From the NCBI RefSeq assembly GCF_029392815.1, contig NZ_CP113942.1, forward strand, positions 1,426,001 through 1,490,000: DNA of 64,000 bases, read 5' to 3'. This document shows positions 1-64,000 of the stretch, in pieces. Under the pieces are notes generated by a model that ran no database searches, was not told where the DNA came from, and was given only the letters and a program-made list of their open reading frames with translations. Source of the DNA: Bifidobacterium sp. ESL0682. GTDB lineage: Bacteria > Actinomycetota > Actinomycetes > Actinomycetales > Bifidobacteriaceae. Both the position numbers and the translations under genes were made by a program. The stretch's first letter is position 1, and each line of letters opens with the position of its first letter.

Positions 1-880
1 GAAAGCTCATGCCACGTGTCGTTGATCTTGGCCATGGCCGGGCTGGATTCGGAACTCAGCGCCTCGACCTGCTCGATATGCACCTTGACTTTCGCCAGTT
101 CACGTTGACCGGTTTCCAGCTCTCGCCGCACATCCCCCAACTCATTGCGCAGCTTGGCACGGCTTTCAAGGATTTCTGCGCATCTTCGGCAAAGATTCTC
201 GATTGCGCGTCACGCAAGGAAATCTGGATACTCGCCGCACGGCGCGAAATCTTGGCCTGTCGACCTAATGGACCCAGCTGCCGCCGAATCTCGTGGAGCA
301 GATCGTCGGTGCGAGCAAGGTTTGCCTCGGTGTTCTTGAGCTTACGTATCGCACGTTCCTTGCGCTTGCGATGCTTGAGAATGCCGGCAGCCTCTTCGAT
401 GAACGCACGGTGGCCGGCGGGGTCGGCTTTGAGAATCTCGTCAAGCCTACCCTGACCGACAATGACGTGCATCTGCTGGCCCAAGCCGGTGTCGCTCAGA
501 AGCTCCTGAATGTCGAGCAGACGGCAGGGCGAGCCGTTGATGGCGTATTCGGAGCCGCCGTTGCGGTAGATGGTACGGCTAATGGTGACTTCCGTGTAGT
601 CGATGTCGAGCGTACCATCGGTGTTGTCAATGGTGAGACTCACCTGAGCACGCCCCAACGGCGGACGCGAGGAAGTGCCGGCGAAGATTACGTCTTCCAT
701 CGAGGTGCCGCGCAGGTTCTTGGCGCCCTGCTCACCCATCACCCAGGTCAGCGCATCGACGATGTTGGATTTGCCGGAACCGTTCGGGCCAACGACGGCC
801 GTGATGCCCGGCTCAAAACGCAGAGTGGTTGCAGAGGCAAAGGACTTGAATCCCTTGAGCGTCAGTTCCTTCAAATACAT
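1..880 (-). CDS. smc: Chromosome segregation protein SMC, N-terminal part (runs off window, one frameshift)
   Basis: Amino-terminal ATPase half of the SMC protein, which with ScpA/ScpB compacts and segregates the chromosome. The start ATG at 878-880 has an AGAGGAAG ribosome site about 9 nt upstream. Near the N-terminus it shows the ABC-type Walker A motif GPNGSGKSN (about residues 32-40), then [10 protein letters not shown] and the family motif VGQGRLDEI before the coiled coil begins. After about residue 235 the frame breaks at the TTT run 173-175. Adding one base restores a normal coiled coil ([14 protein letters not shown]) that continues to base 1. The rest of the gene lies outside the window. 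FolC is encoded just upstream on the same strand. Identity is certain; the frameshift is probably a sequencing deletion. Confidence 0.93.
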
Positions 881-1008
881 GGACGATGCTTCCTCTGCTC
901 TTCCCGTTTGCCCTTGAGCGCCATTGCACGACGCTTCCGTTTTCCTTAGCCATCATACCGTCTGGGGCAACCCAACAAATCGTCCCAGACCGCTGAAGTT
1001 ATACGGTT

Positions 1009-2625
1009 TCAGCCCCTGTCTTCATCACCGTTCTGCTTACGACGGAGCTGCTCAGCGGTGTCGCCCGGCTCGGGCTCGCCTTCGAACGGAACCTGCTTGA
1101 CTCCAAAATCACCGAACGCATCGCCGAAGACCTCGGAGACAATGTCCTCGTCCTCGTCTTTCACGTTGTCGGAATCGGCCTCATTCTTGTCTTCCGTTGA
1201 CTTGTCAGACACGCGCTGGGCCTTGGGCAACGCCAGTTCCGGGTTCTTTTTCTCTTTCAGGAGCGTACGGGCGTCGCCTGCAGTGACGAAGCTGCCGCAG
1301 ATGAGCACACCGTGGCCGTAGCCGACGCCCAACTCATCGTCAGCATCGACCATATTGACGGCCTCCTGAATGGCATCGGGAAGATCGTCGATACGGGTGA
1401 CACGATCACGACCGAACACGCCGACGGCGATCTTCTCAAGGTCTTCGGCGGGCATCACGCGGTCTCGCCACGAATTCTCGGTGACGATGATGTGGCTCAG
1501 CATCGGCTCAAGCGTGCCAAGATATTCTTCGACCTGCTTGTCCTTCATCATCGCGACTACGCCGACCAACTGCTTGAAGCTATAGTTCTCCTCGAGGGCC
1601 GCGCGCAGCGATTCGGCGGCGTTGACATTGTGGCCACCGTCGACGATGATGGTCGGCGAGGTGCGCACCTGCTCGATGCGGCCGGGAATCTTCACCCCGC
1701 CCAGTGCCTCAGCCACAACATCCTGCGTGAGCTGCCCGGAAACGGGAATGACCGTCTCGGCCGCCGCGAGCGCCGCCAAGGCGTTGTGCGCCTGATGCTC
1801 GCCGAACTTGGCGACTGGAATGTCCTCGTAGGTGCCGTTGGGCGTACGGAACGTGACCAGCTGGCCGCCGACCGCAGGCTGCCTGGAGACGACCTCCATC
1901 TCCTCGCCGTCGCGGACGAGTGTGGCATGTTCTTTGACGGCCGCCTCTTCCAAAATCGGCATGACTTCCATCTCGTGCGGCTGCACGCCGATGATGGCGG
2001 TGGACTCGTGCTTGATGATGCCGGCCTTCTCGGTGGCGATCTGTTCGACCGTGTCCCCCAGCCACTGCATGTGATCCATATCCACCGGACCGATGACGGC
2101 GGCATCGCCGTTGAGCGCGTTGGTGGCATCCCACTTGCCGCCCATGCCTACTTCGAAAATCGCGACGTCGACGGGTGCGTCGGCGAACTTCCAGACGGCC
2201 ATGGCAGTCAGAATCTCGAAATAGCTCATCGGCGCCTTGCCGTCAGACTCCATCTTGTGGTCGACCAGCGCGACGAAATCCTTGATCTGCATCCATGTGT
2301 CGATGAAATCGTCGTCGGAAAGCTGCTGGCCATCCACGGCGATACGTTCGTTGATTTTCTCCAGGTGAGGTGAGGTGTAAAGACCAGTACGCATGCCATA
2401 GGCGCGGCAGATGGCCTCGGCCATGCGGGCGGTGGAACCCTTGCCATTGGTGCCGGTGATGTGGATGATGCGGAACGTGTCTTCCGGATGTCCGAGCAGG
2501 TCAAGCATCAGATCCATGACCTCGAGGTCGTGGCCCAGTTCCTCGTGGCTGGTACGCCGACTCATGATCTCGCGCTCGACGTCGCGAATGGTGACCCCGT
2601 TGGTTTTCGGATGCTCGAATGACAT
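1009..2625 (-). CDS. folC: Bifunctional folylpolyglutamate synthase / dihydrofolate synthase
   Basis: A 538-residue ATP-dependent ligase of the Mur-ligase fold that adds glutamate to dihydropteroate or tetrahydrofolate in the cytoplasm. The P-loop ITGTNGKGS lies at about residues 56-64, followed by the family signature YTSPHLEKINERI. The motif VDGGHNVNA in the C-terminal domain is also typical. The family is usually 420-450 residues long. Here a tail of roughly 80 residues, rich in Asp and Glu, follows the catalytic domains; its role is unknown. The start ATG is at 2623-2625. It is separated by 128 bp from smc downstream and is divergent from pepP, so 2626-2891 should carry both promoters. 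Confident identification. Confidence 0.95.
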   Translation of the reverse strand: MSFEHPKTNGVTIRDVEREIMSRRTSHEELGHDLEVMDLMLDLLGHPEDTFRIIHITGTNGKGSTARMAEAICRAYGMRTGLYTSPHLEKINERIAVDGQQLSDDDFIDTWMQIKDFVALVDHKMESDGKAPMSYFEILTAMAVWKFADAPVDVAIFEVGMGGKWDATNALNGDAAVIGPVDMDHMQWLGDTVEQIATEKAGIIKHESTAIIGVQPHEMEVMPILEEAAVKEHATLVRDGEEMEVVSRQPAVGGQLVTFRTPNGTYEDIPVAKFGEHQAHNALAALAAAETVIPVSGQLTQDVVAEALGGVKIPGRIEQVRTSPTIIVDGGHNVNAAESLRAALEENYSFKQLVGVVAMMKDKQVEEYLGTLEPMLSHIIVTENSWRDRVMPAEDLEKIAVGVFGRDRVTRIDDLPDAIQEAVNMVDADDELGVGYGHGVLICGSFVTAGDARTLLKEKKNPELALPKAQRVSDKSTEDKNEADSDNVKDEDEDIVSEVFGDAFGDFGVKQVPFEGEPEPGDTAEQLRRKQNGDEDRG

Positions 2626-2891
2626 AAGACCTCGTTTTGGCTTGAATCCCTTGAAAAATAGACATACCTATTCTATGAAACAGCCTCGAAAAGCGCTACG
2701 CCGAACGACGAACAGACCAACATGTTCCGTCCTGGCAGCCACCGCGAACGCGTGAGAGGGATAACCGCTAACGGCAACTTCCGCGACATGAACCGATTAT
2801 TTCGACTTGAGTAACGAACTCCAGTTGCGCCGAGAGGAGTCACACTGGATTATTAGGATGAGAAGCAACAGATTCATCGAATGGAGCATGT

Positions 2892-4489
2892 ATGGCTGAC
2901 GTGATTACGCCAAACGACAAGAAATACGAGGCACAGGAACTGGCAGCGGCACCTGGGGCCGAGCAGCCCATGGAGGATCGGACCAACAACCGCACGCTGC
3001 GGCCGAATATGTCCAAGGCATTCCAGAACTTCATGAAAACGGGCTGGGACAACCAGGAGCCGGACATCGAGCCGCTGGAATCCAGCAAGTTCACGCCCGC
3101 CCGCCTTGAGGCGCTGGGTAAGCGCTTCCCGGGCGAGCGCATCGTCATCCCGGCAGGCAATTATAAGAACCGAAACAACGACGATGACTATGCGTTCCGC
3201 CCCAACACCGAGTTTTCGTATTATACCGGCCTCGGTCAGGACTACGAGGCGGGTGCTGTACTCGTGCTGAACCCGCTTGACCCCGATTCCGACGAAGCCA
3301 AGGCCGGCAAGACGCACGCCCCTGAGCTTTTCGTCGCCCCGCGCGCCGACAACAGCACCGTGGATTACTATGCCAACGCGCAGTACGGCGAATACTGGGT
3401 CGGGCCGCGAGCCGGCGTCAAGGAGCTGTCCGCGATGACCGGCATTCCCACGCACGACATCGCCCAGTTGCCCGACGCTTTGGGCAAGGACGTCGGTACC
3501 GAAGCCGGAGCGGTGCGTATGCGCGTGGTGCGTCAGGCCGACCCGCAGATGACCGCCGAGGTCGAAAGCATACGCGAGGCCAACGGGTTCCCCGATTCGG
3601 ATACCAACGAGAAGGCCGACAACGAGTTGCAGGAGTTTGCCTCGACCGCACGCATGATCAAGGATTCCTATGAAATCGGTGAAATGCGCAAGGCAGTGGC
3701 CGCGACCAAGGACGGTTTCGACCGCATTCTCTCCCGCATCCCGCAGGCTGTCGGCAAGCCTCGCAGCGAGCGCATGTTGGAGGGCGCGTTTACCTCGGTC
3801 TCGCGCGAGGAAGGCAACAGCGTGGGATACAGCACCATCGTGGCTTCCGGCGAACACGCACCGATTCTGCACTGGATGCGCAACACCGGTGTCGTCGGCC
3901 ACGGAGAGCTGGTGCTGATCGACGCCGGCATCGAAGTCGAAAGCCTCTACACCGCCGACATCACCCGCACCTTCCCGGTGGACGGCAAGTTCACGCCGCT
4001 GCAGAAGAAGATCTATCAGGCGGTACTTGACAGCCAGCAGGCCGGGTTCGAGGCGGCCAAACCGGGCGCCACCTACTCCGACATCCATCACGCCTGCATG
4101 CGCGTCATCGCCGAGCGCCTGCACGAATGGGGCATCTTGAAGGTCGACGTCGAGGAATCGCTCTCCCCGACGGCCAGCAGCACCGTCGTTGGATTGCCTG
4201 CGGCGTGGCCCATCATCTCGGCCTCGATGTGCACGACTGCGCGCAGGCGCGTTACGAGTCCTATCAGGGCGCGAAGATCACGCCAGGCATGATCTTCACC
4301 ATCGAACCAGGGCTCTACTTCGCCAAGAACGATCTCATGGTTCCGCCGGAAATGCGCGGCATCGGCGTGCGCATCGAAGATGACGTGCTGATGACTGAAA
4401 ACGGCCCGGAATGGATTTCCAAGGACATCCCGAAGCAAATCGACGACGTTGAAGACTGGATGGCCCAGCGCGCGGCGGCGAATAAGTAA
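2892..4489 (+). CDS. pepP: Xaa-Pro aminopeptidase (aminopeptidase P), frameshifted in this sequence
   Basis: Metallo-aminopeptidase that removes N-terminal residues preceding proline. The composite product is about 532 residues: an N-terminal aminopeptidase P domain (about 1-230) and a pita-bread M24 catalytic domain. Metal ligands are visible as the two Asp in LIDAGIEVESLYTADITRTF, the His of GLDVHD, and the Glu of TIEPGLYF and VRIEDD. The reading frame breaks in the CCCC run 4165-4168, between the Asp ligands and the His/Glu ligands. One added C restores SLSPDGQQH and the rest of the domain up to the stop at 4487-4489. A true break here would remove three of five metal ligands. The NUDIX gene follows after 10 bp, so the two are probably co-transcribed. 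Confidence 0.9.
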
Positions 4490-4499
4490 AGAGGACCAG

Positions 4500-5021
4500 A
4501 TGACTACACCATCGTTCATTGTCGAGCTGCGCGAGAAAATCGGGCATGATCTGCTCTGGCTCAACGGGGTCACCGGACTCGTCGAAGATGCCGAAGGGCG
4601 GATTCTGCTTGGACAGCGAGCCGATACCGGCGAATGGGCGATGGTGTATGGCATCAACGAACCCGGCGAGCAACCGGGTGACACTGTAGTGCGCGAAATC
4701 AAAGAGGAGACGGGCATCGATGCCGAAGTCACCGATTTGGTTGCGGTGACCTCTTCTTCGGAAATCATCACCTATGCCAATGGCGACCGCACGCAGTATA
4801 TGGACCATTCATTCCTGTGCCGACTCAAGCCGGGCGGCAATGCTGACCCGTTCGTCGGCGACGACGAAAGTCTCAAAGTCGGCTGGTTCTCGCGCGACAA
4901 CCTTCCCCAACCGCTTGCCAAAAGCACCATCGAACGCCTGAAAATCTTTGATGCATACCAACGCAATAAGGCCGCTGGCGACGTACACGCCTTGTTCGTG
5001 AGCGACGGGCAACTCCACTGA
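4500..5021 (+). CDS. NUDIX hydrolase
   Basis: A 173-residue nucleoside-diphosphate-linked hydrolase. The complete NUDIX box (G-x5-E-x7-RE-U-x-EE-x-G-U) occupies residues 51-73, with REIKEETGI as its core, so the metal-binding helix is intact. The start is the ATG at 4500, which has AGAGGA about 4 nt upstream; an earlier in-frame ATG at 4449 lies inside pepP and has no ribosome site. The substrate cannot be told from sequence. Members of this kind are often annotated ADP-ribose or (deoxy)nucleotide pyrophosphohydrolases. It is followed by a rho-independent terminator at about 5100-5159. Confidence 0.88.
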   Translation: MTTPSFIVELREKIGHDLLWLNGVTGLVEDAEGRILLGQRADTGEWAMVYGINEPGEQPGDTVVREIKEETGIDAEVTDLVAVTSSSEIITYANGDRTQYMDHSFLCRLKPGGNADPFVGDDESLKVGWFSRDNLPQPLAKSTIERLKIFDAYQRNKAAGDVHALFVSDGQLH

Positions 5022-5099
5022 CCTAAAAGCCGATATCGTGCCTCCAATGAGAACAACTGGGCACAATATCGTTGGCCTGACATCAGACACCAATCAGCA

Positions 5100-5159
5100 G
5101 AAAACCGCGGCAAATTAACTTCTTTCTTGAATCTTGCTATTCCGATTTGCGGTTTTTTA
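5100..5159 (+). terminator. Rho-independent terminator after the NUDIX gene
   Basis: AAAACCGC followed by CAAAT (with two bulged bases) near 5101 pairs with ATTTG-CGGTTTT near 5145-5156, and a T-run follows immediately. It closes the pepP-NUDIX unit just before the ROK promoter region. Confidence 0.6.
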
Positions 5160-5175
5160 TTAACCTCGTTAATAT
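5147..5175 (+). promoter_or_regulatory. Possible promoter of the ROK regulator gene
   Basis: TTGCGG at 5147-5152 and TAATAT at 5170-5175 are separated by 17 bp, in an AT-rich stretch about 75 bp upstream of the ROK start. The -10 match is only partial, and the -35 hexamer overlaps the 3' arm of the preceding terminator. Confidence 0.3.
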
Positions 5176-5198
5176 ATGAAGTCAGTTCATCAATACAC

Positions 5199-5218
5199 AA
5201 CCGTTAATAACGACGGTT
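5199..5218. promoter_or_regulatory. Candidate ROK operator palindrome
   Basis: AACCGT at 5199-5204 and ACGGTT at 5213-5218 form an inverted repeat with an 8-bp spacer. It lies downstream of the possible -10 and 32 bp ahead of the ROK start codon. ROK-family repressors commonly bind such dyads and autoregulate; binding here is inferred. Confidence 0.35.
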
Positions 5219-5250
5219 GAGATGCAGGATTGGCCCAAGGAGGCGTCAGA

Positions 5251-6584
5251 TTGCACGAGAATAGCGAAGCATCAACACCTCAGCCAACGACGCGGCCCCT
5301 CTCATTCGACCACTTGGCACCTTCGACTCCGGACTTTCCCGACGGCCATACGCATGCAGCTGCGTCACAATCCGTCGTTTCCGAACGCAACCGCTCTCGA
5401 ACGTTGTGGCACCTGTATCACTATGACATTTCATCGCGTGCACAGATCGCCAAGACGCTCGGTTTGACACCCGCTGCCATCACAAAAATCACCGCACGTC
5501 TGATCGATGCCGGAATCGTCGCCGAAACTGGCGATATGAAAGGCAGCAAACGCCGGCGGTCCATCGGGCTTAAAATCGATACGGAACGTTTCCACTTCAT
5601 CGGCGTCAAATTCGCGCGCAGTCTCGTCCAAATCGGAGTCTTCGACCTGAAGGGCACTCGTCTGAGCCTCGAGGATATGCCAAGAGTCAGCGATGACACC
5701 ATAGACGCAGCCATCGCCGCCACGCACAAGACCATCGACTCTCTGCTGGCCAACGACCCCGATATCGTCGCCATCGGCATGGCCGTGCCTGGGCCGTATC
5801 TGCACGGCACCGGATATGCGGCACTTGTTTCCAGCATGCCGCATTGGCGCAACATCAATTTCCAGAAAGAATTCGGGCAGAACTGTCCCGTTCCGGTTTT
5901 CATCGAGCAGGACGCGCGGGCCGGAGCTCTGGCACAACGCCTTTTGGAGGTCTTGATGACGCAGGAAGCCTAGCCTATTTCCTGCTTGGCGAAGGGGTCG
6001 GTCTCGGGGTCATCGAGAACGGCAGGCTTATCTACGGCAATCTCGGAGCATCCACCGAACTCGGCCACGTCTCAATCGATGCCGTCAATGGCAAAAAATG
6101 CGAATGCGGCAATGTCGGATGCCTTGAGTGCTATTGCTCAGCGGGTGCAATCCACAAACAAATCGACAAACTCGGCATCGTCCCAGGTTCCGAAGCAATG
6201 ACCCATATCGAAGCATGCAAGGCCTTGTTCGCGCTTGCCGAACAGCAGAATGACGATGAGAAACAAACCCATGAAGCGCGTACACTCGTCACCGAAATCG
6301 GCCGATACGTGGGCTACGGATGCGTCATCATCTGCAACGTCTTCAACCCGTCCCGCATCGTCCTCGGCGACATCGGAGCGCTCGGTGGCGAACAACTGCT
6401 CGCCACCGCCCAAGCCGTGGTGAACGAACGTGTTATCCCAGAGATAACGCAATCGACCGAAATCACCCTATCCGGACTACCTACCGACGCGGCGGTTCTC
6501 GGCGCCGCCGCCACAGCCATCACCCAATTTCTGGACCATCCGTCATATTTCCTCATGACACGACCTCCAGGAAACACAGGCTGA
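5251..6584 (+). CDS. ROK-family transcriptional regulator (NagC/XylR type), frameshifted in this sequence
   Basis: Sugar-responsive repressor of about 444 residues. An N-terminal winged helix-turn-helix (about residues 55-95, AQIAKTLGLTPAAITKI) is followed by a ROK sugar-kinase-like domain. The ROK zinc site CECGNVGCLEC lies near residue 285. The start is taken as TTG 5251 because AAGGAGG (5237-5243) lies 7 nt upstream; an in-frame TTG at 5230 precedes that site. The frame breaks in the TTTT run 5942-5945. One added T gives LFGGLDDAGSLAYFLLGEG, the expected ROK sequence, and the frame then runs to the stop at 6582-6584. The PfkB sugar kinase begins 116 bp downstream and is its likely target; effector unknown. 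Confidence 0.87.
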
Positions 6585-6700
6585 TTGCACAACACAGCCG
6601 ACTCCGCACCAGCTTCCTGAGCTAAAACGGACGGTCGAATCAACCAATCAACAAACTCATAATTGAAAACTTTTAAAGAGAAGTAAGAAAGGATCACATC

Positions 6701-7597
6701 ATGACCAAGCCAATCGTTGTCTCGCTGGGAGAACTGCTCTGGGATATGCTCCCCACCGGCAAGCGCGCAGGCGGCGCTCCCGTCAATTTCGCCTACCACG
6801 CCACGATGAACGGCGCGGAAGGCCACGCCATCAGCGCTGTGGGCGAGGACCCTCTGGGCGATGAACTCGTCGCAGCCACCGAAAAATCAGGCGTGGAATC
6901 CATCGTGCAGCGCAACGCATGGCCGACCTCCACCGTCGAGGTCGCCCTGAAGAACGGCATCCCGGAATACACCATCATCAAGGGCGTGGCATGGGACCAC
7001 ATCCTCTACACCCGCGAGCTGATCAACTTGGTGCAGCAGGCCGACGCTATCTGCTACGGCACGCTTGCCCTGCGCAGCCAGGAATCCCACGACACCATCG
7101 TGGAGTTGCTGAAGCACACCAAACCCACCGCCATGAAGTTCTTCGACATCAACATTCGCGGCGACCACTATTCCAAGGAACTGATCGAGGAGCTGCTCGG
7201 CTACGCCACCGTTTTCAAGATCAACGATGCCGAGCTCCTACTTCTGCGCGACATGTTCAACATTCGCGGCACCTCGGACGAAGAGGCATGCAACTGGTTC
7301 ATGGAGAAGTACAACCTGAACTATGTCATCCTCACCGGCGGCTCGACCTTCAGCACCATCATCGCCAAGGACGGCGAATCCTCCACCCTTGACACCCCGC
7401 GCGTTGACGTGGTCGACACGGTGGGCGCCGGCGATTCCTTCTCCGGCACGTTCACCGCCAAGGTACTTACCGGTTCGTCGTTGCAGGAAGCGCATCGCGC
7501 CGCCGTCAACACCGCCGCTTTCGTCTGCACACAGAACGGCGCATGGCCCAAGTATCCGGAGAACATTCCGGATTATCTGGGTGAAGCTGAGAAGTAA
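6701..7597 (+). CDS. PfkB-family carbohydrate kinase (probable fructokinase)
   Basis: A 298-residue ribokinase/PfkB-fold kinase that phosphorylates a sugar with ATP in the cytoplasm. It begins MTKPIVVSLGELLWDMLP and contains GGAPVNFAYH, a pattern seen in fructokinases. The PfkB signature DTVGAGDSFSGTF near residue 240 carries the catalytic Asp. The upstream sequence AGAAAGGA provides a ribosome site about 7 nt before ATG 6701. It follows the ROK regulator in the same direction and is closed by a strong hairpin at 7635-7685. Fructose is the most likely substrate by resemblance, but the specificity within PfkB is inferred. Confidence 0.85.
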   Translation: MTKPIVVSLGELLWDMLPTGKRAGGAPVNFAYHATMNGAEGHAISAVGEDPLGDELVAATEKSGVESIVQRNAWPTSTVEVALKNGIPEYTIIKGVAWDHILYTRELINLVQQADAICYGTLALRSQESHDTIVELLKHTKPTAMKFFDINIRGDHYSKELIEELLGYATVFKINDAELLLLRDMFNIRGTSDEEACNWFMEKYNLNYVILTGGSTFSTIIAKDGESSTLDTPRVDVVDTVGAGDSFSGTFTAKVLTGSSLQEAHRAAVNTAAFVCTQNGAWPKYPENIPDYLGEAEK

Positions 7598-7634
7598 ACC
7601 GCTGAAAACAAAATAGTTTTTGCTTTATTACATT

Positions 7635-7685
7635 CCAATAAGAGTCGGGGTGCGAACGTTATGTTGGCGTCCCGACTCTTATTGG
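7635..7685 (+). terminator. Strong hairpin terminator after the sugar kinase
   Basis: A perfect 15-bp stem (7635-7649 with 7671-7685, beginning CCAATAAGAGTCGGG) closes a 21-nt loop 38 bp after the kinase stop. There is no clean T-run behind it, but the stem stability and position argue for a terminator that also insulates ssrA. Confidence 0.6.
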
Positions 7686-7815
7686 ATAGATCAGGCAAAG
7701 AACCCACGGCACTTGATGCAAAAATTACGCTCAGAGACCGTCTTGCGCTAACCGTCGTAGTGGCAAGCTAAAATAAGAAATTCCGGTGCAAGCCGGGGCT
7801 TGATAATTCAAAATT

Positions 7816-8207
7816 GGGGATGATCGGTTTCGACGGTGACCTGTTCGTCGCAGGGAAGCGTGCCGAGAATGTGGAGTCCACTCGAGATGACCTCCACGAA
7901 ACAACAAGTGCTAAATCTAATCGCACTGAGTTCGCTCTCGCTGCCTGAGCTTCGCGCCAGGATTAACCAGTGAGCTGCTGCTCCGTCCACTCCTTTTCGT
8001 CTTCGGGAGGATGTTGGGCGTCATTAGAGGACTTGCTTGAGCCATTGAACCACAGGGTGACTCAGGGACTTTAACTGTAGATATGCTCGCCATCCATTGT
8101 CCGCGACACGGATGGGGGCAGAAAAATTGCCATACGGCCAGCGGACTAAGCACGTAGAAGACTGAGGGTTCGGCCATCGGACCGGGGTTCAATTCCCCGC
8201 ATCTCCA
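7816..8207 (+). ncRNA. ssrA: Transfer-messenger RNA (tmRNA)
   Basis: Rescues stalled ribosomes and tags the nascent peptide for proteolysis. The 5' end GGGGATGATCGGTTTCGAC pairs with the 3' CATCTCC to form the alanine-type acceptor stem, and GGTTCAATTCC is the T-arm. The discriminator A is at 8207; CCA is not encoded and must be added. The tag frame begins at GCT 7910 and reads AKSNRTEFALAA before TGA 7946-7948, ending in the usual ALAA degron. Between tag and T-arm are the expected pseudoknot stretches. Upstream, GATAAT (7802-7807) and TAAAAT (7769-7774) are possible -10 elements. A terminator follows at 8214-8247. Confidence 0.96.
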
Positions 8208-8213
8208 CTGTTC

Positions 8214-8247
8214 AAACGCCGCCGGGGTTCGCCTTGGTGGCGTTTTT
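8214..8247 (+). terminator. Rho-independent terminator of ssrA
   Basis: AAACGCC-G-CC (8214-8223) pairs with GG-T-GGCGTTT (8236-8245), and the T-run continues to 8247. It begins 7 bp after the tmRNA 3' end. Confidence 0.8.
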
Positions 8248-8370
8248 GCATTCACACACCAATTCTCAAGATTCATCTCGCTGCGTTTCAGGCAGTGGTA
8301 TACGTCATCTCATATGTCGCTCTCATCGCATCCTTGTTATCAATACGCCAATCAAGCTAAACTTGAAACC

Positions 8371-8856
8371 ATGAAAATCGTGTTGCAGAAAGTCAGTAAA
8401 GCCGATATCGATGTCGTCAACGAAATCAGCGGGAAAGTTGATACGACGTTTGAGCCACAGCATATCGGTATCGGATACGTTTTGCTCGTCGGGGTCAGCG
8501 ACGAGGACGGACAAGAGCAGATCGACTGGCTTGCCCGTAAAATCAGCAAATTGCGTGTGTTCGAAGACGAGAACGGGAAGATGAACCTTTCTCTGAAACA
8601 GGTCGACGGCGCAATTCTGTCGGTTTCGCAGTTCACCCTCTTCGGTGACACGCGAAAAGGCAACCGGCCGAGTTTCATCAACGCCGGCGAACCAGAACAT
8701 GCCAAGCGTATATGGCTGGATTTCAATGAGGCACTACGGGCACAAGGCATCACTGTGAAAGAAGGCCGTTTCGGCTCGCATATGCGAGTGAGTCTGACCA
8801 ATGACGGCCCGGTGACCATTCTCTTCGACACCGACGAGCTGATGTCCAAGCACTGA
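8371..8856 (+). CDS. dtd: D-aminoacyl-tRNA deacylase
   Basis: A 161-residue homodimeric editing enzyme that cleaves D-amino acids from mischarged tRNA. Both active-site motifs are present: SVSQFTLFGDTRKGNRPSF (from about residue 85) and LTNDGPVTI (from about residue 141), a variant of the usual VNxGPVT with Asp inserted at the x position. The start is the ATG at 8371, which gives the canonical MKIVLQKVS opening. An upstream in-frame ATG at 8314 would add 19 residues absent from the family. No strong ribosome site is visible. It is convergent with the dcw cluster, with a hairpin between them. Confidence 0.93.
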   Translation: MKIVLQKVSKADIDVVNEISGKVDTTFEPQHIGIGYVLLVGVSDEDGQEQIDWLARKISKLRVFEDENGKMNLSLKQVDGAILSVSQFTLFGDTRKGNRPSFINAGEPEHAKRIWLDFNEALRAQGITVKEGRFGSHMRVSLTNDGPVTILFDTDELMSKH

Positions 8857-8923
8857 CAGCAAGTCTCGTCACTAAAGTGCGGCAAAGACGCAATAGAAAT
8901 CAAGAAAACCAGTCACGAATCCT

Positions 8924-8963
8924 GATTTCGTTCGCATGTTCCATCGAGCACGCGAACGAAATC
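8924..8963. terminator. Bidirectional hairpin between dtd and ftsQ
   Basis: GATTTCGTTCGC (8924-8935) and GCGAACGAAATC (8952-8963) form a perfect 12-bp stem with a 16-nt loop. It sits in the 177-bp gap between convergent dtd and ftsQ and could terminate both transcripts. Confidence 0.55.
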
Positions 8964-9033
8964 ACGCAAATCACAGCAGAACACTGATTCTCATCGCATT
9001 TCGGGTTGCACACCGCCCGCATACGGAGTCTGG

Positions 9034-10233
9034 TCACTTGATAATCGGACGCAGCGGGGCCGAAACGTCAACCTGATGTTTATCGCCGATCTTGGTGGGG
9101 TCGTTGATGATTTTGTCGACCACGGCCTTCTTGAGCTTCATGTCGGAAGCGTCGCCCCAGACGATGACGCGCTGCCCGCCGTTGAGCTCGGTGGTGATGG
9201 AATCTTGGGTTTTCGCGCTCACTTTGGTGATTGAGGCACGCATGTCGTGCGGTAGCAGGTTCAGCACCTTGAGCGCCTGCTGAACGGAACGGTCACGAAG
9301 GCTGGTCTGAACGTCGTCCACTTCGATAACCGGGATGCCATCGGCGGAGACATTGCCGACCTTGTTGAGCACTCGCCCGTAACCGTCCACGGCCGTTTCG
9401 GTGTTATCAGGAGTCTTAAGCATCGCCGCAGGCTCTTGTGCCGTAATGCTGACTTTCAGACCTTTGGGATAGGTCTTGTCGACCTTGGCCTTCGAAACGC
9501 CGGGAATGTTTTTGAGTTCCTGTTCCACATCATTCGAAGACACTAATAACAGCGATTTGCCAGCCTGCTTGTCGGCGATGGAAACAATCTGAGATTTGCC
9601 AACCCATTGATTTTCCCCGGAAACCGCAATCTGGTGTGCGTCAAGCCGAAACAGAGGCGAGAAAAACAGCGTCCACGACAAGGCGACAATCACGGCCACA
9701 ATCAGCAACGCCACCAACACCCGAGTCGTCATCTTCCAAGCGCTTATCCGACGCCGTTCCTTGAGACGGGCGTCAAAATCAATGACTTTCGGACGCGAGG
9801 CAACACCAAGCGGACCGGCAGTCTGCTCCAATGTTTCGCCGACCAGGTCCTCGTCCTGCAATTGCCTAGCATCTACAAAACCACCAGGAGTGCTTTTGGT
9901 CGCCGCTGCCCCAGACCTTGCCGAGCGTGCGGTTCTTGGAGAACCAGCATTCCCGCCATCTGCCAGAGGTTTGTCAATCCCGTATTGGCGCTTGGATCGG
10001 CGACGACGGGACACGCTGACGGACTTGCCGCTATGTCCCGTTTGTTTGCCGATGGTCGCTTCTGCAGACGAAGACGATGAGCGGACCGATGAACGACGCT
10101 TGCGCCCGCTGCTCTTCCCTGTCTTTTCGGAACCGGAACGAGTGGAGTCTGATTTCACGGAACGCGGCTGACGCGACCATTCGTCATGGTCGGCATCATG
10201 CCGTTTCCCGCTGGTGATACGTCGGCCGCTCAT
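9034..10233 (-). CDS. ftsQ: Cell division protein FtsQ
   Basis: Bitopic divisome protein linking FtsL/FtsB to the septal machinery. It is 399 residues long: a cytoplasmic, Ser/Arg/Lys-rich N-terminal extension of about 165 residues, one membrane segment (about 171-191, RVLVALLIVAVIVALSWTLF), then an extracytoplasmic POTRA domain and beta domain starting near LDAHQIAVSG. The long basic tail is much larger than in E. coli FtsQ. Its ATG overlaps the murC stop by one base (TGATG), so it is translationally coupled. It is the last gene of the dcw cluster; a hairpin follows at 8924-8963. Confidence 0.92.
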   Translation of the reverse strand: MSGRRITSGKRHDADHDEWSRQPRSVKSDSTRSGSEKTGKSSGRKRRSSVRSSSSSAEATIGKQTGHSGKSVSVSRRRRSKRQYGIDKPLADGGNAGSPRTARSARSGAAATKSTPGGFVDARQLQDEDLVGETLEQTAGPLGVASRPKVIDFDARLKERRRISAWKMTTRVLVALLIVAVIVALSWTLFFSPLFRLDAHQIAVSGENQWVGKSQIVSIADKQAGKSLLLVSSNDVEQELKNIPGVSKAKVDKTYPKGLKVSITAQEPAAMLKTPDNTETAVDGYGRVLNKVGNVSADGIPVIEVDDVQTSLRDRSVQQALKVLNLLPHDMRASITKVSAKTQDSITTELNGGQRVIVWGDASDMKLKKAVVDKIINDPTKIGDKHQVDVSAPLRPIIK

Positions 10234-11838
10234 CAGCGCAACTCTTTCGCTCGGTCTTTGAGCTGCGAAAGCATAACATCGTCCATGGCGGTGACATCAC
10301 CTGCGCCGACGGTAATAAGGACATCTCCCGGCCGAGCGTGACGGACCAAGGTTTCAGCACCTTCTTGAAGATCCTTTGACGTGGCGATCCATCCTTGAGC
10401 CGGAGCATGCGCCAACGCGGCGGCAGCATTCACAATAACCTGCGAGGTGACCTCCGGGAAATCCTCCTGCCGCTCACGGGCCGGGAAAATAGGCGCGATG
10501 ACGACATCATCGGCCTTGGCGAGCGCCGCTGCGAATCTGTCAGTAAAGAACTTGGTGCGGCTGAAGAGGTGAGGCTGGAAGAGCACGCGGATGGTTGAAT
10601 CGGGATAACGACGACGGGCCGCATCAAGCAAAGCGGCGATTTCCGTGGGATGGTGCGCATAATCGTCGACCACCGTCACCCCGTCTTCCACGCCGTTGAC
10701 CTCGAAGCGTCGCGAGGCTCCCTTGAACGTGGAAGCCGCACGCGCGGCGAGCTCGGGATCCATGCCCAGCAGCGTCGTGGTGATGATGGCAGCAGTCGCA
10801 TTGCGCGCGTTGTGAATGCCGGGAACGCGAAGCGTGACGGAGACACTGCGTTCCTCGCTGCAACCGGCGAACCCTGCCGGGAACGCGATGGTGAAACGTT
10901 CCGTCCCATCCCCGGCGCTCTCCTGCTCCGAGAGAATACGAACGAGTTGCGGCTGACCGTCAGAACCCGCGATTTGCGTGATGTCATCCGTTGCCTGCGT
11001 GGTATAGCAGATTGTTCTAGCTGCCACGTCGGCCGGCAATGCACGCACGATTGCCTGCGCTCCCCGTCATCGACGGACATGATGACATGGCCTTTGGCAT
11101 GACCGGCATACTGCACGAAAGCCTGCTGGTAGTGTTCGGCATCGCCGTAATGGTCGAGGTGATCGGCTTCGGCGTTGGTGATCAGCGCGAACTGCGGACG
11201 GTATTTCTCGAAACTGCCGTCGGATTCGTCGGATTCGGCCACAAGTACATCACCATGGCCGGCGTGCCCTCCATCGATCGCCACCCCGTCAGGGCCTTGA
11301 ATCGATCCACCGATGGCATAGCTGGGGTCTGCCAGTTTCACTGCGGCACTGGTTCCCGATTGAGCATCGGCCTGCCCCCGGCGTTGACGAGAATATGGGA
11401 AATCAGGGAACTGGTGGTCGTTTTGCCGTGAGCTCCGGCAACGCTAACCGCACATTTCGCAGCCATCAGGAGCGCCAGAATGTCACTGCGGTGGACGATA
11501 TGGGCTCCAGCATTCGCCGCTGCCACGATTTCGGGGTTGTCCGGCTTAATAGCACTGGAGTAGACGACGGTCTGCGCGCCCTCGACGTTTTCAGCGCGTT
11601 GTCCGAAATAGACCTTGACGCCCAACGCAACCAGACGGTCAGTCTTGGCATTGGCCTCGCGATCAGAGCCGGAGACCTCGACGCCCTCTTCGTGAAGCAT
11701 CTCGGCGAGCACGCTCATGCCCGCGCCGCCGATACCGATGAAATGGGTACGCCCAAGCGATGCCACCGTCTCCGTGGGACCGAACGCTGCGACCGTCGGA
11801 TCAAGCACGATGGATTCAGAGCTGGTTGTTGACTGCAC
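10233..11838 (-). CDS. murC: UDP-N-acetylmuramate--L-alanine ligase, two frameshifts in this sequence
   Basis: First amino-acid-adding ligase of peptidoglycan synthesis; joins L-Ala to UDP-MurNAc using ATP. The start is GTG 11836-11838, with AAGGAG 7 nt upstream. The composite product is about 535 residues: N-terminal UDP-binding domain with FIGIGGAGMS, P-loop VAGAHGKTTT, central DHLDHYGD, and a C-terminal domain with VVDDYAHHPTEI. The frame is lost in the CCCCC run 11375-11379 and again in the CCCC run 11062-11065. One added base at each gives NAGGQADAQSGTSAAVKLADP and SVDDGGAQAIVRALP. The enzyme is essential, so both are almost surely sequence errors. Confidence 0.92.
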
Positions 11839-12071
11839 GATACGCTCCTTGGACGTTGGTTACTGCCGATAAAAACATCATTCGATGACCGTTATACCCG
11901 ATATCTGTACCAGACCTAAGCCCAAACGCCAAACCCACGCAGACTACTTGCAATTGCCGGACTCGGACGACATTTGCGAGTAGTCTCGATTGACCCTGAC
12001 CATGTCAGAACCATCAATCAGATACTTCGAACGCGGCGCTCGCCTTAAAAGCCAAAAGCGGATACCGCGCG

Positions 12072-13240
12072 TCACGAATTCCTGTCAGCCATGTCAAGCA
12101 CCACTGCGGCCATGGTCTCTGCGGCATCGCGCATGCCATAGCCATAAGCCTTGTGGCCCATGGCCTCGAGCCGTTGGCGGTCGGCCAGAAGCGCCGGCAC
12201 ATGCTCACGTACCCATGTCGGCGTGAAATCATCGTCAACAACCATCAAACCGCCTCCGGCCTCAACCACCGGCTGTGCGTTGAATCGTTGCTCACCATTG
12301 CCGATGGGCAACGGCACATAGACCGCAGGCATGCCGATGGCCGCCAGCTCGCTGACGGTGCCTGCTCCGGAACGGCAGACCACCAAATCCGCCGCAGCGA
12401 ATGCCAGGTCGATGCGTTCCAGATATTCGGCAATATGATAATCGCCTTGCCCTGCATGGGCCGGGTCAAGGTCGGTGATGACCTGCTCCCCACGTTTTGC
12501 GCCACACGTCGGCGCACATCGTCGCTTTTCTTCCGACCAGTCAGATGGATGACCTGGGTGACATCGAGCAGCTGGGCCGCCGCATCGCTGACCGCCTCGT
12601 TAAGACTCACCGCTCCCAACGAACCGCCGGTGACCACCATCAACGGGCGATTGGGATCGATGCCCAGCTGACGTGCGGCTTCTTGACGAGCCAACGACTT
12701 GTTCTCTCCGAGCTTCCGGCAAAGATCGGCCATCACCGGGCGCAACGGCAGCCCAACCCGGCGTATTTCCGCGCCGTTACGAACTTTAAGGCCGGTGCCA
12801 TCGTAAGCGGTGCCAATGAACGAGGCCCAACGTGCGCCGAGCTTGTTGGCCATACCGGCACGAGCGTTCTGTTCGTGGATGACAATAGGCAAGCCCATCG
12901 AGTGTGCCACGGTGTAGACGGGAGCCGATACATACCCGCCGAAACCGACGACCACATCGGCCTGACGACGCTGCAGAATCTCACGGACCTTCTGCTGTTC
13001 ATGCTTCCAACGGCCGGGAAAGCGCAGCGCCTGCATATTGGGGCGCCGAGGAAAAGGAACCTTGGCAATGGTATCGAGCTCAAACCCTGCCTGTGGCACC
13101 AAATCGTGTTCAAGCCCGACATCTGTGCCGATAACGCTCAATGCGGCTTGTGGATCGGCGCTTTTGATGGCAGATGCGACGCTGAGCAACGGGTTGACAT
13201 GTCCGGCGGTTCCACCGCCGGCCAGTACGATATGTTTCAT
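12072..13240 (-). CDS. murG: UDP-GlcNAc:undecaprenyl-PP-MurNAc-pentapeptide GlcNAc transferase, one frameshift
   Basis: Membrane-associated GT-B glycosyltransferase that converts lipid I to lipid II. The composite product is about 389 residues. The N-terminal glycine-rich loop [10 protein letters not shown] is at residues 8-17 and IHEQNARAG follows. The C-terminal donor site includes TGGSLGA and [14 protein letters not shown]. The start is taken as ATG 13240: AAGGA lies 8 nt upstream of it but abuts the earlier ATG at 13249. The frame breaks in the CCCC run 12488-12491. One added base restores [17 protein letters not shown] and the C-terminal domain to the stop at 12072. It lies between ftsW and murC; the 233-bp gap to murC shows nothing recognisable. 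Confidence 0.92.
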
Positions 13241-13277
13241 TCCATTCATCCTTGCTTGTTCACATGCAACAGCGCGT

Positions 13278-14684
13278 TCAGACGCTCAATGATGCAACAT
13301 TAGCCTGAATCTGTGGTTGCATCTTCATCATACTGGTGGCCACGCCTGCCGCGAACAGACACATGACCAGGCTGGAGCCACCGGCCGAGACGAAGGGCAA
13401 CGGCACGCCCATTACCGGCAACAGTCCGATGACGACCATGATGTTTACAAGCGCCTGGCCCACAATCCAGATCGCGATGCAGATCAACACCCTGGAAGCG
13501 TACTTGTCGGGGGTCTGCAAGGCGATGGCGAACATGCACCAACCGAGGATGGCGAACAGAATAATGACGATGGCGGCACCAATGAAGCCAGTCTCCTCGC
13601 CGATGATGGCGAAGATGAAATCGTTGTGCGCCTCGGGAAGATAGTTCCATTTCTCGCGTGAATTGCCGATGCCTACCCCGAAAAAGCCTCCGGAGGCCAT
13701 GGCGTATTTGGCGTGCATGGACTGATAGCATTCGCCTTGCAAGGCTGAGGTGGGGCAAGGCCGGTAGGCCGCCGTGATGCGCATCATGCGGTTCGGGCTG
13801 GTGACCACAAAGAGCACAACCACTGCCAACAAAGCCAGTCCAGAACCAACCAGCCATTTAAGCGGGAATCCGCCGACGAGCATGGCAGTGACGCCAATAG
13901 CCACAAGAATGAGTGCGGTACCCAGGTCGCCGCCGAGCATGACCGCCCCCAGACAGGCCAGGAACACGACAATGGACGGCAAATACGCTTTGAAGCCCTC
14001 AGCCTTATAGTGTTTCGCGGCAACGGAAATGGCCCAAGGCATCCACATGCACAGCGCCAGTTTCATGACTTCCGCCGGCTGCATGGTGAACACGTTGCGG
14101 ATGCCAATCCAGCCTTTGTTGCCATTGACTTCCACACCGAGCGGCGTCATGGTCAACAGCTGAAGGACGATGGAGAAAACCGTGAACCAGAACGAGATTT
14201 TCCGATAGGAATCGGAATGAACGTGCATGGCCAGCAGACAAACGACCAGTCCGATGATGCAATACAGTCCCTGGCTCAGCGCTTGTTTCCACGGAGACAG
14301 ATTCGCGGCGATCATGGTGACCGAAGAGGCCGAAAATACCATGACTACACCGAAGCAGGTCAATGCAACAACGGCGATGCGGAAGCCGTAATAACACCAT
14401 AGCGGATTCATCAACGCGCGGATGCCGGTATAGTCAGAAATCTGAAGCGCTCCACCCGAGTTGTCGACCTTGGAAAGCGAGGATGGCGATGGAGAGGCTT
14501 TTTGATAGAAGACATCGAAAAGCGACTTTGCCTTCGCTTTTCTGCTGGCTGCTTTATCTTGCTTATCTCGCGCCGGCAAGGAAGATTTGAAGGCTTTGGC
14601 TATCGAATTCCAATGCCTTTGCCCTGCCTTGTCAGAACGTTTCGAACGTTCCTCATTTCCGTGGTCATACACGCGTTTAACCAT
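13278..14684 (-). CDS. ftsW: Lipid II polymerase / cell division protein FtsW
   Basis: SEDS-family peptidoglycan glycosyltransferase of the septum, working with FtsI. It is about 468 residues: a hydrophilic Lys/Ser-rich N-terminal tail of roughly 95 residues, then about ten membrane helices. SEDS features include [31 protein letters not shown] and the C-terminal motif [14 protein letters not shown]. The chosen ATG (14682-14684) overlaps the murD stop by 8 bp; a further in-frame ATG at 14711 would extend it into murD. No ribosome site is obvious, consistent with translational coupling. Confidence 0.93.
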
Positions 14685-16179
14685 GGACACGCACCCACTG
14701 ACGGGCGGCATCGGCGAACTGCGAACCGCGGTCGGCGTAGGAGACGAACTGATCCATCGAAGCGCAGGCCGGTGCCATCAGCACCACATCACCGTCCGCA
14801 GCATACTGGCCGGCAGTCTCGACCGCACGGGCCATCACGCTGTCCTGGTCTTTCGGGTCGATAACCGTAAGCGGAATATCAGAAGCGCTGGCCTTGAAAG
14901 CCGAAAGCATGGGTTCCTGATCGACGCCGATGATGACGGCGGCCTTGATGGTCTTGGCCTGATCGGCAACGAGATCTTCGAAATGCCCGCCCTTGGCCAG
15001 TCCCCCGGCAATCCAGACCACGGACTTGGGCTTGTAGCTGGAAAGCGAGGCGTGGGCCGCATGAGCGTTGGTGGCCTTGGAATCATCGACGAACCGCACG
15101 GTACCGCCGTCCTGCAAATGTGCGGTGGCAACGGTTTGGATACGGTGGCCGCCAGGGGCGAAAGCGCGCAGAGCATCGAGACAGCGTCCGGGGTCGGCAC
15201 CCAAGCCCATCGCCAACGCCAACGCGGTGATGGCATCGGCCAGCAGATGCGGATAAACCGTCCCGTCCGGCTCGCAAAGATGGGAGAACTCGGTGACCTT
15301 GGCCAGCGCGTTCATATCCCCCTCTGGAGCCCCGGCCAGGCCGCTGGCGTCGACGATCCAGCCATCGGATACACCGATCTGACCGGGTTCAGGGGCATGC
15401 AACGTGAAGCCCACCTTACGGCATTCGGGGCTAGTCTGAGCAGTCTGCGCCAAGGCCGTAACTCGTTCATCATCGGCATTGAACACCAGCGCACGCTTGG
15501 CATTGTGGAAGACCTTGGATTTGTCGGCCGCATAATTGGCCATGCCGCCATGCCAGTCGAGGTGGTCGGCAGCGATGTTGGTGATGGCCGCGCAATCCAA
15601 AGCCACGGAATCGGTGAAATGCATCTGGAAGCTACTCAGTTCCACGCACAACGCGTCATGTTTCGGATCGACGGCGGCGAGGCTGACGGATTTGCCGATA
15701 TTGCCCACGGCTGGCGCGTTCATGCCACATTCGGTGAGCATGGCCGAAACCATCTGCGTGGTAGAGGTCTTGCCGTTGGTGCCGGTGATGCCGACCCATG
15801 GCGCTGGGGCGTGCGAGGCGGAATGCTCGGCAGGCACACGCAGTGCCCAAGCCAGTTCGACTTCACTGATCACCGGGATATGGCGACGCTGAGCCTCAAG
15901 AATAAAGGGAGTACGAGGATTGAATACCGGTGAGACCACCACGATATCGACGTCATCGAAATCGATGTCATCAAAGGAGTGCAGATCGGCTTCCGGTTTC
16001 TTCTCGTCCAGACTCACCACACGGCCGGCACGACCTTGCAAAGCCTCGACGGCACCTCGGCCGGAAACGCCTAGGCCAACCACCAATACGGTTTTACCAG
16101 CAACATCCAAAGGAGACGAAGCACTATTCGTGTTCTCGCGGTTCACCTGCGAAAAACCAGAATCCGTCGTTGTCTGCAT
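14677..16179 (-). CDS. murD: UDP-N-acetylmuramoyl-L-alanine--D-glutamate ligase
   Basis: Cytoplasmic ATP-dependent ligase adding D-Glu to UDP-MurNAc-L-Ala. It is 500 residues long, with an N-terminal Rossmann domain ([13 protein letters not shown], about 32-44), P-loop [11 protein letters not shown] (130-140), [11 protein letters not shown] in the central domain, and the C-terminal [10 protein letters not shown]. The start is ATG 16177-16179, with AAAGG about 11 nt upstream. Upstream in-frame codons overlap mraY and are not conserved-looking. It follows mraY by 56 bp and overlaps ftsW by 8 bp. Confidence 0.94.
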
Positions 16180-16235
16180 TTGAATCAACCTTTCCTTTGA
16201 CACCCGTAAACCGTTCCATCCGATGTCTTTGTCTT

Positions 16236-17338
16236 CTAGATCAAAAGACCGGTGCGTGACGCCCAATCCGTATAGAAGATGACCAAGCCGATGAGCATGA
16301 ACATGAATTCGATCATCCAGAAGCGCACGACGACCTTCTGCTCGCTCCACCCCATCAGTTCAAAATGATGGTGAATCGGCGCCATCTTGAAGACGCGCTT
16401 GTGGGTGAGCTTGAAGCAACCGACCTGGATGATGTCGCTCGCCACCTCGATGACGTAAAGACCGCCGAGAATGATGGCGAGGAATTCGGTGTGTGTGGCG
16501 ATGGAGAGGGCTGCGAAAAGCCCGCCCAGAGCCAGCGATCCGGTGTCACCCATAAAGATGGTGGCCGGGTTGGAGTTGTACCAGAGGAAGCCGAAGCAGG
16601 CCACGGCAGCACAGGCGGCAATGATCGTCAAGTCCAGCGGGTCCGAAACCGCATACGAGTAACCGGGCTTCGGGCCGCCTTTGACGTGGTAGCTTTCCCA
16701 GAAGGCGATGATGGTGTAGCCTGCCAGGGAGATCATCGAGGAACCCGTGGCGAGTCCGTCAAGTCCATCGGTCAGGTTGACGGCGTTGGTCCATGCAATC
16801 ATCAGGAAATTGACCCAGATGACGAAGATGACAATGGCAACGGCCTTGCCGGCGAACTCGAAGCTGAAGAACGGATGCTCGATGAAGCTCATGCCTGCTT
16901 GTGCCGAAGGAAATCCGGATTTGGTGGGGATCAGCAGCGCCAGCACCGCGTAAATGGTCGCGAAGACGAACTGGCCGAAGAATTTACCGCCAACGCTCAA
17001 CCCTGTATTTTGCTTTTTACGCACTTTGGCGAAGTCGTCGATGAAGCCCAAAGCCCCCATCGACACCATGGCGAAGAGGACCAGAACGGCCGACCATGAC
17101 ACACTCTGCCCGCCAGTCAAGCCGCGATAAAGCGCCGAAGCCCCCATCCAAGCACCACTGCGAAGATGATGACCACGCCGCCCATCGTGGCGGTACCGCG
17201 CTTCAGAAGATGCGATTGCGGGCCGTCCTGACGGATATACTGGCCGTAATGCAACCGGTGAACCAGTCGAATCATGGCTGGCGTGCCGACCATCGTGACC
17301 ACGAGCGAGACCACGATGCCGATGATGAGGGAAATCAA
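16236..17338 (-). CDS. mraY: Phospho-N-acetylmuramoyl-pentapeptide-transferase, one frameshift
   Basis: Polytopic membrane enzyme that makes lipid I by transferring phospho-MurNAc-pentapeptide to undecaprenyl phosphate. The composite product is about 367 residues with ten predicted membrane helices. Catalytic motifs are present: [23 protein letters not shown] and [15 protein letters not shown]. The start is best placed at TTG 17336-17338, which overlaps the murF stop by 2 bp and gives the usual short N-terminus ([10 protein letters not shown]). The frame breaks in the CCCCC run 17141-17145. One added base gives [15 protein letters not shown] across the junction. Essential gene; a deletion error is the likely cause. 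Confidence 0.92.
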
Positions 17339-18945
17339 TGTTTCGGCTCCACTTCTGTAGGCTGTTGCGAAGAGACGTGCGCCCAATGCTCGGCCAAGGC
17401 GGAAAGTCCCGAAATATGGGAGCCTTTGAGCAGCACGACGGTATTAGGATGCTGGTGGGCTATTTCGGCAACCAACCGATCAGCCTGACCTGCACTATGT
17501 ACCCATTGCACCACGACGGGGGTACGCAAATCACTGTTGGACGCACCGGCAACAGCACTCGGAGCGGCGTCTTGGCCCAATTCCTCTTGGGCCCCTTGTG
17601 CCAAGGCCGAGGCCAGCTCATCAAAATGCTGGTCCGTCTTGTTGCCCACGGCGATGATCTCGTCGATGCCCAGCGAGGCGGCATAAGCTCCGGTCTGTCG
17701 ATGCAGCTTCAATTCGTCGGCACCGAGCTCCAGCATCGCGCCAAGCACGGCGACACGATAAGGTTTCGCAGCATTTGCGGCGGACGTACCAGCCTCGGAT
17801 TCTTGAGGATTACCGTTGACCTGCCAGCGAGCCAAGCCATCCAAACCGGCGCGCATAGAGTCGGGATTCGCATTGAAGGAATCGTCAATCAGTGTGAAAG
17901 AATCCTCGCCATCACCGATTTGGGAGACGGCCATACGATGCGGGCTGATGTGCGCGACTTCACCCAGCCCCTCAGCAATATCGTTTAGCGACATTCCAAA
18001 ATGCCGGGCGACCGTGGCCGCTGCGAGCGCGTTCATGACATTGTGTGCACCGCCGATGCCCAAATGCACCAAGGCACGGGAACCATCGGTATCTACCAAT
18101 GTGAAGCTCGGACGGTCCAAGGCGTCTACCGTGACAGCTTCTGCGCTCATCCTTGTGGCATTCGGCTGTGCGTCGCCGTCAAGTCCGAACCACAGCACGT
18201 CGCCCGGAGCAAACTTGGTCATTGCCGCCACATGTTGATCGTCGGCATTGAGCACGGCGATGCCTCCAGGCACCAGACCTTGCACAATCTCGCTCTTGGC
18301 CTGGGCGATGCGTTCCACGGAACCGAACTCCCCCAGATGCGCCACACCGACCTTCAGCACCACGGCCAGGTCGGGAGGCACGATGCTGGTGAGCTTCGCG
18401 ATTTCACCGACATGGTTGGCCCCCATCTCGGCGACAAAGAACCTGGTGCGCTCCCCAACTTTCAACGCCGTCAGCGGCAGACCGATTTCATTGTTGAACG
18501 AGCCGACGGGAGCCACGGTCTCGCCAAGCTTCGCCATCAATGAGCGCAGCAAATCCTTGGTGGTCGTCTTGCCGACGGAACCGGTGATGCCGATTACCGA
18601 AAAATCCGCGCCCAGCTCACGGCGACGCTCAATATTATGCTGTGCCAAACCGCCCAGCGCCTGCACCGTGTCGTCAACCTCGATTTGCACGATATCGTCG
18701 GCGCCGTCCACAACGTGGTCGACCAGCGCAGCGACCGCACCTTTCTGCGCAGCACCGGCCACGAAATCATGGCCGTCCACCCGTTCGCCGGGAATGGCCA
18801 CAAACACCGAACCGGCGCGAATCTGCCGGGAATCGCTCACGGTCGAGGTGGCCACCGGCCCCTCCGGCACAGCGCAAGCGGCACCGGCCACCAGACGCCC
18901 GCCGACCGCTTCGGCAATCTCCGCGACCGTCATCGGCATCATCAT
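17335..18945 (-). CDS. murF: UDP-N-acetylmuramoyl-tripeptide--D-alanyl-D-alanine ligase
   Basis: Adds D-Ala-D-Ala to the UDP-MurNAc-tripeptide, the last cytoplasmic step of precursor synthesis. It is 536 residues from ATG 18943-18945, which has AAGGGG 8 nt upstream. An alternative TTG at 18984 also has a good site (AAAGGAG, 8 nt). The P-loop [12 protein letters not shown] is at about 119-130, with the MurF-type [12 protein letters not shown] after it, and [11 protein letters not shown] in the C-terminal part. A stretch after [13 protein letters not shown] and another near [12 protein letters not shown] look like low-complexity insertions in the C-terminal domain. It overlaps mraY by 4 bp. Confidence 0.94.
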
Positions 18946-18997
18946 GCCGGTTTCCCCTTGCGTCCCGGCCTTGTTGTCGTCCAACCTATGCGCTCCT

Positions 18998-19026
18998 TTA
19001 TTACATATCACCGTTTTCAAAGTCAA
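18998..19026 (-). promoter_or_regulatory. Possible internal dcw promoter ahead of murF
   Basis: On the minus strand, TTGACT (19026-19021) and TAATAA (19003-18998) are spaced by 17 bp in the 139-bp gap between the murE-like gene and murF, with AAAGGAG just downstream. The -35 matches 5 of 6 consensus bases; the -10 is weaker. Confidence 0.3.
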
Positions 19027-19084
19027 ACCATGAAAAGGCATCAATTTCAAATCAATCCGTCTACGAGAACCGGGAAGAATGCCT

Positions 19085-19972
19085 TCACTGCATCTCCTTC
19101 GAAACGCGCAGGGCATTGCGAATATTGCTGCGGCGCACGCCGGCGTCCATCGCCATCGCAATGGCCAGCGAAAGTCTGCGCTGCCCGTCCAGATTGCGAA
19201 TCACCGCGGTCTGGCCTGCAAGCCAACCGGATTCCTCGTTGCAGACGACTAGATGCTTGTGCTCGTCGATCGAAAAACCATAACGCTGCTGAACTTCGTC
19301 AAACATCCGTTGAGAACCGGCCTTATCCAACGGCTCAATGGACCCGAGCACATCGACATTGACACTTTCGAGCGCACCCGGTCGCAGCGTCTGCCTGTCC
19401 GCCGAAATCACCATGGCCGCAGCCCCGTCCTCGGAACAGACGGCGAGCATGTGCTGGATGTCGAATATTCCCAGAGGATAGGTCATGGCGAGTTCACGTT
19501 CCAGCGAACTCGAGCCGGAAGCGCTGACAATGCCTACCGGATTGCCAAGCATGTGCAGAAAATCAGCCAGACGCACCACATCGGCCTGGTTCTCTTCATC
19601 GTCATCACCACAGACGACGAACACGGCCATCGTATTGGCCGGCGTTCCGGCGATGTCGGCTGCCAAAGCGCCAATGGTGGCCTTGCTCGGTGTGGCCAGC
19701 AGCGCGGGAACCCCTGCGGATTGTGCCAGAGCTGCCATCGAAGGCGGCACGAGCACGGCGTAGGCTCCCCGACTCACTGCAAAATTAAGCAAAGAGGATT
19801 CCTCGATATCCTGAAGAACATAAAGTGCTCCCGGACGAACGGAATCAGGGGTGTCGGCGAGAGAAGTAACCGTGACGCCATCGGCGAATCCAGGTTCAAG
19901 ATCGAAGCCGTAATGGCTGGCGATGTACCCCAGGGTCACACGCCGTGAAATCGACTCACTTACCGCACTCAT
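19085..19972 (-). CDS. MurE-like protein lacking the ATP-binding P-loop
   Basis: A 295-residue protein in the position where murE usually stands (between ftsI and murF). Its N-terminal part resembles the MurE UDP-binding domain: VTLGYIASHYG, VTSLADTPDSVRPGALYVL, then AVSRGAYAVLVPPS and the PALLATPSKATIGALA stretch. Where the ligase P-loop (GTNGKTT) should follow it reads VCGDDDEENQ, so ATP binding in the Mur-ligase manner is not expected. The C-terminal ligase domain is absent or unrecognisable. The chosen ATG (19970-19972) follows AAGGACGTAAGG. It may be a non-catalytic scaffold or regulator of the pathway; the resemblance is by eye. A functional murE must lie elsewhere. Confidence 0.72.
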   Translation of the reverse strand: MSAVSESISRRVTLGYIASHYGFDLEPGFADGVTVTSLADTPDSVRPGALYVLQDIEESSLLNFAVSRGAYAVLVPPSMAALAQSAGVPALLATPSKATIGALAADIAGTPANTMAVFVVCGDDDEENQADVVRLADFLHMLGNPVGIVSASGSSSLERELAMTYPLGIFDIQHMLAVCSEDGAAAMVISADRQTLRPGALESVNVDVLGSIEPLDKAGSQRMFDEVQQRYGFSIDEHKHLVVCNEESGWLAGQTAVIRNLDGQRRLSLAIAMAMDAGVRRSNIRNALRVSKEMQ

Positions 19973-20035
19973 AGCCTTACGTCCTTCTGCCTCGCGGCAC
20001 ACGGAAACGTCACTATCTGATGTTGCCGCATGCCA

Positions 20036-21834
20036 TCACCACGACACAGGAATAGCACCAGTACGCGGGGCCGAGGCCGGGACTTCGTACTTCTGCATAA
20101 GGAATTCACCGATTTGCTTGAACAGCGTGCCGCTGGTGAGGCCACCATATATGCCTTGCGGATTCTTCATCGCCACCGTGACCACGAAACGAGGATTGTC
20201 GGCGGGCAGGATGCCGGTGAAGTCACCGACGATGCCATCAAGCGCGCCACTGGGGCCCGCTACCTGCGCGGTTCCGGACTTGCCGGCGATACGGTAGCCG
20301 TCGATGCCGGCTGTCCTGTGATATTCCTCGGCGGCGGATTCCATGGCGTTCATCAATTGCGCGTCGGCGTTCGGGTCGAGGATGCGAGTGCCTTCGTCCT
20401 GAGGCTGGTTGATGACATGCCCATTAGCATCCGTGGTCGAAACGACGATCGACGGTTTGCGATAGATGCCGCCGTCGGCGATGGTGGCGATGGCATTGGT
20501 GAGCTGGAGAATGTTGGTGGCATAGCCCTGTCCGAAGAGGATCGTATCGCGCGTACGTTTGTCCCACGCCTTGGGATTAGTAAGCGTTCCGCGAGACTCG
20601 CCCGGAAGGTTGAGGCCGGTGGGCTGTCCGATGCCGAACTTGGTAAGCATGTCGTAGCGGTCCTGATCCTGGTAATTGTCGGAAGCCATCACCATGCCGA
20701 CGTTGGAGGACTGCTGCAGAATGCCGGCCAACGTCCAGTTGGAAACCGCATGCGGCGAGGAATCGGTGAAGATCTGGTTGTTCTTGTTCAGATGGTCCGG
20801 AACTTGGAACTGGTCGGTCATCTGATGGATGCCATGCTGCAAGAGGCCCGCCATCGAGAAGGTCTTGCCAATCGAGCCGGGTTCGAAGGTCTCGGAGACA
20901 GCACGCGAGACATTAAGTTTGGCCTGATCGCTACCGGCCTGAATATCATCGGAATCGTCAATCGCGATGATCTGGTGCGTGCGTATGTCCTCGACGCAGG
21001 CCACCGCCCAATCCGCATGATACTGCGCCTTGCCTTGGGTGAGTACCTTCTTGACGTACCAATCAACATCCGAGTCGATGGTCAATTTCACGTCACTGCC
21101 GTTCTGGGCGGCTTTGGAATCGGTCAACGTGCCGGGAATCTCGACGCCGTTGTTGCCTTGCTGGTAGATCTTGTAGCCATCGGTGCCGGAAAGTACCTTG
21201 TTCTGCACCTGCTCCATGCCCGAAGCGCCATTGACCTGAGCATCGACGCCGCCAAGGAACGCGCCGAGCAATGTGCCGTCGGAATAGACGCGGTTCTGCG
21301 AAAGCTCGCCGTAGACGATGCCGCCAAGATCCAATTTGTCAAGCTTGCGCTTGGTAGCCGGCTCAACGTCTTTTTCAGCACGACATAACGGCCGGAAGTC
21401 GCGAGCTGACCACCGAGTTCCATGGCGTCCATACCCAGTATCGGGGCAATCATTCTCGCCACACGCGCGGCACCGACCACACCGATGGTTTTGCCTCCCT
21501 GGCTTTTCGGCTGGGTGCAATTATTGGTGACCTGCTTGCTGCAAACCGGCTCATAGGCCTGGGCCGCTTCGGGGTCACCGATGATGGTGTAGCGTTCCAC
21601 GCTTTGCGCAAGCACCGCACCGTTGGTATCAAGAATCTTGCCGCGCATCGCGTGCACCGGCACTTTCAGCGTGCGGCCCGCCGTGGCGGCCTCGGCCATG
21701 GAACGCCCATTCAACAACTGAATGTTGGCCAATTGTCCAAAGCAAACAACGAAAACAATCGCGAGCACCGTCCCGATGACGGCGCAACGCGATACGAATT
21801 GTTTGGCTTTGGCATTATCGGCAGGTGTACGCAT
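20036..21834 (-). CDS. ftsI: Septal peptidoglycan transpeptidase FtsI (class B PBP), one frameshift
   Basis: Membrane-anchored D,D-transpeptidase that crosslinks septal peptidoglycan with FtsW. The composite product is about 599 residues: short cytoplasmic tail, one membrane helix (AVIGTVLAIVFVVCFGQL), PBP dimer domain, and transpeptidase domain. The catalytic SxxK is EPGSIGKTF (near residue 316), SxN is QSSNVGM (near 374), and the third motif reads KSGTAQ rather than KTG (near 520). The start ATG (21832-21834) follows the upstream stop by one base. The frame breaks in the TTTTT run 21371-21375. One added base gives VVLKKDVEPATKRKL across the junction. No PASTA domains follow. Confidence 0.92.
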
Positions 21835-21835
21835 G

Positions 21836-22306
21836 TCACTGGCCTTTGCTCGTCGGTGTTTGTTGGCTTGGCGGCGCCTGATAACCTTGCAAATCAATGG
21901 AAAGTGGCCCTTGCTGAGGCACCATGCCCATCTTCTGGGCACGATCGGGCAGGCTGGCCTGCAGGCTGTCGAGTTGAGCCTGATCGTCTTCCACGTCCTG
22001 GTTCAATTTGCTGATGTTCGACTGTACCTGCGCCTGTTCGAAGGAATTCTGCACCATCTGCGTACGCAAAGCCAGAGAGCCCAGCAACGATGCGAAAAGA
22101 AAGACCACGGCAATGACGATATGCACCACCGACACCGTTTTGATATGGCTGAAAATGCCGAAGGCGTCGCGGGCTTTGTCTTTATCTGCCTTGCCACCGG
22201 CAACAACCTGGAAGCGAGGACGCGAGGAGATTGCATGATTGTCGTCTTCACGTCCGGCAGGCGCCACATGGGAACGAATCGATCTTGCGTTTGCACTGCT
22301 GCTCAT
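21836..22306 (-). CDS. FtsL-like cell division membrane protein
   Basis: A 156-residue bitopic protein with a hydrophilic N-terminus of about 55 residues, one membrane segment (about 58-78, VVHIVIAVVFLFASLLGSLAL), a short coiled coil (NSFEQAQVQSNISKLNQDVE) and a Pro/Gln-rich tail. This architecture and its place between rsmH and ftsI fit FtsL, which joins FtsB and FtsQ in the divisome. Sequence identity in FtsL is always low, so the call rests on topology and synteny. ATG 22306 has AGGAGG 5 nt upstream and overlaps the rsmH stop by one base; an ATG at 22309 is the alternative. Confidence 0.8.
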   Translation of the reverse strand: MSSSANARSIRSHVAPAGREDDNHAISSRPRFQVVAGGKADKDKARDAFGIFSHIKTVSVVHIVIAVVFLFASLLGSLALRTQMVQNSFEQAQVQSNISKLNQDVEDDQAQLDSLQASLPDRAQKMGMVPQQGPLSIDLQGYQAPPSQQTPTSKGQ

Positions 22307-23388
22307 CATGCCCTCCTTTCCCTCTGGTTATCTGAATGTTTCTGGCTATACATAGTTCCGCCGCTCAGACGTTCCAACGGTTCGGGTTCCTTTTCAGCGT
22401 CCCGTTCGAAGCGATTGCGCCAACGCTGAGGCAACTCACGGGAAAGCTCGACACCACGCAGACGCACCGGCGCCGAACGCGAGTTGTGCTCGATTTCCGC
22501 CTCATCGGCCTTGATTGCACCCCGGGTGAGCTCGTGGAAGAAGGGCTGCGCATCATCAGGAATCACCGGCAGATCGGCCGGCGCATCGACCTTGAGTCCT
22601 TGGGCCATGAACGTCTTGACGGTGCGGTCTTCCAGCGAATGGTAAGACTCGACCACCAGTCTGCCGTCAAGCGCCAGATGATTGGCAATCTGCGGCAAGG
22701 TGCATTTGAGCTTGTCCAACTCACCATTGACCTCGATGCGCAGCGCCTGGAAAACGCGCTTTGCGGGGTTGCCCTTGGCGCGATGGGATTTCGGCACCAC
22801 ACGGTCGACCAGCTCATCGAGCTGACGTGAAGTCTTGAGCGGCTCGGTTTCGCGTTGGCGAACAATTGCACGGGCTATCGGCTTGGAAAAACGTTCCTGC
22901 CCGTATTCGCGGAAAATGCGGGTCAGATCCTGTTCCGAGTATTGCGCCAGAATCTGCGCGGCGTCAAAGCTTTGCGTAGTGTCCATGCGCATGTCGAGCG
23001 GAGCGTCGTGCGAGTAGGAGAATCCGCGGTCGGTCTCGTCAATCTGCAGGCTGGAAAGCCCCAAGTCCATAAAGGCCGCATCGACACGACGCAGCTTCAG
23101 ATCATCAAGCACATCACTGAATTCGTCGAACGCGGCATGCACCGGAGTGAACCGGTCGTCGAGACCGGCTTCCTTCATACGTTCGGTAGCCATGCCCAGC
23201 GCTTCCTCGTCGCGATCGATGCCGATGAGACGAGCCTGCGGCGAAGCCTGCAGGAACGCAAGTGCATGACCGGCAAGGCCGAGTGTGCAATCGACGACAA
23301 TGGCTCCAGGATGCTGCAGCGCAGGGGTGACCAGATCCACGCACTCCTGCAGGAGCACGGGCTGATGAATATTCGCCAGTTCCGCCAT
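22306..23388 (-). CDS. rsmH: 16S rRNA (cytosine-1402 N4)-methyltransferase
   Basis: SAM-dependent methyltransferase that modifies C1402 in the ribosomal P-site. It is 360 residues from ATG 23386-23388, which overlaps the mraZ stop by one base (TGATG). It begins with the family motif HQPVLLQECVDLV, followed by the SAM-binding DCTLGLAGHA (GGxGH in most members), GIDRDEEAL and the signature MDLGLSSLQID. FQALRIEVN and VESYHSLEDRTVK are typical C-terminal motifs. The C-terminal about 40 residues are basic and poorly conserved. Second gene of the dcw cluster. Confidence 0.95.
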   Translation of the reverse strand: MAELANIHQPVLLQECVDLVTPALQHPGAIVVDCTLGLAGHALAFLQASPQARLIGIDRDEEALGMATERMKEAGLDDRFTPVHAAFDEFSDVLDDLKLRRVDAAFMDLGLSSLQIDETDRGFSYSHDAPLDMRMDTTQSFDAAQILAQYSEQDLTRIFREYGQERFSKPIARAIVRQRETEPLKTSRQLDELVDRVVPKSHRAKGNPAKRVFQALRIEVNGELDKLKCTLPQIANHLALDGRLVVESYHSLEDRTVKTFMAQGLKVDAPADLPVIPDDAQPFFHELTRGAIKADEAEIEHNSRSAPVRLRGVELSRELPQRWRNRFERDAEKEPEPLERLSGGTMYSQKHSDNQRERRA

Positions 23389-23954
23389 CACCACTCCACC
23401 GCCGGTAATACGTCATCGGCTATATCGGAATAGCCCTCCTCCTGGGCGGCCAGATAGGCATCCCACGATTCCTTGTTCCAGATCTCGGCGCGGGTGCCGA
23501 CTCCGATGACCACGATATCGTCGCCTAACCCGGCATAGCTGCGCAGGTTCTGTGGCACCAGAACGCGGCCTTGCTTATCCGGTTCGCCTTCAACGGCACC
23601 GGAGAGGAAGACACGCAGATAGCTTCTGGTCGCTTTGTTGCCCATGGACGCACGCTGGATTCGCGAGGCGATACGCCTGAATTCCGTTTGGGGCAGCAAG
23701 TAGACACATTTTTCCTGGCCACGCGCCATCACCATGCCCGTCCCCAATTGGGCACGCATTTTGGCAGGCAATGCCATACGTCCTTTGCTGTCGATTTTCG
23801 GAGTATAGGTGCCGAGCAGCAGCGGTTCAGGCTGGGTCATCGGGGAAACGGTATCCTGAGGCTGAGCTGTCTGGCCGGCATTCATCGCTGTCGGAAGGCT
23901 TGAGGAAGCGGCAAATGCCACGCTTTCATCAGGATTTTCATCGTGTCCGGTCAT
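23388..23954 (-). CDS. mraZ: Transcriptional regulator MraZ
   Basis: AbrB-fold DNA-binding protein that forms ring oligomers and represses its own operon, the dcw cluster. Both DxxxR signature repeats are present: DSKGR at 55-59 and DKQGR at 126-130. The family is usually about 145-150 residues; this one has about 40 extra N-terminal residues rich in Ser, Thr, Ala and Gln. The start ATG at 23952-23954 has AAAGGGGG about 6 nt upstream. An in-frame ATG at residue 39, just before QPEPLLLGTYTP, would give a standard-length protein but has no better site. Four matching operator boxes lie upstream at 24007-24041. Confidence 0.94.
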   Translation of the reverse strand: MTGHDENPDESVAFAASSSLPTAMNAGQTAQPQDTVSPMTQPEPLLLGTYTPKIDSKGRMALPAKMRAQLGTGMVMARGQEKCVYLLPQTEFRRIASRIQRASMGNKATRSYLRVFLSGAVEGEPDKQGRVLVPQNLRSYAGLGDDIVVIGVGTRAEIWNKESWDAYLAAQEEGYSDIADDVLPAVEW

Positions 23955-24309
23955 CTGCCACCCCCTTTACCCGAATGTCAAGAATTGACGAGTCCTACAA
24001 CTAGTTCACCACTTTACCCCACTAATCACCATTCTCCCCCACAAAAACGCAAAAACACTACTTTTTTCTTCGGAAAAACTGCATTACGGCGTTTCTTCAC
24101 GATTCGACCATCGACAAAAATTAGATAACCGCGACCAATACGAATAATTTGACGTTTTGTTGACGCACACATCTCGTCATTACTGTTTCGGCATCGTCCA
24201 TAAGCGCAATCGAGGCGGCGGAAATAGGGAGCGCAGACTAGAATTATTAATTCGAGTTTTCACTTGAATCTCCATGCCGAAACAATCCGCATAAAAGGGG
24301 ACTGTATAT
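23955..24309. other. Divergent intergenic region mraZ/helD (355 bp)
   Basis: AT-rich region holding the control sequences of the dcw cluster and, in the opposite direction, helD. It contains the MraZ box array (24007-24041). A short stem with a CTTCGG loop (about 24062-24077) sits among A/T runs. No coding sequence is seen. Confidence 0.6.
24007..24041 (-). promoter_or_regulatory. Array of four MraZ-type operator boxes
   Basis: Read on the minus strand, four TGGKG boxes recur with an exact 10-bp period: TGGGG (24041-24037), TGGTG (24031-24027), TGGGG (24021-24017) and TGGTG (24011-24007). MraZ of E. coli binds TGGGN direct repeats with 5-bp spacers upstream of its own gene, and this array starts 53 bp ahead of the mraZ start. 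Autoregulation of the cluster through these boxes is inferred. Confidence 0.72.
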
Positions 24310-26642
24310 ATGTCGAGCTACTCCTCACAAATCGACGACGAACAGCACGCGGTCGATCGCGCTTACGGACGCCTGGACTCCTTGAGGGCCCAGACACGCA
24401 CACGACTCGATACCGTGCGTGCCGCCGGCGCCCACGGCTCCCCACCATGCGCACTGAACGCGACTCTTTCGCCACGATGTACGAAGACAGGCTCACCCAG
24501 CTGCGTGGCGTCGAGGACCGGCTCGTTTTCGGACGCATTGACAACGATAAAGGCGAAAAACGCTACATCGGACGCATGGGCCTCTCCAGCGAGAACCATG
24601 AGCCAATATTGACCGACTGGCGCGCAGAGGCCGCTCGGCCTTTCTACGAGGCCACGCCCTCCCATCATGGCGATATCGTCATGCGTCGCCATCTCACGCT
24701 GAACTTCCGCAAGGTGGTCGGCATCGAAGATGAGGTGCTCGATGTCAATTCCGGGCAAGTCGGCGTTGCCCAGCAGGCGGGGACACTGACCGGCGAAGGC
24801 GCGCTGATCGCCTCGCTCAATTCCAAGCGCACCGGCAAGATGACCGATATCGTGGCCACCATCCAGGGCGAGCAGGACCGTATCATCCGCGCCCCGCTCG
24901 ACCGTGCCATCGTGGTGCAAGGAGGCCCGGGAACCGGCAAAACCGCCGTGGCATTGCACCGTGCCGCCTATCTGCTTTACACCCATCGCCGCAGGCTTGA
25001 GCGCTCCGGCGTGCTGGTGGTCGGTCCAAGCTCCGCTTTTCTGCGCTATATCAACCAGGTGCTGCCGTCGCTGGGCGAAACCGGAGTGGTCTCGCGCACC
25101 ATCGGCGATCTGGTACCCGGATTCAACGCCGCCGGCACGGACGAACCTCATGCGGCGAAGCTCAAGGGCGAGGCGCGTATGGCGCATGCAGTCGCCAACG
25201 CCGTTGCGGCGCGTGAACGCGTGCCCAAGCACTTGCCAACCGTACGCGTCAACGGCATGGACGTGCGCATGCTCAAAACCGACGTCCAGCAGGCCATCGA
25301 AGACGCCAAGCGCACGCGTTCCCCGCACAACAAAGCCCGCGAAACTTTTGTGCGCAGCGTGCTGAGTGCCATGCGCAACCGTTACGTCAACAACCTTGAC
25401 TACACCCCGGAGCAATCCGAAATCTCGGACGCGGCCCTGCAGCTGAAGATGAACGACGAGATTCGCAAGACGCTCAATCTCGCGTGGCTGCCGATGAACG
25501 CCGCATGGCTCATCGATCAGATGTTCGCCAAACCGGCACAGCTGAAACGTTTCGCGCCATGGCTTTCCGAGGATGACATCGAGGCGTTGACACGACCGAA
25601 GCATTCCCCGCTCACCGTCTCTGATATTCCACTTCTGGACGAGGCCATGGAGTTGCTTGGCCCTGATCCGAAAGTATCGGCACGCGAAGCTGCGGAAAAA
25701 GCCAAACGGGCCGAGGAAGAGCAATTTGCCAAGGACACACTGGCCCAGGCTGGCATCGGCTCAGGCATCGTTACCTCCTCGATGCTGGTGGACAACATCA
25801 ACGGGCTGGATGCCGAGGCTGTCGCGCAGCGGGCCGGCTCGGATCGCGAATGGACTTACGGTCATATCGTCATCGACGAGGCCCAGGAGCTCACGGCGAT
25901 GGACTGGCGGATGCTGATGCGCCGCTGCCCCTCGCGCTCCTTCACTATCGTGGGCGACGTTGCGCAAACTTCTGCGCTGGGTGGTACCCACCGCTGGGAT
26001 CGGACCATGAATCGGCTCTTCGGCCCCGACGGCTGGGACCTCAAGGAGCTGACCATCAATTACCGCAACCCTAAGGAAGTCTCACAACTCGCATCGCGTT
26101 TCGCCGAAAACGAGGGTCTTTACGTCTCCACCACCGAGGGCGTGCGCACGATGGCCGACTCCGTGAAACGAGTGGCCGTCGCCGAAGGCGAATCGGACAG
26201 CGATCTTATGCACACCATCGAGCACGAGACTTTGGAATCGGTCCAGCAGTTCATCGCCGATGACGGAACAGGCCGTGTCGCCGTGATTGCGCCGGACGCC
26301 TTGGTCAAACCGCTACGCAGTAGCCTCTATCACCATCTCTCTGAAAACGTTGGGGAGAAACGGGCTTCGACTTTGATGGGCATCTCCTCCGACACCCGGC
26401 AAACCGGCAACGGTGAATATACAGAGGATGCCATGAGCGATGCGCCGTTGAGCGTCTGCGACACCCAGATGATCAAGGGACTGGAATACGACGCTGTCAT
26501 CTTGGTCGAACCTGGGGAAATCACCCAGAACGCACCATCACGGCTTTCCGGCGCCGCCAACCTCTATGTGGCTCTCACCCGACCGACCCAACGTCTGATT
26601 ATCGTTCAGACTTCGTCCGACCGAGAGTTGCTTACCATATAG
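24310..26642 (+). CDS. helD: HelD-type RNA polymerase-associated helicase-like ATPase, one frameshift
   Basis: Superfamily 1 (UvrD/Rep-like) ATPase. The actinobacterial HelD group binds RNA polymerase and releases it from stalled complexes. The composite product is about 777 residues, opening with a coiled-coil arm (DDEQHAVDRAYGRLDSLRAQ). Walker A GGPGTGKTAVALHRAAYLL lies near residue 205, Walker B is IVIDEAQELT, followed by VGDVAQTSA, INYRNPKEV and the C-terminal KGLEYDAVILVEP plus YVALTRPTQRL. ATG 24310 follows AAGGGGA. The frame breaks in the CCCC run 24440-24443; one added C gives AHGSPTMRTERDSFA. Not a DNA repair helicase by arm structure, though function is inferred from the family. Confidence 0.87.
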
Positions 26643-26703
26643 ATTCGCTGCCTAGCCACGCCAAGCTACGAGTCTCCACTTCATTACTCCCAAAAGTACG
26701 GAA

Positions 26704-26755
26704 AATATTTGAGCGTTGCATCCGAATTTGAAATCGGATGCAACGCTCAAATATT
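26704..26755. terminator. Long perfect hairpin between helD and nrdR
   Basis: A perfect 22-bp inverted repeat (26704-26725 with 26734-26755, core GAGCGTTGCATCCGA) with an 8-nt loop lies between convergent helD and nrdR. On the minus strand it is followed by a TTTT run, which suits termination of nrdR transcripts; on the plus strand there is no T-run. Confidence 0.65.
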
Positions 26756-26775
26756 CAATGCGAAACGACTGCTTA

Positions 26776-27234
26776 CTACTTGTTTGCCGCTTGATCACGC
26801 TTAAGATCGTCAATGGCATTCTGAAAATCAGCGAGCCCGCTGAAATTCTGATAGACGCTGGCGAAGCGCAGATAGGCCACTTCGTCAAGTTCGCGCAAAG
26901 GCTTCAAAATAGCCTTACCGATATCTTCCGATTTCACTTGGGCAAGCCCCTGGCTACGTAGGTCTTCTTCAACCTGCTGGCCCAATTGTTTCAGTGCACC
27001 TTCATCAATCGGCCTGCCCTGGCACGCCTTGCGCACTCCATCAATGACTTTCTGGCGATTGAACGGCTCGAGATTGCCTGACCTTTTGGTGACCAGCAGC
27101 ATGGTTGTCTCAACCGTCGTGAAGCGACGGCCACATTCCGGGCATTCACGACGACGCCTGATAGAATGGCCGTCCTCGCTGATACGCGTATCGACAACTT
27201 TAGTGTCATTATTCTGGCAAAAAGGGCAGTGCAT
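26776..27234 (-). CDS. nrdR: Transcriptional repressor NrdR
   Basis: Repressor of ribonucleotide reductase genes that senses ATP/dATP. It is 152 residues: an N-terminal zinc ribbon with Cys3, Cys6, Cys31 and Cys34 (HCPFC and ECPECGRRF), then an ATP-cone domain (about 49-139) beginning [15 protein letters not shown]. Length and motifs are typical. It lies 36 bp downstream of the LysM gene on the same strand. The nrdR/LysM/lexA grouping is conserved in actinobacteria. A hairpin terminator follows. Confidence 0.96.
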
Positions 27235-27270
27235 ACTGACACCATAGCCAGAGGCCGCGAAAATAGCGTG

Positions 27271-27600
27271 TTATTCCTCAGGCACGACAATCTTCTGTCC
27301 GGGCTGCAACTGGGCGGAATCAAGCTGATTCAAATCCATCAATTGGTTGACCGTGTCACCAACATTCTTATTGGACGGAGTAATCTTCCTTGCATAAGAC
27401 CACAAGGTGTCTCCCGGGCGAACCGTATAACTGACCACATTAACGTCGCTTTGTGCTGAGTTCGCAACATGCGGGGCGACGACCTGCCAACCGAAGAACA
27501 CGACTACCGCCATCACCATTACCACGATGAAACGGTGAAATGCAATCTGACGACGCTTTGCTGCGCTGCGAACCATTGAATTGTTGGCATTTCCACTCAT
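27271..27600 (-). CDS. Small membrane-anchored LysM protein, probable SOS-linked division inhibitor
   Basis: A 109-residue protein with a basic N-terminus, one membrane helix (about residues 24-44, FIVVMVMAVVVFFGWQVVAP) and a C-terminal LysM domain (about 57-107, YTVRPGDTLWSYARKI to LQPGQKIVVPEE). ATG 27598-27600 has AAGGAG 8 nt upstream; an ATG at 27621 is further out. It is divergent from lexA and shares LexA boxes with it. The same context and layout hold YneA in Bacillus and Rv2719c in Mycobacterium, which block division or modify wall during the SOS response. Function by analogy; there is no hydrolase domain here. Confidence 0.85.
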   Translation of the reverse strand: MSGNANNSMVRSAAKRRQIAFHRFIVVMVMAVVVFFGWQVVAPHVANSAQSDVNVVSYTVRPGDTLWSYARKITPSNKNVGDTVNQLMDLNQLDSAQLQPGQKIVVPEE

Positions 27601-27630
27601 CTTCTGCACTCCTTCGAACATCTGTACTAA

Positions 27631-27644
27631 CGAACGTTTGTTCT
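27631..27644. promoter_or_regulatory. LexA box 1 (lexA/LysM intergenic)
   Basis: CGAACGTTTGTTCT matches the actinobacterial/Gram-positive LexA operator CGAAC-N4-GTTCG at 9 of 10 conserved positions. It lies in the 148-bp divergent region between the LysM gene and lexA. A weaker half-matching copy, CGAACATCTGTACT, is at 27615-27628 next to the LysM start. Confidence 0.75.
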
Positions 27645-27681
27645 ATATTGGCACACTTGTTCGAAAAAAGCAAGACAGAAT

Positions 27682-27695
27682 CGAACATCTGTTTG
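27682..27695. promoter_or_regulatory. LexA box 2 (lexA/LysM intergenic)
   Basis: CGAACATCTGTTTG matches CGAAC-N4-GTTCG at 9 of 10 conserved positions, 54 bp before the lexA start. Together with box 1 it suggests that lexA autoregulates and controls the LysM gene. Confidence 0.65.
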
Positions 27696-27748
27696 ATTTT
27701 GCGGCAAAACAGGGTTATGCTGTAAGTCAAACGCCGAAAGGAAGCATC

Positions 27749-28474
27749 GTGAGCACCCTCCCACCTACCCATCATCCGCATGGCAACTTTGCGCAGGCCA
27801 CCCCTTCGCAACAATTAACCGACCGTCAGCAGAAAGTCTTGGATGCGGTTCGTCGGCATGTCTCGCGTTATGGCTTTGCACCTTCATTCCGTGAGATAGG
27901 CGAGGCGGCAGGGCTCAAAAGTCCCTCTTCGGTCAAACATCAGCTGGAGGTCCTTGAAGACAAGGGCTACATCAGGATGAACGCGAATAAAGGACGCGCC
28001 ATCGAATTGGTGGAGAACGAATCGAATGTCGCCGCTGAGAGCCGCACCTCCACGGTTCTTCCCTTCTCGTCCGATGAAGACACCGACGAGGCCATCGCTC
28101 AATCGCACGACATTCCTTTGGTCGGCCGCATTGCCGCGGGTGCTCCCATCACGGCCGAACAGCATGTCGAAGACGTGATGCGCCTGCCGGAACGGCTCAC
28201 CGGCAACGGCAACCTCTTCATGCTGGAGGTTCATGGCGATTCGATGATCGACGCAGCCATCTGCGACGGCGACTTTGTGGTGGTCCGCGAGCAGGAGACA
28301 GCAGAAAACGGCGATATCGTCGCCGCATTGCTCGACGGCGAGGCCACGGTCAAAACCTTCCAGAAGGATCACGGCCACGTGTGGCTGATGCCGCACAATC
28401 CTTCCTACTCCCCCATCGACGGCACTTATGCCAAGGTGATGGGCAAAGTCGTCACGGTGCTACGCAAGATCTGA
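27749..28474 (+). CDS. lexA: SOS response repressor LexA
   Basis: Repressor that self-cleaves when RecA is activated. It is 241 residues from GTG 27749-27751, which has AAAGGAAG about 6 nt upstream; the open frame extends further upstream through the operator region, where no ribosome site is seen. The winged-helix domain spans about 21-88 (FREIGEAAGLKSPSSVKHQL). The cleavage site is Ala130-Gly131 in GRIAAGAPITA, and the serine/lysine dyad is Ser165 (HGDSMI) and Lys202 (ATVKTF). A 30-residue acidic linker separates the domains. The stop is 1 bp from the end of the convergent cation transporter gene. Confidence 0.96.
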   Translation: MSTLPPTHHPHGNFAQATPSQQLTDRQQKVLDAVRRHVSRYGFAPSFREIGEAAGLKSPSSVKHQLEVLEDKGYIRMNANKGRAIELVENESNVAAESRTSTVLPFSSDEDTDEAIAQSHDIPLVGRIAAGAPITAEQHVEDVMRLPERLTGNGNLFMLEVHGDSMIDAAICDGDFVVVREQETAENGDIVAALLDGEATVKTFQKDHGHVWLMPHNPSYSPIDGTYAKVMGKVVTVLRKI

Positions 28475-28475
28475 A

Positions 28476-29444
28476 TCAGCGGTGAATCTTCTCTTTCTGA
28501 GAAGAACTGAATCCCTTCGGTTCAAGTTGGAATGTGGTGTGGGGAATCGAAACCGAGAAATGATTGGTCAGGCAGGTATGCAGCTGATGTAAAATCTCGG
28601 CACCTTGCGCCATCGAAAGCCCCGGTTCCACCACAACATGCGCCGTAAGAATCGGCATGCCGGTCGCCACAGTTGAGGCGTGCACATCATGGACATCAAT
28701 GACATGGTCGACGCTTTTCATATGCTTACGAACCTCGTCCAAATCGAGGCCGTCCGGTGTCTCTTCAAGCAATACCTTGACAGCGTTCTTCATCAGGATG
28801 AACGCCCTGGGCACAATCAACAACGCAATAATCGCACCGGCAACGGCATCGAAGCCGTGCCAGCCGGTAGTCATAATCACGACGGCTGACACCACCACAG
28901 TAAATGAGCCGAGCGCGTCGTTCATGGTCTCAAGGAAAGCGGCTCGCATGTTCATATTGTCCTTGTGCTGCCCGGAAAGCACGAACACAGAAATGACATT
29001 GAAGACCAGGCCCAGAACACCGAAACCGAGCAGCATGCCGACGCTTTGCACCTCATCGCCGGAGATGCCGACCAAGCGCAGCACGGCTTCGACCAGCGCA
29101 TAGACGCCGACAGCCATCAGAATCAACGCACCCAGGCCTGCGGTGATCGGCTCGAGCCTCGCCCACCCCCAGGTCCTCTCCTTATCAGGCTTCCTGCGCA
29201 TCAATATGGCGGTAATCGTTGAGGCGGTCAGCACTGCGACATCGGTGAGCATGTGAGCACAATCGACGAGCAACGCAAGAGAGCCGGTGATGATAGCACC
29301 GATAACTTCGACCAAGAAGATCGTCAAGGTGAGTCCCAACGTGACCATCAGCCTGGTCTGGTGTTCCCTCGCCCTGCCTTGGCTGTCCAAAACTTTCGTC
29401 CCTTGACTTTCCTGCGTGCTGGTTTCCTGCCCTCGCGAAGCCAT
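28476..29444 (-). CDS. Cation diffusion facilitator (CDF) family efflux protein
   Basis: Six-helix inner-membrane transporter exporting divalent metal ions (commonly Zn2+ or Co2+) in exchange for protons; 322 residues. The helix II metal motif is intact (DCAHMLTD). The helix V motif reads FLETMNDALGS, so the first ligand is Glu rather than His (HxxxD in ZitB-type proteins), which may shift metal preference. The C-terminal cytoplasmic domain (about 225-322) includes HVIDVHDVHAS. The start ATG is at 29442-29444, after GGGAGCGG. It is monocistronic and convergent with lexA. Confidence 0.9.
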   Translation of the reverse strand: MASRGQETSTQESQGTKVLDSQGRAREHQTRLMVTLGLTLTIFLVEVIGAIITGSLALLVDCAHMLTDVAVLTASTITAILMRRKPDKERTWGWARLEPITAGLGALILMAVGVYALVEAVLRLVGISGDEVQSVGMLLGFGVLGLVFNVISVFVLSGQHKDNMNMRAAFLETMNDALGSFTVVVSAVVIMTTGWHGFDAVAGAIIALLIVPRAFILMKNAVKVLLEETPDGLDLDEVRKHMKSVDHVIDVHDVHASTVATGMPILTAHVVVEPGLSMAQGAEILHQLHTCLTNHFSVSIPHTTFQLEPKGFSSSQKEKIHR

Positions 29445-29747
29445 ATCCGCTCCCTGCTCGATTCATCACCGTCGACGAAGCCGGAACTCATATTCCGTCG
29501 GCCTTCGCCGATTGACGTACGTTCGCTTTCGCATGACCTATACGTCTTGTTACTGGTGACACTATACGCGTCAGAATCTCTGCCTCAGTTGGGTTTTACG
29601 ACTCAGAGCCGAAGACCAAGCAGGTCGCACAATATTGTGTATTTCATTTTTCTTTGACACTAAAACCGACAATCTTTTCCATTGTCAACAAGCGCCATGA
29701 ATGGCAGTACTAAAAAGCCAGAATCCTTTGGTTCCAACGATTTCCTG
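29445..29747. other. Intergenic region between the CDF and AEC genes (303 bp)
   Basis: No gene, tRNA or strong hairpin is visible. On the minus strand TATAGT (near 29568) could be a -10 element for the CDF gene. A short GACAAT/ATTGTC stem (29670-29688) lies just downstream of the AEC gene. Confidence 0.4.
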
Positions 29748-30683
29748 CTACTGCAACAGCAGCATTGCGCAACTCAGGGTGACGAACGAAAGAATCGTAC
29801 TCAAGAATTGCGTCGAAGCCATCTCCGACTCGTGGATGCCGTAATCGATGGCCAGATTCGTAGGCAAGGTGGCAGTAGGAATGGCCATGGTAATCACGAC
29901 AATGCGAGTCAAATCGCTTGGCATGCCAGTGGCAGCCATCAACGCCCAGATAATAGCCGGGTAAGCGATGTTCTTCAGGCCCACGGTGAGCCAGACGTGC
30001 GGGCTGAAGGAAATCTTACGAGTAACGAGCACGATGCCAGTGGCAAACATCGCGACACCGCCAGCGGTCTTGCCCAGTACAGTGAACGTCGGCTCAAGCA
30101 CGCTAGGCATTGACCAACCACAGATGGAAAGAATGAAGCCTAGGAACGCTGCAAGCACCAACGGCTTGGTGAGCCCTTTGACTAGTCGCTTGCCCACCGA
30201 AATCTTCGGGCCGCCCTCCTTGTTGACGTCCGCGGCAAGCGCCTCGTAGACGAACGGAACCAGAATCACATTGATGATGAGGCTGGCGATGCCAATATCG
30301 ATGGCGCTGACAGTCTCGTCGAAGAAGAGCGGCAGCACCGCGGAACCAATGAACGGAATGGAGGGATCAGCCACCGAAAGCGCACGCAGCGAGGAGAGCC
30401 CGCTTTCGTTTTTGACGATCTTCCAGTAGATGAAATACAACACGAAATAGGAAACGAGCATCGCGCCGAGCATCCACAGGGCCAACGGGATGTCTTCAAC
30501 AATCAATTGGCGTTTGGTGCCCCAGATACCACCGAAAACGTGCATGGGCAGAGCGTAATTCATCACGAATTTGATGAGCCTGCTGCTGTCAGTGCTATCG
30601 AAATCCCCGCGCTTTGCAGCGAACGCGCCAAGCAGCATGGTAACAAGTATCGGCAACAGCGCAAATATGACAGTTTTCAGCAT
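29748..30683 (-). CDS. AEC-family transporter (auxin efflux carrier type, possible organic acid permease)
   Basis: A 311-residue polytopic membrane protein with about ten helices in two five-helix halves. It opens with MLKTVIFALLPILVTMLLG and contains the Asn-rich core motif FVMNYALPMHVFGG in the first half, the GKTAGGVAMFATG segment in the second, and ends TQFLSTILSFVTLSCAMLLLQ. Bacterial members include malate and other dicarboxylate permeases. The neighbouring ldh is suggestive of organic acid transport, but no substrate can be assigned. Start ATG at 30681-30683. Confidence 0.85.
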   Translation of the reverse strand: MLKTVIFALLPILVTMLLGAFAAKRGDFDSTDSSRLIKFVMNYALPMHVFGGIWGTKRQLIVEDIPLALWMLGAMLVSYFVLYFIYWKIVKNESGLSSLRALSVADPSIPFIGSAVLPLFFDETVSAIDIGIASLIINVILVPFVYEALAADVNKEGGPKISVGKRLVKGLTKPLVLAAFLGFILSICGWSMPSVLEPTFTVLGKTAGGVAMFATGIVLVTRKISFSPHVWLTVGLKNIAYPAIIWALMAATGMPSDLTRIVVITMAIPTATLPTNLAIDYGIHESEMASTQFLSTILSFVTLSCAMLLLQ

Positions 30684-30955
30684 AATCCACCCAATCTCTC
30701 ACACGCCTCCCGATAAACGTCTCAACGCACATCATTGAACAGCGACACCGCACGTAAGACGTTCTGGCGTGAATTAGGGCTACTGTACACGACGAATATT
30801 TTCTTGATGTTTCTGTCTCAACCAACGGACAACAGAAATGACAGCGGAAATTATCGATCAAACACCCGCTGAAATCACGAATGCCGCCCCTGCCTCGCAG
30901 AAGACAGAAGCGGCATTACGCGTATCGTTATCGCTGAACGATCAACAGCCGAGCA

Positions 30956-32358
<1,403 letters not shown>

Positions 32359-33906
32359 TCAGTCGATTGCCTGATCCATCACCTGGGCCGCCAGACGCGA
32401 ATCGACATCCGCCTGCAACGCAACGCCGTCGGCGCGGTAATCCTCCTGCTCCACCTTGCCGTATTCGCGCACACGGGAGAGCAGGGCCCCAGCCTCATCG
32501 GTATATGGCAGCAGCGCTTCGACGTGGACTTGCGGAACAGGCAACGTCTGCTCCACCTTCTTGCGCAAATCGTCCAAACCGCTTTGATCGGCCGCGGAGA
32601 CGATAAGGGCATCGGGACGGATGTTATGCAGACGGTCAAGCGTACCCTGATCGACCTGGTCGGCCTTGTTGAAGACGAGGATGTGCGGAATATCAGAAGC
32701 ACCTTCGATACCGGCCAACACGTCGTTGACCGCCTCGATCTGGGCGAACGGATCGGTGGTGGAAGCGTCGACGACGTGCAGAATAACGTCGGCCTCACCG
32801 ATTTCCTCGAGAGTGGATTTGAAGGCTTCAACCAGCTGCGTGGGCAGACGTCGCACGAAACCGACCGTATCGACGTAGGCATAAAGGCGTCCGTCGGCAG
32901 CTTTGGCGCGGCGAACCGCGGTATCGAGCGTGGCGAACAACGCGTTGCCGACCAACTCACCGGAGTTCGTCAGACGATTGACTAGCGAGGATTTTCCGGC
33001 GTTCGTATAGCCGACCACGGCAACGGTAGGCAGGCCATAGCGATGGCGAGAGCCACGTTTGACCGCTCGTGCCGGGGCCATGGCGCGAATCTGCTTCTTG
33101 AGGCGAGCGATACGGGTGCGGATGACTCGACGATCCAACTCGATCTGCGTCTCGCCCGGTCCACGGGAGCCGATGCCGCCGTTGACACCTGCAGCCTGGC
33201 CGCCGGCCTGACGAGAAAGCGAACCACCCCAGCCACGAAGCCTCGGCAGCATATATTCCAGCTGCGCCAGCTCCACCTGAGCCTTGCCTTCGCGGCTGGT
33301 GGCGTGCTGGGCGAAGATGTCGAGAATGACGGCGGTGCGGTCAACCACCTTGACCTTGGTGGCATCCTCAAGCGCACGGCGCTGACTCGGGGCCAAGTCG
33401 CCGTCGACGATGATGGTATCAGCCTCGCATTGCGCCACGATTCCAGCGATTTCCTTGGCCTTGCCTCGGCCGACGTAAGTGGCGGCGTCAGGCTTCAGAC
33501 GATGCTGCAATACACCGTCGCAGACCACGGCACCAGCCGTATGTGCGAGTGCCGCAAGCTCTCGCAGAGATTCCTCAGCCTGCTCGATGGTGGTGTCGAC
33601 GTTCGACCACACCCCCACCAACACGACGCGTTCGAGGCGCACCTTGCGGTATTCGACGTCGGTCTCGTCCTGCATCTCGCCCAAGCCAGTGACATGCTTG
33701 AGCTCGTTGCGTGACTCTCGCTCGCTCCATTCCTCGGCCCCGGGAGCGCGGCCATCGCTGGTCTCCTGCAAAATGTCGGACTGCCGTCCCAACACTTCGT
33801 TCTGCTCGTCACGCTCACCATGCTCAGCTTGAACGCCCTTACGCCCGTCGTTTGTTGCCAATAAATCAACCTTTCGCTGGTCAATACTCTTTCTAGAACC
33901 AAGCAT
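32359..33906 (-). CDS. hflX: Ribosome-associated GTPase HflX
   Basis: GTPase that binds the 50S subunit and splits stalled ribosomes. It is 515 residues from ATG 33904-33906. The HflX N-terminal domain includes DAATYVGRGKAKEI and DGDLAPSQRRALED, with the Gly-rich RGPGETQIELDRR before a linker helix. The G domain has G1 GYTNAGKSS (near residue 300), G2 FATLDTAVRRA, G3 DTVGFVRRLP, and G4 NKAD. The start is uncertain: no ribosome site precedes the ATG, while TTG 33861 has AAAGG 8 nt upstream and would drop 15 residues. It has a long hydrophilic N-terminal extension of about 85 residues. Confidence 0.92.
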   Translation of the reverse strand: MLGSRKSIDQRKVDLLATNDGRKGVQAEHGERDEQNEVLGRQSDILQETSDGRAPGAEEWSERESRNELKHVTGLGEMQDETDVEYRKVRLERVVLVGVWSNVDTTIEQAEESLRELAALAHTAGAVVCDGVLQHRLKPDAATYVGRGKAKEIAGIVAQCEADTIIVDGDLAPSQRRALEDATKVKVVDRTAVILDIFAQHATSREGKAQVELAQLEYMLPRLRGWGGSLSRQAGGQAAGVNGGIGSRGPGETQIELDRRVIRTRIARLKKQIRAMAPARAVKRGSRHRYGLPTVAVVGYTNAGKSSLVNRLTNSGELVGNALFATLDTAVRRAKAADGRLYAYVDTVGFVRRLPTQLVEAFKSTLEEIGEADVILHVVDASTTDPFAQIEAVNDVLAGIEGASDIPHILVFNKADQVDQGTLDRLHNIRPDALIVSAADQSGLDDLRKKVEQTLPVPQVHVEALLPYTDEAGALLSRVREYGKVEQEDYRADGVALQADVDSRLAAQVMDQAID

Positions 33907-34010
33907 ATTCGGTGCGGTGAACTCGTTTCACTGTTCTGGTATGCCACTAAGATTGAAAACCTATTATTGTGGCACAGCGAAGGCTGAAAGAAATCGAAAT
34001 CTGACGGGGC

Positions 34011-34670
34011 ATGATGAGCGAAACAGCGGAAAAACAGCAGAAGAGAACGGACGCCGAGCATCAATCGGCAGAACAGTATTTTTCGGCGGAACCGACCTCA
34101 CGCGACGTGCGGCGGAATCTGCACGTTACTTTGCGCGGGCACGATGTGAATGTTGAAGTCTCGAATGGGGTGTTTTCAGGGCATCGGCTCGACTTGGGCA
34201 CTTCCGTTTTGCTGCGGCACGCTCCACAGACCCCGGAAAACGGGACTTTTCTTGACATTGGGTGTGGCTGGGGGCCCATTGCGCTCTCGCTGGGAATGGA
34301 GTCGCCTAAGGCCGATATTTGGGCGCTCGACGTCAACGAACGCGCGTTGGAACTGACAACAGCGAATGCCGGAAAACTCGGGCTGGGCGAACGCATTCAC
34401 GCGGTGAAAGCCGCGGATATACCGACAGACATGAGCTTTGACCTGATCTGGTCGAACCCGCCGATTCGCGTGGGCAAGGATGAACTGCATGCACTGCTGA
34501 TGACCTGGCTTCCCCGACTGAGCGCCAACGGATACGCCTATCTGGTCGTGCAGAAAAACCTTGGCAGTGATTCGCTGATCAAGTGGCTATCGACGACGCT
34601 CGGCGACGATTATCAGGTATCAAAATACGCGAGTTCCAAAGGCTATCGCGTCATCGAAGTAAAGCACTGA
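34011..34670 (+). CDS. RsmC-like SAM-dependent methyltransferase
   Basis: A 219-residue class I methyltransferase of the 'MTS' (methyltransferase small) group. SAM-binding motif I is FLDIGCGWGPIALSL (near 80-94) and the catalytic N-P-P-Y-like motif is WSNPPIRVGK, with Ile replacing Tyr. This pattern is typical of base-amino methyltransferases such as RsmC, which makes m2G1207 in 16S rRNA. It lacks the N-terminal RsmC half, so it is a single-domain relative. ATGATG at 34011 follows GGGG. Divergent from hflX by about 100 bp. Confidence 0.82.
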   Translation: MMSETAEKQQKRTDAEHQSAEQYFSAEPTSRDVRRNLHVTLRGHDVNVEVSNGVFSGHRLDLGTSVLLRHAPQTPENGTFLDIGCGWGPIALSLGMESPKADIWALDVNERALELTTANAGKLGLGERIHAVKAADIPTDMSFDLIWSNPPIRVGKDELHALLMTWLPRLSANGYAYLVVQKNLGSDSLIKWLSTTLGDDYQVSKYASSKGYRVIEVKH

Positions 34671-34755
34671 CAAATTCGTACATCCAAACGGAACACGTAA
34701 AACAAGACCTGCGGAACTCCGCTCATTATCTATAAATAGACCATTTGGGTGTGCG

Positions 34756-34761
34756 TACAAT
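34756..34761 (+). promoter_or_regulatory. Possible -10 element for hrpA
   Basis: TACAAT, 5 of 6 matches to TATAAT, ends 10 bp before the chosen hrpA ATG at 34772, so the message would have a very short leader. No clear -35 is seen. Confidence 0.3.
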
Positions 34762-34771
34762 AGAGAAACAC

Positions 34772-37700
34772 ATGAAATACCATTATCCTTCGGACCTGCC
34801 TGTCAGCGCCGCGCGCGACGAAATCCAGCACGCCGTACGCGATTCGCAGGTCGTCATCGTCTCCGGCCAGACCGGTTCGGGCAAGACCACCCAGATTCCG
34901 AAAATGCTTCTGGAAATGGGCCGCGGCACCCACGGCCATCAGATCGTGCACACCCAGCCGCGTCGTTTGGCCGCACGAACCGTAGCCGAACGCCTTTGCG
35001 ACGAAATGGACGTGAAACTCGGCGAGGAAATCGGCTATCAGGTGCGCTTCACGGACGAAAGTTCGCCGAAAACCAGATTGCGCATTGTCACCGACGGTAT
35101 TTTGCTCGCCCAGATCCAGCATGATCCGCGACTTTCGCGCTACGACACCATCATCATCGACGAGGCGCATGAGCGCAGCCTCAACAACATGATTTTCTGC
35201 TCGGCTATCTGACCGCACTACTGCCCAAACGCCGTGACCTCAAGCTCATCATCACCTCGGCCACCATCGATTCGGTGAAGTTCAAGGAGCATTTCGAGGA
35301 TGCGCTGCATACGAAGGTGCCCGTCATCGAAGTTTCCGGGCGAACATACCCTGTGCAAATCGTCTACGAACCACTGGGCGGCATGCCCGCGCTGATGCGG
35401 CATGTACCAGGCTTCGCGGACGGCTCCTTGCCTGATCAAAATGGCGAGATTCCGGGAGCCGACAGCAGCAATAGTGACGGCAACTTCGGCAACACCGGTA
35501 GCGAGGACATGCCACGCGCCGTGGCGAGAGCCTGCGCCGAACTGGTCATCCACTCCTCTCATGACCGCGGTCCACGCGATATTCTGGTCTTCGCTTCCGG
35601 CGAGCGCGACATCCATGAATACGAGGATGCCATCCGCCACCACTTCGGCCCCCGCGCCGCCGATATGCGCCGGCCGGACGCACTGGAAATCGCGTGCCGC
35701 TATACGCCCGCCTCTCCTCCAAAGAGCAGCATCGCGTCTTCGAGCACCATTCTCACCAGCGCATCGTCATCGCCACCAACGTGGCCGAGACCTCGCTGAC
35801 CGTACCCGGCATCCGTTATGTGGTCGATCCCGGCGAGGCCCGTATCTCGCGTTATTCCAAGTCCGCCAAGGTGCAGCGCCTGCCGATCGAGGCCATCAGC
35901 CAGGCCAGCGCCGATCAGCGCTCGGGCCGTTGCGGGCGTATCGCCGACGGCATCGCCATCCGCCTCTATTCCAAGGACGACTACGAATCTCGCCCACGCT
36001 TCACCGAGCCTGAGATCCTGCGTACCTCGTTGGGCGCAGTGGTGCTGCACATGCTTTCAGTGGGCGTGGCCCGCACGGCCGACGACGTGACCCATTTCGG
36101 CTTCATTGACCCACCCGACACCCGTTCCGTCTCCGACGGCTTCAACGAACTGACCGAGCTCAAGGCCATCGCTCGCAAGCACGGCGAAGTGCGGCTGACC
36201 CACACCGGCCGTCAGCTTTCGCGCATTCCCATCGATATCCGCTTGGGCCGCATGATTCTCGAAGCGGCGCAGAAATCTACACCCAACACGTTGGCCGCGG
36301 TACTGGTCATCGTCGCCTTCCTCAGCCTGCAGGACCCACGAGAACGACCCGACGCGATTCGCGCCGAAGCCGACCGCGTCCACAACCGTTACGCCGACGA
36401 GACCAGCGACTTCCTGACCGCCCTGAACATGTGGGACCATATCTTCGGCCCCGACGAAGGCAACGACGGCAACCACACCGGCAACGCCAAGTTGCGTAAG
36501 ATCTGCAAATCCGAATACTTCAGCTTCATTCGGCTGCGGCAATGGCGCGATTTGGTCTCGCAGTTGCGGCAGATGTGCAAGCAGATGCATTTCAAGGTCG
36601 GCAAGCCCGCCCCAATCTCTCGTCCGGCGCCTGAAATTCTGATGCTGCCCATCAACCAACAGGCGGCACATTCGTTGTGCTGCTCGTGGGATTCGCAGGG
36701 CATCCACTCCTCCATGCTTGCCGGTCTGCTCTCGATGATGGGCATGCAAGTGGTGCGCGAGCCCAAGGCCTCTGATTTCTCCGGGCTCAAAGGTGCAGCA
36801 AAAGCGCGAGCCATGAAACGTGCTGCCAAACAGTCGAAGAACGAGTACCAAGGCGCGCGCGGCACACGCTTCGCCCTCTTCCCCGCCTCATCGGTGTCCA
36901 AATCGACCCCGCCTTGGGTGATGTCGACCGACTTGACCGAGACCTCGCGCCTTTGGGCCCGCTATTCCGCCGCCATCGACCCGGCATGGGCCGAACCGTT
37001 GGCCGGCAATCTCACCCGTGTCACCTACGCCGAGCCGCATTGGTCGGGTTCACGAGGCAGTGCCATCGCCAGCTCGAAAGTACTGCTCTACGGCTTGCCG
37101 ATTGTGCAGAATCGCCAGGTACAATGGGGGCGCATCAATCCTCCCGAAGCCCGCGATTTCTTGATTCGCCAAGGCTTGGTCGAAGGCGATATCCAGCAAC
37201 GCTTCTCCTACGACGATTTCATCGAAGCCAACCGCGACATTCTGCTCGATGCGGTGGATGACACCAACCGCACCCGCCAGATCTCCGATAGCGTCAGCGA
37301 CGAAGACCTCTTCGACTTCTACAATGCCGTCATCCCTCAAGACGTCACCAGCGTCGCCGATCTCGGCAAATGGGTCAAGTCCATCCACGTCGAACAGCCG
37401 CATCTGCTCGATTTCGACCCGGACAAGGTCGAACGCCTCCAGTCACACGAATCCGTGAATTTGCGCGATTATCCCAATCAGTGGCATACGCTGGGCACCG
37501 ACGGCACCCCGATCGATCTGCGCCTGAGCTATATCTACAATCCGAGCGACCCTACCGATGGCGTGACGGTGCATATCCCTATCAAAGCCTTGTCCCGCCT
37601 GACTCCAGAACAGTTCACATGGAACGTTCCAGGGCTGCTGGACGAGCTGATTCTTGGCTACATCAAGTCGTTGCCGAAATCGCTACGCGTCCAGTTCGTG

Positions 37701-39014
37701 CCTGCTCCCGACACCGCCCGCACCATCCGCGCCGCCATTGACGCTCGCTACCCCGACCTACCCGGTTCGGGCTCTGAAGGCAAACCGAACCTGCCGCCGG
37801 TCGACGAGGCAACCGGCACCGCACGCTGGCCCGACTTCGCCCACACCTTCACCTACGCCGCCATCACCAGCGTCAACGCGACCATCCATCCCGAGGATTT
37901 CAACAGCAGCCAGCTCGACAAGCTCTCCTCATATCTGCGCGTGACGTTCAGCGTCGAGGAGCCACTGCCGCCGGCACCCGGCAAAGGCCGACATGGCAAC
38001 AAACGAAACGGCAAAGGCAACCACATTGGCACAGCCAACGCCAATCCCAACGCCAGCAATGCCACCAGCAACCCGACCATCATCGACGACGCAACCTTCC
38101 GCGCCCAACGCCACGGCAAAGCCCAGCGGTATCGGGTACTCGGAACCGGCAAATCGCTGGTCGAACTGCAGCGCAAGTTTGCTCACGAAGCCCAGGCCAG
38201 CGCCCGCAAGACCGTGGAGCGCCAAGCTAGCAAGGCCAAGTCGCAAGGCAAGGTAGTCGCACAGGCGAACCTTTTGAACAAAGCTGGCGCCACCACGGTC
38301 TCCCGCGCCGAGATGCTTTGGCAGGCAGCATACGAGAAGCTGAAGCTTCCCGAGGACCGCATCTCGTCCCGCTGGCTGGGCAGCGAGGCACTGATGCTGG
38401 CCAGCGCGCCGTACAAGTCCACAAAACTCTTGGTCGATGACCTTGAGCTGGCAGCCGTCAAGCGCTTGCTGCCCCATATCGACAAGCTTGCTGACGACAC
38501 CGCGTTGGCAGAGGCCGTGAGCGGAGTGACGCAGACCTTCGAAGACACGGTTTACGCCGTGGCCCACGATGTCATCACGATCCTCAAACGCTACGCTGCC
38601 GTTGATTCCGTGGTAGGCGGCAAGGCCGATCTCACGATGCTGGCCGTGCTGCAATCGGTGCGCGAACATATCGCCACGCTCGTCTACCCCGGTTTCATAG
38701 GCGCGACACCGCCCGAAGCACTGCCGAACATCGAACGCTACCTCCACGCCGACCTGATGCGTCTGGAAAAGGCCAAGGCCGACAAAAATCGCGACGTACG
38801 TTGGGCGTGGGAGGCCGACGAGGCCAAGGATCTGGTCACCAGAGCTCAGGAAAAGCTCAAAGCCGAACCCGCCGGCCCACGTCGTGAACAATTCGGCAAG
38901 CAAGTAGAACAGGCCCGCTGGATGCTCGAGGAATTCTACGTCTCACTGTGGGCGCAGGAACTCGGCACCAAGTCCCCCGCCAGTCTCAAGCGCATTCGTA
39001 AGTTGTTGGCATAA
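34772..39014 (+). CDS. hrpA: ATP-dependent RNA helicase HrpA, two frameshifts in this sequence
   Basis: Large DEAH-box helicase involved in RNA processing and collided-ribosome rescue. The composite product is about 1,415 residues (E. coli about 1,300). Motif I is GQTGSGKTTQIP, Ia TQPRRLAA, II DEAH, III SAT (IITSATIDS), V NVAETSLTVPGIRYVVD, and VI QRSGRCGR, followed by the HrpA-specific C-terminal region with DUF3418-like sequence. The frame shifts by -1 at about 35188-35195 (SLNN then DFLLGYLTALLP) and at about 35690-35694 (ALEI then VPLYARLSSKEQ). A low-complexity insertion near 37970-38075 (Gly/Lys/Asn/Ala) is odd. ATG 34772 is chosen; an in-frame TTG at 34745 lies upstream. Confidence 0.92.
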
Positions 39015-39271
39015 CCAAGATAAGACGCACAGTCTTACCAACTATCAACGTTTCATAGCGGTAAACAGCGATCAAGCCGGAAAGATTTATGAGACAGGTG
39101 CGTGACCGGGAACTGAAGGCCGAATCAAGGAACTCTGCCTGACGATATTGTCATTCCCGTCATGTGCTCTCAGGAATTGGACACTTCGGCGTTTTGTACT
39201 ACGAAAGCTGTATCATTGATGACGGTTTATCAGCAGTGCGCCCGTCGGCGCACCGCTCACATTTTCACGAA

Positions 39272-42200
39272 ATGGGTTTGGTCATGGGTATTTTACGCAG
39301 TATTCTCGCATTCGCACTATGCATTACAAATTCAGCAATTATCGCCCCCCGCAAATCTAAACCCCTCCCCAACAGCACAATCATCCAGCAGCGCCACTAG
39401 CGCGCAGGCCCCCAGCCAATCCCCGGCACAACCGGACAGCACCGTCGCCGCCCGCACACACGAAACCGTCTCCGTCTCCCAGGTCACCACCGACCCGGGC
39501 AAGACCACCACCCGGCAGCAACCCCAATCCGCGTCACAACCGCAGACGCAATCCCAGACACAGCAATCACAGTCGACCACACTGAGACAGGGCACTTCGA
39601 CTCTTCAGAACGGCCAGCAGCCAACATCTACAGGGCAGGGGTTATCTAAAACACAGGCTCTGCAGGCACCGACCTCCCCGGTCAGCCCGAAGTCGCCCTC
39701 CACACCGTCTCTCCAACCGCGTTCCGGCGCGGACCAGTCGCAGCAATCTGGCATAAGCCCACGGAGCAGCAGCCAGATGAGCAGCTGCTACAACACCAGC
39801 TGGGCCGACTGGGGCCCGCCCGCCTCGGGCGTGCCCTACATCCCCGGCCGCGATACCGGCACCGTCCGCTGGCGCATCACCAAGGACGACTCCGGTATAA
39901 ACGCCGATTATTGGCCAACCTGCACCCTGCACCTCACCGGCGGCACCAGCCCGGACTTCAGGCCTTCCTACGGCACCGCGAGCTATCCATGGCCCACCGG
40001 ACGCTACACCTATAACAACAGCGACTCCCCCATCGACAAGATCTCCGTCGAGGGCAACCTCACCCTCTATTCCACCGGGAACATGGCTCAGGGGGCAGGC
40101 CCGTTCAACGTCGGCCTCGACAGAAACAACCGGATGCTCGTCTCCAAGCACGGCAACCCGTTCCACCTCGCAGGTACCGCCGCGAGTAACCTCTTCGGCC
40201 CTGCCAACGGCCAGAGTAGCCTCATTGTCACCAACAGCAGCGAGATGACCACCCCGAGCGACCCCAGCTACTTCGAGGTGAACGACTGGGATCTCAGCCA
40301 GGCCACCAACATGGATTCGATGTTCGGCCTGAACATCGAAAGTTTCAAAGGCGACGCATTCTCCAACTGGAATGTCAGCAACGTCACCAGCGCGAACAAC
40401 ATGTTCGTGGGCGGATCACGCCTGGGCAGCAACGGCATCTTCGACATCAGCAACTGGAACACCAGGCGCATGACCAACCAAGCGGCAGGCCTCACGGAAC
40501 TGAGCCGCTACGTAGGCGTGGTCCTTGGACCGGACACCGTCCTCGCAGCCAACGCTTTCCCCACTTCCAACGCCAACGTTTGGTACCGTGTCGACCAGAG
40601 CCAGCTCACCCGTATAGGCAACTCCCAGGCCCTCGCCGACTACACCAGTTCCAGCCGCATCTATCATCCCACGCTTTTCACCTGGAGTGCTCTGGGCAGC
40701 ATGTGGGTGTTTCCCGACTACAACGGCGGGCAGGGACACGTGACTCCCTACAGGGCCGGCCTCAACTGCATGCCTAACTGCAGCACCAGCCGCCTCAACT
40801 CGGTCAGCATCAGAGTGCCCGATTCCTCCACGGTCACGAAGGCCGGCAGCTTGCTCACCGGATGGTACCTGTATTCCAGCTCGCTCTACTACGACAACAA
40901 CGGCCGTTACACCTTCACCGGCCCCAAAGACCAATACGGCAACCAAAGCTATTACCAGTCCAGTTACAACTACTTCGGCATCGCAGACAATGATTACGAC
41001 ACCGCCACCGTCACCGCGCAGTGGCAGACCATCCCGGTCCCATCGATCACGTCGACCACCTACCAGAACGACGGCACCGGCACCGTATCAGGCACCGCCT
41101 CAAGCTCGCCTCCGGCGACTACCTCGAGGTCTGCGCCAAACCCTATGGCAGCGGCGACAGCAGCTACCAATGCACCAACCCCGGCATCGCCTCCGACGGC
41201 ACCTGGACCACCACCCTGCCCGCCAGCTGGCTCACCGGCACCAACCGGTTCACCGTCCGCGCCCGCCTGTCCACCTACGACAAATGGCACAGCAGCCGCG
41301 CCTGGTCCAACCCTTCCACCGCCACTCTCGTCGTGCCCCCGCCGACCCTGCGCCTGCAACCCAACACCACCGCCGGCGGCCAGGGCAACGCCACCGACAT
41401 CACCGGCACCCCCGCCAGCAACGGCTACGCCAGCATCGCCATCGGCCACGACCCGACGTACTACTACACCAACACCAACAGCCACGCCACCTCGACCGGC
41501 TGGTCCACCACCCCGTACGGCCTCGACGCCGCCGGAGCCACCAACGCCAACAGCAGCCAGGGGCCCTACAGCGTCCGTGACCACACCGTCACCACCCTGT
41601 ACCCGGTGTGGCAGACCGTCAAGCAGCCGACGTTCGCCTCCGCCACACGCCAGTCCGACCACACGCTCACCGTCACCGGCACGGCCAGGCCTCTGGCCGC
41701 GGGCGACACGGTCGAGGTGTGCTCCAGCACCGCCGGCACGGCCGCATGGTCCAACTGCAGGACCATCACGTTCGACGGCACCACCCCCGACGGGCAGGCC
41801 AGCCAGCCCTGGACCGTCACCGGCATACCCACCACCAGCGATTCCTACTACTGGCTGCGCATCCGCCTGGGCCACCAGAGCGAACACGGCACCACCTGGA
41901 GCACCGAACAATACGCCGCCGGGCCCCAATCGGCCATCACCTACCATGCCAACACCGCGCAGGGCGGCCGGGGCGACGACCAGACCGTCACCGCAACACC
42001 CAGCGCCGCCACCGGCCTGTCCACGACCACCACGCCCAAACCCGACACCATGGGCGGCACGGAAGGCTACACCAACACGGACCCCCACAAGGTCTTCGAC
42101 GGATGGAACACCGACCAGAACGCCACGACCGGCGACCCCGCCCTGAACCCCGGGCGTCCGGCCTCCACGCCCGGCGGGCCGACGGACCGCTACGCCATCT

Positions 42201-45200
42201 GGCGCACCGTGCCCGCCCCTTCGGTCACCGGTGCCACCCGCCAGGCCGACGGCACCATGAAAATCACCGGCACCAGCACACCCCTCAAGTCCGGCGATAC
42301 GGTCAAGGCCTGCACCAGGGAATCCTCAAGCCCGCTCGCCACGCCCACCTGTCTGACCGCCACGGTGCCCGACAACCCGTCCGGCACCAGCAACGCGTAC
42401 AACGGCACGACCCCGCACACGTGGACGATAACCCTGCCGGCCGCCTGGTACACGAACACCACCGTGGGCGCCGGGTACACGCTCACCGCCACGCTGACCA
42501 CCAAGGACCAATGGCGCGGCGACGGCACCGGAGACGTGTCCAGCACGACCACCGAAAGCGCGTACACGCGCCCGGCCGTCACCCTCAAACTCGACCCCAA
42601 CCCCGGCACCGGCAGCAGCCAGGGCGGGTCCGGCACCCTCACCGACGCCAGCTGGACCGGCAACGCGCAGCCCCTGTGGTCCGACGCCGGCGGCACCGCC
42701 ACCTTCACCTACCCGTCCAGCACGGGCATGAGCGCGCCCGGCAAGCTGTTCCAGGGCTGGGCCGATACGGCCACCGCGACTTCGGCCGCCCACCAGCCCG
42801 GCTCCACCGAGACGTTCACCCAGCCCACCGGCACCCGCACGGTGACCCGCTACGCGGTATGGAAGACGATCCCGGCACCCACGGGCGTAAGCCTGACGTG
42901 GAAGCACAACGGCTACTACGGCAACAACGGGGTCACGTTCACCGTCTCGGGCCTTCCCGCGGGGGCGACGGGCTGGCAGATCCGCTACAGGGGCGGCAGC
43001 AGCCAGTCCTGGTGGTACACGCCCAGCGACACGATGACACCCACCGGCACCTACACCTACTACGACTCCGGCTTCACGCCCGGCGACACGTGGACCGCCC
43101 AGCTGCGTGCCATTGCCACGGACAGCACCGGCGCCACCGCCACCAGCGCGTGGAGCGCGGACCTCACCGGCATCCTGCCCTACATGGACATCACCCTCAA
43201 GCCCGGTTCGGGCACCGGCCCCTCGCCCGAACCGCACATCAAAGCTCTCGTGGATCTGGCCGAGGGCAAGGCCTACCCGGTCCTGCCCGCCGCCACCGAC
43301 AAGGGCATGAGCGCACCCTCGGCGGCCCTGGTCTTCGACCGCTGGGACACCCAGCCCGACGGCAACGGCACCTCCTACCCCAACGGAGACACCGCCATCC
43401 CCACTGGCCTGGGCACCCCCGACGGGCAGGCCACCGACGTGACCCTCTACGCCCAATGGAAGCAAAGCACACCCACCGCCACGCCCGGCAACTGCGCGGC
43501 TACCGCCGGATGGCACACCTGGGGCACGCCCGTCACAGACACCGGCGGACTCACCCCGCCCGATCCCAGGGCCGTGTGCTGGACCATCGACAGCGGCACG
43601 ACCCTGCGCCTGTCCGGCGGCACCGCCCCCGACTACTACCACAGAACCGACATCCCCTGGAACGCGCAGATAAACACCATCACCGCCATCAGCATCGAGG
43701 GCGACCTCACCCTCGCCGGAAAGAACAGCATGATGGTCTCCCCGTTCAATGAGATGGCCGCCCTCACCACGCTGGACAGCGGACGCCACACCGTCAGCCT
43801 GTCACGCTGGGCCGGCAACTCCCTGTTCGACAGCGACCAATCCCTCACCAGCCTCGACCTGTCCCACTGGGACGTCAGCCACAACACCAGCATGAACTAC
43901 ATGTTCAGCCGCTGTACCAACCTGAAGACCCTCACCGGCGTGGCCGGCTTGCAAACCGACAACGTCACCGATATGTCTGGCATGTTCCAATACAGCCGGA
44001 ACCTGACCGACCTCGACCTGTCCGGCTGGGACACCCACAACGTCACCAGTCTGTACGGCACCTTCGACGGCTGCGACAAGCTCGCCGACCTCGACCTGTC
44101 CGGCTGGGACACCCGCAACGTCCCCGCCGGTTTCTTCTCCGACAGCTACATGCTGCCCGGCAACCTGAAACGCCTCACACTCGGCGCACACACCACCCTG
44201 CCCAACGCCGCCAATACCTCGACCGCGAGCATGGGGCCGGGCGACGCGTTCTACCGGCTGGACCCCGCCAGCCACTGGCACGAATGGGACTGGCCCAAAG
44301 GCCACCACCCCACCGACAACGGGCCCGTAGGACCCACACCCCTCACCGCCGGGGACGGCACCCTCGCCACACTCAGGGCCCGCGCCGCAAGCGCCACACC
44401 CCAAGGCGTCTACATCCGCGACGACGTCACCCCCACCTGGACCGACCTCACCTACAACCTCACCGGCGGCGCCGGCGACAACAGCCTGCCCGCCCAGATC
44501 GGCCAGGCCGCCAGCGGGTCGACACCCAAACGCGACGGCCTCGCCATCGACACCACCTTCCGGGACGGCTCGTACACCATCCCCGACGACCCCGACACCG
44601 GACGGGCCACCGACCACATCACCGCCAACAAGGCCCACAGCCTCTTCAACGGCTGGTCGTTCGACACCAGCGGCGTGACCGGCGGCACACCGAGCGTCAG
44701 CAACCACACCCTCACCGCACCCAAGGGCGCGACCGGCACGGCCACCGTCAAGGCCGCATGGAACACGGCCGACGAGGCCGCGCCCGGCACGCCACAGGTC
44801 GCCACCGACACCCATACCGCCGACCAAGGCACAACAGCCGTGGGCGCCACCGCCACACTCGGCACCGCCCTGCCCGCGCTGACCGCCGTACCCGCGTCCG
44901 CCAACGGAATCGGTCGGCCAGCCAGGCCCGCCGTCGACGCCGGAGGCACGATGACCGTCTGCGTGAAACCCGCCACCCAGACCGGACCCTACACGTCCGG
45001 GCAATGCCACACCAAGACCAGCAGCACCGGCGGCAGCCAGACCCTGACGCCGGACGCGTTCACGCTGCCCGGCAGCCTGACCGCGGGACAGGACACCACC
45101 TTCCCCGGGCCCGGCGAGGCCTACACGATGACCGCCTCGCACACGGCCACCGACCCCGTGACCCGAAACACCGTGTCCAGCGACACGACCACGGCCGGCG

Positions 45201-46029
45201 GCGGACTCGTCACCGGCACCCTGCCCTGGGTGCACGCATCGTTCGACGTCAACAGCGCGCACGGCGGCACCGGCACGGCGCCCGGCGAGCTGAAGTCCCT
45301 GGTCGACACCGGCAGCGGCAGGGCATGGATCCAACTGCCCTACGCCACCGGCAGCATGACGCCCGCGCACGCCGCGTTCGCCGGATGGTCCGCCAGCAAC
45401 GAGGCCCAGCAGCCCGACCAAGGCATGAACGACCCCGCCAACAGGGACGTCCGACTGGCCGCCACACCCGGCGCCACCGAAACCGGTGCCACCCTGCACG
45501 CCGTATGGCACGCCGTCCACGCGCCCGCCATCACCGGCGCCACACGCAGCCCCGCGGACAACGCCGCCGTCATCGACGGCACCGGCACGCCATGGGACGG
45601 CCACGAGACCATACGCCTGGCCCTCACCGGCCTTGACGGCCAGTCCAACACCGCCACCACCTTCCTCTGGGACACCAACATCGACCCGGACGACGCCCAG
45701 GGCAGTCCCCTGCCCTACGACGGCGCCACACCCCACGGCTGGCACCAGACATTCACCGCCAGGCAGCTGCCCCAAGGCGGCCGCTACACCGTCAGCGCCC
45801 ACGCCACCGCCGACGACACCGCCTGGCACGCCGGCACCACCCGCACCGCCACCAGCGAGGACACCGCCACCACCCTCACCATCCCCGGCCAATACCAACA
45901 CCAGCTCCCCTGACCGGAGGACAACGGGACAAGGCCCTCCTCGCCGCCATCATCGTTGCCACCGCAGTGCTCCTGACCGCCACCGCGCTGCGCGACAGAA
46001 GACGCCGGGAAACCGGACGCGAGCAATGA
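39272..46029 (+). CDS. Large LPXTG-type cell-wall surface protein with BspA/DUF285 and Ig-like repeats, frameshifted
   Basis: Secreted, wall-anchored protein of about 2,250 residues. After a Ser/Thr/Gln/Pro-rich stalk (about 39360-39780) comes a module with WNVSNVTSANNMF-type DUF285 repeats (about 39780-40640), then at least four Ig-like units (W..TVPAPSVTGATRQADGT, with EVC...C pairs) alternating with InlB-B-like repeats ending Y.VWKT, then a second DUF285 module (about 43480-44220; LDLSGWDTHNVTSLYGTF) and further repeats. It ends LPLTGG, a hydrophobic stretch (ALLAAIIVATAVLLTATAL) and RDRRRR. The frame shifts by -1 at about 41095-41103 and in CCCC 45907-45910. A signal-peptide-like start (MGILRSILAFALCITNSA, ATG 39272 or 39284) is out of frame across the C6 run 39345-39350. 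Probably an adhesin; ligand unknown. Confidence 0.78.
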
Positions 46030-46394
46030 CAGCAGCCCGCCACGACAGGTAGCCGCCCCACCTATCCGGTTGGTGGCTGCCTGTCCATCCCAGACCGGTA
46101 GCCGCTAACCGGATAAGACCAGGACAGGAAAAGACACTGCCGGCAACCCACGAGTAAGAGAAAGGCGTGGTCCACCCCATCCACAGGGGCCACGGGCCAC
46201 GCCGCCACCACAAGACTTCCCTCCGGGCAACACCCAAACACCCGCCCGGAGGGAACACCAAACCGGACGCCGGCGACGGGACCAACAACCCAAACCAACC
46301 AACCCCGCCGCCGACGCCCAACCCTAAACACAACACCAGCCACCCAATATTCATCGAGTTTTCTCTGGGAAAACATTCAAGGGCGGACGATAGC
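46030..46394. other. Region between the surface protein and lysozyme-like genes (365 bp)
   Basis: C-rich and non-coding. It holds an inverted repeat TATCCGGTT (46063-46071) / AACCGGATA (46107-46115), a direct repeat GGTAGCCGC, and the stem at 46217-46255. The likely start of the next gene lies at its end, preceded by AAGGGCGG. Confidence 0.45.
46217..46255 (+). terminator. GC-rich hairpin downstream of the surface protein gene
   Basis: TTCCCTCCGGGC (46217-46228) and GCCCGGAGGGAA (46244-46255) form a perfect 12-bp stem with a 15-nt loop. There is no T-run, so termination is only inferred. Confidence 0.4.
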
Positions 46395-47318
46395 ATGAAT
46401 GATGTGTCTTCCCGTTCAAAATCTCGCACCAGTTCCCACCCCTTCAAATCCTTCGCTGCGACCTGCAAACGCAAGTGGCGCAAGGCCGGCGTACCCGCCA
46501 AAGTCGGGGTGGTGTTCGGCGGTATCGTTGCCGTAATCTGCGTCATGGCATTGGTTATGGGTCTGATTCGTATGGTTCAGTGGCATGTCGAAGTCACCAA
46601 CGCTCAGAAACGACAGGAAGAACTCGTTCAGAAATACGATTTCGACCCCGGCAACATCATTTCCGACGCACAATTCTTCAACCCTGATGCGATGAGCCAG
46701 GCCGAAGTGCAGGCCTTCATCATCAAGCATGGCCCGAACTGCACTTCGCCGAACTGCCTGCCCGTCAAGACCTTCGACACCACCGACATAGCCGCCAACA
46801 ATCTTTGTAAGGCCTATAAAGGGGCCAAAGGCGAATCCGCGAGCGCCATCATCTACAAGTCCTCGCAGGCCTGCGGCGTCAGCGAAAAGGTGCTCCTGAC
46901 CGTGATGCAGAAAGAGCAGCATCTCATCGGTTCCGCCAATCCCACTGATTTTCAATACAAGGCCGCCATGGGCCTGAGCTGCCCGGACGACGCCGACTGT
47001 GACCCGCAATATGCCGGTTTCTTCAATCAGGTCTACGGCTCGGCAAAGCGCTTCAAGTACTATCAGGCCCACAAAAGTCAATACGGTTATCACGTGGGCA
47101 CGCTCAACTACGTGCAGTATCACCCAAACAAAAGCTGCGGCGGCACTCAGATCTATATCCGCAACCAGGCCACTGCCCTGCTCTACGTCTACACGCCCTA
47201 CCAGCCCAACTCAGCCTCGCTCGCCGCGGGCATGGGCGAAGGTGACTCCTGCTCCAGCTACGGCAACCGCAACTTCGCCCTGATCTACAACAACTGGTTC
47301 GGAGACCCGCGCAAGTAG
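46395..47318 (+). CDS. Membrane-anchored protein with lysozyme-like (transglycosylase-like) domain
   Basis: A 307-residue protein with a basic cytoplasmic N-terminus, one membrane helix (about residues 38-60, VGVVFGGIVAVICVMALVMG) and an extracytoplasmic domain. The domain opens with the pattern FDPGNIISDAQFFNPDAMS and continues with CxxxxC pairs, then ASAIIYKSSQACGVSEKVLL, MQKEQHLI, AMGLSCPDDADC and FFNQVYGSAKRFKYYQ. I recognise this as a widespread actinobacterial domain with a lysozyme-like helical core; the Glu in QKEQ is the candidate catalytic residue. Activity is not established. ATG 46395 follows AAGGGCGG; upstream in-frame codons run through the non-coding C-rich region. It lies next to the wall-anchored surface protein. 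Confidence 0.75.
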   Translation: MNDVSSRSKSRTSSHPFKSFAATCKRKWRKAGVPAKVGVVFGGIVAVICVMALVMGLIRMVQWHVEVTNAQKRQEELVQKYDFDPGNIISDAQFFNPDAMSQAEVQAFIIKHGPNCTSPNCLPVKTFDTTDIAANNLCKAYKGAKGESASAIIYKSSQACGVSEKVLLTVMQKEQHLIGSANPTDFQYKAAMGLSCPDDADCDPQYAGFFNQVYGSAKRFKYYQAHKSQYGYHVGTLNYVQYHPNKSCGGTQIYIRNQATALLYVYTPYQPNSASLAAGMGEGDSCSSYGNRNFALIYNNWFGDPRK

Positions 47319-47421
47319 CTGGAATTTCAGCATATCGAGCATTCTCCGATAGTATCCGGTATCATCAAATATAAGTCGACCTTATACAATCAGCTTCATC
47401 CCGATACGACAGTCAGGAGAA

Positions 47422-47850
47422 ATGATGGAAACAGTGTGGTTCACCATCGCGCTTGGCGCATGCTTGACTTTTTGGGTGGCACTGATATGCGTGAATACGG
47501 CTCACAGAGAGCAGGAAAAGACGAAACTTAACACCGCACTAAGGGTGTTTCTGTATCTCGTGCTTTTGGGCTATCCGGCTGTAACGATATTGTTCAAGCC
47601 ACTGCGACCATTCGCACTGTGGAATATCGCATTGACCTTCGGCGTAGTAGATAGCAAGGAAAATAGCAACGGCATCTTCTATATCGCCGGGCTCATGGCC
47701 ATTGTTCTGACCACGCTGTTCATTTTTTGGTATGTACTCGTCTGGCAGAGCCGTCGCCATCACGATGAACATCCAGAACATACGGAAACCAATGCCATTG
47801 AGAATGACAAAGCAAAGCAGGATGAGGACAGTTGCGCTGAAACCGCCTAA
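47422..47850 (+). CDS. Small membrane protein of unknown function
   Basis: A 142-residue protein with three predicted membrane segments (about 5-25, 40-62 and 85-108) and an acidic, His/Glu/Asp-rich cytoplasmic tail. AGGAG lies 2-3 nt before ATG 47422 and 5-6 nt before the adjacent ATG 47425, so the second may be used. No motif points to a family or function. It follows the lysozyme-like gene by 103 bp in the same direction and is convergent with glnA. Confidence 0.65.
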   Translation: MMETVWFTIALGACLTFWVALICVNTAHREQEKTKLNTALRVFLYLVLLGYPAVTILFKPLRPFALWNIALTFGVVDSKENSNGIFYIAGLMAIVLTTLFIFWYVLVWQSRRHHDEHPEHTETNAIENDKAKQDEDSCAETA

Positions 47851-47978
47851 AACATCAGCGCAACTTCATTCAACATCTCGCGATTCCTACATCTCGTCCG
47901 ACCATAGAATCTCAACATTAATAGAAACCGCGATATAAGTCTCCGTTCCGCTCCATCTTGAATCGGAAAGCACGTTCA

Positions 47979-49316
47979 TCACAGCTTCGGCAGGAACTTC
48001 TCCAGCTCGTAGCGAGTGACCTGGCGGCGGTAATCTTCCCATTCCTGGCGCTTGTTGCGCAGGAAGTATTCGAAGACATGCTCGCCCAAAACGCTGGCGA
48101 CGAAGTCAGATTTCTCCATCACCTTCAGGGCCTCGTCAAGGTCCTCCGGCAACGGCTCGATGCCCATCGACTTACGCTCCGCGTCGGTCAGATCCCAGAC
48201 CGCGTCGCTGGTGGGCTCGCACAGCGTCATCTTCTGCTCGATACCGTCGAGGCCACTGGCCAGCAGCACTGAGAAGGCCAGGTACGGGTTGGCCACCGGG
48301 TCAAGCGCGCGGTATTCCATACGCGCCGAATTGCCCTTGCCAGGCTTGTACTGCGGGATGCGCAGCAGGGCGGAACGGTTGTTGTGGCCCCAGCAAACGT
48401 AGCTCGGAGCCTCATTGCCACCCCAAAGCCGCTTGTAGGAGTTGACGTACTGGTTGGTGATCGCGCTGATTTCGCGGGCGTGGTAAAGGATGCCAGCGGC
48501 AAACTGACGCGCAATCAGCGACATGTTGAATTCCTGTCCGGCCTCGTAGAACGCGTTCGAATCGCCTTCGAAGAGACTCAAATGGGTATGCATGCCGTTG
48601 CCGGGTTCGTCGGTCAGGGGCTTGGGCATGAAGCTGGCATGAATGCCACGCTCGAGCGAAATCTCCTTGACCACGGTACGGAAGGTCATGATGTTGTCGG
48701 CCGTGGCCATCGCGTCGGCGTAACGCAGATCAATCTCGTTCTGGCCTGGGCCGGCCTCATGATGCGAGTATTCGACGGAGATGCCCATCTGCTCGAGCAT
48801 GTTGACGGCGGCGCGACGGAAGTCCATCCCTGGGCTGCGCGGCACGTGATCGAAATAGGCACCGTGGTCAACAGGCTTTGGCGCCGCTCCCCAATCGTCC
48901 TGCTGCTCGAAAAGATAGAACTCAATCTCAGGATGAACGTAGAAGGTGAAGCCCTTCTCTTTGGCCTTTTCCAGTTCCTGCTTCAGCACATGCCTGGGGT
49001 CGCCCAGAGACGGCTCGCCGTCGGGGGTCAGAATGTCACAGAACATGCGGGCGGTGCCTTGCGGGCCGTCGCGCCAGGGCAACAGCTGGAAGGTGGATGG
49101 GTCCGGCTTGACGATCATGTCGTCTTCGGAGACACGGGTCATGCCCTCAATCGCCGAACCGTCGAAACCAAGACCTTCCTCGAAAGCGTCCTCAAGTTCG
49201 GCCGGAGCGATGGCCACGGACTTCAGCGTCCCCAGCACGTCGGTGAACCACAAACGAATAAATCGCACATCGCGTTCCTCAACGGTACGCAAGGCGAATT
49301 CTTGCTGTTTATCCAT
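47979..49316 (-). CDS. glnA: Glutamine synthetase, type I
   Basis: Dodecameric ATP-dependent enzyme making glutamine from glutamate and ammonia. It is 445 residues, the length of the shorter GSI-alpha/GlnA2 group. Signatures are GFDGSAIEGMTRV (N-terminal), the metal-binding EIEFYLF, the GS-I signature KPLTDEPGNGMHTHLSL (with the loop Gly and His) and NRSALLRIP. I do not see the NLY(D) tyrosine loop of adenylylated GSI-beta enzymes near the C-terminus, so regulation by adenylylation is unlikely. The start is ATG 49314-49316, with only a weak ribosome site. Confidence 0.94.
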   Translation of the reverse strand: MDKQQEFALRTVEERDVRFIRLWFTDVLGTLKSVAIAPAELEDAFEEGLGFDGSAIEGMTRVSEDDMIVKPDPSTFQLLPWRDGPQGTARMFCDILTPDGEPSLGDPRHVLKQELEKAKEKGFTFYVHPEIEFYLFEQQDDWGAAPKPVDHGAYFDHVPRSPGMDFRRAAVNMLEQMGISVEYSHHEAGPGQNEIDLRYADAMATADNIMTFRTVVKEISLERGIHASFMPKPLTDEPGNGMHTHLSLFEGDSNAFYEAGQEFNMSLIARQFAAGILYHAREISAITNQYVNSYKRLWGGNEAPSYVCWGHNNRSALLRIPQYKPGKGNSARMEYRALDPVANPYLAFSVLLASGLDGIEQKMTLCEPTSDAVWDLTDAERKSMGIEPLPEDLDEALKVMEKSDFVASVLGEHVFEYFLRNKRQEWEDYRRQVTRYELEKFLPKL

Positions 49317-49395
49317 AATTACTATGGTCTCATGGCATTATTACATTTCAGTTAAACCTGCGCGTTATGCCAACGATTTTGCCGTTTCCGATTCG

Positions 49396-50052
49396 CTATC
49401 GACGTTCCCAGGCCTGTTCGATTTCGTCAAAGTGCAACGCGGCGGTATTCGGTACGAGCAACTTGGCGTGGCCAAGCTCATTCGGACTGCCGACACCGAC
49501 CGAGAACGCACCGGCGGCGTTGATGGCGGTAATACCAGCAACAGAATCTTCGAGACCAACGCAATCATCGGAGTCAACGCCGATTTCGGAAGCCGCCTCC
49601 AGGAAGATGTCAGGCGCAGGTTTTCCAGCAGCCACCTTGCTCGGGTCAGCAATCGCGTCGAAGGTATCCGAAAGCCCAAGCTTTTCAAGGATGAACGGCC
49701 CGTTCATACTCGCCGATGCCAGCGAAAGCTTCACACCATGCTCTTTCATCTGTGTGATAAGTTCAGGGATTCCGGGAAGGATATCGGCCGAAGTCAGCCC
49801 AGCCAAAAGCCTGCGGTACGCCTCGTTCTTCTCGGCGGCCATCGCGTCAAACTGCTCCTGCGGAACGGTGATGCCAAGATAGTTGAGAATCACCTTGAGC
49901 GAGTCGACACGGCTGACGCCTTTGGTCTTCTCCTCAAGTTCGTCGGGAAGCTCGCGGTCGAAGTGGTCTTTCACCAGCTTGCGCCAGGCCTGGAAATGAT
50001 AGACTGCAGTATCGGCGATTACGCCATCCAAATCAAAAAGCGCACCCTTCAT
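49396..50052 (-). CDS. pgmB: Beta-phosphoglucomutase (HAD superfamily)
   Basis: Converts beta-glucose-1-phosphate to glucose-6-phosphate, usually downstream of maltose or trehalose phosphorylase. It is 218 residues. The HAD nucleophile motif is FDLDGVIADTAVYHFQAW (Asp7, Asp9), with the beta-PGM-type cap residues VSRVDSL and NEAYRRLLA. LSLASASMNG is motif II, the motif III Lys is in AAGKPAPDIF, and motif IV is GLEDSVAGI. It is separated from glnA by 79 bp on the same strand. No phosphorylase gene is in the window. Confidence 0.92.
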   Translation of the reverse strand: MKGALFDLDGVIADTAVYHFQAWRKLVKDHFDRELPDELEEKTKGVSRVDSLKVILNYLGITVPQEQFDAMAAEKNEAYRRLLAGLTSADILPGIPELITQMKEHGVKLSLASASMNGPFILEKLGLSDTFDAIADPSKVAAGKPAPDIFLEAASEIGVDSDDCVGLEDSVAGITAINAAGAFSVGVGSPNELGHAKLLVPNTAALHFDEIEQAWERR

Positions 50053-50298
50053 AAACTCTCTCTTTTCTTTTTGATAATCACATTCATTAAAGCATGATAC
50101 TCATGTGACCAATATTCGTATGGCTCGTTTTAGCGTATTACAGCGGAGATATTTCCTACTTGTCTCATCTTCGACTTTTATTCAGCTTATAAAGCCGAAT
50201 CTGTAAACCCAGCTAGTCAATCCAGTTCAAGACCGAAACTTACCAACTAGATGATTTAACTTGCACTCCACAAACAAACCAGCTTACGAGATTCGGCG

Positions 50299-51027
50299 TT
50301 ATTCCTGCCCCGCAAGCGCTAATGCCTCTTTGAGCGTAAAAGCATGGGCATACAGGGATTTGCCGAGAATCGCGGCATCTACGCCAACACTTTCGAGTTG
50401 AGCGACCGCACGGATGTCGTCGAGGCTGGAAATGCCGCCGGAAGCGGTAACATGGGCCGGCGTGCGTTCGGCAACCTCGCGCAGCAATGTCAGGTTCGGG
50501 CCGTCCATCATGCCGTCGTGGGCGACGTCGGTGACCACATAACGCTGGCATCCCGCCTTATCGAGCATTTCCATGGTCTCGAAGAGGTCGCCGCCTTTGC
50601 TGGTCCAGCCGCGACCAGCCAGCGTATGGCCTTTGACATCGAGGCTAATGGCGACTTTGTCGCCGTATTTCTCGATAATCTTGGCCGTCCATTCGGGATT
50701 TTCCAGCGCTGCGGTGCCGATATTGACACGTGCCGCACCGGCTTCGAACACCGCTTCAAGGCTGGTGTCGTCGCGAATGCCGCCGCTCATTTCGATATGA
50801 ACCTTGTCGCCGAGTTTTTCGCCGATCTCACGCAGTTTCGAGCGGTTGTCGCCAGTGCCGAAGGCCGCGTCAAGGTCAACCAGATGAATCCAGCTCGCAC
50901 CTTCATCGAACCATGTCTGCGCAGCCTCGTACGGGCTGCCATAGTCGGTTTCGGACCCGGATTTGCCCTGCCTCAGACGCACGGCCTTGCCACCTCGGAC
51001 ATCTACTGCCGGAAGCAATGTCAGCAT
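50299..51027 (-). CDS. hisA: Phosphoribosyl isomerase (HisA; PriA-type, possibly also TrpF)
   Basis: TIM-barrel isomerase for ProFAR in histidine synthesis. It is 242 residues, with half-barrel signatures [17 protein letters not shown] (catalytic Asp in VDV) and [13 protein letters not shown], and the second half with [14 protein letters not shown] (second catalytic Asp) and [14 protein letters not shown]. In actinobacteria this branch is usually the bifunctional PriA that also serves tryptophan synthesis; bifunctionality here is inferred. ATG 51025-51027 has AAGGAG 6 nt upstream. It is the last his gene on this strand, about 115 bp after hisH. Confidence 0.93.
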
Positions 51028-51141
51028 GTTTTCTCCTTCGAATTGAAACGTTCATCCCTATCTCGGCAAACAGACAGCAATACATATTGGAGGCTCTATA
51101 TGCTTTGAACCTCGACATCACTCCAGTGCCGAATCGTTACA

Positions 51142-51840
51142 TTACAGCGTTGCGGCCCAGTTCTTGAGCAACTGCGCACCCGCCTCGCCCGACTTCTCAG
51201 GATGGAACTGAGTGGCCGAAAGCGGGCCACGCTCATAGGATGCGACAAAATGGCTACGTCCGTAATCGCAGAAACCGACCTTTTGCGTAGCAACATCATC
51301 GATGGAAGCTTGCGCATGACCGCGATAGCCATCAAGTTCCAAAGAGACTGTATTCGCCGCCATCACAGGCTTTTCAGGAATGGCTGCACTCATCGAAGCG
51401 TATGAATGCACAAAATAAAAGCGCTGATCTTCAAGACCATGAAGAATCACGGAATCATCGGGAGCGCTGATCGTGTCCCAGCCCATATGCGGCACCACAT
51501 CCGCATCAATCAAATCCACGCTGCCATCGATAACGCCAAGACCTTCGGCGGCGGAACCACCTTCCGTGCCCTGCGCGAACATAATCTGCAAACCGACGCA
51601 CACGCCCAGCACCGGACGCCCCGAAGCAAGCCTGTCGAGAATGATCTGATCGCCGCCCACGGCCTTAAGCCCATCCATGCAGGCCGCAAAAGCACCCACG
51701 CCAGGCACTACCAGCCCATCGGCCTCAAGAGCCTGCTGACGGTTGCTGGTCAGGGTCGGCTCAAGCCCGATATGCGCCAGCGCGCGCATCATCGAGCGCA
51801 CGTTGCCGAAGCCGTAATCGAACACCACCACTGTGGTCAT
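51142..51840 (-). CDS. hisH: Imidazole glycerol phosphate synthase subunit HisH
   Basis: Glutaminase subunit that channels ammonia to HisF. It is 232 residues from ATG 51838-51840 (ATGGCAATG context with GGGGAA upstream). Class I glutamine amidotransferase features are the nucleophile Cys81 in VLGVCVGLQIMF, VVPHMGWD, and His/Glu of ATQFHPEKSG near the C-terminus. HisF is not in the window. The open frame extends 35 codons upstream without a ribosome site. Confidence 0.94.
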   Translation of the reverse strand: MTTVVVFDYGFGNVRSMMRALAHIGLEPTLTSNRQQALEADGLVVPGVGAFAACMDGLKAVGGDQIILDRLASGRPVLGVCVGLQIMFAQGTEGGSAAEGLGVIDGSVDLIDADVVPHMGWDTISAPDDSVILHGLEDQRFYFVHSYASMSAAIPEKPVMAANTVSLELDGYRGHAQASIDDVATQKVGFCDYGRSHFVASYERGPLSATQFHPEKSGEAGAQLLKNWAATL

Positions 51841-51985
51841 TGCCATTCCCCGTTCTATAGATTTGCCTGAATATTCTAAGTATTGCCTAGATTCTCGCTG
51901 CACATCAGAATCATTCACGATACGATATGAATGGTTCTGGCACATATGCCGTTGGCCTGAGTCGCTTGCACAGCAGACCCATCAC

Positions 51986-52849
51986 TTATTCAATGCTGGG
52001 CTTGCCGCGTCCACGCGAACGCGTATGGCTGGCAATCACGTCCAAAGCCTTTTTGCGGTCGAAATCAGCGGTTTTCACCACATGTTCCCCGTGTTCTTCA
52101 AGCCCTTTGACGTCAACGATGCCCAACATCAGATCTTCGACGAACTCAGGAGTGGTGGTGAACAGTACCGGCGGTGCGAACTGCTGCCCCGGCTCCCCTG
52201 CCATGTAGAGCGTGGAAACCAGCTTGTCCGCACGATTGACCGAGAGTACGGCCGGCATGCCGTTGACCACGCTGGTCAGGTCCTTTGCAGCACCTTCCGG
52301 CGCATCACCGTCAAGATTGTGCAGAATCGCAACAGCCCCGTTCTCGTCGGCCACACAATCAGCGGAAATATCCGCAATCTGGCAGAACGCAGCGAGCAAA
52401 TCCGCCGAAATAAGCCTGGTAATCAGCACGGCGACCTTGGCACGGTTGCCGATGAGCCCTTCGAGCTCTTCGTCAAAGTTTATCTGGTCTAGTTCGTCGG
52501 TGATTTTGCGATCGGTCTGTTCCGAAGTATTCGTGCCGCTCATACCGGCTTCAGCGTTTGACTGTGATTCGGCATTGCCGCGCGAAACGCTACCTCTTGT
52601 ACCATCGTCAGGAGCCTTGCCGTCTACGCCCAAATCGTTGGAACCTGCGGCATCGTTATCGTTCGAACTTTTGCCATCCGGGTCATCCGCAAACTCCTTC
52701 TCGAAACCAGCCAGTGCCGCTTCGAGTTCTTCGTCGCTGAACAGACCGCCGTTCTCGTCGTTGGAACCATCGGGTTTATTGGCCTTATCGGCATTATCGA
52801 AATTTTCGAAGCCGTCGGTTCCCTCGTTGTCGTCACGACGTTCGCTCAT
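51986..52849 (-). CDS. Acidic protein of unknown function inside the his cluster
   Basis: A 287-residue soluble protein. The first about 120 residues are low-complexity and strongly acidic (Asp, Glu, Asn, Ser, Gly; e.g. GLFSDEELEAALAGFEKEFA). The rest looks folded: NRAKVAVLITRLISADLLAA, VNGMPAVLSVNRADKLVSTL and a basic C-terminal HTRSRGRGKPSIE. No signal peptide or membrane helix. I do not recognise a family. ATG 52849 overlaps the hisB stop by one base (TGATG), so it is translationally coupled to hisB and probably co-expressed with hisH 145 bp downstream. A role connected with histidine synthesis is only suggested by position. Confidence 0.75.
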   Translation of the reverse strand: MSERRDDNEGTDGFENFDNADKANKPDGSNDENGGLFSDEELEAALAGFEKEFADDPDGKSSNDNDAAGSNDLGVDGKAPDDGTRGSVSRGNAESQSNAEAGMSGTNTSEQTDRKITDELDQINFDEELEGLIGNRAKVAVLITRLISADLLAAFCQIADISADCVADENGAVAILHNLDGDAPEGAAKDLTSVVNGMPAVLSVNRADKLVSTLYMAGEPGQQFAPPVLFTTTPEFVEDLMLGIVDVKGLEEHGEHVVKTADFDRKKALDVIASHTRSRGRGKPSIE

Positions 52850-53451
52850 CACAGCGCCCCTTTGGTGCTTGGAATGATACCGGCAATACGCGGGTCGGGC
52901 TCGACAGCGAAACGCAGTGCACGAGCGAGCGCCTTGAACTCGGCTTCGGCGATATGGTGCGGATCGCGGCCGGCGAGCACTGTCATATGTAGGCAGAGAT
53001 CGGCATGGAAGGCGATGGATTCCATGACATGACGAACCAGAGAGCCGGTGAAATGTCCGCCGATCATGGCGTATTCAAATCCCTCCGGTTCTCCGGTGCA
53101 CACTGCATACGGACGGCCGGAAATATCGACCACGGCGCGAGCGAGCGCCTCGTCCAGCGGCACGGTGGCATCGGCGAAACGACGGATGCCGCGCTTGTCT
53201 CCCAATGCCTGCTTCAGCGCCTCGCCGAAAACGATGGCTGTGTCTTCGACGGTATGGTGCACGTCGATGTCGGTGTCGCCGCTCGCGCGAATCTTCAAGT
53301 CAATCAGCGAGTGCTTGCCGAGTGCGGTCATCATATGGTTGTAAAAGGGTACCGAGGTCTCGATATCGGTTTTGCCGGTGCCGTCGAGATCCAGGCTCAG
53401 CTCAATCTTGGATTCGCTGGTCTCGCGCACTATCGTCGCCGTTCTTGCCAT
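52849..53451 (-). CDS. hisB: Imidazoleglycerol-phosphate dehydratase
   Basis: Mn2+-dependent dehydratase of histidine synthesis. It is 200 residues, with both metal-binding signatures: [16 protein letters not shown] (His65, His66, Glu69) and [15 protein letters not shown] near residues 163-177. DISGRPY and [15 protein letters not shown] are typical. It is monofunctional, without the phosphatase domain of E. coli HisB. ATG 53449-53451 has a textbook AAGGAG 5 nt upstream. Confidence 0.96.
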
Positions 53452-53533
53452 GACCGCTCCTTATCGCTCATTCACACACATTTCAACGCTTAACACCATC
53501 ATAATTCATCACGAAGTCAAGCAGACATTACCA

Positions 53534-54697
53534 CTATTCGTTTTCGAGCTGGCTCAGCACTTCCGTCAATGCCTCGCGGAAGCGGGCCATCTCTTCGTCA
53601 GTGCCCATGCACACACGCAGCCAGCCGTCCGGCCCAACAACACGAATCAAAACGCCGCGCTTCAGCAGTTCGTCGAAAATGCGTTCGCGGTTTTCGAATG
53701 AACCGCCGAACAGCACGAAGTTGGACTGAGAATCGGCAACCTGAAGAGGCTTGCCATGCCAGGTGAGGGTCTTCAACCAAGCGGCAGTCGCCTCACGTGT
53801 TTCACGCAGGTGCTTCACTTGGCTCAGCTGTTCGTCGGTATGTTTGAATGCCGCGAGCGCCGTGGCCTGAGTGACGGCGGAAAGATGGTAAGGCATACGT
53901 ACGATACGCACGCAGTCGATGATGCCTCGATCAGCCGCCAGATAGCCTACACGAGCGCCCGCAAAAGCGAAGGCCTTGCTCATGGTGCGGCTCACGGCGA
54001 GATTCGGATATTTCGCCAGAAGGTCCAGCGCTGTCGGCGTGCCGGGAGTACGGAATTCGATATAGGCTTCATCGACCACAACCACAGGGTGCACACCTTC
54101 TGCCGCACCTTCGACCTTCGCGTTTTGTGCGGCTTGCAGGATTGTCTCCAGCTGGTCCATCGGCAGGATGGTGCCGGTCGGGTTGTTCGGGCTGGTCAGC
54201 AGAATGATTGACGGCTGCTCACGTTCCATGGCTTCCAGCACGGCATCAAGGTTCAGCGAGAAATCGGGATTGCGCTGTACCGTAACCCACTTGGTAAACG
54301 TGTCGCGCGCATACTCGGGGTACATGGAATAGGTCGGATCGGCACCCAGAGCCTTGCGTCCGGGACCGCCAAAGGCTTGGAAAAGCTGGAGCATGATCTC
54401 ATTGCTGCCGTTGGCGCCCCACAGCTGCTCGATACCAAGTTTTACACCGGACTCGCGTTCGAGATAATCGGCAAACGCCTGACGCAGCGCGGTATGCTCG
54501 CGGTCAGGATACCGATTGAGCGTCGGAGCGATCTTGCGGACGTCTTCTGCAATCTCATTAACTACAGCCGGCGCGGGCGCATACGGATTTTCGTTGACGT
54601 TCAGGCACACCGGCACATCGAGTTGCGGCGCACCGTAGGGGACCTCGCCGATAAGGTCATTGCGCAGTGGCAGATTCTGCGGAATCGTGTCGGTCAT
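53534..54697 (-). CDS. hisC: Histidinol-phosphate aminotransferase
   Basis: PLP-dependent class I/II aminotransferase making histidinol phosphate. It is 387 residues from ATG 54695-54697. Features are LNVNENPYAPAP, NRYPDREHTALR, GANGSNEIMLQL, SPNNPTGT, VVVDEAYIEF, and the PLP lysine in VSRTMSKAFAFAGARVGY; Arg residues for substrate phosphate lie in GWLRVCMGTDEE. The GGAG ribosome site is about 13 nt upstream. It precedes hisB by 82 bp and follows hisD after a 197-bp gap with a strong hairpin. Confidence 0.95.
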   Translation of the reverse strand: MTDTIPQNLPLRNDLIGEVPYGAPQLDVPVCLNVNENPYAPAPAVVNEIAEDVRKIAPTLNRYPDREHTALRQAFADYLERESGVKLGIEQLWGANGSNEIMLQLFQAFGGPGRKALGADPTYSMYPEYARDTFTKWVTVQRNPDFSLNLDAVLEAMEREQPSIILLTSPNNPTGTILPMDQLETILQAAQNAKVEGAAEGVHPVVVVDEAYIEFRTPGTPTALDLLAKYPNLAVSRTMSKAFAFAGARVGYLAADRGIIDCVRIVRMPYHLSAVTQATALAAFKHTDEQLSQVKHLRETREATAAWLKTLTWHGKPLQVADSQSNFVLFGGSFENRERIFDELLKRGVLIRVVGPDGWLRVCMGTDEEMARFREALTEVLSQLENE

Positions 54698-54834
54698 AGT
54701 CTGTTCTTCTCTCCTCGCCTTGTGGCGACATACATGTAATGGCATACGTCTGCAATTCCGGCCAATCGAGACCAGAAAATTGCTTGCTGGTAAGCATGAG
54801 CCTATACGTCGCCCATGCCCATAAAAATGTCAAA

Positions 54835-54874
54835 GCGGTTTTGCCAAGCCGAAGACCGGATGGCAAAACCGCTG
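54835..54874 (-). terminator. Hairpin between hisD and hisC
   Basis: A perfect 13-bp stem (AGCGGTTTTGCCA, 54835-54847, with its complement at 54862-54874) and 14-nt loop lies 20 bp after the hisD stop. On the minus strand it is followed by TTTGACATTTTTA. It could terminate hisD transcripts or act as an attenuator before hisC. Confidence 0.55.
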
Positions 54875-54894
54875 AAATCTCAACCGAAAGGGCG

Positions 54895-56276
54895 CTACTT
54901 ACGCAGGCCGGCCTTGCGCTCCTGATCCTTCAACGTGGCCTTGTCATACGGGTCGTCGACGAAACGGCTCAGCACGCACTCGCCGTGGGCGGGCAGGTCT
55001 TCGGAAACGGCGAAGGCATTGATAAGCGAGGCCAGAGGCTTGAGTCCCTGCTCGTCGTATTCGATGACTTCGACAGGCTTCATGAAGGTGTGCACACCGA
55101 GACCGCAGGCAAAGCGAGCAGTACCACCGGTGGGCAGCACGTGGTTGGAGCCGGACATGTAATCGCCCAACGGAACCGGAGAATACGGCCCGCGGAAGAT
55201 GGCGCCGGCGTTCTTGATGCGCGGCACAACCTCGTCGGGGTTCTCGGTCTGGATCTCCAAATGCTCGGCAGCGTAGGCGTTGGCGGCATCGACGGACTGA
55301 TCAAGTCCATCCGTGAGGATGATGCCGGACTGGCGGCCAGTGATCGATGTGGCGACGCGTTCATGCGACATGGTGCGCGGTACACGCTTATCGAGACTTT
55401 CCTGCACCTTCTTGGCCAGCTCTTCGCTATCGGTAATCAGAACGGAACCGGCGAGTTCATCGTGTTCTGCCTGACCGATGAGGTCGGCAGCGACCCAGCT
55501 CGGATTGGCGGTCTTGTCGGCCAAAATGGCGATTTCGGTAGGTCCAGCGACTGCGTCAATACCGACGATGCCGGAGACCATGCTCTTGGCCGTGGCTACA
55601 AAGATGTTGCCGGGGCCGGTGATCTTATCGACCGGCTCGCACAGCACTTCACCGTCTTGCGGCTCGGAGCCGTTGGCGCCGTATGCAAACATGGCGATAG
55701 CCTGTGCACCGCCGACCGCGTAGACCTCATCGACACCCAAAATGGCGCAGGTGGCAAGGATGGTCTTGTTGGGCAGACCGTCATTGTCAGCGCTCGGAGG
55801 CGTGGCAATGGCCAACGAAGAGACGCCTGCAACCTGGGCCGGTACGGCGTTCATAATCACGGAAGTCGGATAGACCGCCTTGCCACCGGGCACATACAGG
55901 CCGACGCGCTCGACAGGAATCCAGCGTTCGGCGACACGCGCGCCTTCGGCCAAGTCGGTGTAGAAGTCCTTCGGCACCTGCGAGGTGCAGACCTTACGAA
56001 TACGGCGCACCGATTCCTCGATGGCGGCACGAACTTCGGGATCAAGCTCTTCAAGCGCACTCTGCATTGCTTCAGCAGGCACACGCAGATGGTGCGGACG
56101 AATATGATCGAACTTCTCCTCGAAATCACGCAAGGCCGCAGCTCCGCGAGCCTTGACATCGTCGAGGATAGGACGCACAGCACTGCTGGCTTGTTCGTGC
56201 CCATTTCGGCACGAGGCATGGCCTCCAGCATCTGTGCGCGGGTGAGGCGCTTTCCGCGCAGATCAATAATTCGCAT
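54895..56276 (-). CDS. hisD: Histidinol dehydrogenase, one frameshift in this sequence
   Basis: Zn2+- and NAD+-dependent enzyme of the last two steps of histidine synthesis. The composite product is about 460 residues from ATG 56274-56276 (MRIIDLRGKRLT). Motifs include GLYVPGGKAVYPTSVIM, IDAVAGPTEIAILAD with ADLIGQAEHDE (zinc and catalytic His/Glu), NHVLPTGGTARF and ALSVxxF-like GLGVHTFMKPVEV. The frame breaks at about 56188-56193, where EMGTNK must join ASSAVRPILDDVK; one added base does this. The gene would otherwise lose its first 33 residues. First gene of the his group here. Confidence 0.92.
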
Positions 56277-56465
56277 GGTGTTATTTTCCATACTTGACTA
56301 TCGTATTCGGCACCAAATACCAATATGAGATACAAGCCACATGCTGAGATAAACCGTGCACGGCGCTCATGATGCGAGACAAAAGTGTCCGAAACCAGGC
56401 TCTCTCAACTCAATCAGCCACCCTCAACCTAGGCCTTGCCGGAAACTTTTGCCAGATCTGGTCAC

Positions 56466-59400
56466 TCACGATGCCGGCAGGCAACGCGGGCCGAAAAGAA
56501 TCTTGATTTCGGCAAAAAGCGTGGTATCGCGCTTGACCCTGAATCTGTCACCGAACGTGAGCACCTGGGCATTGCCGCTGGAATCCATGATGGCGAGCTT
56601 GACCTCACAGATGCCGGGATGATGGGTAAGCACCTGCCCGAGCTTCATGACATGTGGCCGGTTCAACGCGGCTTTCGGCAGCGTGATAATCAGCGGACGC
56701 TCATCCTCGGCCTCCAGATTGGGGACAGTCATCTCGTTGGCGCGCATGCTTACCGTTTCGTCGCGCTGCTCGACGAAACCGCGAATCTGCACCACTTCGT
56801 CGACAGCCATCAGCTCGGCGGCGGAACTATAGGCCTTGCCGAAGAACATGCACTGGATGGAGCTTTCCATGTCTTCGATGGTGACGATGGCCCAAGGGTT
56901 GCCCTTCTTGGAGACACGACGGTCCACTGCGGTGATGAGCCCGGCGATGGTGACCTGCGCACGATCGTCCATGTTCGGCGCGCTGTTGATCAGTTGTGCG
57001 ATCGACATATCGCGTAGACCGTTGAGCACTGCGGTCATGCCGGAAAGCGGGTGATCGGAAACGTAAAGGCCGAGCATCTGCCGCTCGAAATTGAGCTTGG
57101 TCTTCTTGTCCCATTCCTCGATATCGGGCACAGAGACCTGGGCGTCGCCCATCGCGTCGTCCTCTCCCCCGTCGCCGTCCAAGCCGGCAAAGAGGTCGAA
57201 CTGACCTTCCGCCTGCTTGCGTTTGAGGCTAATCACCGAGTCGATGGCGGACTCGTGAATCTGGAAGAGCGCACGACGGTTCGGGTCGATGGAGTCGAAA
57301 GCACCGGCCTTGATCAGTGATTCCACGCTGCGCTTGTTGAGCGCTTCCAGAGAGACACGGCGGATGAAGTCCATGAAGTTGACATACTTGCCACGCTTGG
57401 TCTCGCGCTCGTCGATGATGTCCTGAACGGCCTTGTCGCCCACATTGCGGATTGCGCCCAGGCCGAAACGGATGATGTTGCCGACAGGAGCGTACTCGAG
57501 TCGGGATTCGTTGACATCCGGCGGCAAGACCTGAATACCCATGCGCCTGGCCTCGCCCAGGTAGAGCGCGGTCTTGTCCTTGTTGGTGCGTTCGTTCTGC
57601 AGCAACGCGGCCATGAATTCCACCGGATAGTGGGTCTTCAAGTACGCGGTCCAATAAGAGATCAGACCGTATGCAGCGGAATGGGCCTTGTTGAACGCAT
57701 AGCCGGCGAACGGCACGAAGATGTCCCAAACGTCCTGTGCGGCCTTCTGCGAGTAGCCGTGTTCCTTCATGCCTTCGAAGAACGGCTTCTGTTCCTTGGC
57801 CAGCACCTCGGGCTTCTTCTTGCCCATCGCTCGCCGCAGCACGTCTGCTCGGCCCAGCGAATACCCTGCCAGGATTCGTGCCGCGGACTGCACCTGCTCC
57901 TGGTAGACGATGAGGCCGTAGGTCTCGTCGAGCACGGGGGCGAGAGCCTCGGCCACCTCGTCGTTAATCGGAGTAATCGGCTGCAAACCGTTCTTGCGTT
58001 TGGCGTAGTTGTTGTGCGAGTCCACATCCATCGGGCCCGGGCGATAGAGGGCGATGAGTGCGGATATATCGTTGAAGTTATCGGGCTTGAGGCTCTTGAG
58101 CAGAGCCCTCATCCCGTCGCCATCGAGCTGGAAGACACCCAGAGTGTCACCGCGGGTCAACAGTTCGTAGGTTTCCTTGTCGTCCAGCGGAATCTTGGTG
58201 TAGTCGATGGGTTCCTTGCCATTGAGCTCGATGTTCTTCAAGGTGTCGCGGATGACCGACAAGTTGGAGAGACCGAGGAAGTCGTTCTTCACCAGGCCAA
58301 GCGTTTCGCAGGTGTGGTATTCGAAGGTTGTGGTCACTGTGCCGTCGGTACGTTCCAGCAACGGCGAGGTGTCGGTGATCGGCGTGGCCGACATGATGGT
58401 GGCGCAGGCGTGCACACCGGTCTGGCGAATCAACCCCTCGATACCCTTGGCCTCTTCCACAATGCGCTTGGCGTCCGGATCGGAATCATAGAGCTCACGG
58501 AACTCACGCGCTTCGGCGTATTTCTTGGAAGTCGGGTCGAACATCTCCTTGAGGCTCGCGTCCTTGCCGTTCTTGCTCGGCGGCAGGGCCTTGACGATGC
58601 GGTCGCCCACGGAGAACTCATAGCCCATGATGCGTGCGGAGTCCTTGATGGCCTGCTTGGTCTTGATGGTGCCGTAGATGACGCACTGCGCCACCTTGTC
58701 GTGTGCCCGTATTTATCGGCCACGTAGTCGAGTACTCGCTGTCGGCCTTCGGGGTCGAAATCGATATCGATATCAGGCAGGGAGACGCGCTCCGGGTTGA
58801 GGAATCGCTCGAAGATCAGACCGTGCTTCAGCGGGTCAAGTTCGGTGATGCCCATGGCGTAGGCCACCATGGAGCCTGCCGCGGAGCCACGGCCTGGTCC
58901 GACCATCACACCGTGGGTCTTGGCCCAGTTGATGTAGTCGGCGACCACCAGGAAGTAGCCGCAGAACTGCATCTGGCAGATCACGCCGCATTCGTAATCG
59001 GCCTGTTTGTGCACTTCTTCAGGAATGTTGCCGTCGTAGCGCTTCTCGAGGCCCTTCTGCACGTCGTGCAGGAACAGCGAGGTCTCATCCCATCCGTCGG
59101 GGCAATCGAACAGCGGCATGAACGCGCCATCCTCATGGTCGTCGAACATGACATTGCAGCGTTCGGCCACTTCCAGCGTATTGTCGCAGGCCTCTGGCAA
59201 TTCCTTGAAGAGCGCACGCATCTCTTCGGCCGACTTGATGTAGTAGCCGGAACCGTCGAATTTGAAACGATTCGGGTCGTCCAGGTGCGAACCCGAGTTG
59301 ATGCAGAGCATCGCGTCCTGCGAGCCGCGATCTTCTTCGTGTACATAATGGGAATCGTTGGTGGCGATGATGGGTGCACCGAGGTCCTTGGCGATTTTGA

Positions 59401-60025
59401 GCAGGTCCTTGGTCACCCGTTTCTCGATCTCCAGGTTGTGGTCCATCAGCTCGATATAGAAATTATCCTTGCCGAAGATGTCTTGCAACTGATGTGCGGC
59501 GCGCAAGGCTTCCTTGTACTGGCCCAAACGCAGACGGGTCTGAATAATGCCGGACGGGCAGCCCGAGGTGCCGATGACACCCTTGTGATAACGCTGCAGG
59601 ACATCGTAATCCATACGCGGCCATTTGCCGACACGTCCCTCTAGGTTGGCTACCGACGAGGCCTTCATCAGGTTGACCAAGCCCTCGTCGTTTTCGGCCC
59701 ACAGGGTCATATGGGTGATGAAACCACCGCCGGAGACGTCATCACTACGCTGGGCTTCGGTACCCCAATGCACACGGCCCTTGTCTGTTCTCGAAGTTTC
59801 AGGTGTGACGTACGCTTCGATGCCAATAATCGGCTTGATACCAGCGTTTACAGACGTGCTCCACATCTCGTAGGCGCCGTGCATGTTGCCGTGATCGGTG
59901 ATGCCGATAGCCGGCATTTCAAGCTCTTTGGCGCGATTGACCAGGTCGGGAATCTTGGACGCACCGTCAAGCAGCGAATAATGCGTGTGATTGTGCAATT
60001 GAACAAAGTTTCCCGATTCAGCCAT
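56466..60025 (-). CDS. dnaE: DNA polymerase III alpha subunit, one frameshift in this sequence
   Basis: Main replicative polymerase subunit. The composite product is about 1,186 residues, typical of actinobacterial DnaE1. The PHP domain comes first ([25 protein letters not shown]), then the C-family polymerase core with [16 protein letters not shown] and [14 protein letters not shown], which includes the catalytic Asp residues, and later YQEQVQ, the tandem HhH and an OB-fold ([18 protein letters not shown]). The frame breaks at about 58699-58704, in DKYGH(T)[11 protein letters not shown]; one added base restores it. ATG 60025 is chosen, with a GTG at 60034 as alternative. Essential, so the break is almost surely an error. 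Confidence 0.94.
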
Positions 60026-60329
60026 AGGTTCCACGATACCGACTCGGTCAGACGCATACAGACAGTATCCAATTAACTTTTCCAGCTACACTCATGACGG
60101 TCGGAGGGGCGGGCATACCTTATTCGGGACGTTCCTTGGCTAAGCCGTTAAACGGAAAGCTCTGTGAGCTTTCCGTAGGCGAAGTGAGCGCGATGCACGA
60201 GCGCGAAGACACGATTTCAAATCGTGTACGACCGTGTCTTATGCCCGAACAAGGCATGCCCGCCCCTCCAACCTCAACCTCACTAATTATTATTTAGCAA
60301 AAGCTGTAAGCGTAACACTCTATCTTCAC
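60026..60329. other. Intergenic region between dnaE and the rluD-like gene (304 bp)
   Basis: No gene is supported. Most of it is occupied by the folded inverted-repeat element at 60099-60273. The remainder is AT-rich (60274-60325) next to the rluD-like stop, plus about 70 bp ahead of dnaE that should hold its promoter. Confidence 0.5.
60099..60273. repeat. 175-bp structured inverted-repeat element (MITE-like or structured RNA)
   Basis: The ends 60099-60128 and about 60244-60273 are inverted repeats that pair at 27 of 30 positions (core GGAGGGGCGGGCAT / ATGCCCGCCCCTCC, then TTCGGG / CCCGAA). Inside lie two perfect hairpins: GGAAAGCTC/GAGCTTTCC (about 60154-60174) and ACACGATT/AATCGTGT (about 60210-60228). 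No obvious target duplication flanks it. It carries no coding sequence. Confidence 0.6.
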
Positions 60330-61256
60330 CTATTCTTTTGTACGTTTGACGTCACGCACGATGCTGAGAGCACGCTGGAGATCGGCGGGATAACGGGACG
60401 AGACCGTGGTCCAGAGGTGGGTGCGGGGATGGCGGAATTCCAAGCGCATGGCATGCAACCATTGACGTGTCAGCCCCAGGTGTTCGGCCAGCACGGGGTT
60501 GGCACCGTACATCGAGTCGCCGACCAACGGATGACCGATGGAGGAGAAATGTACACGAATCTGATGGGTACGGCCGGTCTCGAGGTTCACGCTCACCAGT
60601 GTGGCTTCGCTGAACCGTTCAAGTACGTCCCAATGGGTAATCGCCTTTTTGCCCAACGGCGTGACGGTGAAACGGAAATCAGAGACTTTCGCACGGCCGA
60701 TGGGCGCCTCAATGGTCGCTTTATCGTGAGTAAGGTTGCCCTGCACCAAGGCATGGTAGATCTTGACGACTTCATGGTGGGCGAACTGGCGGCGCATCTC
60801 GCGATATGCCAGATCTGATTTGCATACCAGCATCAATCCGCTGGTGCCGACATCGAGTCTACTGACGATGCCTTGCCTGCCAGGAGCGCCGAGGGAGGTG
60901 ATATGGGTGCCACGCGCCAGAAGGCTGCCCAGCACCGTGGGCCCCGTCCATCCCGCCGACGCATGAGCCGCAACACCAACCGGTTTGTCGACCACGACGA
61001 CATCCTCGTCCTCATAGACCACGGCCATGCCTTGCGCCAACGGTTCGGGATCCGGATCCTTCTCCACGATATCGAATTCGACGGTGTCGCCGTCGGCCAG
61101 TGTTCCTGATTTCGAAATGCTACGTTGTAATACAGATACTTCGCCGTCTTCGATGAGTTCAACGGCCTTCGAGCGTGAGACACCCAGCATCTTGGCCACG
61201 GCAATATCGAATCGCTTGCCGACCAAAGCATCCGGAGCGGGCACCAATCGGCTCAT
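60330..61256 (-). CDS. rluD: RluD-family 23S rRNA pseudouridine synthase
   Basis: A 308-residue pseudouridine synthase of the RluA/RluD group. An N-terminal S4 RNA-binding domain (about 14-65, KRFDIAVAKMLGVSRSKAVE) is followed by the catalytic domain with IVSRLDVGTSGLMLV, where the usual HRLD is SRLD but the catalytic Asp is kept. Other typical motifs are KIYHALVQG, ETGRTHQIRVHF, GHPLVGDSMYG and LHAMRLEFRHP. The ATG overlaps the lspA stop by 4 bp (ATGA), a conserved arrangement in actinobacteria. RluD versus RluA/RluC target sites cannot be separated from sequence alone. Confidence 0.92.
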   Translation of the reverse strand: MSRLVPAPDALVGKRFDIAVAKMLGVSRSKAVELIEDGEVSVLQRSISKSGTLADGDTVEFDIVEKDPDPEPLAQGMAVVYEDEDVVVVDKPVGVAAHASAGWTGPTVLGSLLARGTHITSLGAPGRQGIVSRLDVGTSGLMLVCKSDLAYREMRRQFAHHEVVKIYHALVQGNLTHDKATIEAPIGRAKVSDFRFTVTPLGKKAITHWDVLERFSEATLVSVNLETGRTHQIRVHFSSIGHPLVGDSMYGANPVLAEHLGLTRQWLHAMRLEFRHPRTHLWTTVSSRYPADLQRALSIVRDVKRTKE

Positions 61257-61810
61257 CGACCATTCACTCCCCTGCCCTGCGGGCTTTGACTTTGTTCATC
61301 ACGCTGTTCCTGCGCTTCCTTGGCGCTGAACGGCACACTGGCCAACAACAGGACGACAATCATCACAGCGGCCACGCCAAGTTCGATATCGGCCACATTG
61401 CCGACGGACCAGCCATAGTTGAGGAAATCCACCACGGAGCCGTTGAGGAATCCATGGGCAAAAATCACCCTGTCGATAAGATTGCCGAAGGCTCCTGCAA
61501 ATGCCAGCGTTAGCGCCGCTGTCCACCACAGCGAAATCGTGGTCAGTGCCAGATACACCAACACCACGCAGGCTACCAATGCCACGCAAGAAATAAGCCA
61601 TGTCACCGACGAGCCCATGCCCAGCGACGCACCGGGATTATGGACCAACGTCAATCCCAACAATTTGGGAATGACCACAACGGTGGTATCGCTGCTCAAC
61701 GCAGCCTGCGCCCACAGTTTGGTCAGACGGTCGAGTACAAGCGCCGCCACTGCCACGATAACGAAAACGGCCACACGAGTGCGCGGCCGTTTGGGTGATA
61801 CATTCTTCAT
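61253..61810 (-). CDS. lspA: Lipoprotein signal peptidase (signal peptidase II)
   Basis: Integral-membrane aspartyl protease that cleaves prolipoproteins after lipid modification. It is 185 residues with four membrane helices; the first is VAVFVIVAVAALVLDRLTK. The conserved motifs are VHNPGASLGM, AGAFGNLIDRV with the first catalytic Asp, and VVDFLNYG...GNVADIELG with the second; FNxAD is GNVAD here. The start ATG is at 61808-61810 (MKNVSPKRPRTRV), 14 bp after the divIVA stop. An upstream in-frame start would overlap divIVA. Confidence 0.94.
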   Translation of the reverse strand: MKNVSPKRPRTRVAVFVIVAVAALVLDRLTKLWAQAALSSDTTVVVIPKLLGLTLVHNPGASLGMGSSVTWLISCVALVACVVLVYLALTTISLWWTAALTLAFAGAFGNLIDRVIFAHGFLNGSVVDFLNYGWSVGNVADIELGVAAVMIVVLLLASVPFSAKEAQEQRDEQSQSPQGRGVNGR

Positions 61811-61823
61811 ATCGATGGCCGAA

Positions 61824-63092
61824 TCAGTCCTTGGACTCTTCCATCTTCTTGTACGTGCTGCCATCGCTCACCTGAGAGACGAGCTGGCCGAGGAACTCGG
61901 TAAGGCGCGTACGGTATTCGGTCTCGAACTGCTTGAGGCTCTGGATATTGGCCTCAGCGGTCTTGGACTCCGAAGCCAGATTCTCACGCACCTGCTTGGC
62001 GTAAGTATCGGCAGAGGAACGGGTCTTCTGATCGTAATCGGCAGCGCGGCGCTGTACTTCGGACTCATAGGAATCTGCAGCGGTATGCTTCTGCTTCTCA
62101 TACTCTTCGGCAGCGCCACGGGTCTTCTGCGCATAGGTGTCGGCTTCCGAGCGGGTCTGCTTGGAATAGTCCTCAGCCTTGCCGCGAGTCTGCTTGGCGT
62201 ATTCATCGGATTCATTGCGAGTGCGGGTGGAATAATCGTTGGCCTTGTTGACCAGCTCCTGATACTTGTTCTGGCTGGCTTCGGTGATTTCCTTGGCCTT
62301 AGCCTTGCCCTTGTCAACGTACTGATCGTGCAGCTGCATCGCAAGCGTCAGCATTGCAGTAGCGCGTTCAGGCTCGCTGGCGGCGCCGGCTGCGGCACCC
62401 GCGATCTTCTGCAGGCTGCCGGTCTCGGCGCTCGGCTCAATCTTGGAGACCTGGGCACGAAGCTGGTTCTCACGCTGCTTGGACTCTTCAAGCTGACGAG
62501 AGAGATCCTGCAGCTGCTTGGACTGCTCGCTAGAGTTGGAAAGCTGCTTCTTGGCCTGCTCAAGCTCACGGGAAAGCTTCTCGTTGCCGCTGCGGAACTC
62601 ATCGCGTTCACGCTGCACGGCGGCGAGCTGGTTATCGACGTCTTTCTTGCCTGCGGCTTGCGCAGCTTGGGCGGTGAGCTGATCGATCTGCGCGTTCAGG
62701 CGATCGACCTGATCCTTCAGCTGCTTGTTCTGCTCAGCCAGGCCCCTGTTGCTTTCCTCAGCCTCGGCGAGCTTGGACGCGGCAACCGTCGCGGCCTGAT
62801 CGCTGCCATTGCCGGACTGCTTGCTGGCATCCTTGAGCGTCTGGTTCTCGCGGCTCAGCGCCTGAACCTGTGAGGTAAGATCAGAAATCTTCGAGTTGAG
62901 CTTGCTGACATCCGGGCCCAACGATTGCGTCGACTGTCCGTTGCCGCCTGCCATAGCCTGCTTGCCAAGAGCTTCTACGGTCTCGGTGACCTGGTCGAGA
63001 AAATCATCGACCTCTTCGACGTCGTACCCCTCTTTAAAACGTACGGTTTGGAAGGCATGTTCCCTGATATCCTTCGGCGTTAACAGTGCCAT
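61824..63092 (-). CDS. divIVA: Polar growth and cell division protein DivIVA (Wag31-like)
   Basis: Membrane-curvature-sensing coiled-coil protein that organises polar wall growth in actinobacteria. It is 422 residues. The N-terminal lipid-binding DivIVA domain begins LTPKDIREHAFQTVRFKEGYD and EVDDFLDQV (about 5-36). Long coiled coils follow, then about eight 11-residue repeats (about residues 286-372) of the form Y-x-K-Q-T-R-x-x-A-x-D, such as EYAKQTRGKAE and DYSKQTRSEAD. The C-terminus KQFETEYRTRLTEFL resembles the DivIVA tail domain. ATG 63090-63092 follows GAGGTG. It is longer than mycobacterial Wag31 (about 260). Confidence 0.92.
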   Translation of the reverse strand: MALLTPKDIREHAFQTVRFKEGYDVEEVDDFLDQVTETVEALGKQAMAGGNGQSTQSLGPDVSKLNSKISDLTSQVQALSRENQTLKDASKQSGNGSDQAATVAASKLAEAEESNRGLAEQNKQLKDQVDRLNAQIDQLTAQAAQAAGKKDVDNQLAAVQRERDEFRSGNEKLSRELEQAKKQLSNSSEQSKQLQDLSRQLEESKQRENQLRAQVSKIEPSAETGSLQKIAGAAAGAASEPERATAMLTLAMQLHDQYVDKGKAKAKEITEASQNKYQELVNKANDYSTRTRNESDEYAKQTRGKAEDYSKQTRSEADTYAQKTRGAAEEYEKQKHTAADSYESEVQRRAADYDQKTRSSADTYAKQVRENLASESKTAEANIQSLKQFETEYRTRLTEFLGQLVSQVSDGSTYKKMEESKD

Positions 63093-63202
63093 AAACTTTT
63101 ACACCTCACTTTGGGCATAATGCCTCTAATTTTTATTCTCCGATAAATGCTACACCACCCAGTGTACCCGAAATAAGGGGCTATAATCGGCATAAAGGAC
63201 GG

Positions 63203-63523
63203 TTATCTGTCCCACGACAGCTGTGCGGAAGAACCATTCTCTCCGCCTTCGGATTCCTCTCCGTCATTGAGTTGAACAGGCTGAGCCGCTTGCGAATTCG
63301 CGGAAGGCCACGGAGAAGGGCTGCTACCGGTGCTGCTACCTGAATTGATAGGGAGGCTTCCTGGGACCCTGCCTTCAAGATAGGCGATGCGTTGTTCTTG
63401 CTGAGTCAACGTTTCTGCGACTTCGTCCAGGAAATCATCCACTTCCCGGACATCGTAGCCTTCCTTAAAACGAACCGTCTGAAACGCCTTATCTCGTACC
63501 TCTCGTGCAGTCAGTATTGACAT
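63203..63523 (-). CDS. Small DivIVA-domain protein
   Basis: A 106-residue paralogue of the N-terminal part of the adjacent DivIVA: LTAREVRDKAFQTVRFKEGYD and REVDDFLDEVAETL match it nearly residue for residue. After a short coiled coil (TQQEQRIAYLEGR) it ends in a Ser/Pro/Gly/Glu-rich unstructured tail with no long coiled coil. It could bind the same curved membranes or co-assemble with DivIVA; function is not known. It lies between yggT and divIVA on the same strand, separated by 43 and 110 bp. Confidence 0.85.
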   Translation of the reverse strand: MSILTAREVRDKAFQTVRFKEGYDVREVDDFLDEVAETLTQQEQRIAYLEGRVPGSLPINSGSSTGSSPSPWPSANSQAAQPVQLNDGEESEGGENGSSAQLSWDR

Positions 63524-63566
63524 AAAGGCCTCTTTTCACCCAGAACTGCTTTCAAACCAACTTAAA

Positions 63567-63845
63567 TCAAATAATCACTTCGAGCACGGCGATGACAAAC
63601 CACAACACCATCGGCGTAACATCCAGCCCCATGTTGCCAAGCCTGATGGGCGGAATAAAGCGCCGCAGCCAGCGCAGCGGCGGGTCAGTCAACACATAGA
63701 AGACATTGATGATCGATCCGAGTACACGGCCCGGACGCCAGCGCGGCGCGAGCACGAACAGCCAATCCAAAAGCACCCTGATAAAGAGCACGGTTCCATA
63801 GAGACCAAGGAGCCAACGCAGAATGGAGAGTATGAGAAAAAGCAT
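63567..63845 (-). CDS. YggT family membrane protein
   Basis: A 92-residue protein with two membrane helices: LFLILSILRWLLGLYGTVLF near the N-terminus and VTPMVLWFVIAVLEVII at the C-terminus. The conserved core is LLDWLFVLAPRWRPG and TDPPLRWLRRFIPPIRLG, diagnostic of YggT. In Gram-positive bacteria yggT (ylmG) lies between sepF and divIVA, as here, and is linked to division and envelope. It starts 6 bp after the sepF stop, so it is in the same operon. Confidence 0.92.
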   Translation of the reverse strand: MLFLILSILRWLLGLYGTVLFIRVLLDWLFVLAPRWRPGRVLGSIINVFYVLTDPPLRWLRRFIPPIRLGNMGLDVTPMVLWFVIAVLEVII

Positions 63846-63851
63846 AGGACC

Positions 63852-64000
63852 TCAGAACAAGCCGTCGCCGGCTTCATCGGACTGGGACTTTTCGACCTTG
63901 ATGTTGACCTGGGCAGGGCTCAGGAGGAACACCCTCGGGGTGACGCGTTCGAGCGAACCACGCACGCCGAAAACAACACCTGCCGAGAAATCGACGATAC
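63852..64000 (-). CDS. sepF: Cell division protein SepF, C-terminal end (gene runs off window)
   Basis: The last 49 codons of SepF, the cytoplasmic membrane tether for FtsZ. The visible sequence IVDFSAGVVFGVRGSLERV, then TPRVFLLSPAQVNIKVEK, is the C-terminal part of the SepF dimer core, followed by a short acidic tail ending GDGLF and the stop at 63852-63854. The start lies beyond base 64000. The order sepF-yggT-divIVA confirms the call. Confidence 0.9.
   Translation of the reverse strand, partial: IVDFSAGVVFGVRGSLERVTPRVFLLSPAQVNIKVEKSQSDEAGDGLF

Follow-up and report, generated by a model that had tools for sequence, protein, structure and literature searches.

A degenerate MurE homologue, predicted to lack ligase activity, is conserved between ftsI and murF in Bifidobacterium

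MurT, of the MurT/GatD amidotransferase, resembles Mur ligases but has a different role, and it retains the ATP loop. It has long been asked whether the soluble Mur enzymes act as a single assembly; since the components are essential as catalysts, this is difficult to test. According to the available text of two papers, PAP11 is a plant MurE homologue found in the plastid RNA polymerase complex (PMC12681378, PMC9456514), and the available text of a third describes the MurE and MurF of Bordetella as one polypeptide, which binds MurG (PMC6420597).

The protein described here, which we call pseudo-MurE, is encoded in the dcw cluster of Bifidobacterium sp. ESL0682. The window, that is the whole stretch of 64,000 nucleotides that was analysed, corresponds to C1:1426001-1490000 of the 2.09 Mb genome. 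An earlier note on this DNA had read the gene as an intact, catalytically dead Mur ligase with its own ribosome site, held in a conserved place between ftsI and murF. The features of the locus, in window coordinates, are as follows.

19085..19972, minus strand: the pseudo-MurE gene, whole open reading frame with stop, 295 amino acids
19982..19988, minus strand: Shine-Dalgarno-like AGAAGGA, 9 nt before the pseudo-MurE ATG, read from the sequence
17335..18984, minus strand: murF, the constant downstream neighbour (TIGR01143, 368.8 bits, over the cut-off)
20036..21942, minus strand: ftsI, the upstream neighbour, in two overlapping frames in the ESL0682 assembly and with homologues in relatives

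The pseudo-MurE frame runs from an ATG at 19972 to the stop at 19085 with no internal stop, and its start position is Met in 83 of the 86 genus rows of the alignment. Together with the Shine-Dalgarno-like sequence, this agrees with the description of an intact gene with a ribosome site of its own. The start of murF is a TTG after AAAGGAG, picked by eye. Past murF, the dcw order in the window is mraY, murD, ftsW, murG, murC and ftsQ; the neighbours are named from reading of the open reading frames and from their use as queries, murF alone having been scored against family models.

Several genes in this assembly are split. Within the window murC (10233-11838), murG (12072-13249) and ftsI each lie over two to three overlapping frames, and outside it the same is true of murE (L003 1135-2681) and of a murT-like gene that carries GTNGKT (L004 473-2178; named by eye). 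This looks like sequencing frameshifts and not real decay. Because several genes of the window are frameshifted, the idea was raised that pseudo-MurE is just a murE disrupted in this particular assembly. It was ruled out by the distribution of the gene, which is present in all 112 genomes of the genus, with no stop inside the matched stretches; it is therefore general in bifidobacterial genomes, as the earlier reading required.

The position is equally constant. All three of ftsI, pseudo-MurE and murF are present in 86/86 genus loci read (83 genomes), and the order ftsI - pseudo-MurE - murF, with all genes in the same orientation, was found in each of the 50 genus loci checked (49 genomes), which bears out the conserved place between ftsI and murF. 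Fusion to MurF or FtsI was considered and dropped: the frames of 657 or 976 amino acids in which some relatives lie are read-through, with ftsI and murF matching separate frames, and the 50 genus loci examined contain no fusion of pseudo-MurE with murF.

A Pfam search of pseudo-MurE gave no matches, so the case for homology is built on NCBIfam, a sequence search of the PDB, and profile comparison. In NCBIfam the MurE/MurF model matches with E 6.5e-7 and TIGR01085 with E 1e-4, both far under their cut-offs (for TIGR01085, 21.3 bits against a curated cut-off of 257.3). The PDB search finds the plastid MurE-like PAP11 (E 3e-6) and M. tuberculosis MurE (E 3e-5). Profiles of 29 genus pseudo-MurE, 20 full-length MurE of the order and 15 working MurE of the family were then compared using hhalign. 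Pseudo-MurE is closer to MurE of the same order (E 1e-13, probability 98%, residues 9-213) than to the working MurE of its own family (E 4.8e-5, 68%). By segment, the N-domain provides the bulk of the signal (E 3.3e-11), while the middle core alone (E 0.0019, 14% probability) and the C-terminal helices alone (E 0.0011, 20%, onto MurE columns 350-376) are weak but collinear. On these sequence comparisons the resemblance to MurE is beyond chance. The strings on which the earlier note relied (TLGYIASHYG, SVRPGALYVL, SRGAYAVLV and VCGDDDEENQ) are all present in the protein, and the likeness to the MurE N-domain that it saw in the first three holds in the profile-profile comparison. A scan of viral contigs for relatives of pseudo-MurE found none.

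The domain map of the protein, again in window coordinates, is as follows.

19637..19972, minus strand: residues 1-112, MurE N-terminal (UDP-binding type) domain fold, by hhalign and VIA-align, with the DSR and HGA positions lost
19334..19636, minus strand: residues 113-213, degenerate core of the Mur ligase middle domain, collinear by hhalign and weak by VIA-align
19586..19612, minus strand: residues 121-129, CGDDDEENQ, aligned with the MurE ATP loop TGTNGKT
19538..19558, minus strand: residues 139-145, LHMLGNP, with invariant residues in genus and family rows
19238..19333, minus strand: residues 214-245, variable linker, where about 100 residues of the MurE middle domain (the carbamoyl-lysine region) are deleted
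19085..19237, minus strand: residues 246-295 and stop, conserved C-terminal helices, roughly the end of the MurE middle domain by hhalign

The protein stops where the MurE middle domain ends. The whole C-terminal ligase domain is missing, as had been claimed, its near-invariant columns being gaps in 21-24 of 24 rows. The earlier picture of a MurE N-domain stands as far as that domain goes, but was incomplete in that a degenerate middle domain, with its internal deletion, also follows. The linker of ten rows from the genus (nine genomes) and three from the family carries inserts of 30-117 residues, often Ser/Asp-rich, after the equivalent of residue 215 (for example in L047, L048, L232, L247 and L130).

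Structure prediction agrees with this map to different degrees in the two halves. The full-length model has a pLDDT of 56 overall, with blocks of 70-85 over residues 11-100, and is poor past residue 110. The top Foldseek matches are MurE (E 3.6e-6). By VIA-align, the modelled N-domain (residues 6-111) matches MurE of M. thermoresistibile (8g6p) over 105 residues with Z 14.4 and rmsd 2.1; the N-domains of LpxD, which have a similar fold, come next at Z 12.4. Because the full-length model is poor beyond residue 110, residues 106-295 were modelled alone, giving a pLDDT of 62.7. The ten leading VIA-align rows for this model are all E. coli MurE, being one protein in ten entries, with Z 7.3-7.9 over MurE residues of approximately 107-337, and the best (Z 7.9) has an rmsd of about 4. 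They are followed by an unrelated APS kinase at Z 6.8, which is in the tool's 'common' range, and by M. tuberculosis MurE at 6.6. With the same residues, no Foldseek match reached E 0.001, and the top rows of that search are unrelated. The structural match of the middle domain is modest and in line with the sequence alignment. The comparison of the predicted fold with MurE, which the earlier note had proposed as a check, therefore gives a Mur ligase match for the N-domain and a weak one for the second half. That pseudo-MurE is a degenerate MurE without the C-terminal domain is well supported.

There are 103 near-invariant MurE columns, defined as at least 90% invariant in 26 MurE of the order, and only 15 are kept in the consensus of 24 pseudo-MurE. 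VCGDDDEENQ does align with the ATP loop TGTNGKT, as had been suggested, and the first Gly is all that is left of the loop; GxxGK[ST] occurs in 0/103 pseudo-MurE rows (86 genus and 17 family). MurE E232, which we take to be the Mg-binding Glu, is replaced by A, S or G. The TT motif, which we take to be T207-T208, is YP in most rows, and R242, presumably the substrate Arg, is A or S. The column of K274, taken here as the carbamoyl-lysine, is a gap in 22/24 rows. DSR and HGA (98-100) are also replaced; these, with T207, T208 and R242, are assumed to be the substrate-binding residues. From this pattern pseudo-MurE is predicted to be without ligase activity. The label of a dead Mur ligase would thus appear to be apt, since judged from its sequence the protein has no recognisable catalytic site, the ATP-loop, Mg-binding and substrate positions being replaced or deleted.

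Pseudo-MurE resembles MurE (TIGR01085) in its N-domain fold, its probable middle-domain fold, its profile similarity and its slot between ftsI and murF, and differs from it in the loss of the ATP loop, the catalytic residues, the C-terminal domain and about 100 residues of the middle domain. PAP11 (8qma, 8r5o), which is the best PDB sequence match, offers the parallel of a MurE descendant reused as a subunit. However, it keeps GTNGKT in the PDB-search alignment, is much longer, and works on RNA polymerase and not on wall enzymes. The Bordetella MurE-MurF fusion (8f5d) couples MurE and MurF physically and binds MurG, indicating that an assembly of this kind can exist. In the fusion both halves are active and form one polypeptide, whereas pseudo-MurE is apparently dead and is a separate protein. 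MurT differs in having kept the ATP loop that pseudo-MurE has lost.

The gene extends beyond the genus. In the family Bifidobacteriaceae, 52/61 sampled genomes were matched and 49/61 carry pseudo-MurE, as G115, G140 and G151 were matched through full-length MurE only and are not counted as carriers. All 41 family genomes with completeness of 90% or more and contamination of 5% or less have it. Twelve genomes do not, namely four of genus g4, four of g5 and one each of g9, g10, g14 and g16; since these genomes are 57-89% complete, some of the absences may be gaps. Nine of the 61 (g4, g5 and g10) apparently do without pseudo-MurE and have a full-length MurE of another branch, so the gene is not indispensable to the whole family. 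Six of these nine have murF immediately after ftsI; in the remaining three, the stretch read shows no ftsI beside murF. In the family loci that have pseudo-MurE, ftsI lies upstream in 15/17 and murF downstream in 17/17.

A profile search across the order matched 64/119 genomes, nine of them Bifidobacteriaceae. Outside the family 55/110 were matched, always in open frames of at least 431 amino acids, which is the length of MurE, and this search saw the short form in none of the 110. Full-length MurE occupies the same slot in the order, with ftsI before it and murF after it in 35/41 loci (36 genomes); in the remaining six, one or both neighbours are missing from the stretch covered or did not reach the score required. 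Within the genomes sampled, the short form is thus a trait of Bifidobacteriaceae that sits in an inherited murE slot.

The real murE, which the earlier note had suggested looking for elsewhere in the genome, is indeed there and belongs to another subfamily. A working MurE of NCBIfam group PRK00139.2-3 is found in 111/112 genus genomes, the exception (G079) being 78% complete. Two that were tested score 846.9 and 968.2 bits, against a cut-off of 762. In ESL0682 its position is 10-12 kb ahead of the start of the window, where it spans two reading frames. The best NCBIfam model for two MurE tested from the order is PRK00139.1-2. A third MurE type, PRK00139.1-4, is seen in genome G143 of genus g7 (L092, G143:C4:396348-397742), which has kept pseudo-MurE. 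The variety of types suggests that MurE was replaced more than once in Bifidobacteriaceae. The available text of PMC11707648 states that Ancillula alone among termite-associated Bifidobacteriaceae has retained DAP synthesis, a point of possible relevance to the change of MurE type; pseudo-MurE is absent from that part of the paper.

In a tree of 74 rows (24 pseudo-MurE, 26 order MurE, 12 working MurE, 8 others and 4 MurF), pseudo-MurE forms one clade (100/100) on a long stem of 2.3 changes per site. It joins the order MurE at 90/77, at an unstarred node. An AU test does not reject grouping with the family's own working MurE (p 0.243). Tree, profile similarity and synteny, taken together, argue for descent from the native dcw MurE.

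On the basis of these observations, we hypothesise that pseudo-MurE serves the cytoplasmic Mur enzymes, and most likely MurF, as a scaffold or allosteric partner, a proposal to which we give about an even chance. Its ancestor would be the native dcw MurE. In the ancestor of most Bifidobacteriaceae, catalysis would have been handed over to a MurE from a different subfamily, with its gene at another place, and the old MurE would then have been stripped of its ATP and substrate sites, of part of the middle domain and of the C-terminal ligase domain, while being retained for a non-catalytic role; this is the order of events that we infer. The retained surface may still dock on its old partners in a cytoplasmic Mur assembly, MurF first, and the docked protein would hold or tune MurF, and perhaps also MurG, MraY or the new MurE. 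The outcome would be that UDP-MurNAc-tripeptide is handed efficiently to the pentapeptide step. We are somewhat less inclined to believe the stronger version, in which a displaced native MurE has become a near family-wide pseudo-Mur-ligase that serves as a dedicated structural or allosteric subunit centred on MurF, and is maybe essential.

A protein-binding role is argued for by the loss of both the nucleotide and the substrate positions. Regulation or scaffolding of precursor synthesis, as put forward in the earlier note, is the most likely role in view of the genomic context, the lost positions and a covariation of evolutionary rates that is confounded by linkage. Across 20 genomes, the partial r of pseudo-MurE distances is 0.746 with murF, 0.645 with ftsI and 0.146 with the working MurE. 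When mraY is added instead (50 loci) the values are 0.463 for murF, 0.434 for ftsI and 0.115 for mraY, and with mraW (26 loci) they are 0.612, 0.536 and 0.018 for murF, ftsI and mraW respectively. Adjacent pairs that do not involve pseudo-MurE reach a partial r of 0.416 (murF-mraY) and 0.353 (ftsI-mraW), so neighbourhood alone yields values of this kind. The covariation is weak support, because pseudo-MurE has murF and ftsI as its closest neighbours, scores almost the same with ftsI as with murF, and evolves fastest.

Many pseudoenzymes pair with active paralogues. Pseudo-MurE could thus be the dead subunit of a pair, acting as allosteric partner of the relocated working MurE, which is likewise of the MurE family and co-occurs with it in 111/112 genus genomes. 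We think this rather unlikely, in that the rate covariation between the two is weak (partial r 0.146), although the working MurE is unlinked and sometimes duplicated, and in that genome G143 has kept pseudo-MurE despite having a MurE of a different type.

Seven residues, namely L139, H140, G143, N144, P145, E181 and G183, are invariant in all 86/86 genus and 17/17 family rows. The whole LHxLGNP stretch was at one point taken as new, and this was dropped as L139 and residue G143 are common to MurE; E181, G183 and D207 are also common to pseudo-MurE and MurE. This leaves H140, N144 and P145, which are invariant in 103/103 pseudo-MurE rows and not conserved in MurE. They might be central to a newly acquired function, small-molecule or enzymatic, that has nothing to do with Mur ligation. 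However, none of the known catalytic motifs was recognised in the protein, and its invariable association with murF points to the wall pathway, and we consider such a function unlikely.

Since pseudo-MurE lies directly after ftsI (50/50 genus and 15/17 family loci) and has a partial r of 0.645 with it, it might couple precursor synthesis to septal FtsI/FtsW. The genomes of genus g13, of 0.6-0.9 Mb, make this quite improbable: 7/7 searched carry pseudo-MurE, whereas FtsI gives no match in 4/7 and only weak matches (E 7e-7 or worse) in 3/7, and FtsW gives only distant FtsW-type matches in 6/7 and none in 1/7. Both g13 loci read (L128 and L135) have pseudo-MurE between mraW and murF. In addition, pseudo-MurE has no membrane segment that could be recognised by eye, while FtsI is mainly extracytoplasmic. 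The g13 dcw cluster (L128, L135 and L207) is without ftsI, and in L207 also without ftsW; pseudo-MurE is kept beside murF.

Pseudo-MurE diverges fastest of the three genes, with a long-range mean distance of 0.709, compared to 0.424 for murF and 0.445 for ftsI. This, and the fact that the g4, g5 and g10 relatives apparently manage without it, would be expected of a slowly decaying relic, kept only since the operon needs translation through the stretch. Such a relic should not be constrained, yet the median dN/dS of pseudo-MurE is 0.137, similar to murF (0.146) and ftsI (0.117), in 27 non-overlapping pairs out of 348 with dS 0.1-1.0 in pseudo-MurE and murF. Values for pseudo-MurE of up to 0.859 arise in distant pairs only (dN 0.535 in that pair). 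In distant pairs murF and ftsI are raised too, to 0.442 and 0.561, and dS is probably underestimated in distant pairs of high dN/dS. Pseudo-MurE is under purifying selection, about as tight as that on its working neighbours. A relic is very improbable given this constraint across the genus, the absence of stops from the matched stretches in 112/112 genomes, and a slot that can be empty, as where ftsI directly precedes murF in 6/9 g4, g5 and g10 genomes, so that the gene is not needed as a spacer. A precursor sensor that still binds UDP-MurNAc peptides, for which the UDP-binding type of N-domain fold might speak, is likewise very improbable with MurE DSR, HGA 98-100, T207, T208 and R242 all replaced.

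The gene is thus conserved and intact, with a dN/dS well under 1 and its catalytic residues lost, which is the pattern of a pseudoenzyme under selection. Because the active site is lost and yet the protein is preserved about as tightly as its neighbours, it is probably a structural or regulatory partner. If the proposed MurF-centred role is correct, an enzyme whose catalysis had been taken over by a different subfamily was kept because its scaffolding role was irreplaceable, and pseudo-MurE would be a lineage-specific wall factor of Bifidobacterium and most related genera. In the old MurE the chemistry has gone and selection continues, and nature has seemingly separated the two roles; loss of pseudo-MurE should therefore report on scaffolding or regulation alone.

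No published account of pseudo-MurE was found by title and start of abstract among the matches listed, and a report in print is possible. The available text of a B. breve TraDIS study (PMC5514069) gives 453 essential genes, of which 53 are hypothetical, and does not name pseudo-MurE. Expression of a B. adolescentis murE is reported in the available text of PMC12795277. It is worth adding that the working MurE is present as two near-full-length copies side by side in 15/112 genus genomes (for example G028:C1:1698977-1702161, G006:C1:716187-719352 and G065:C2:262508-265715), and the paired copies could differ in amino-acid specificity.
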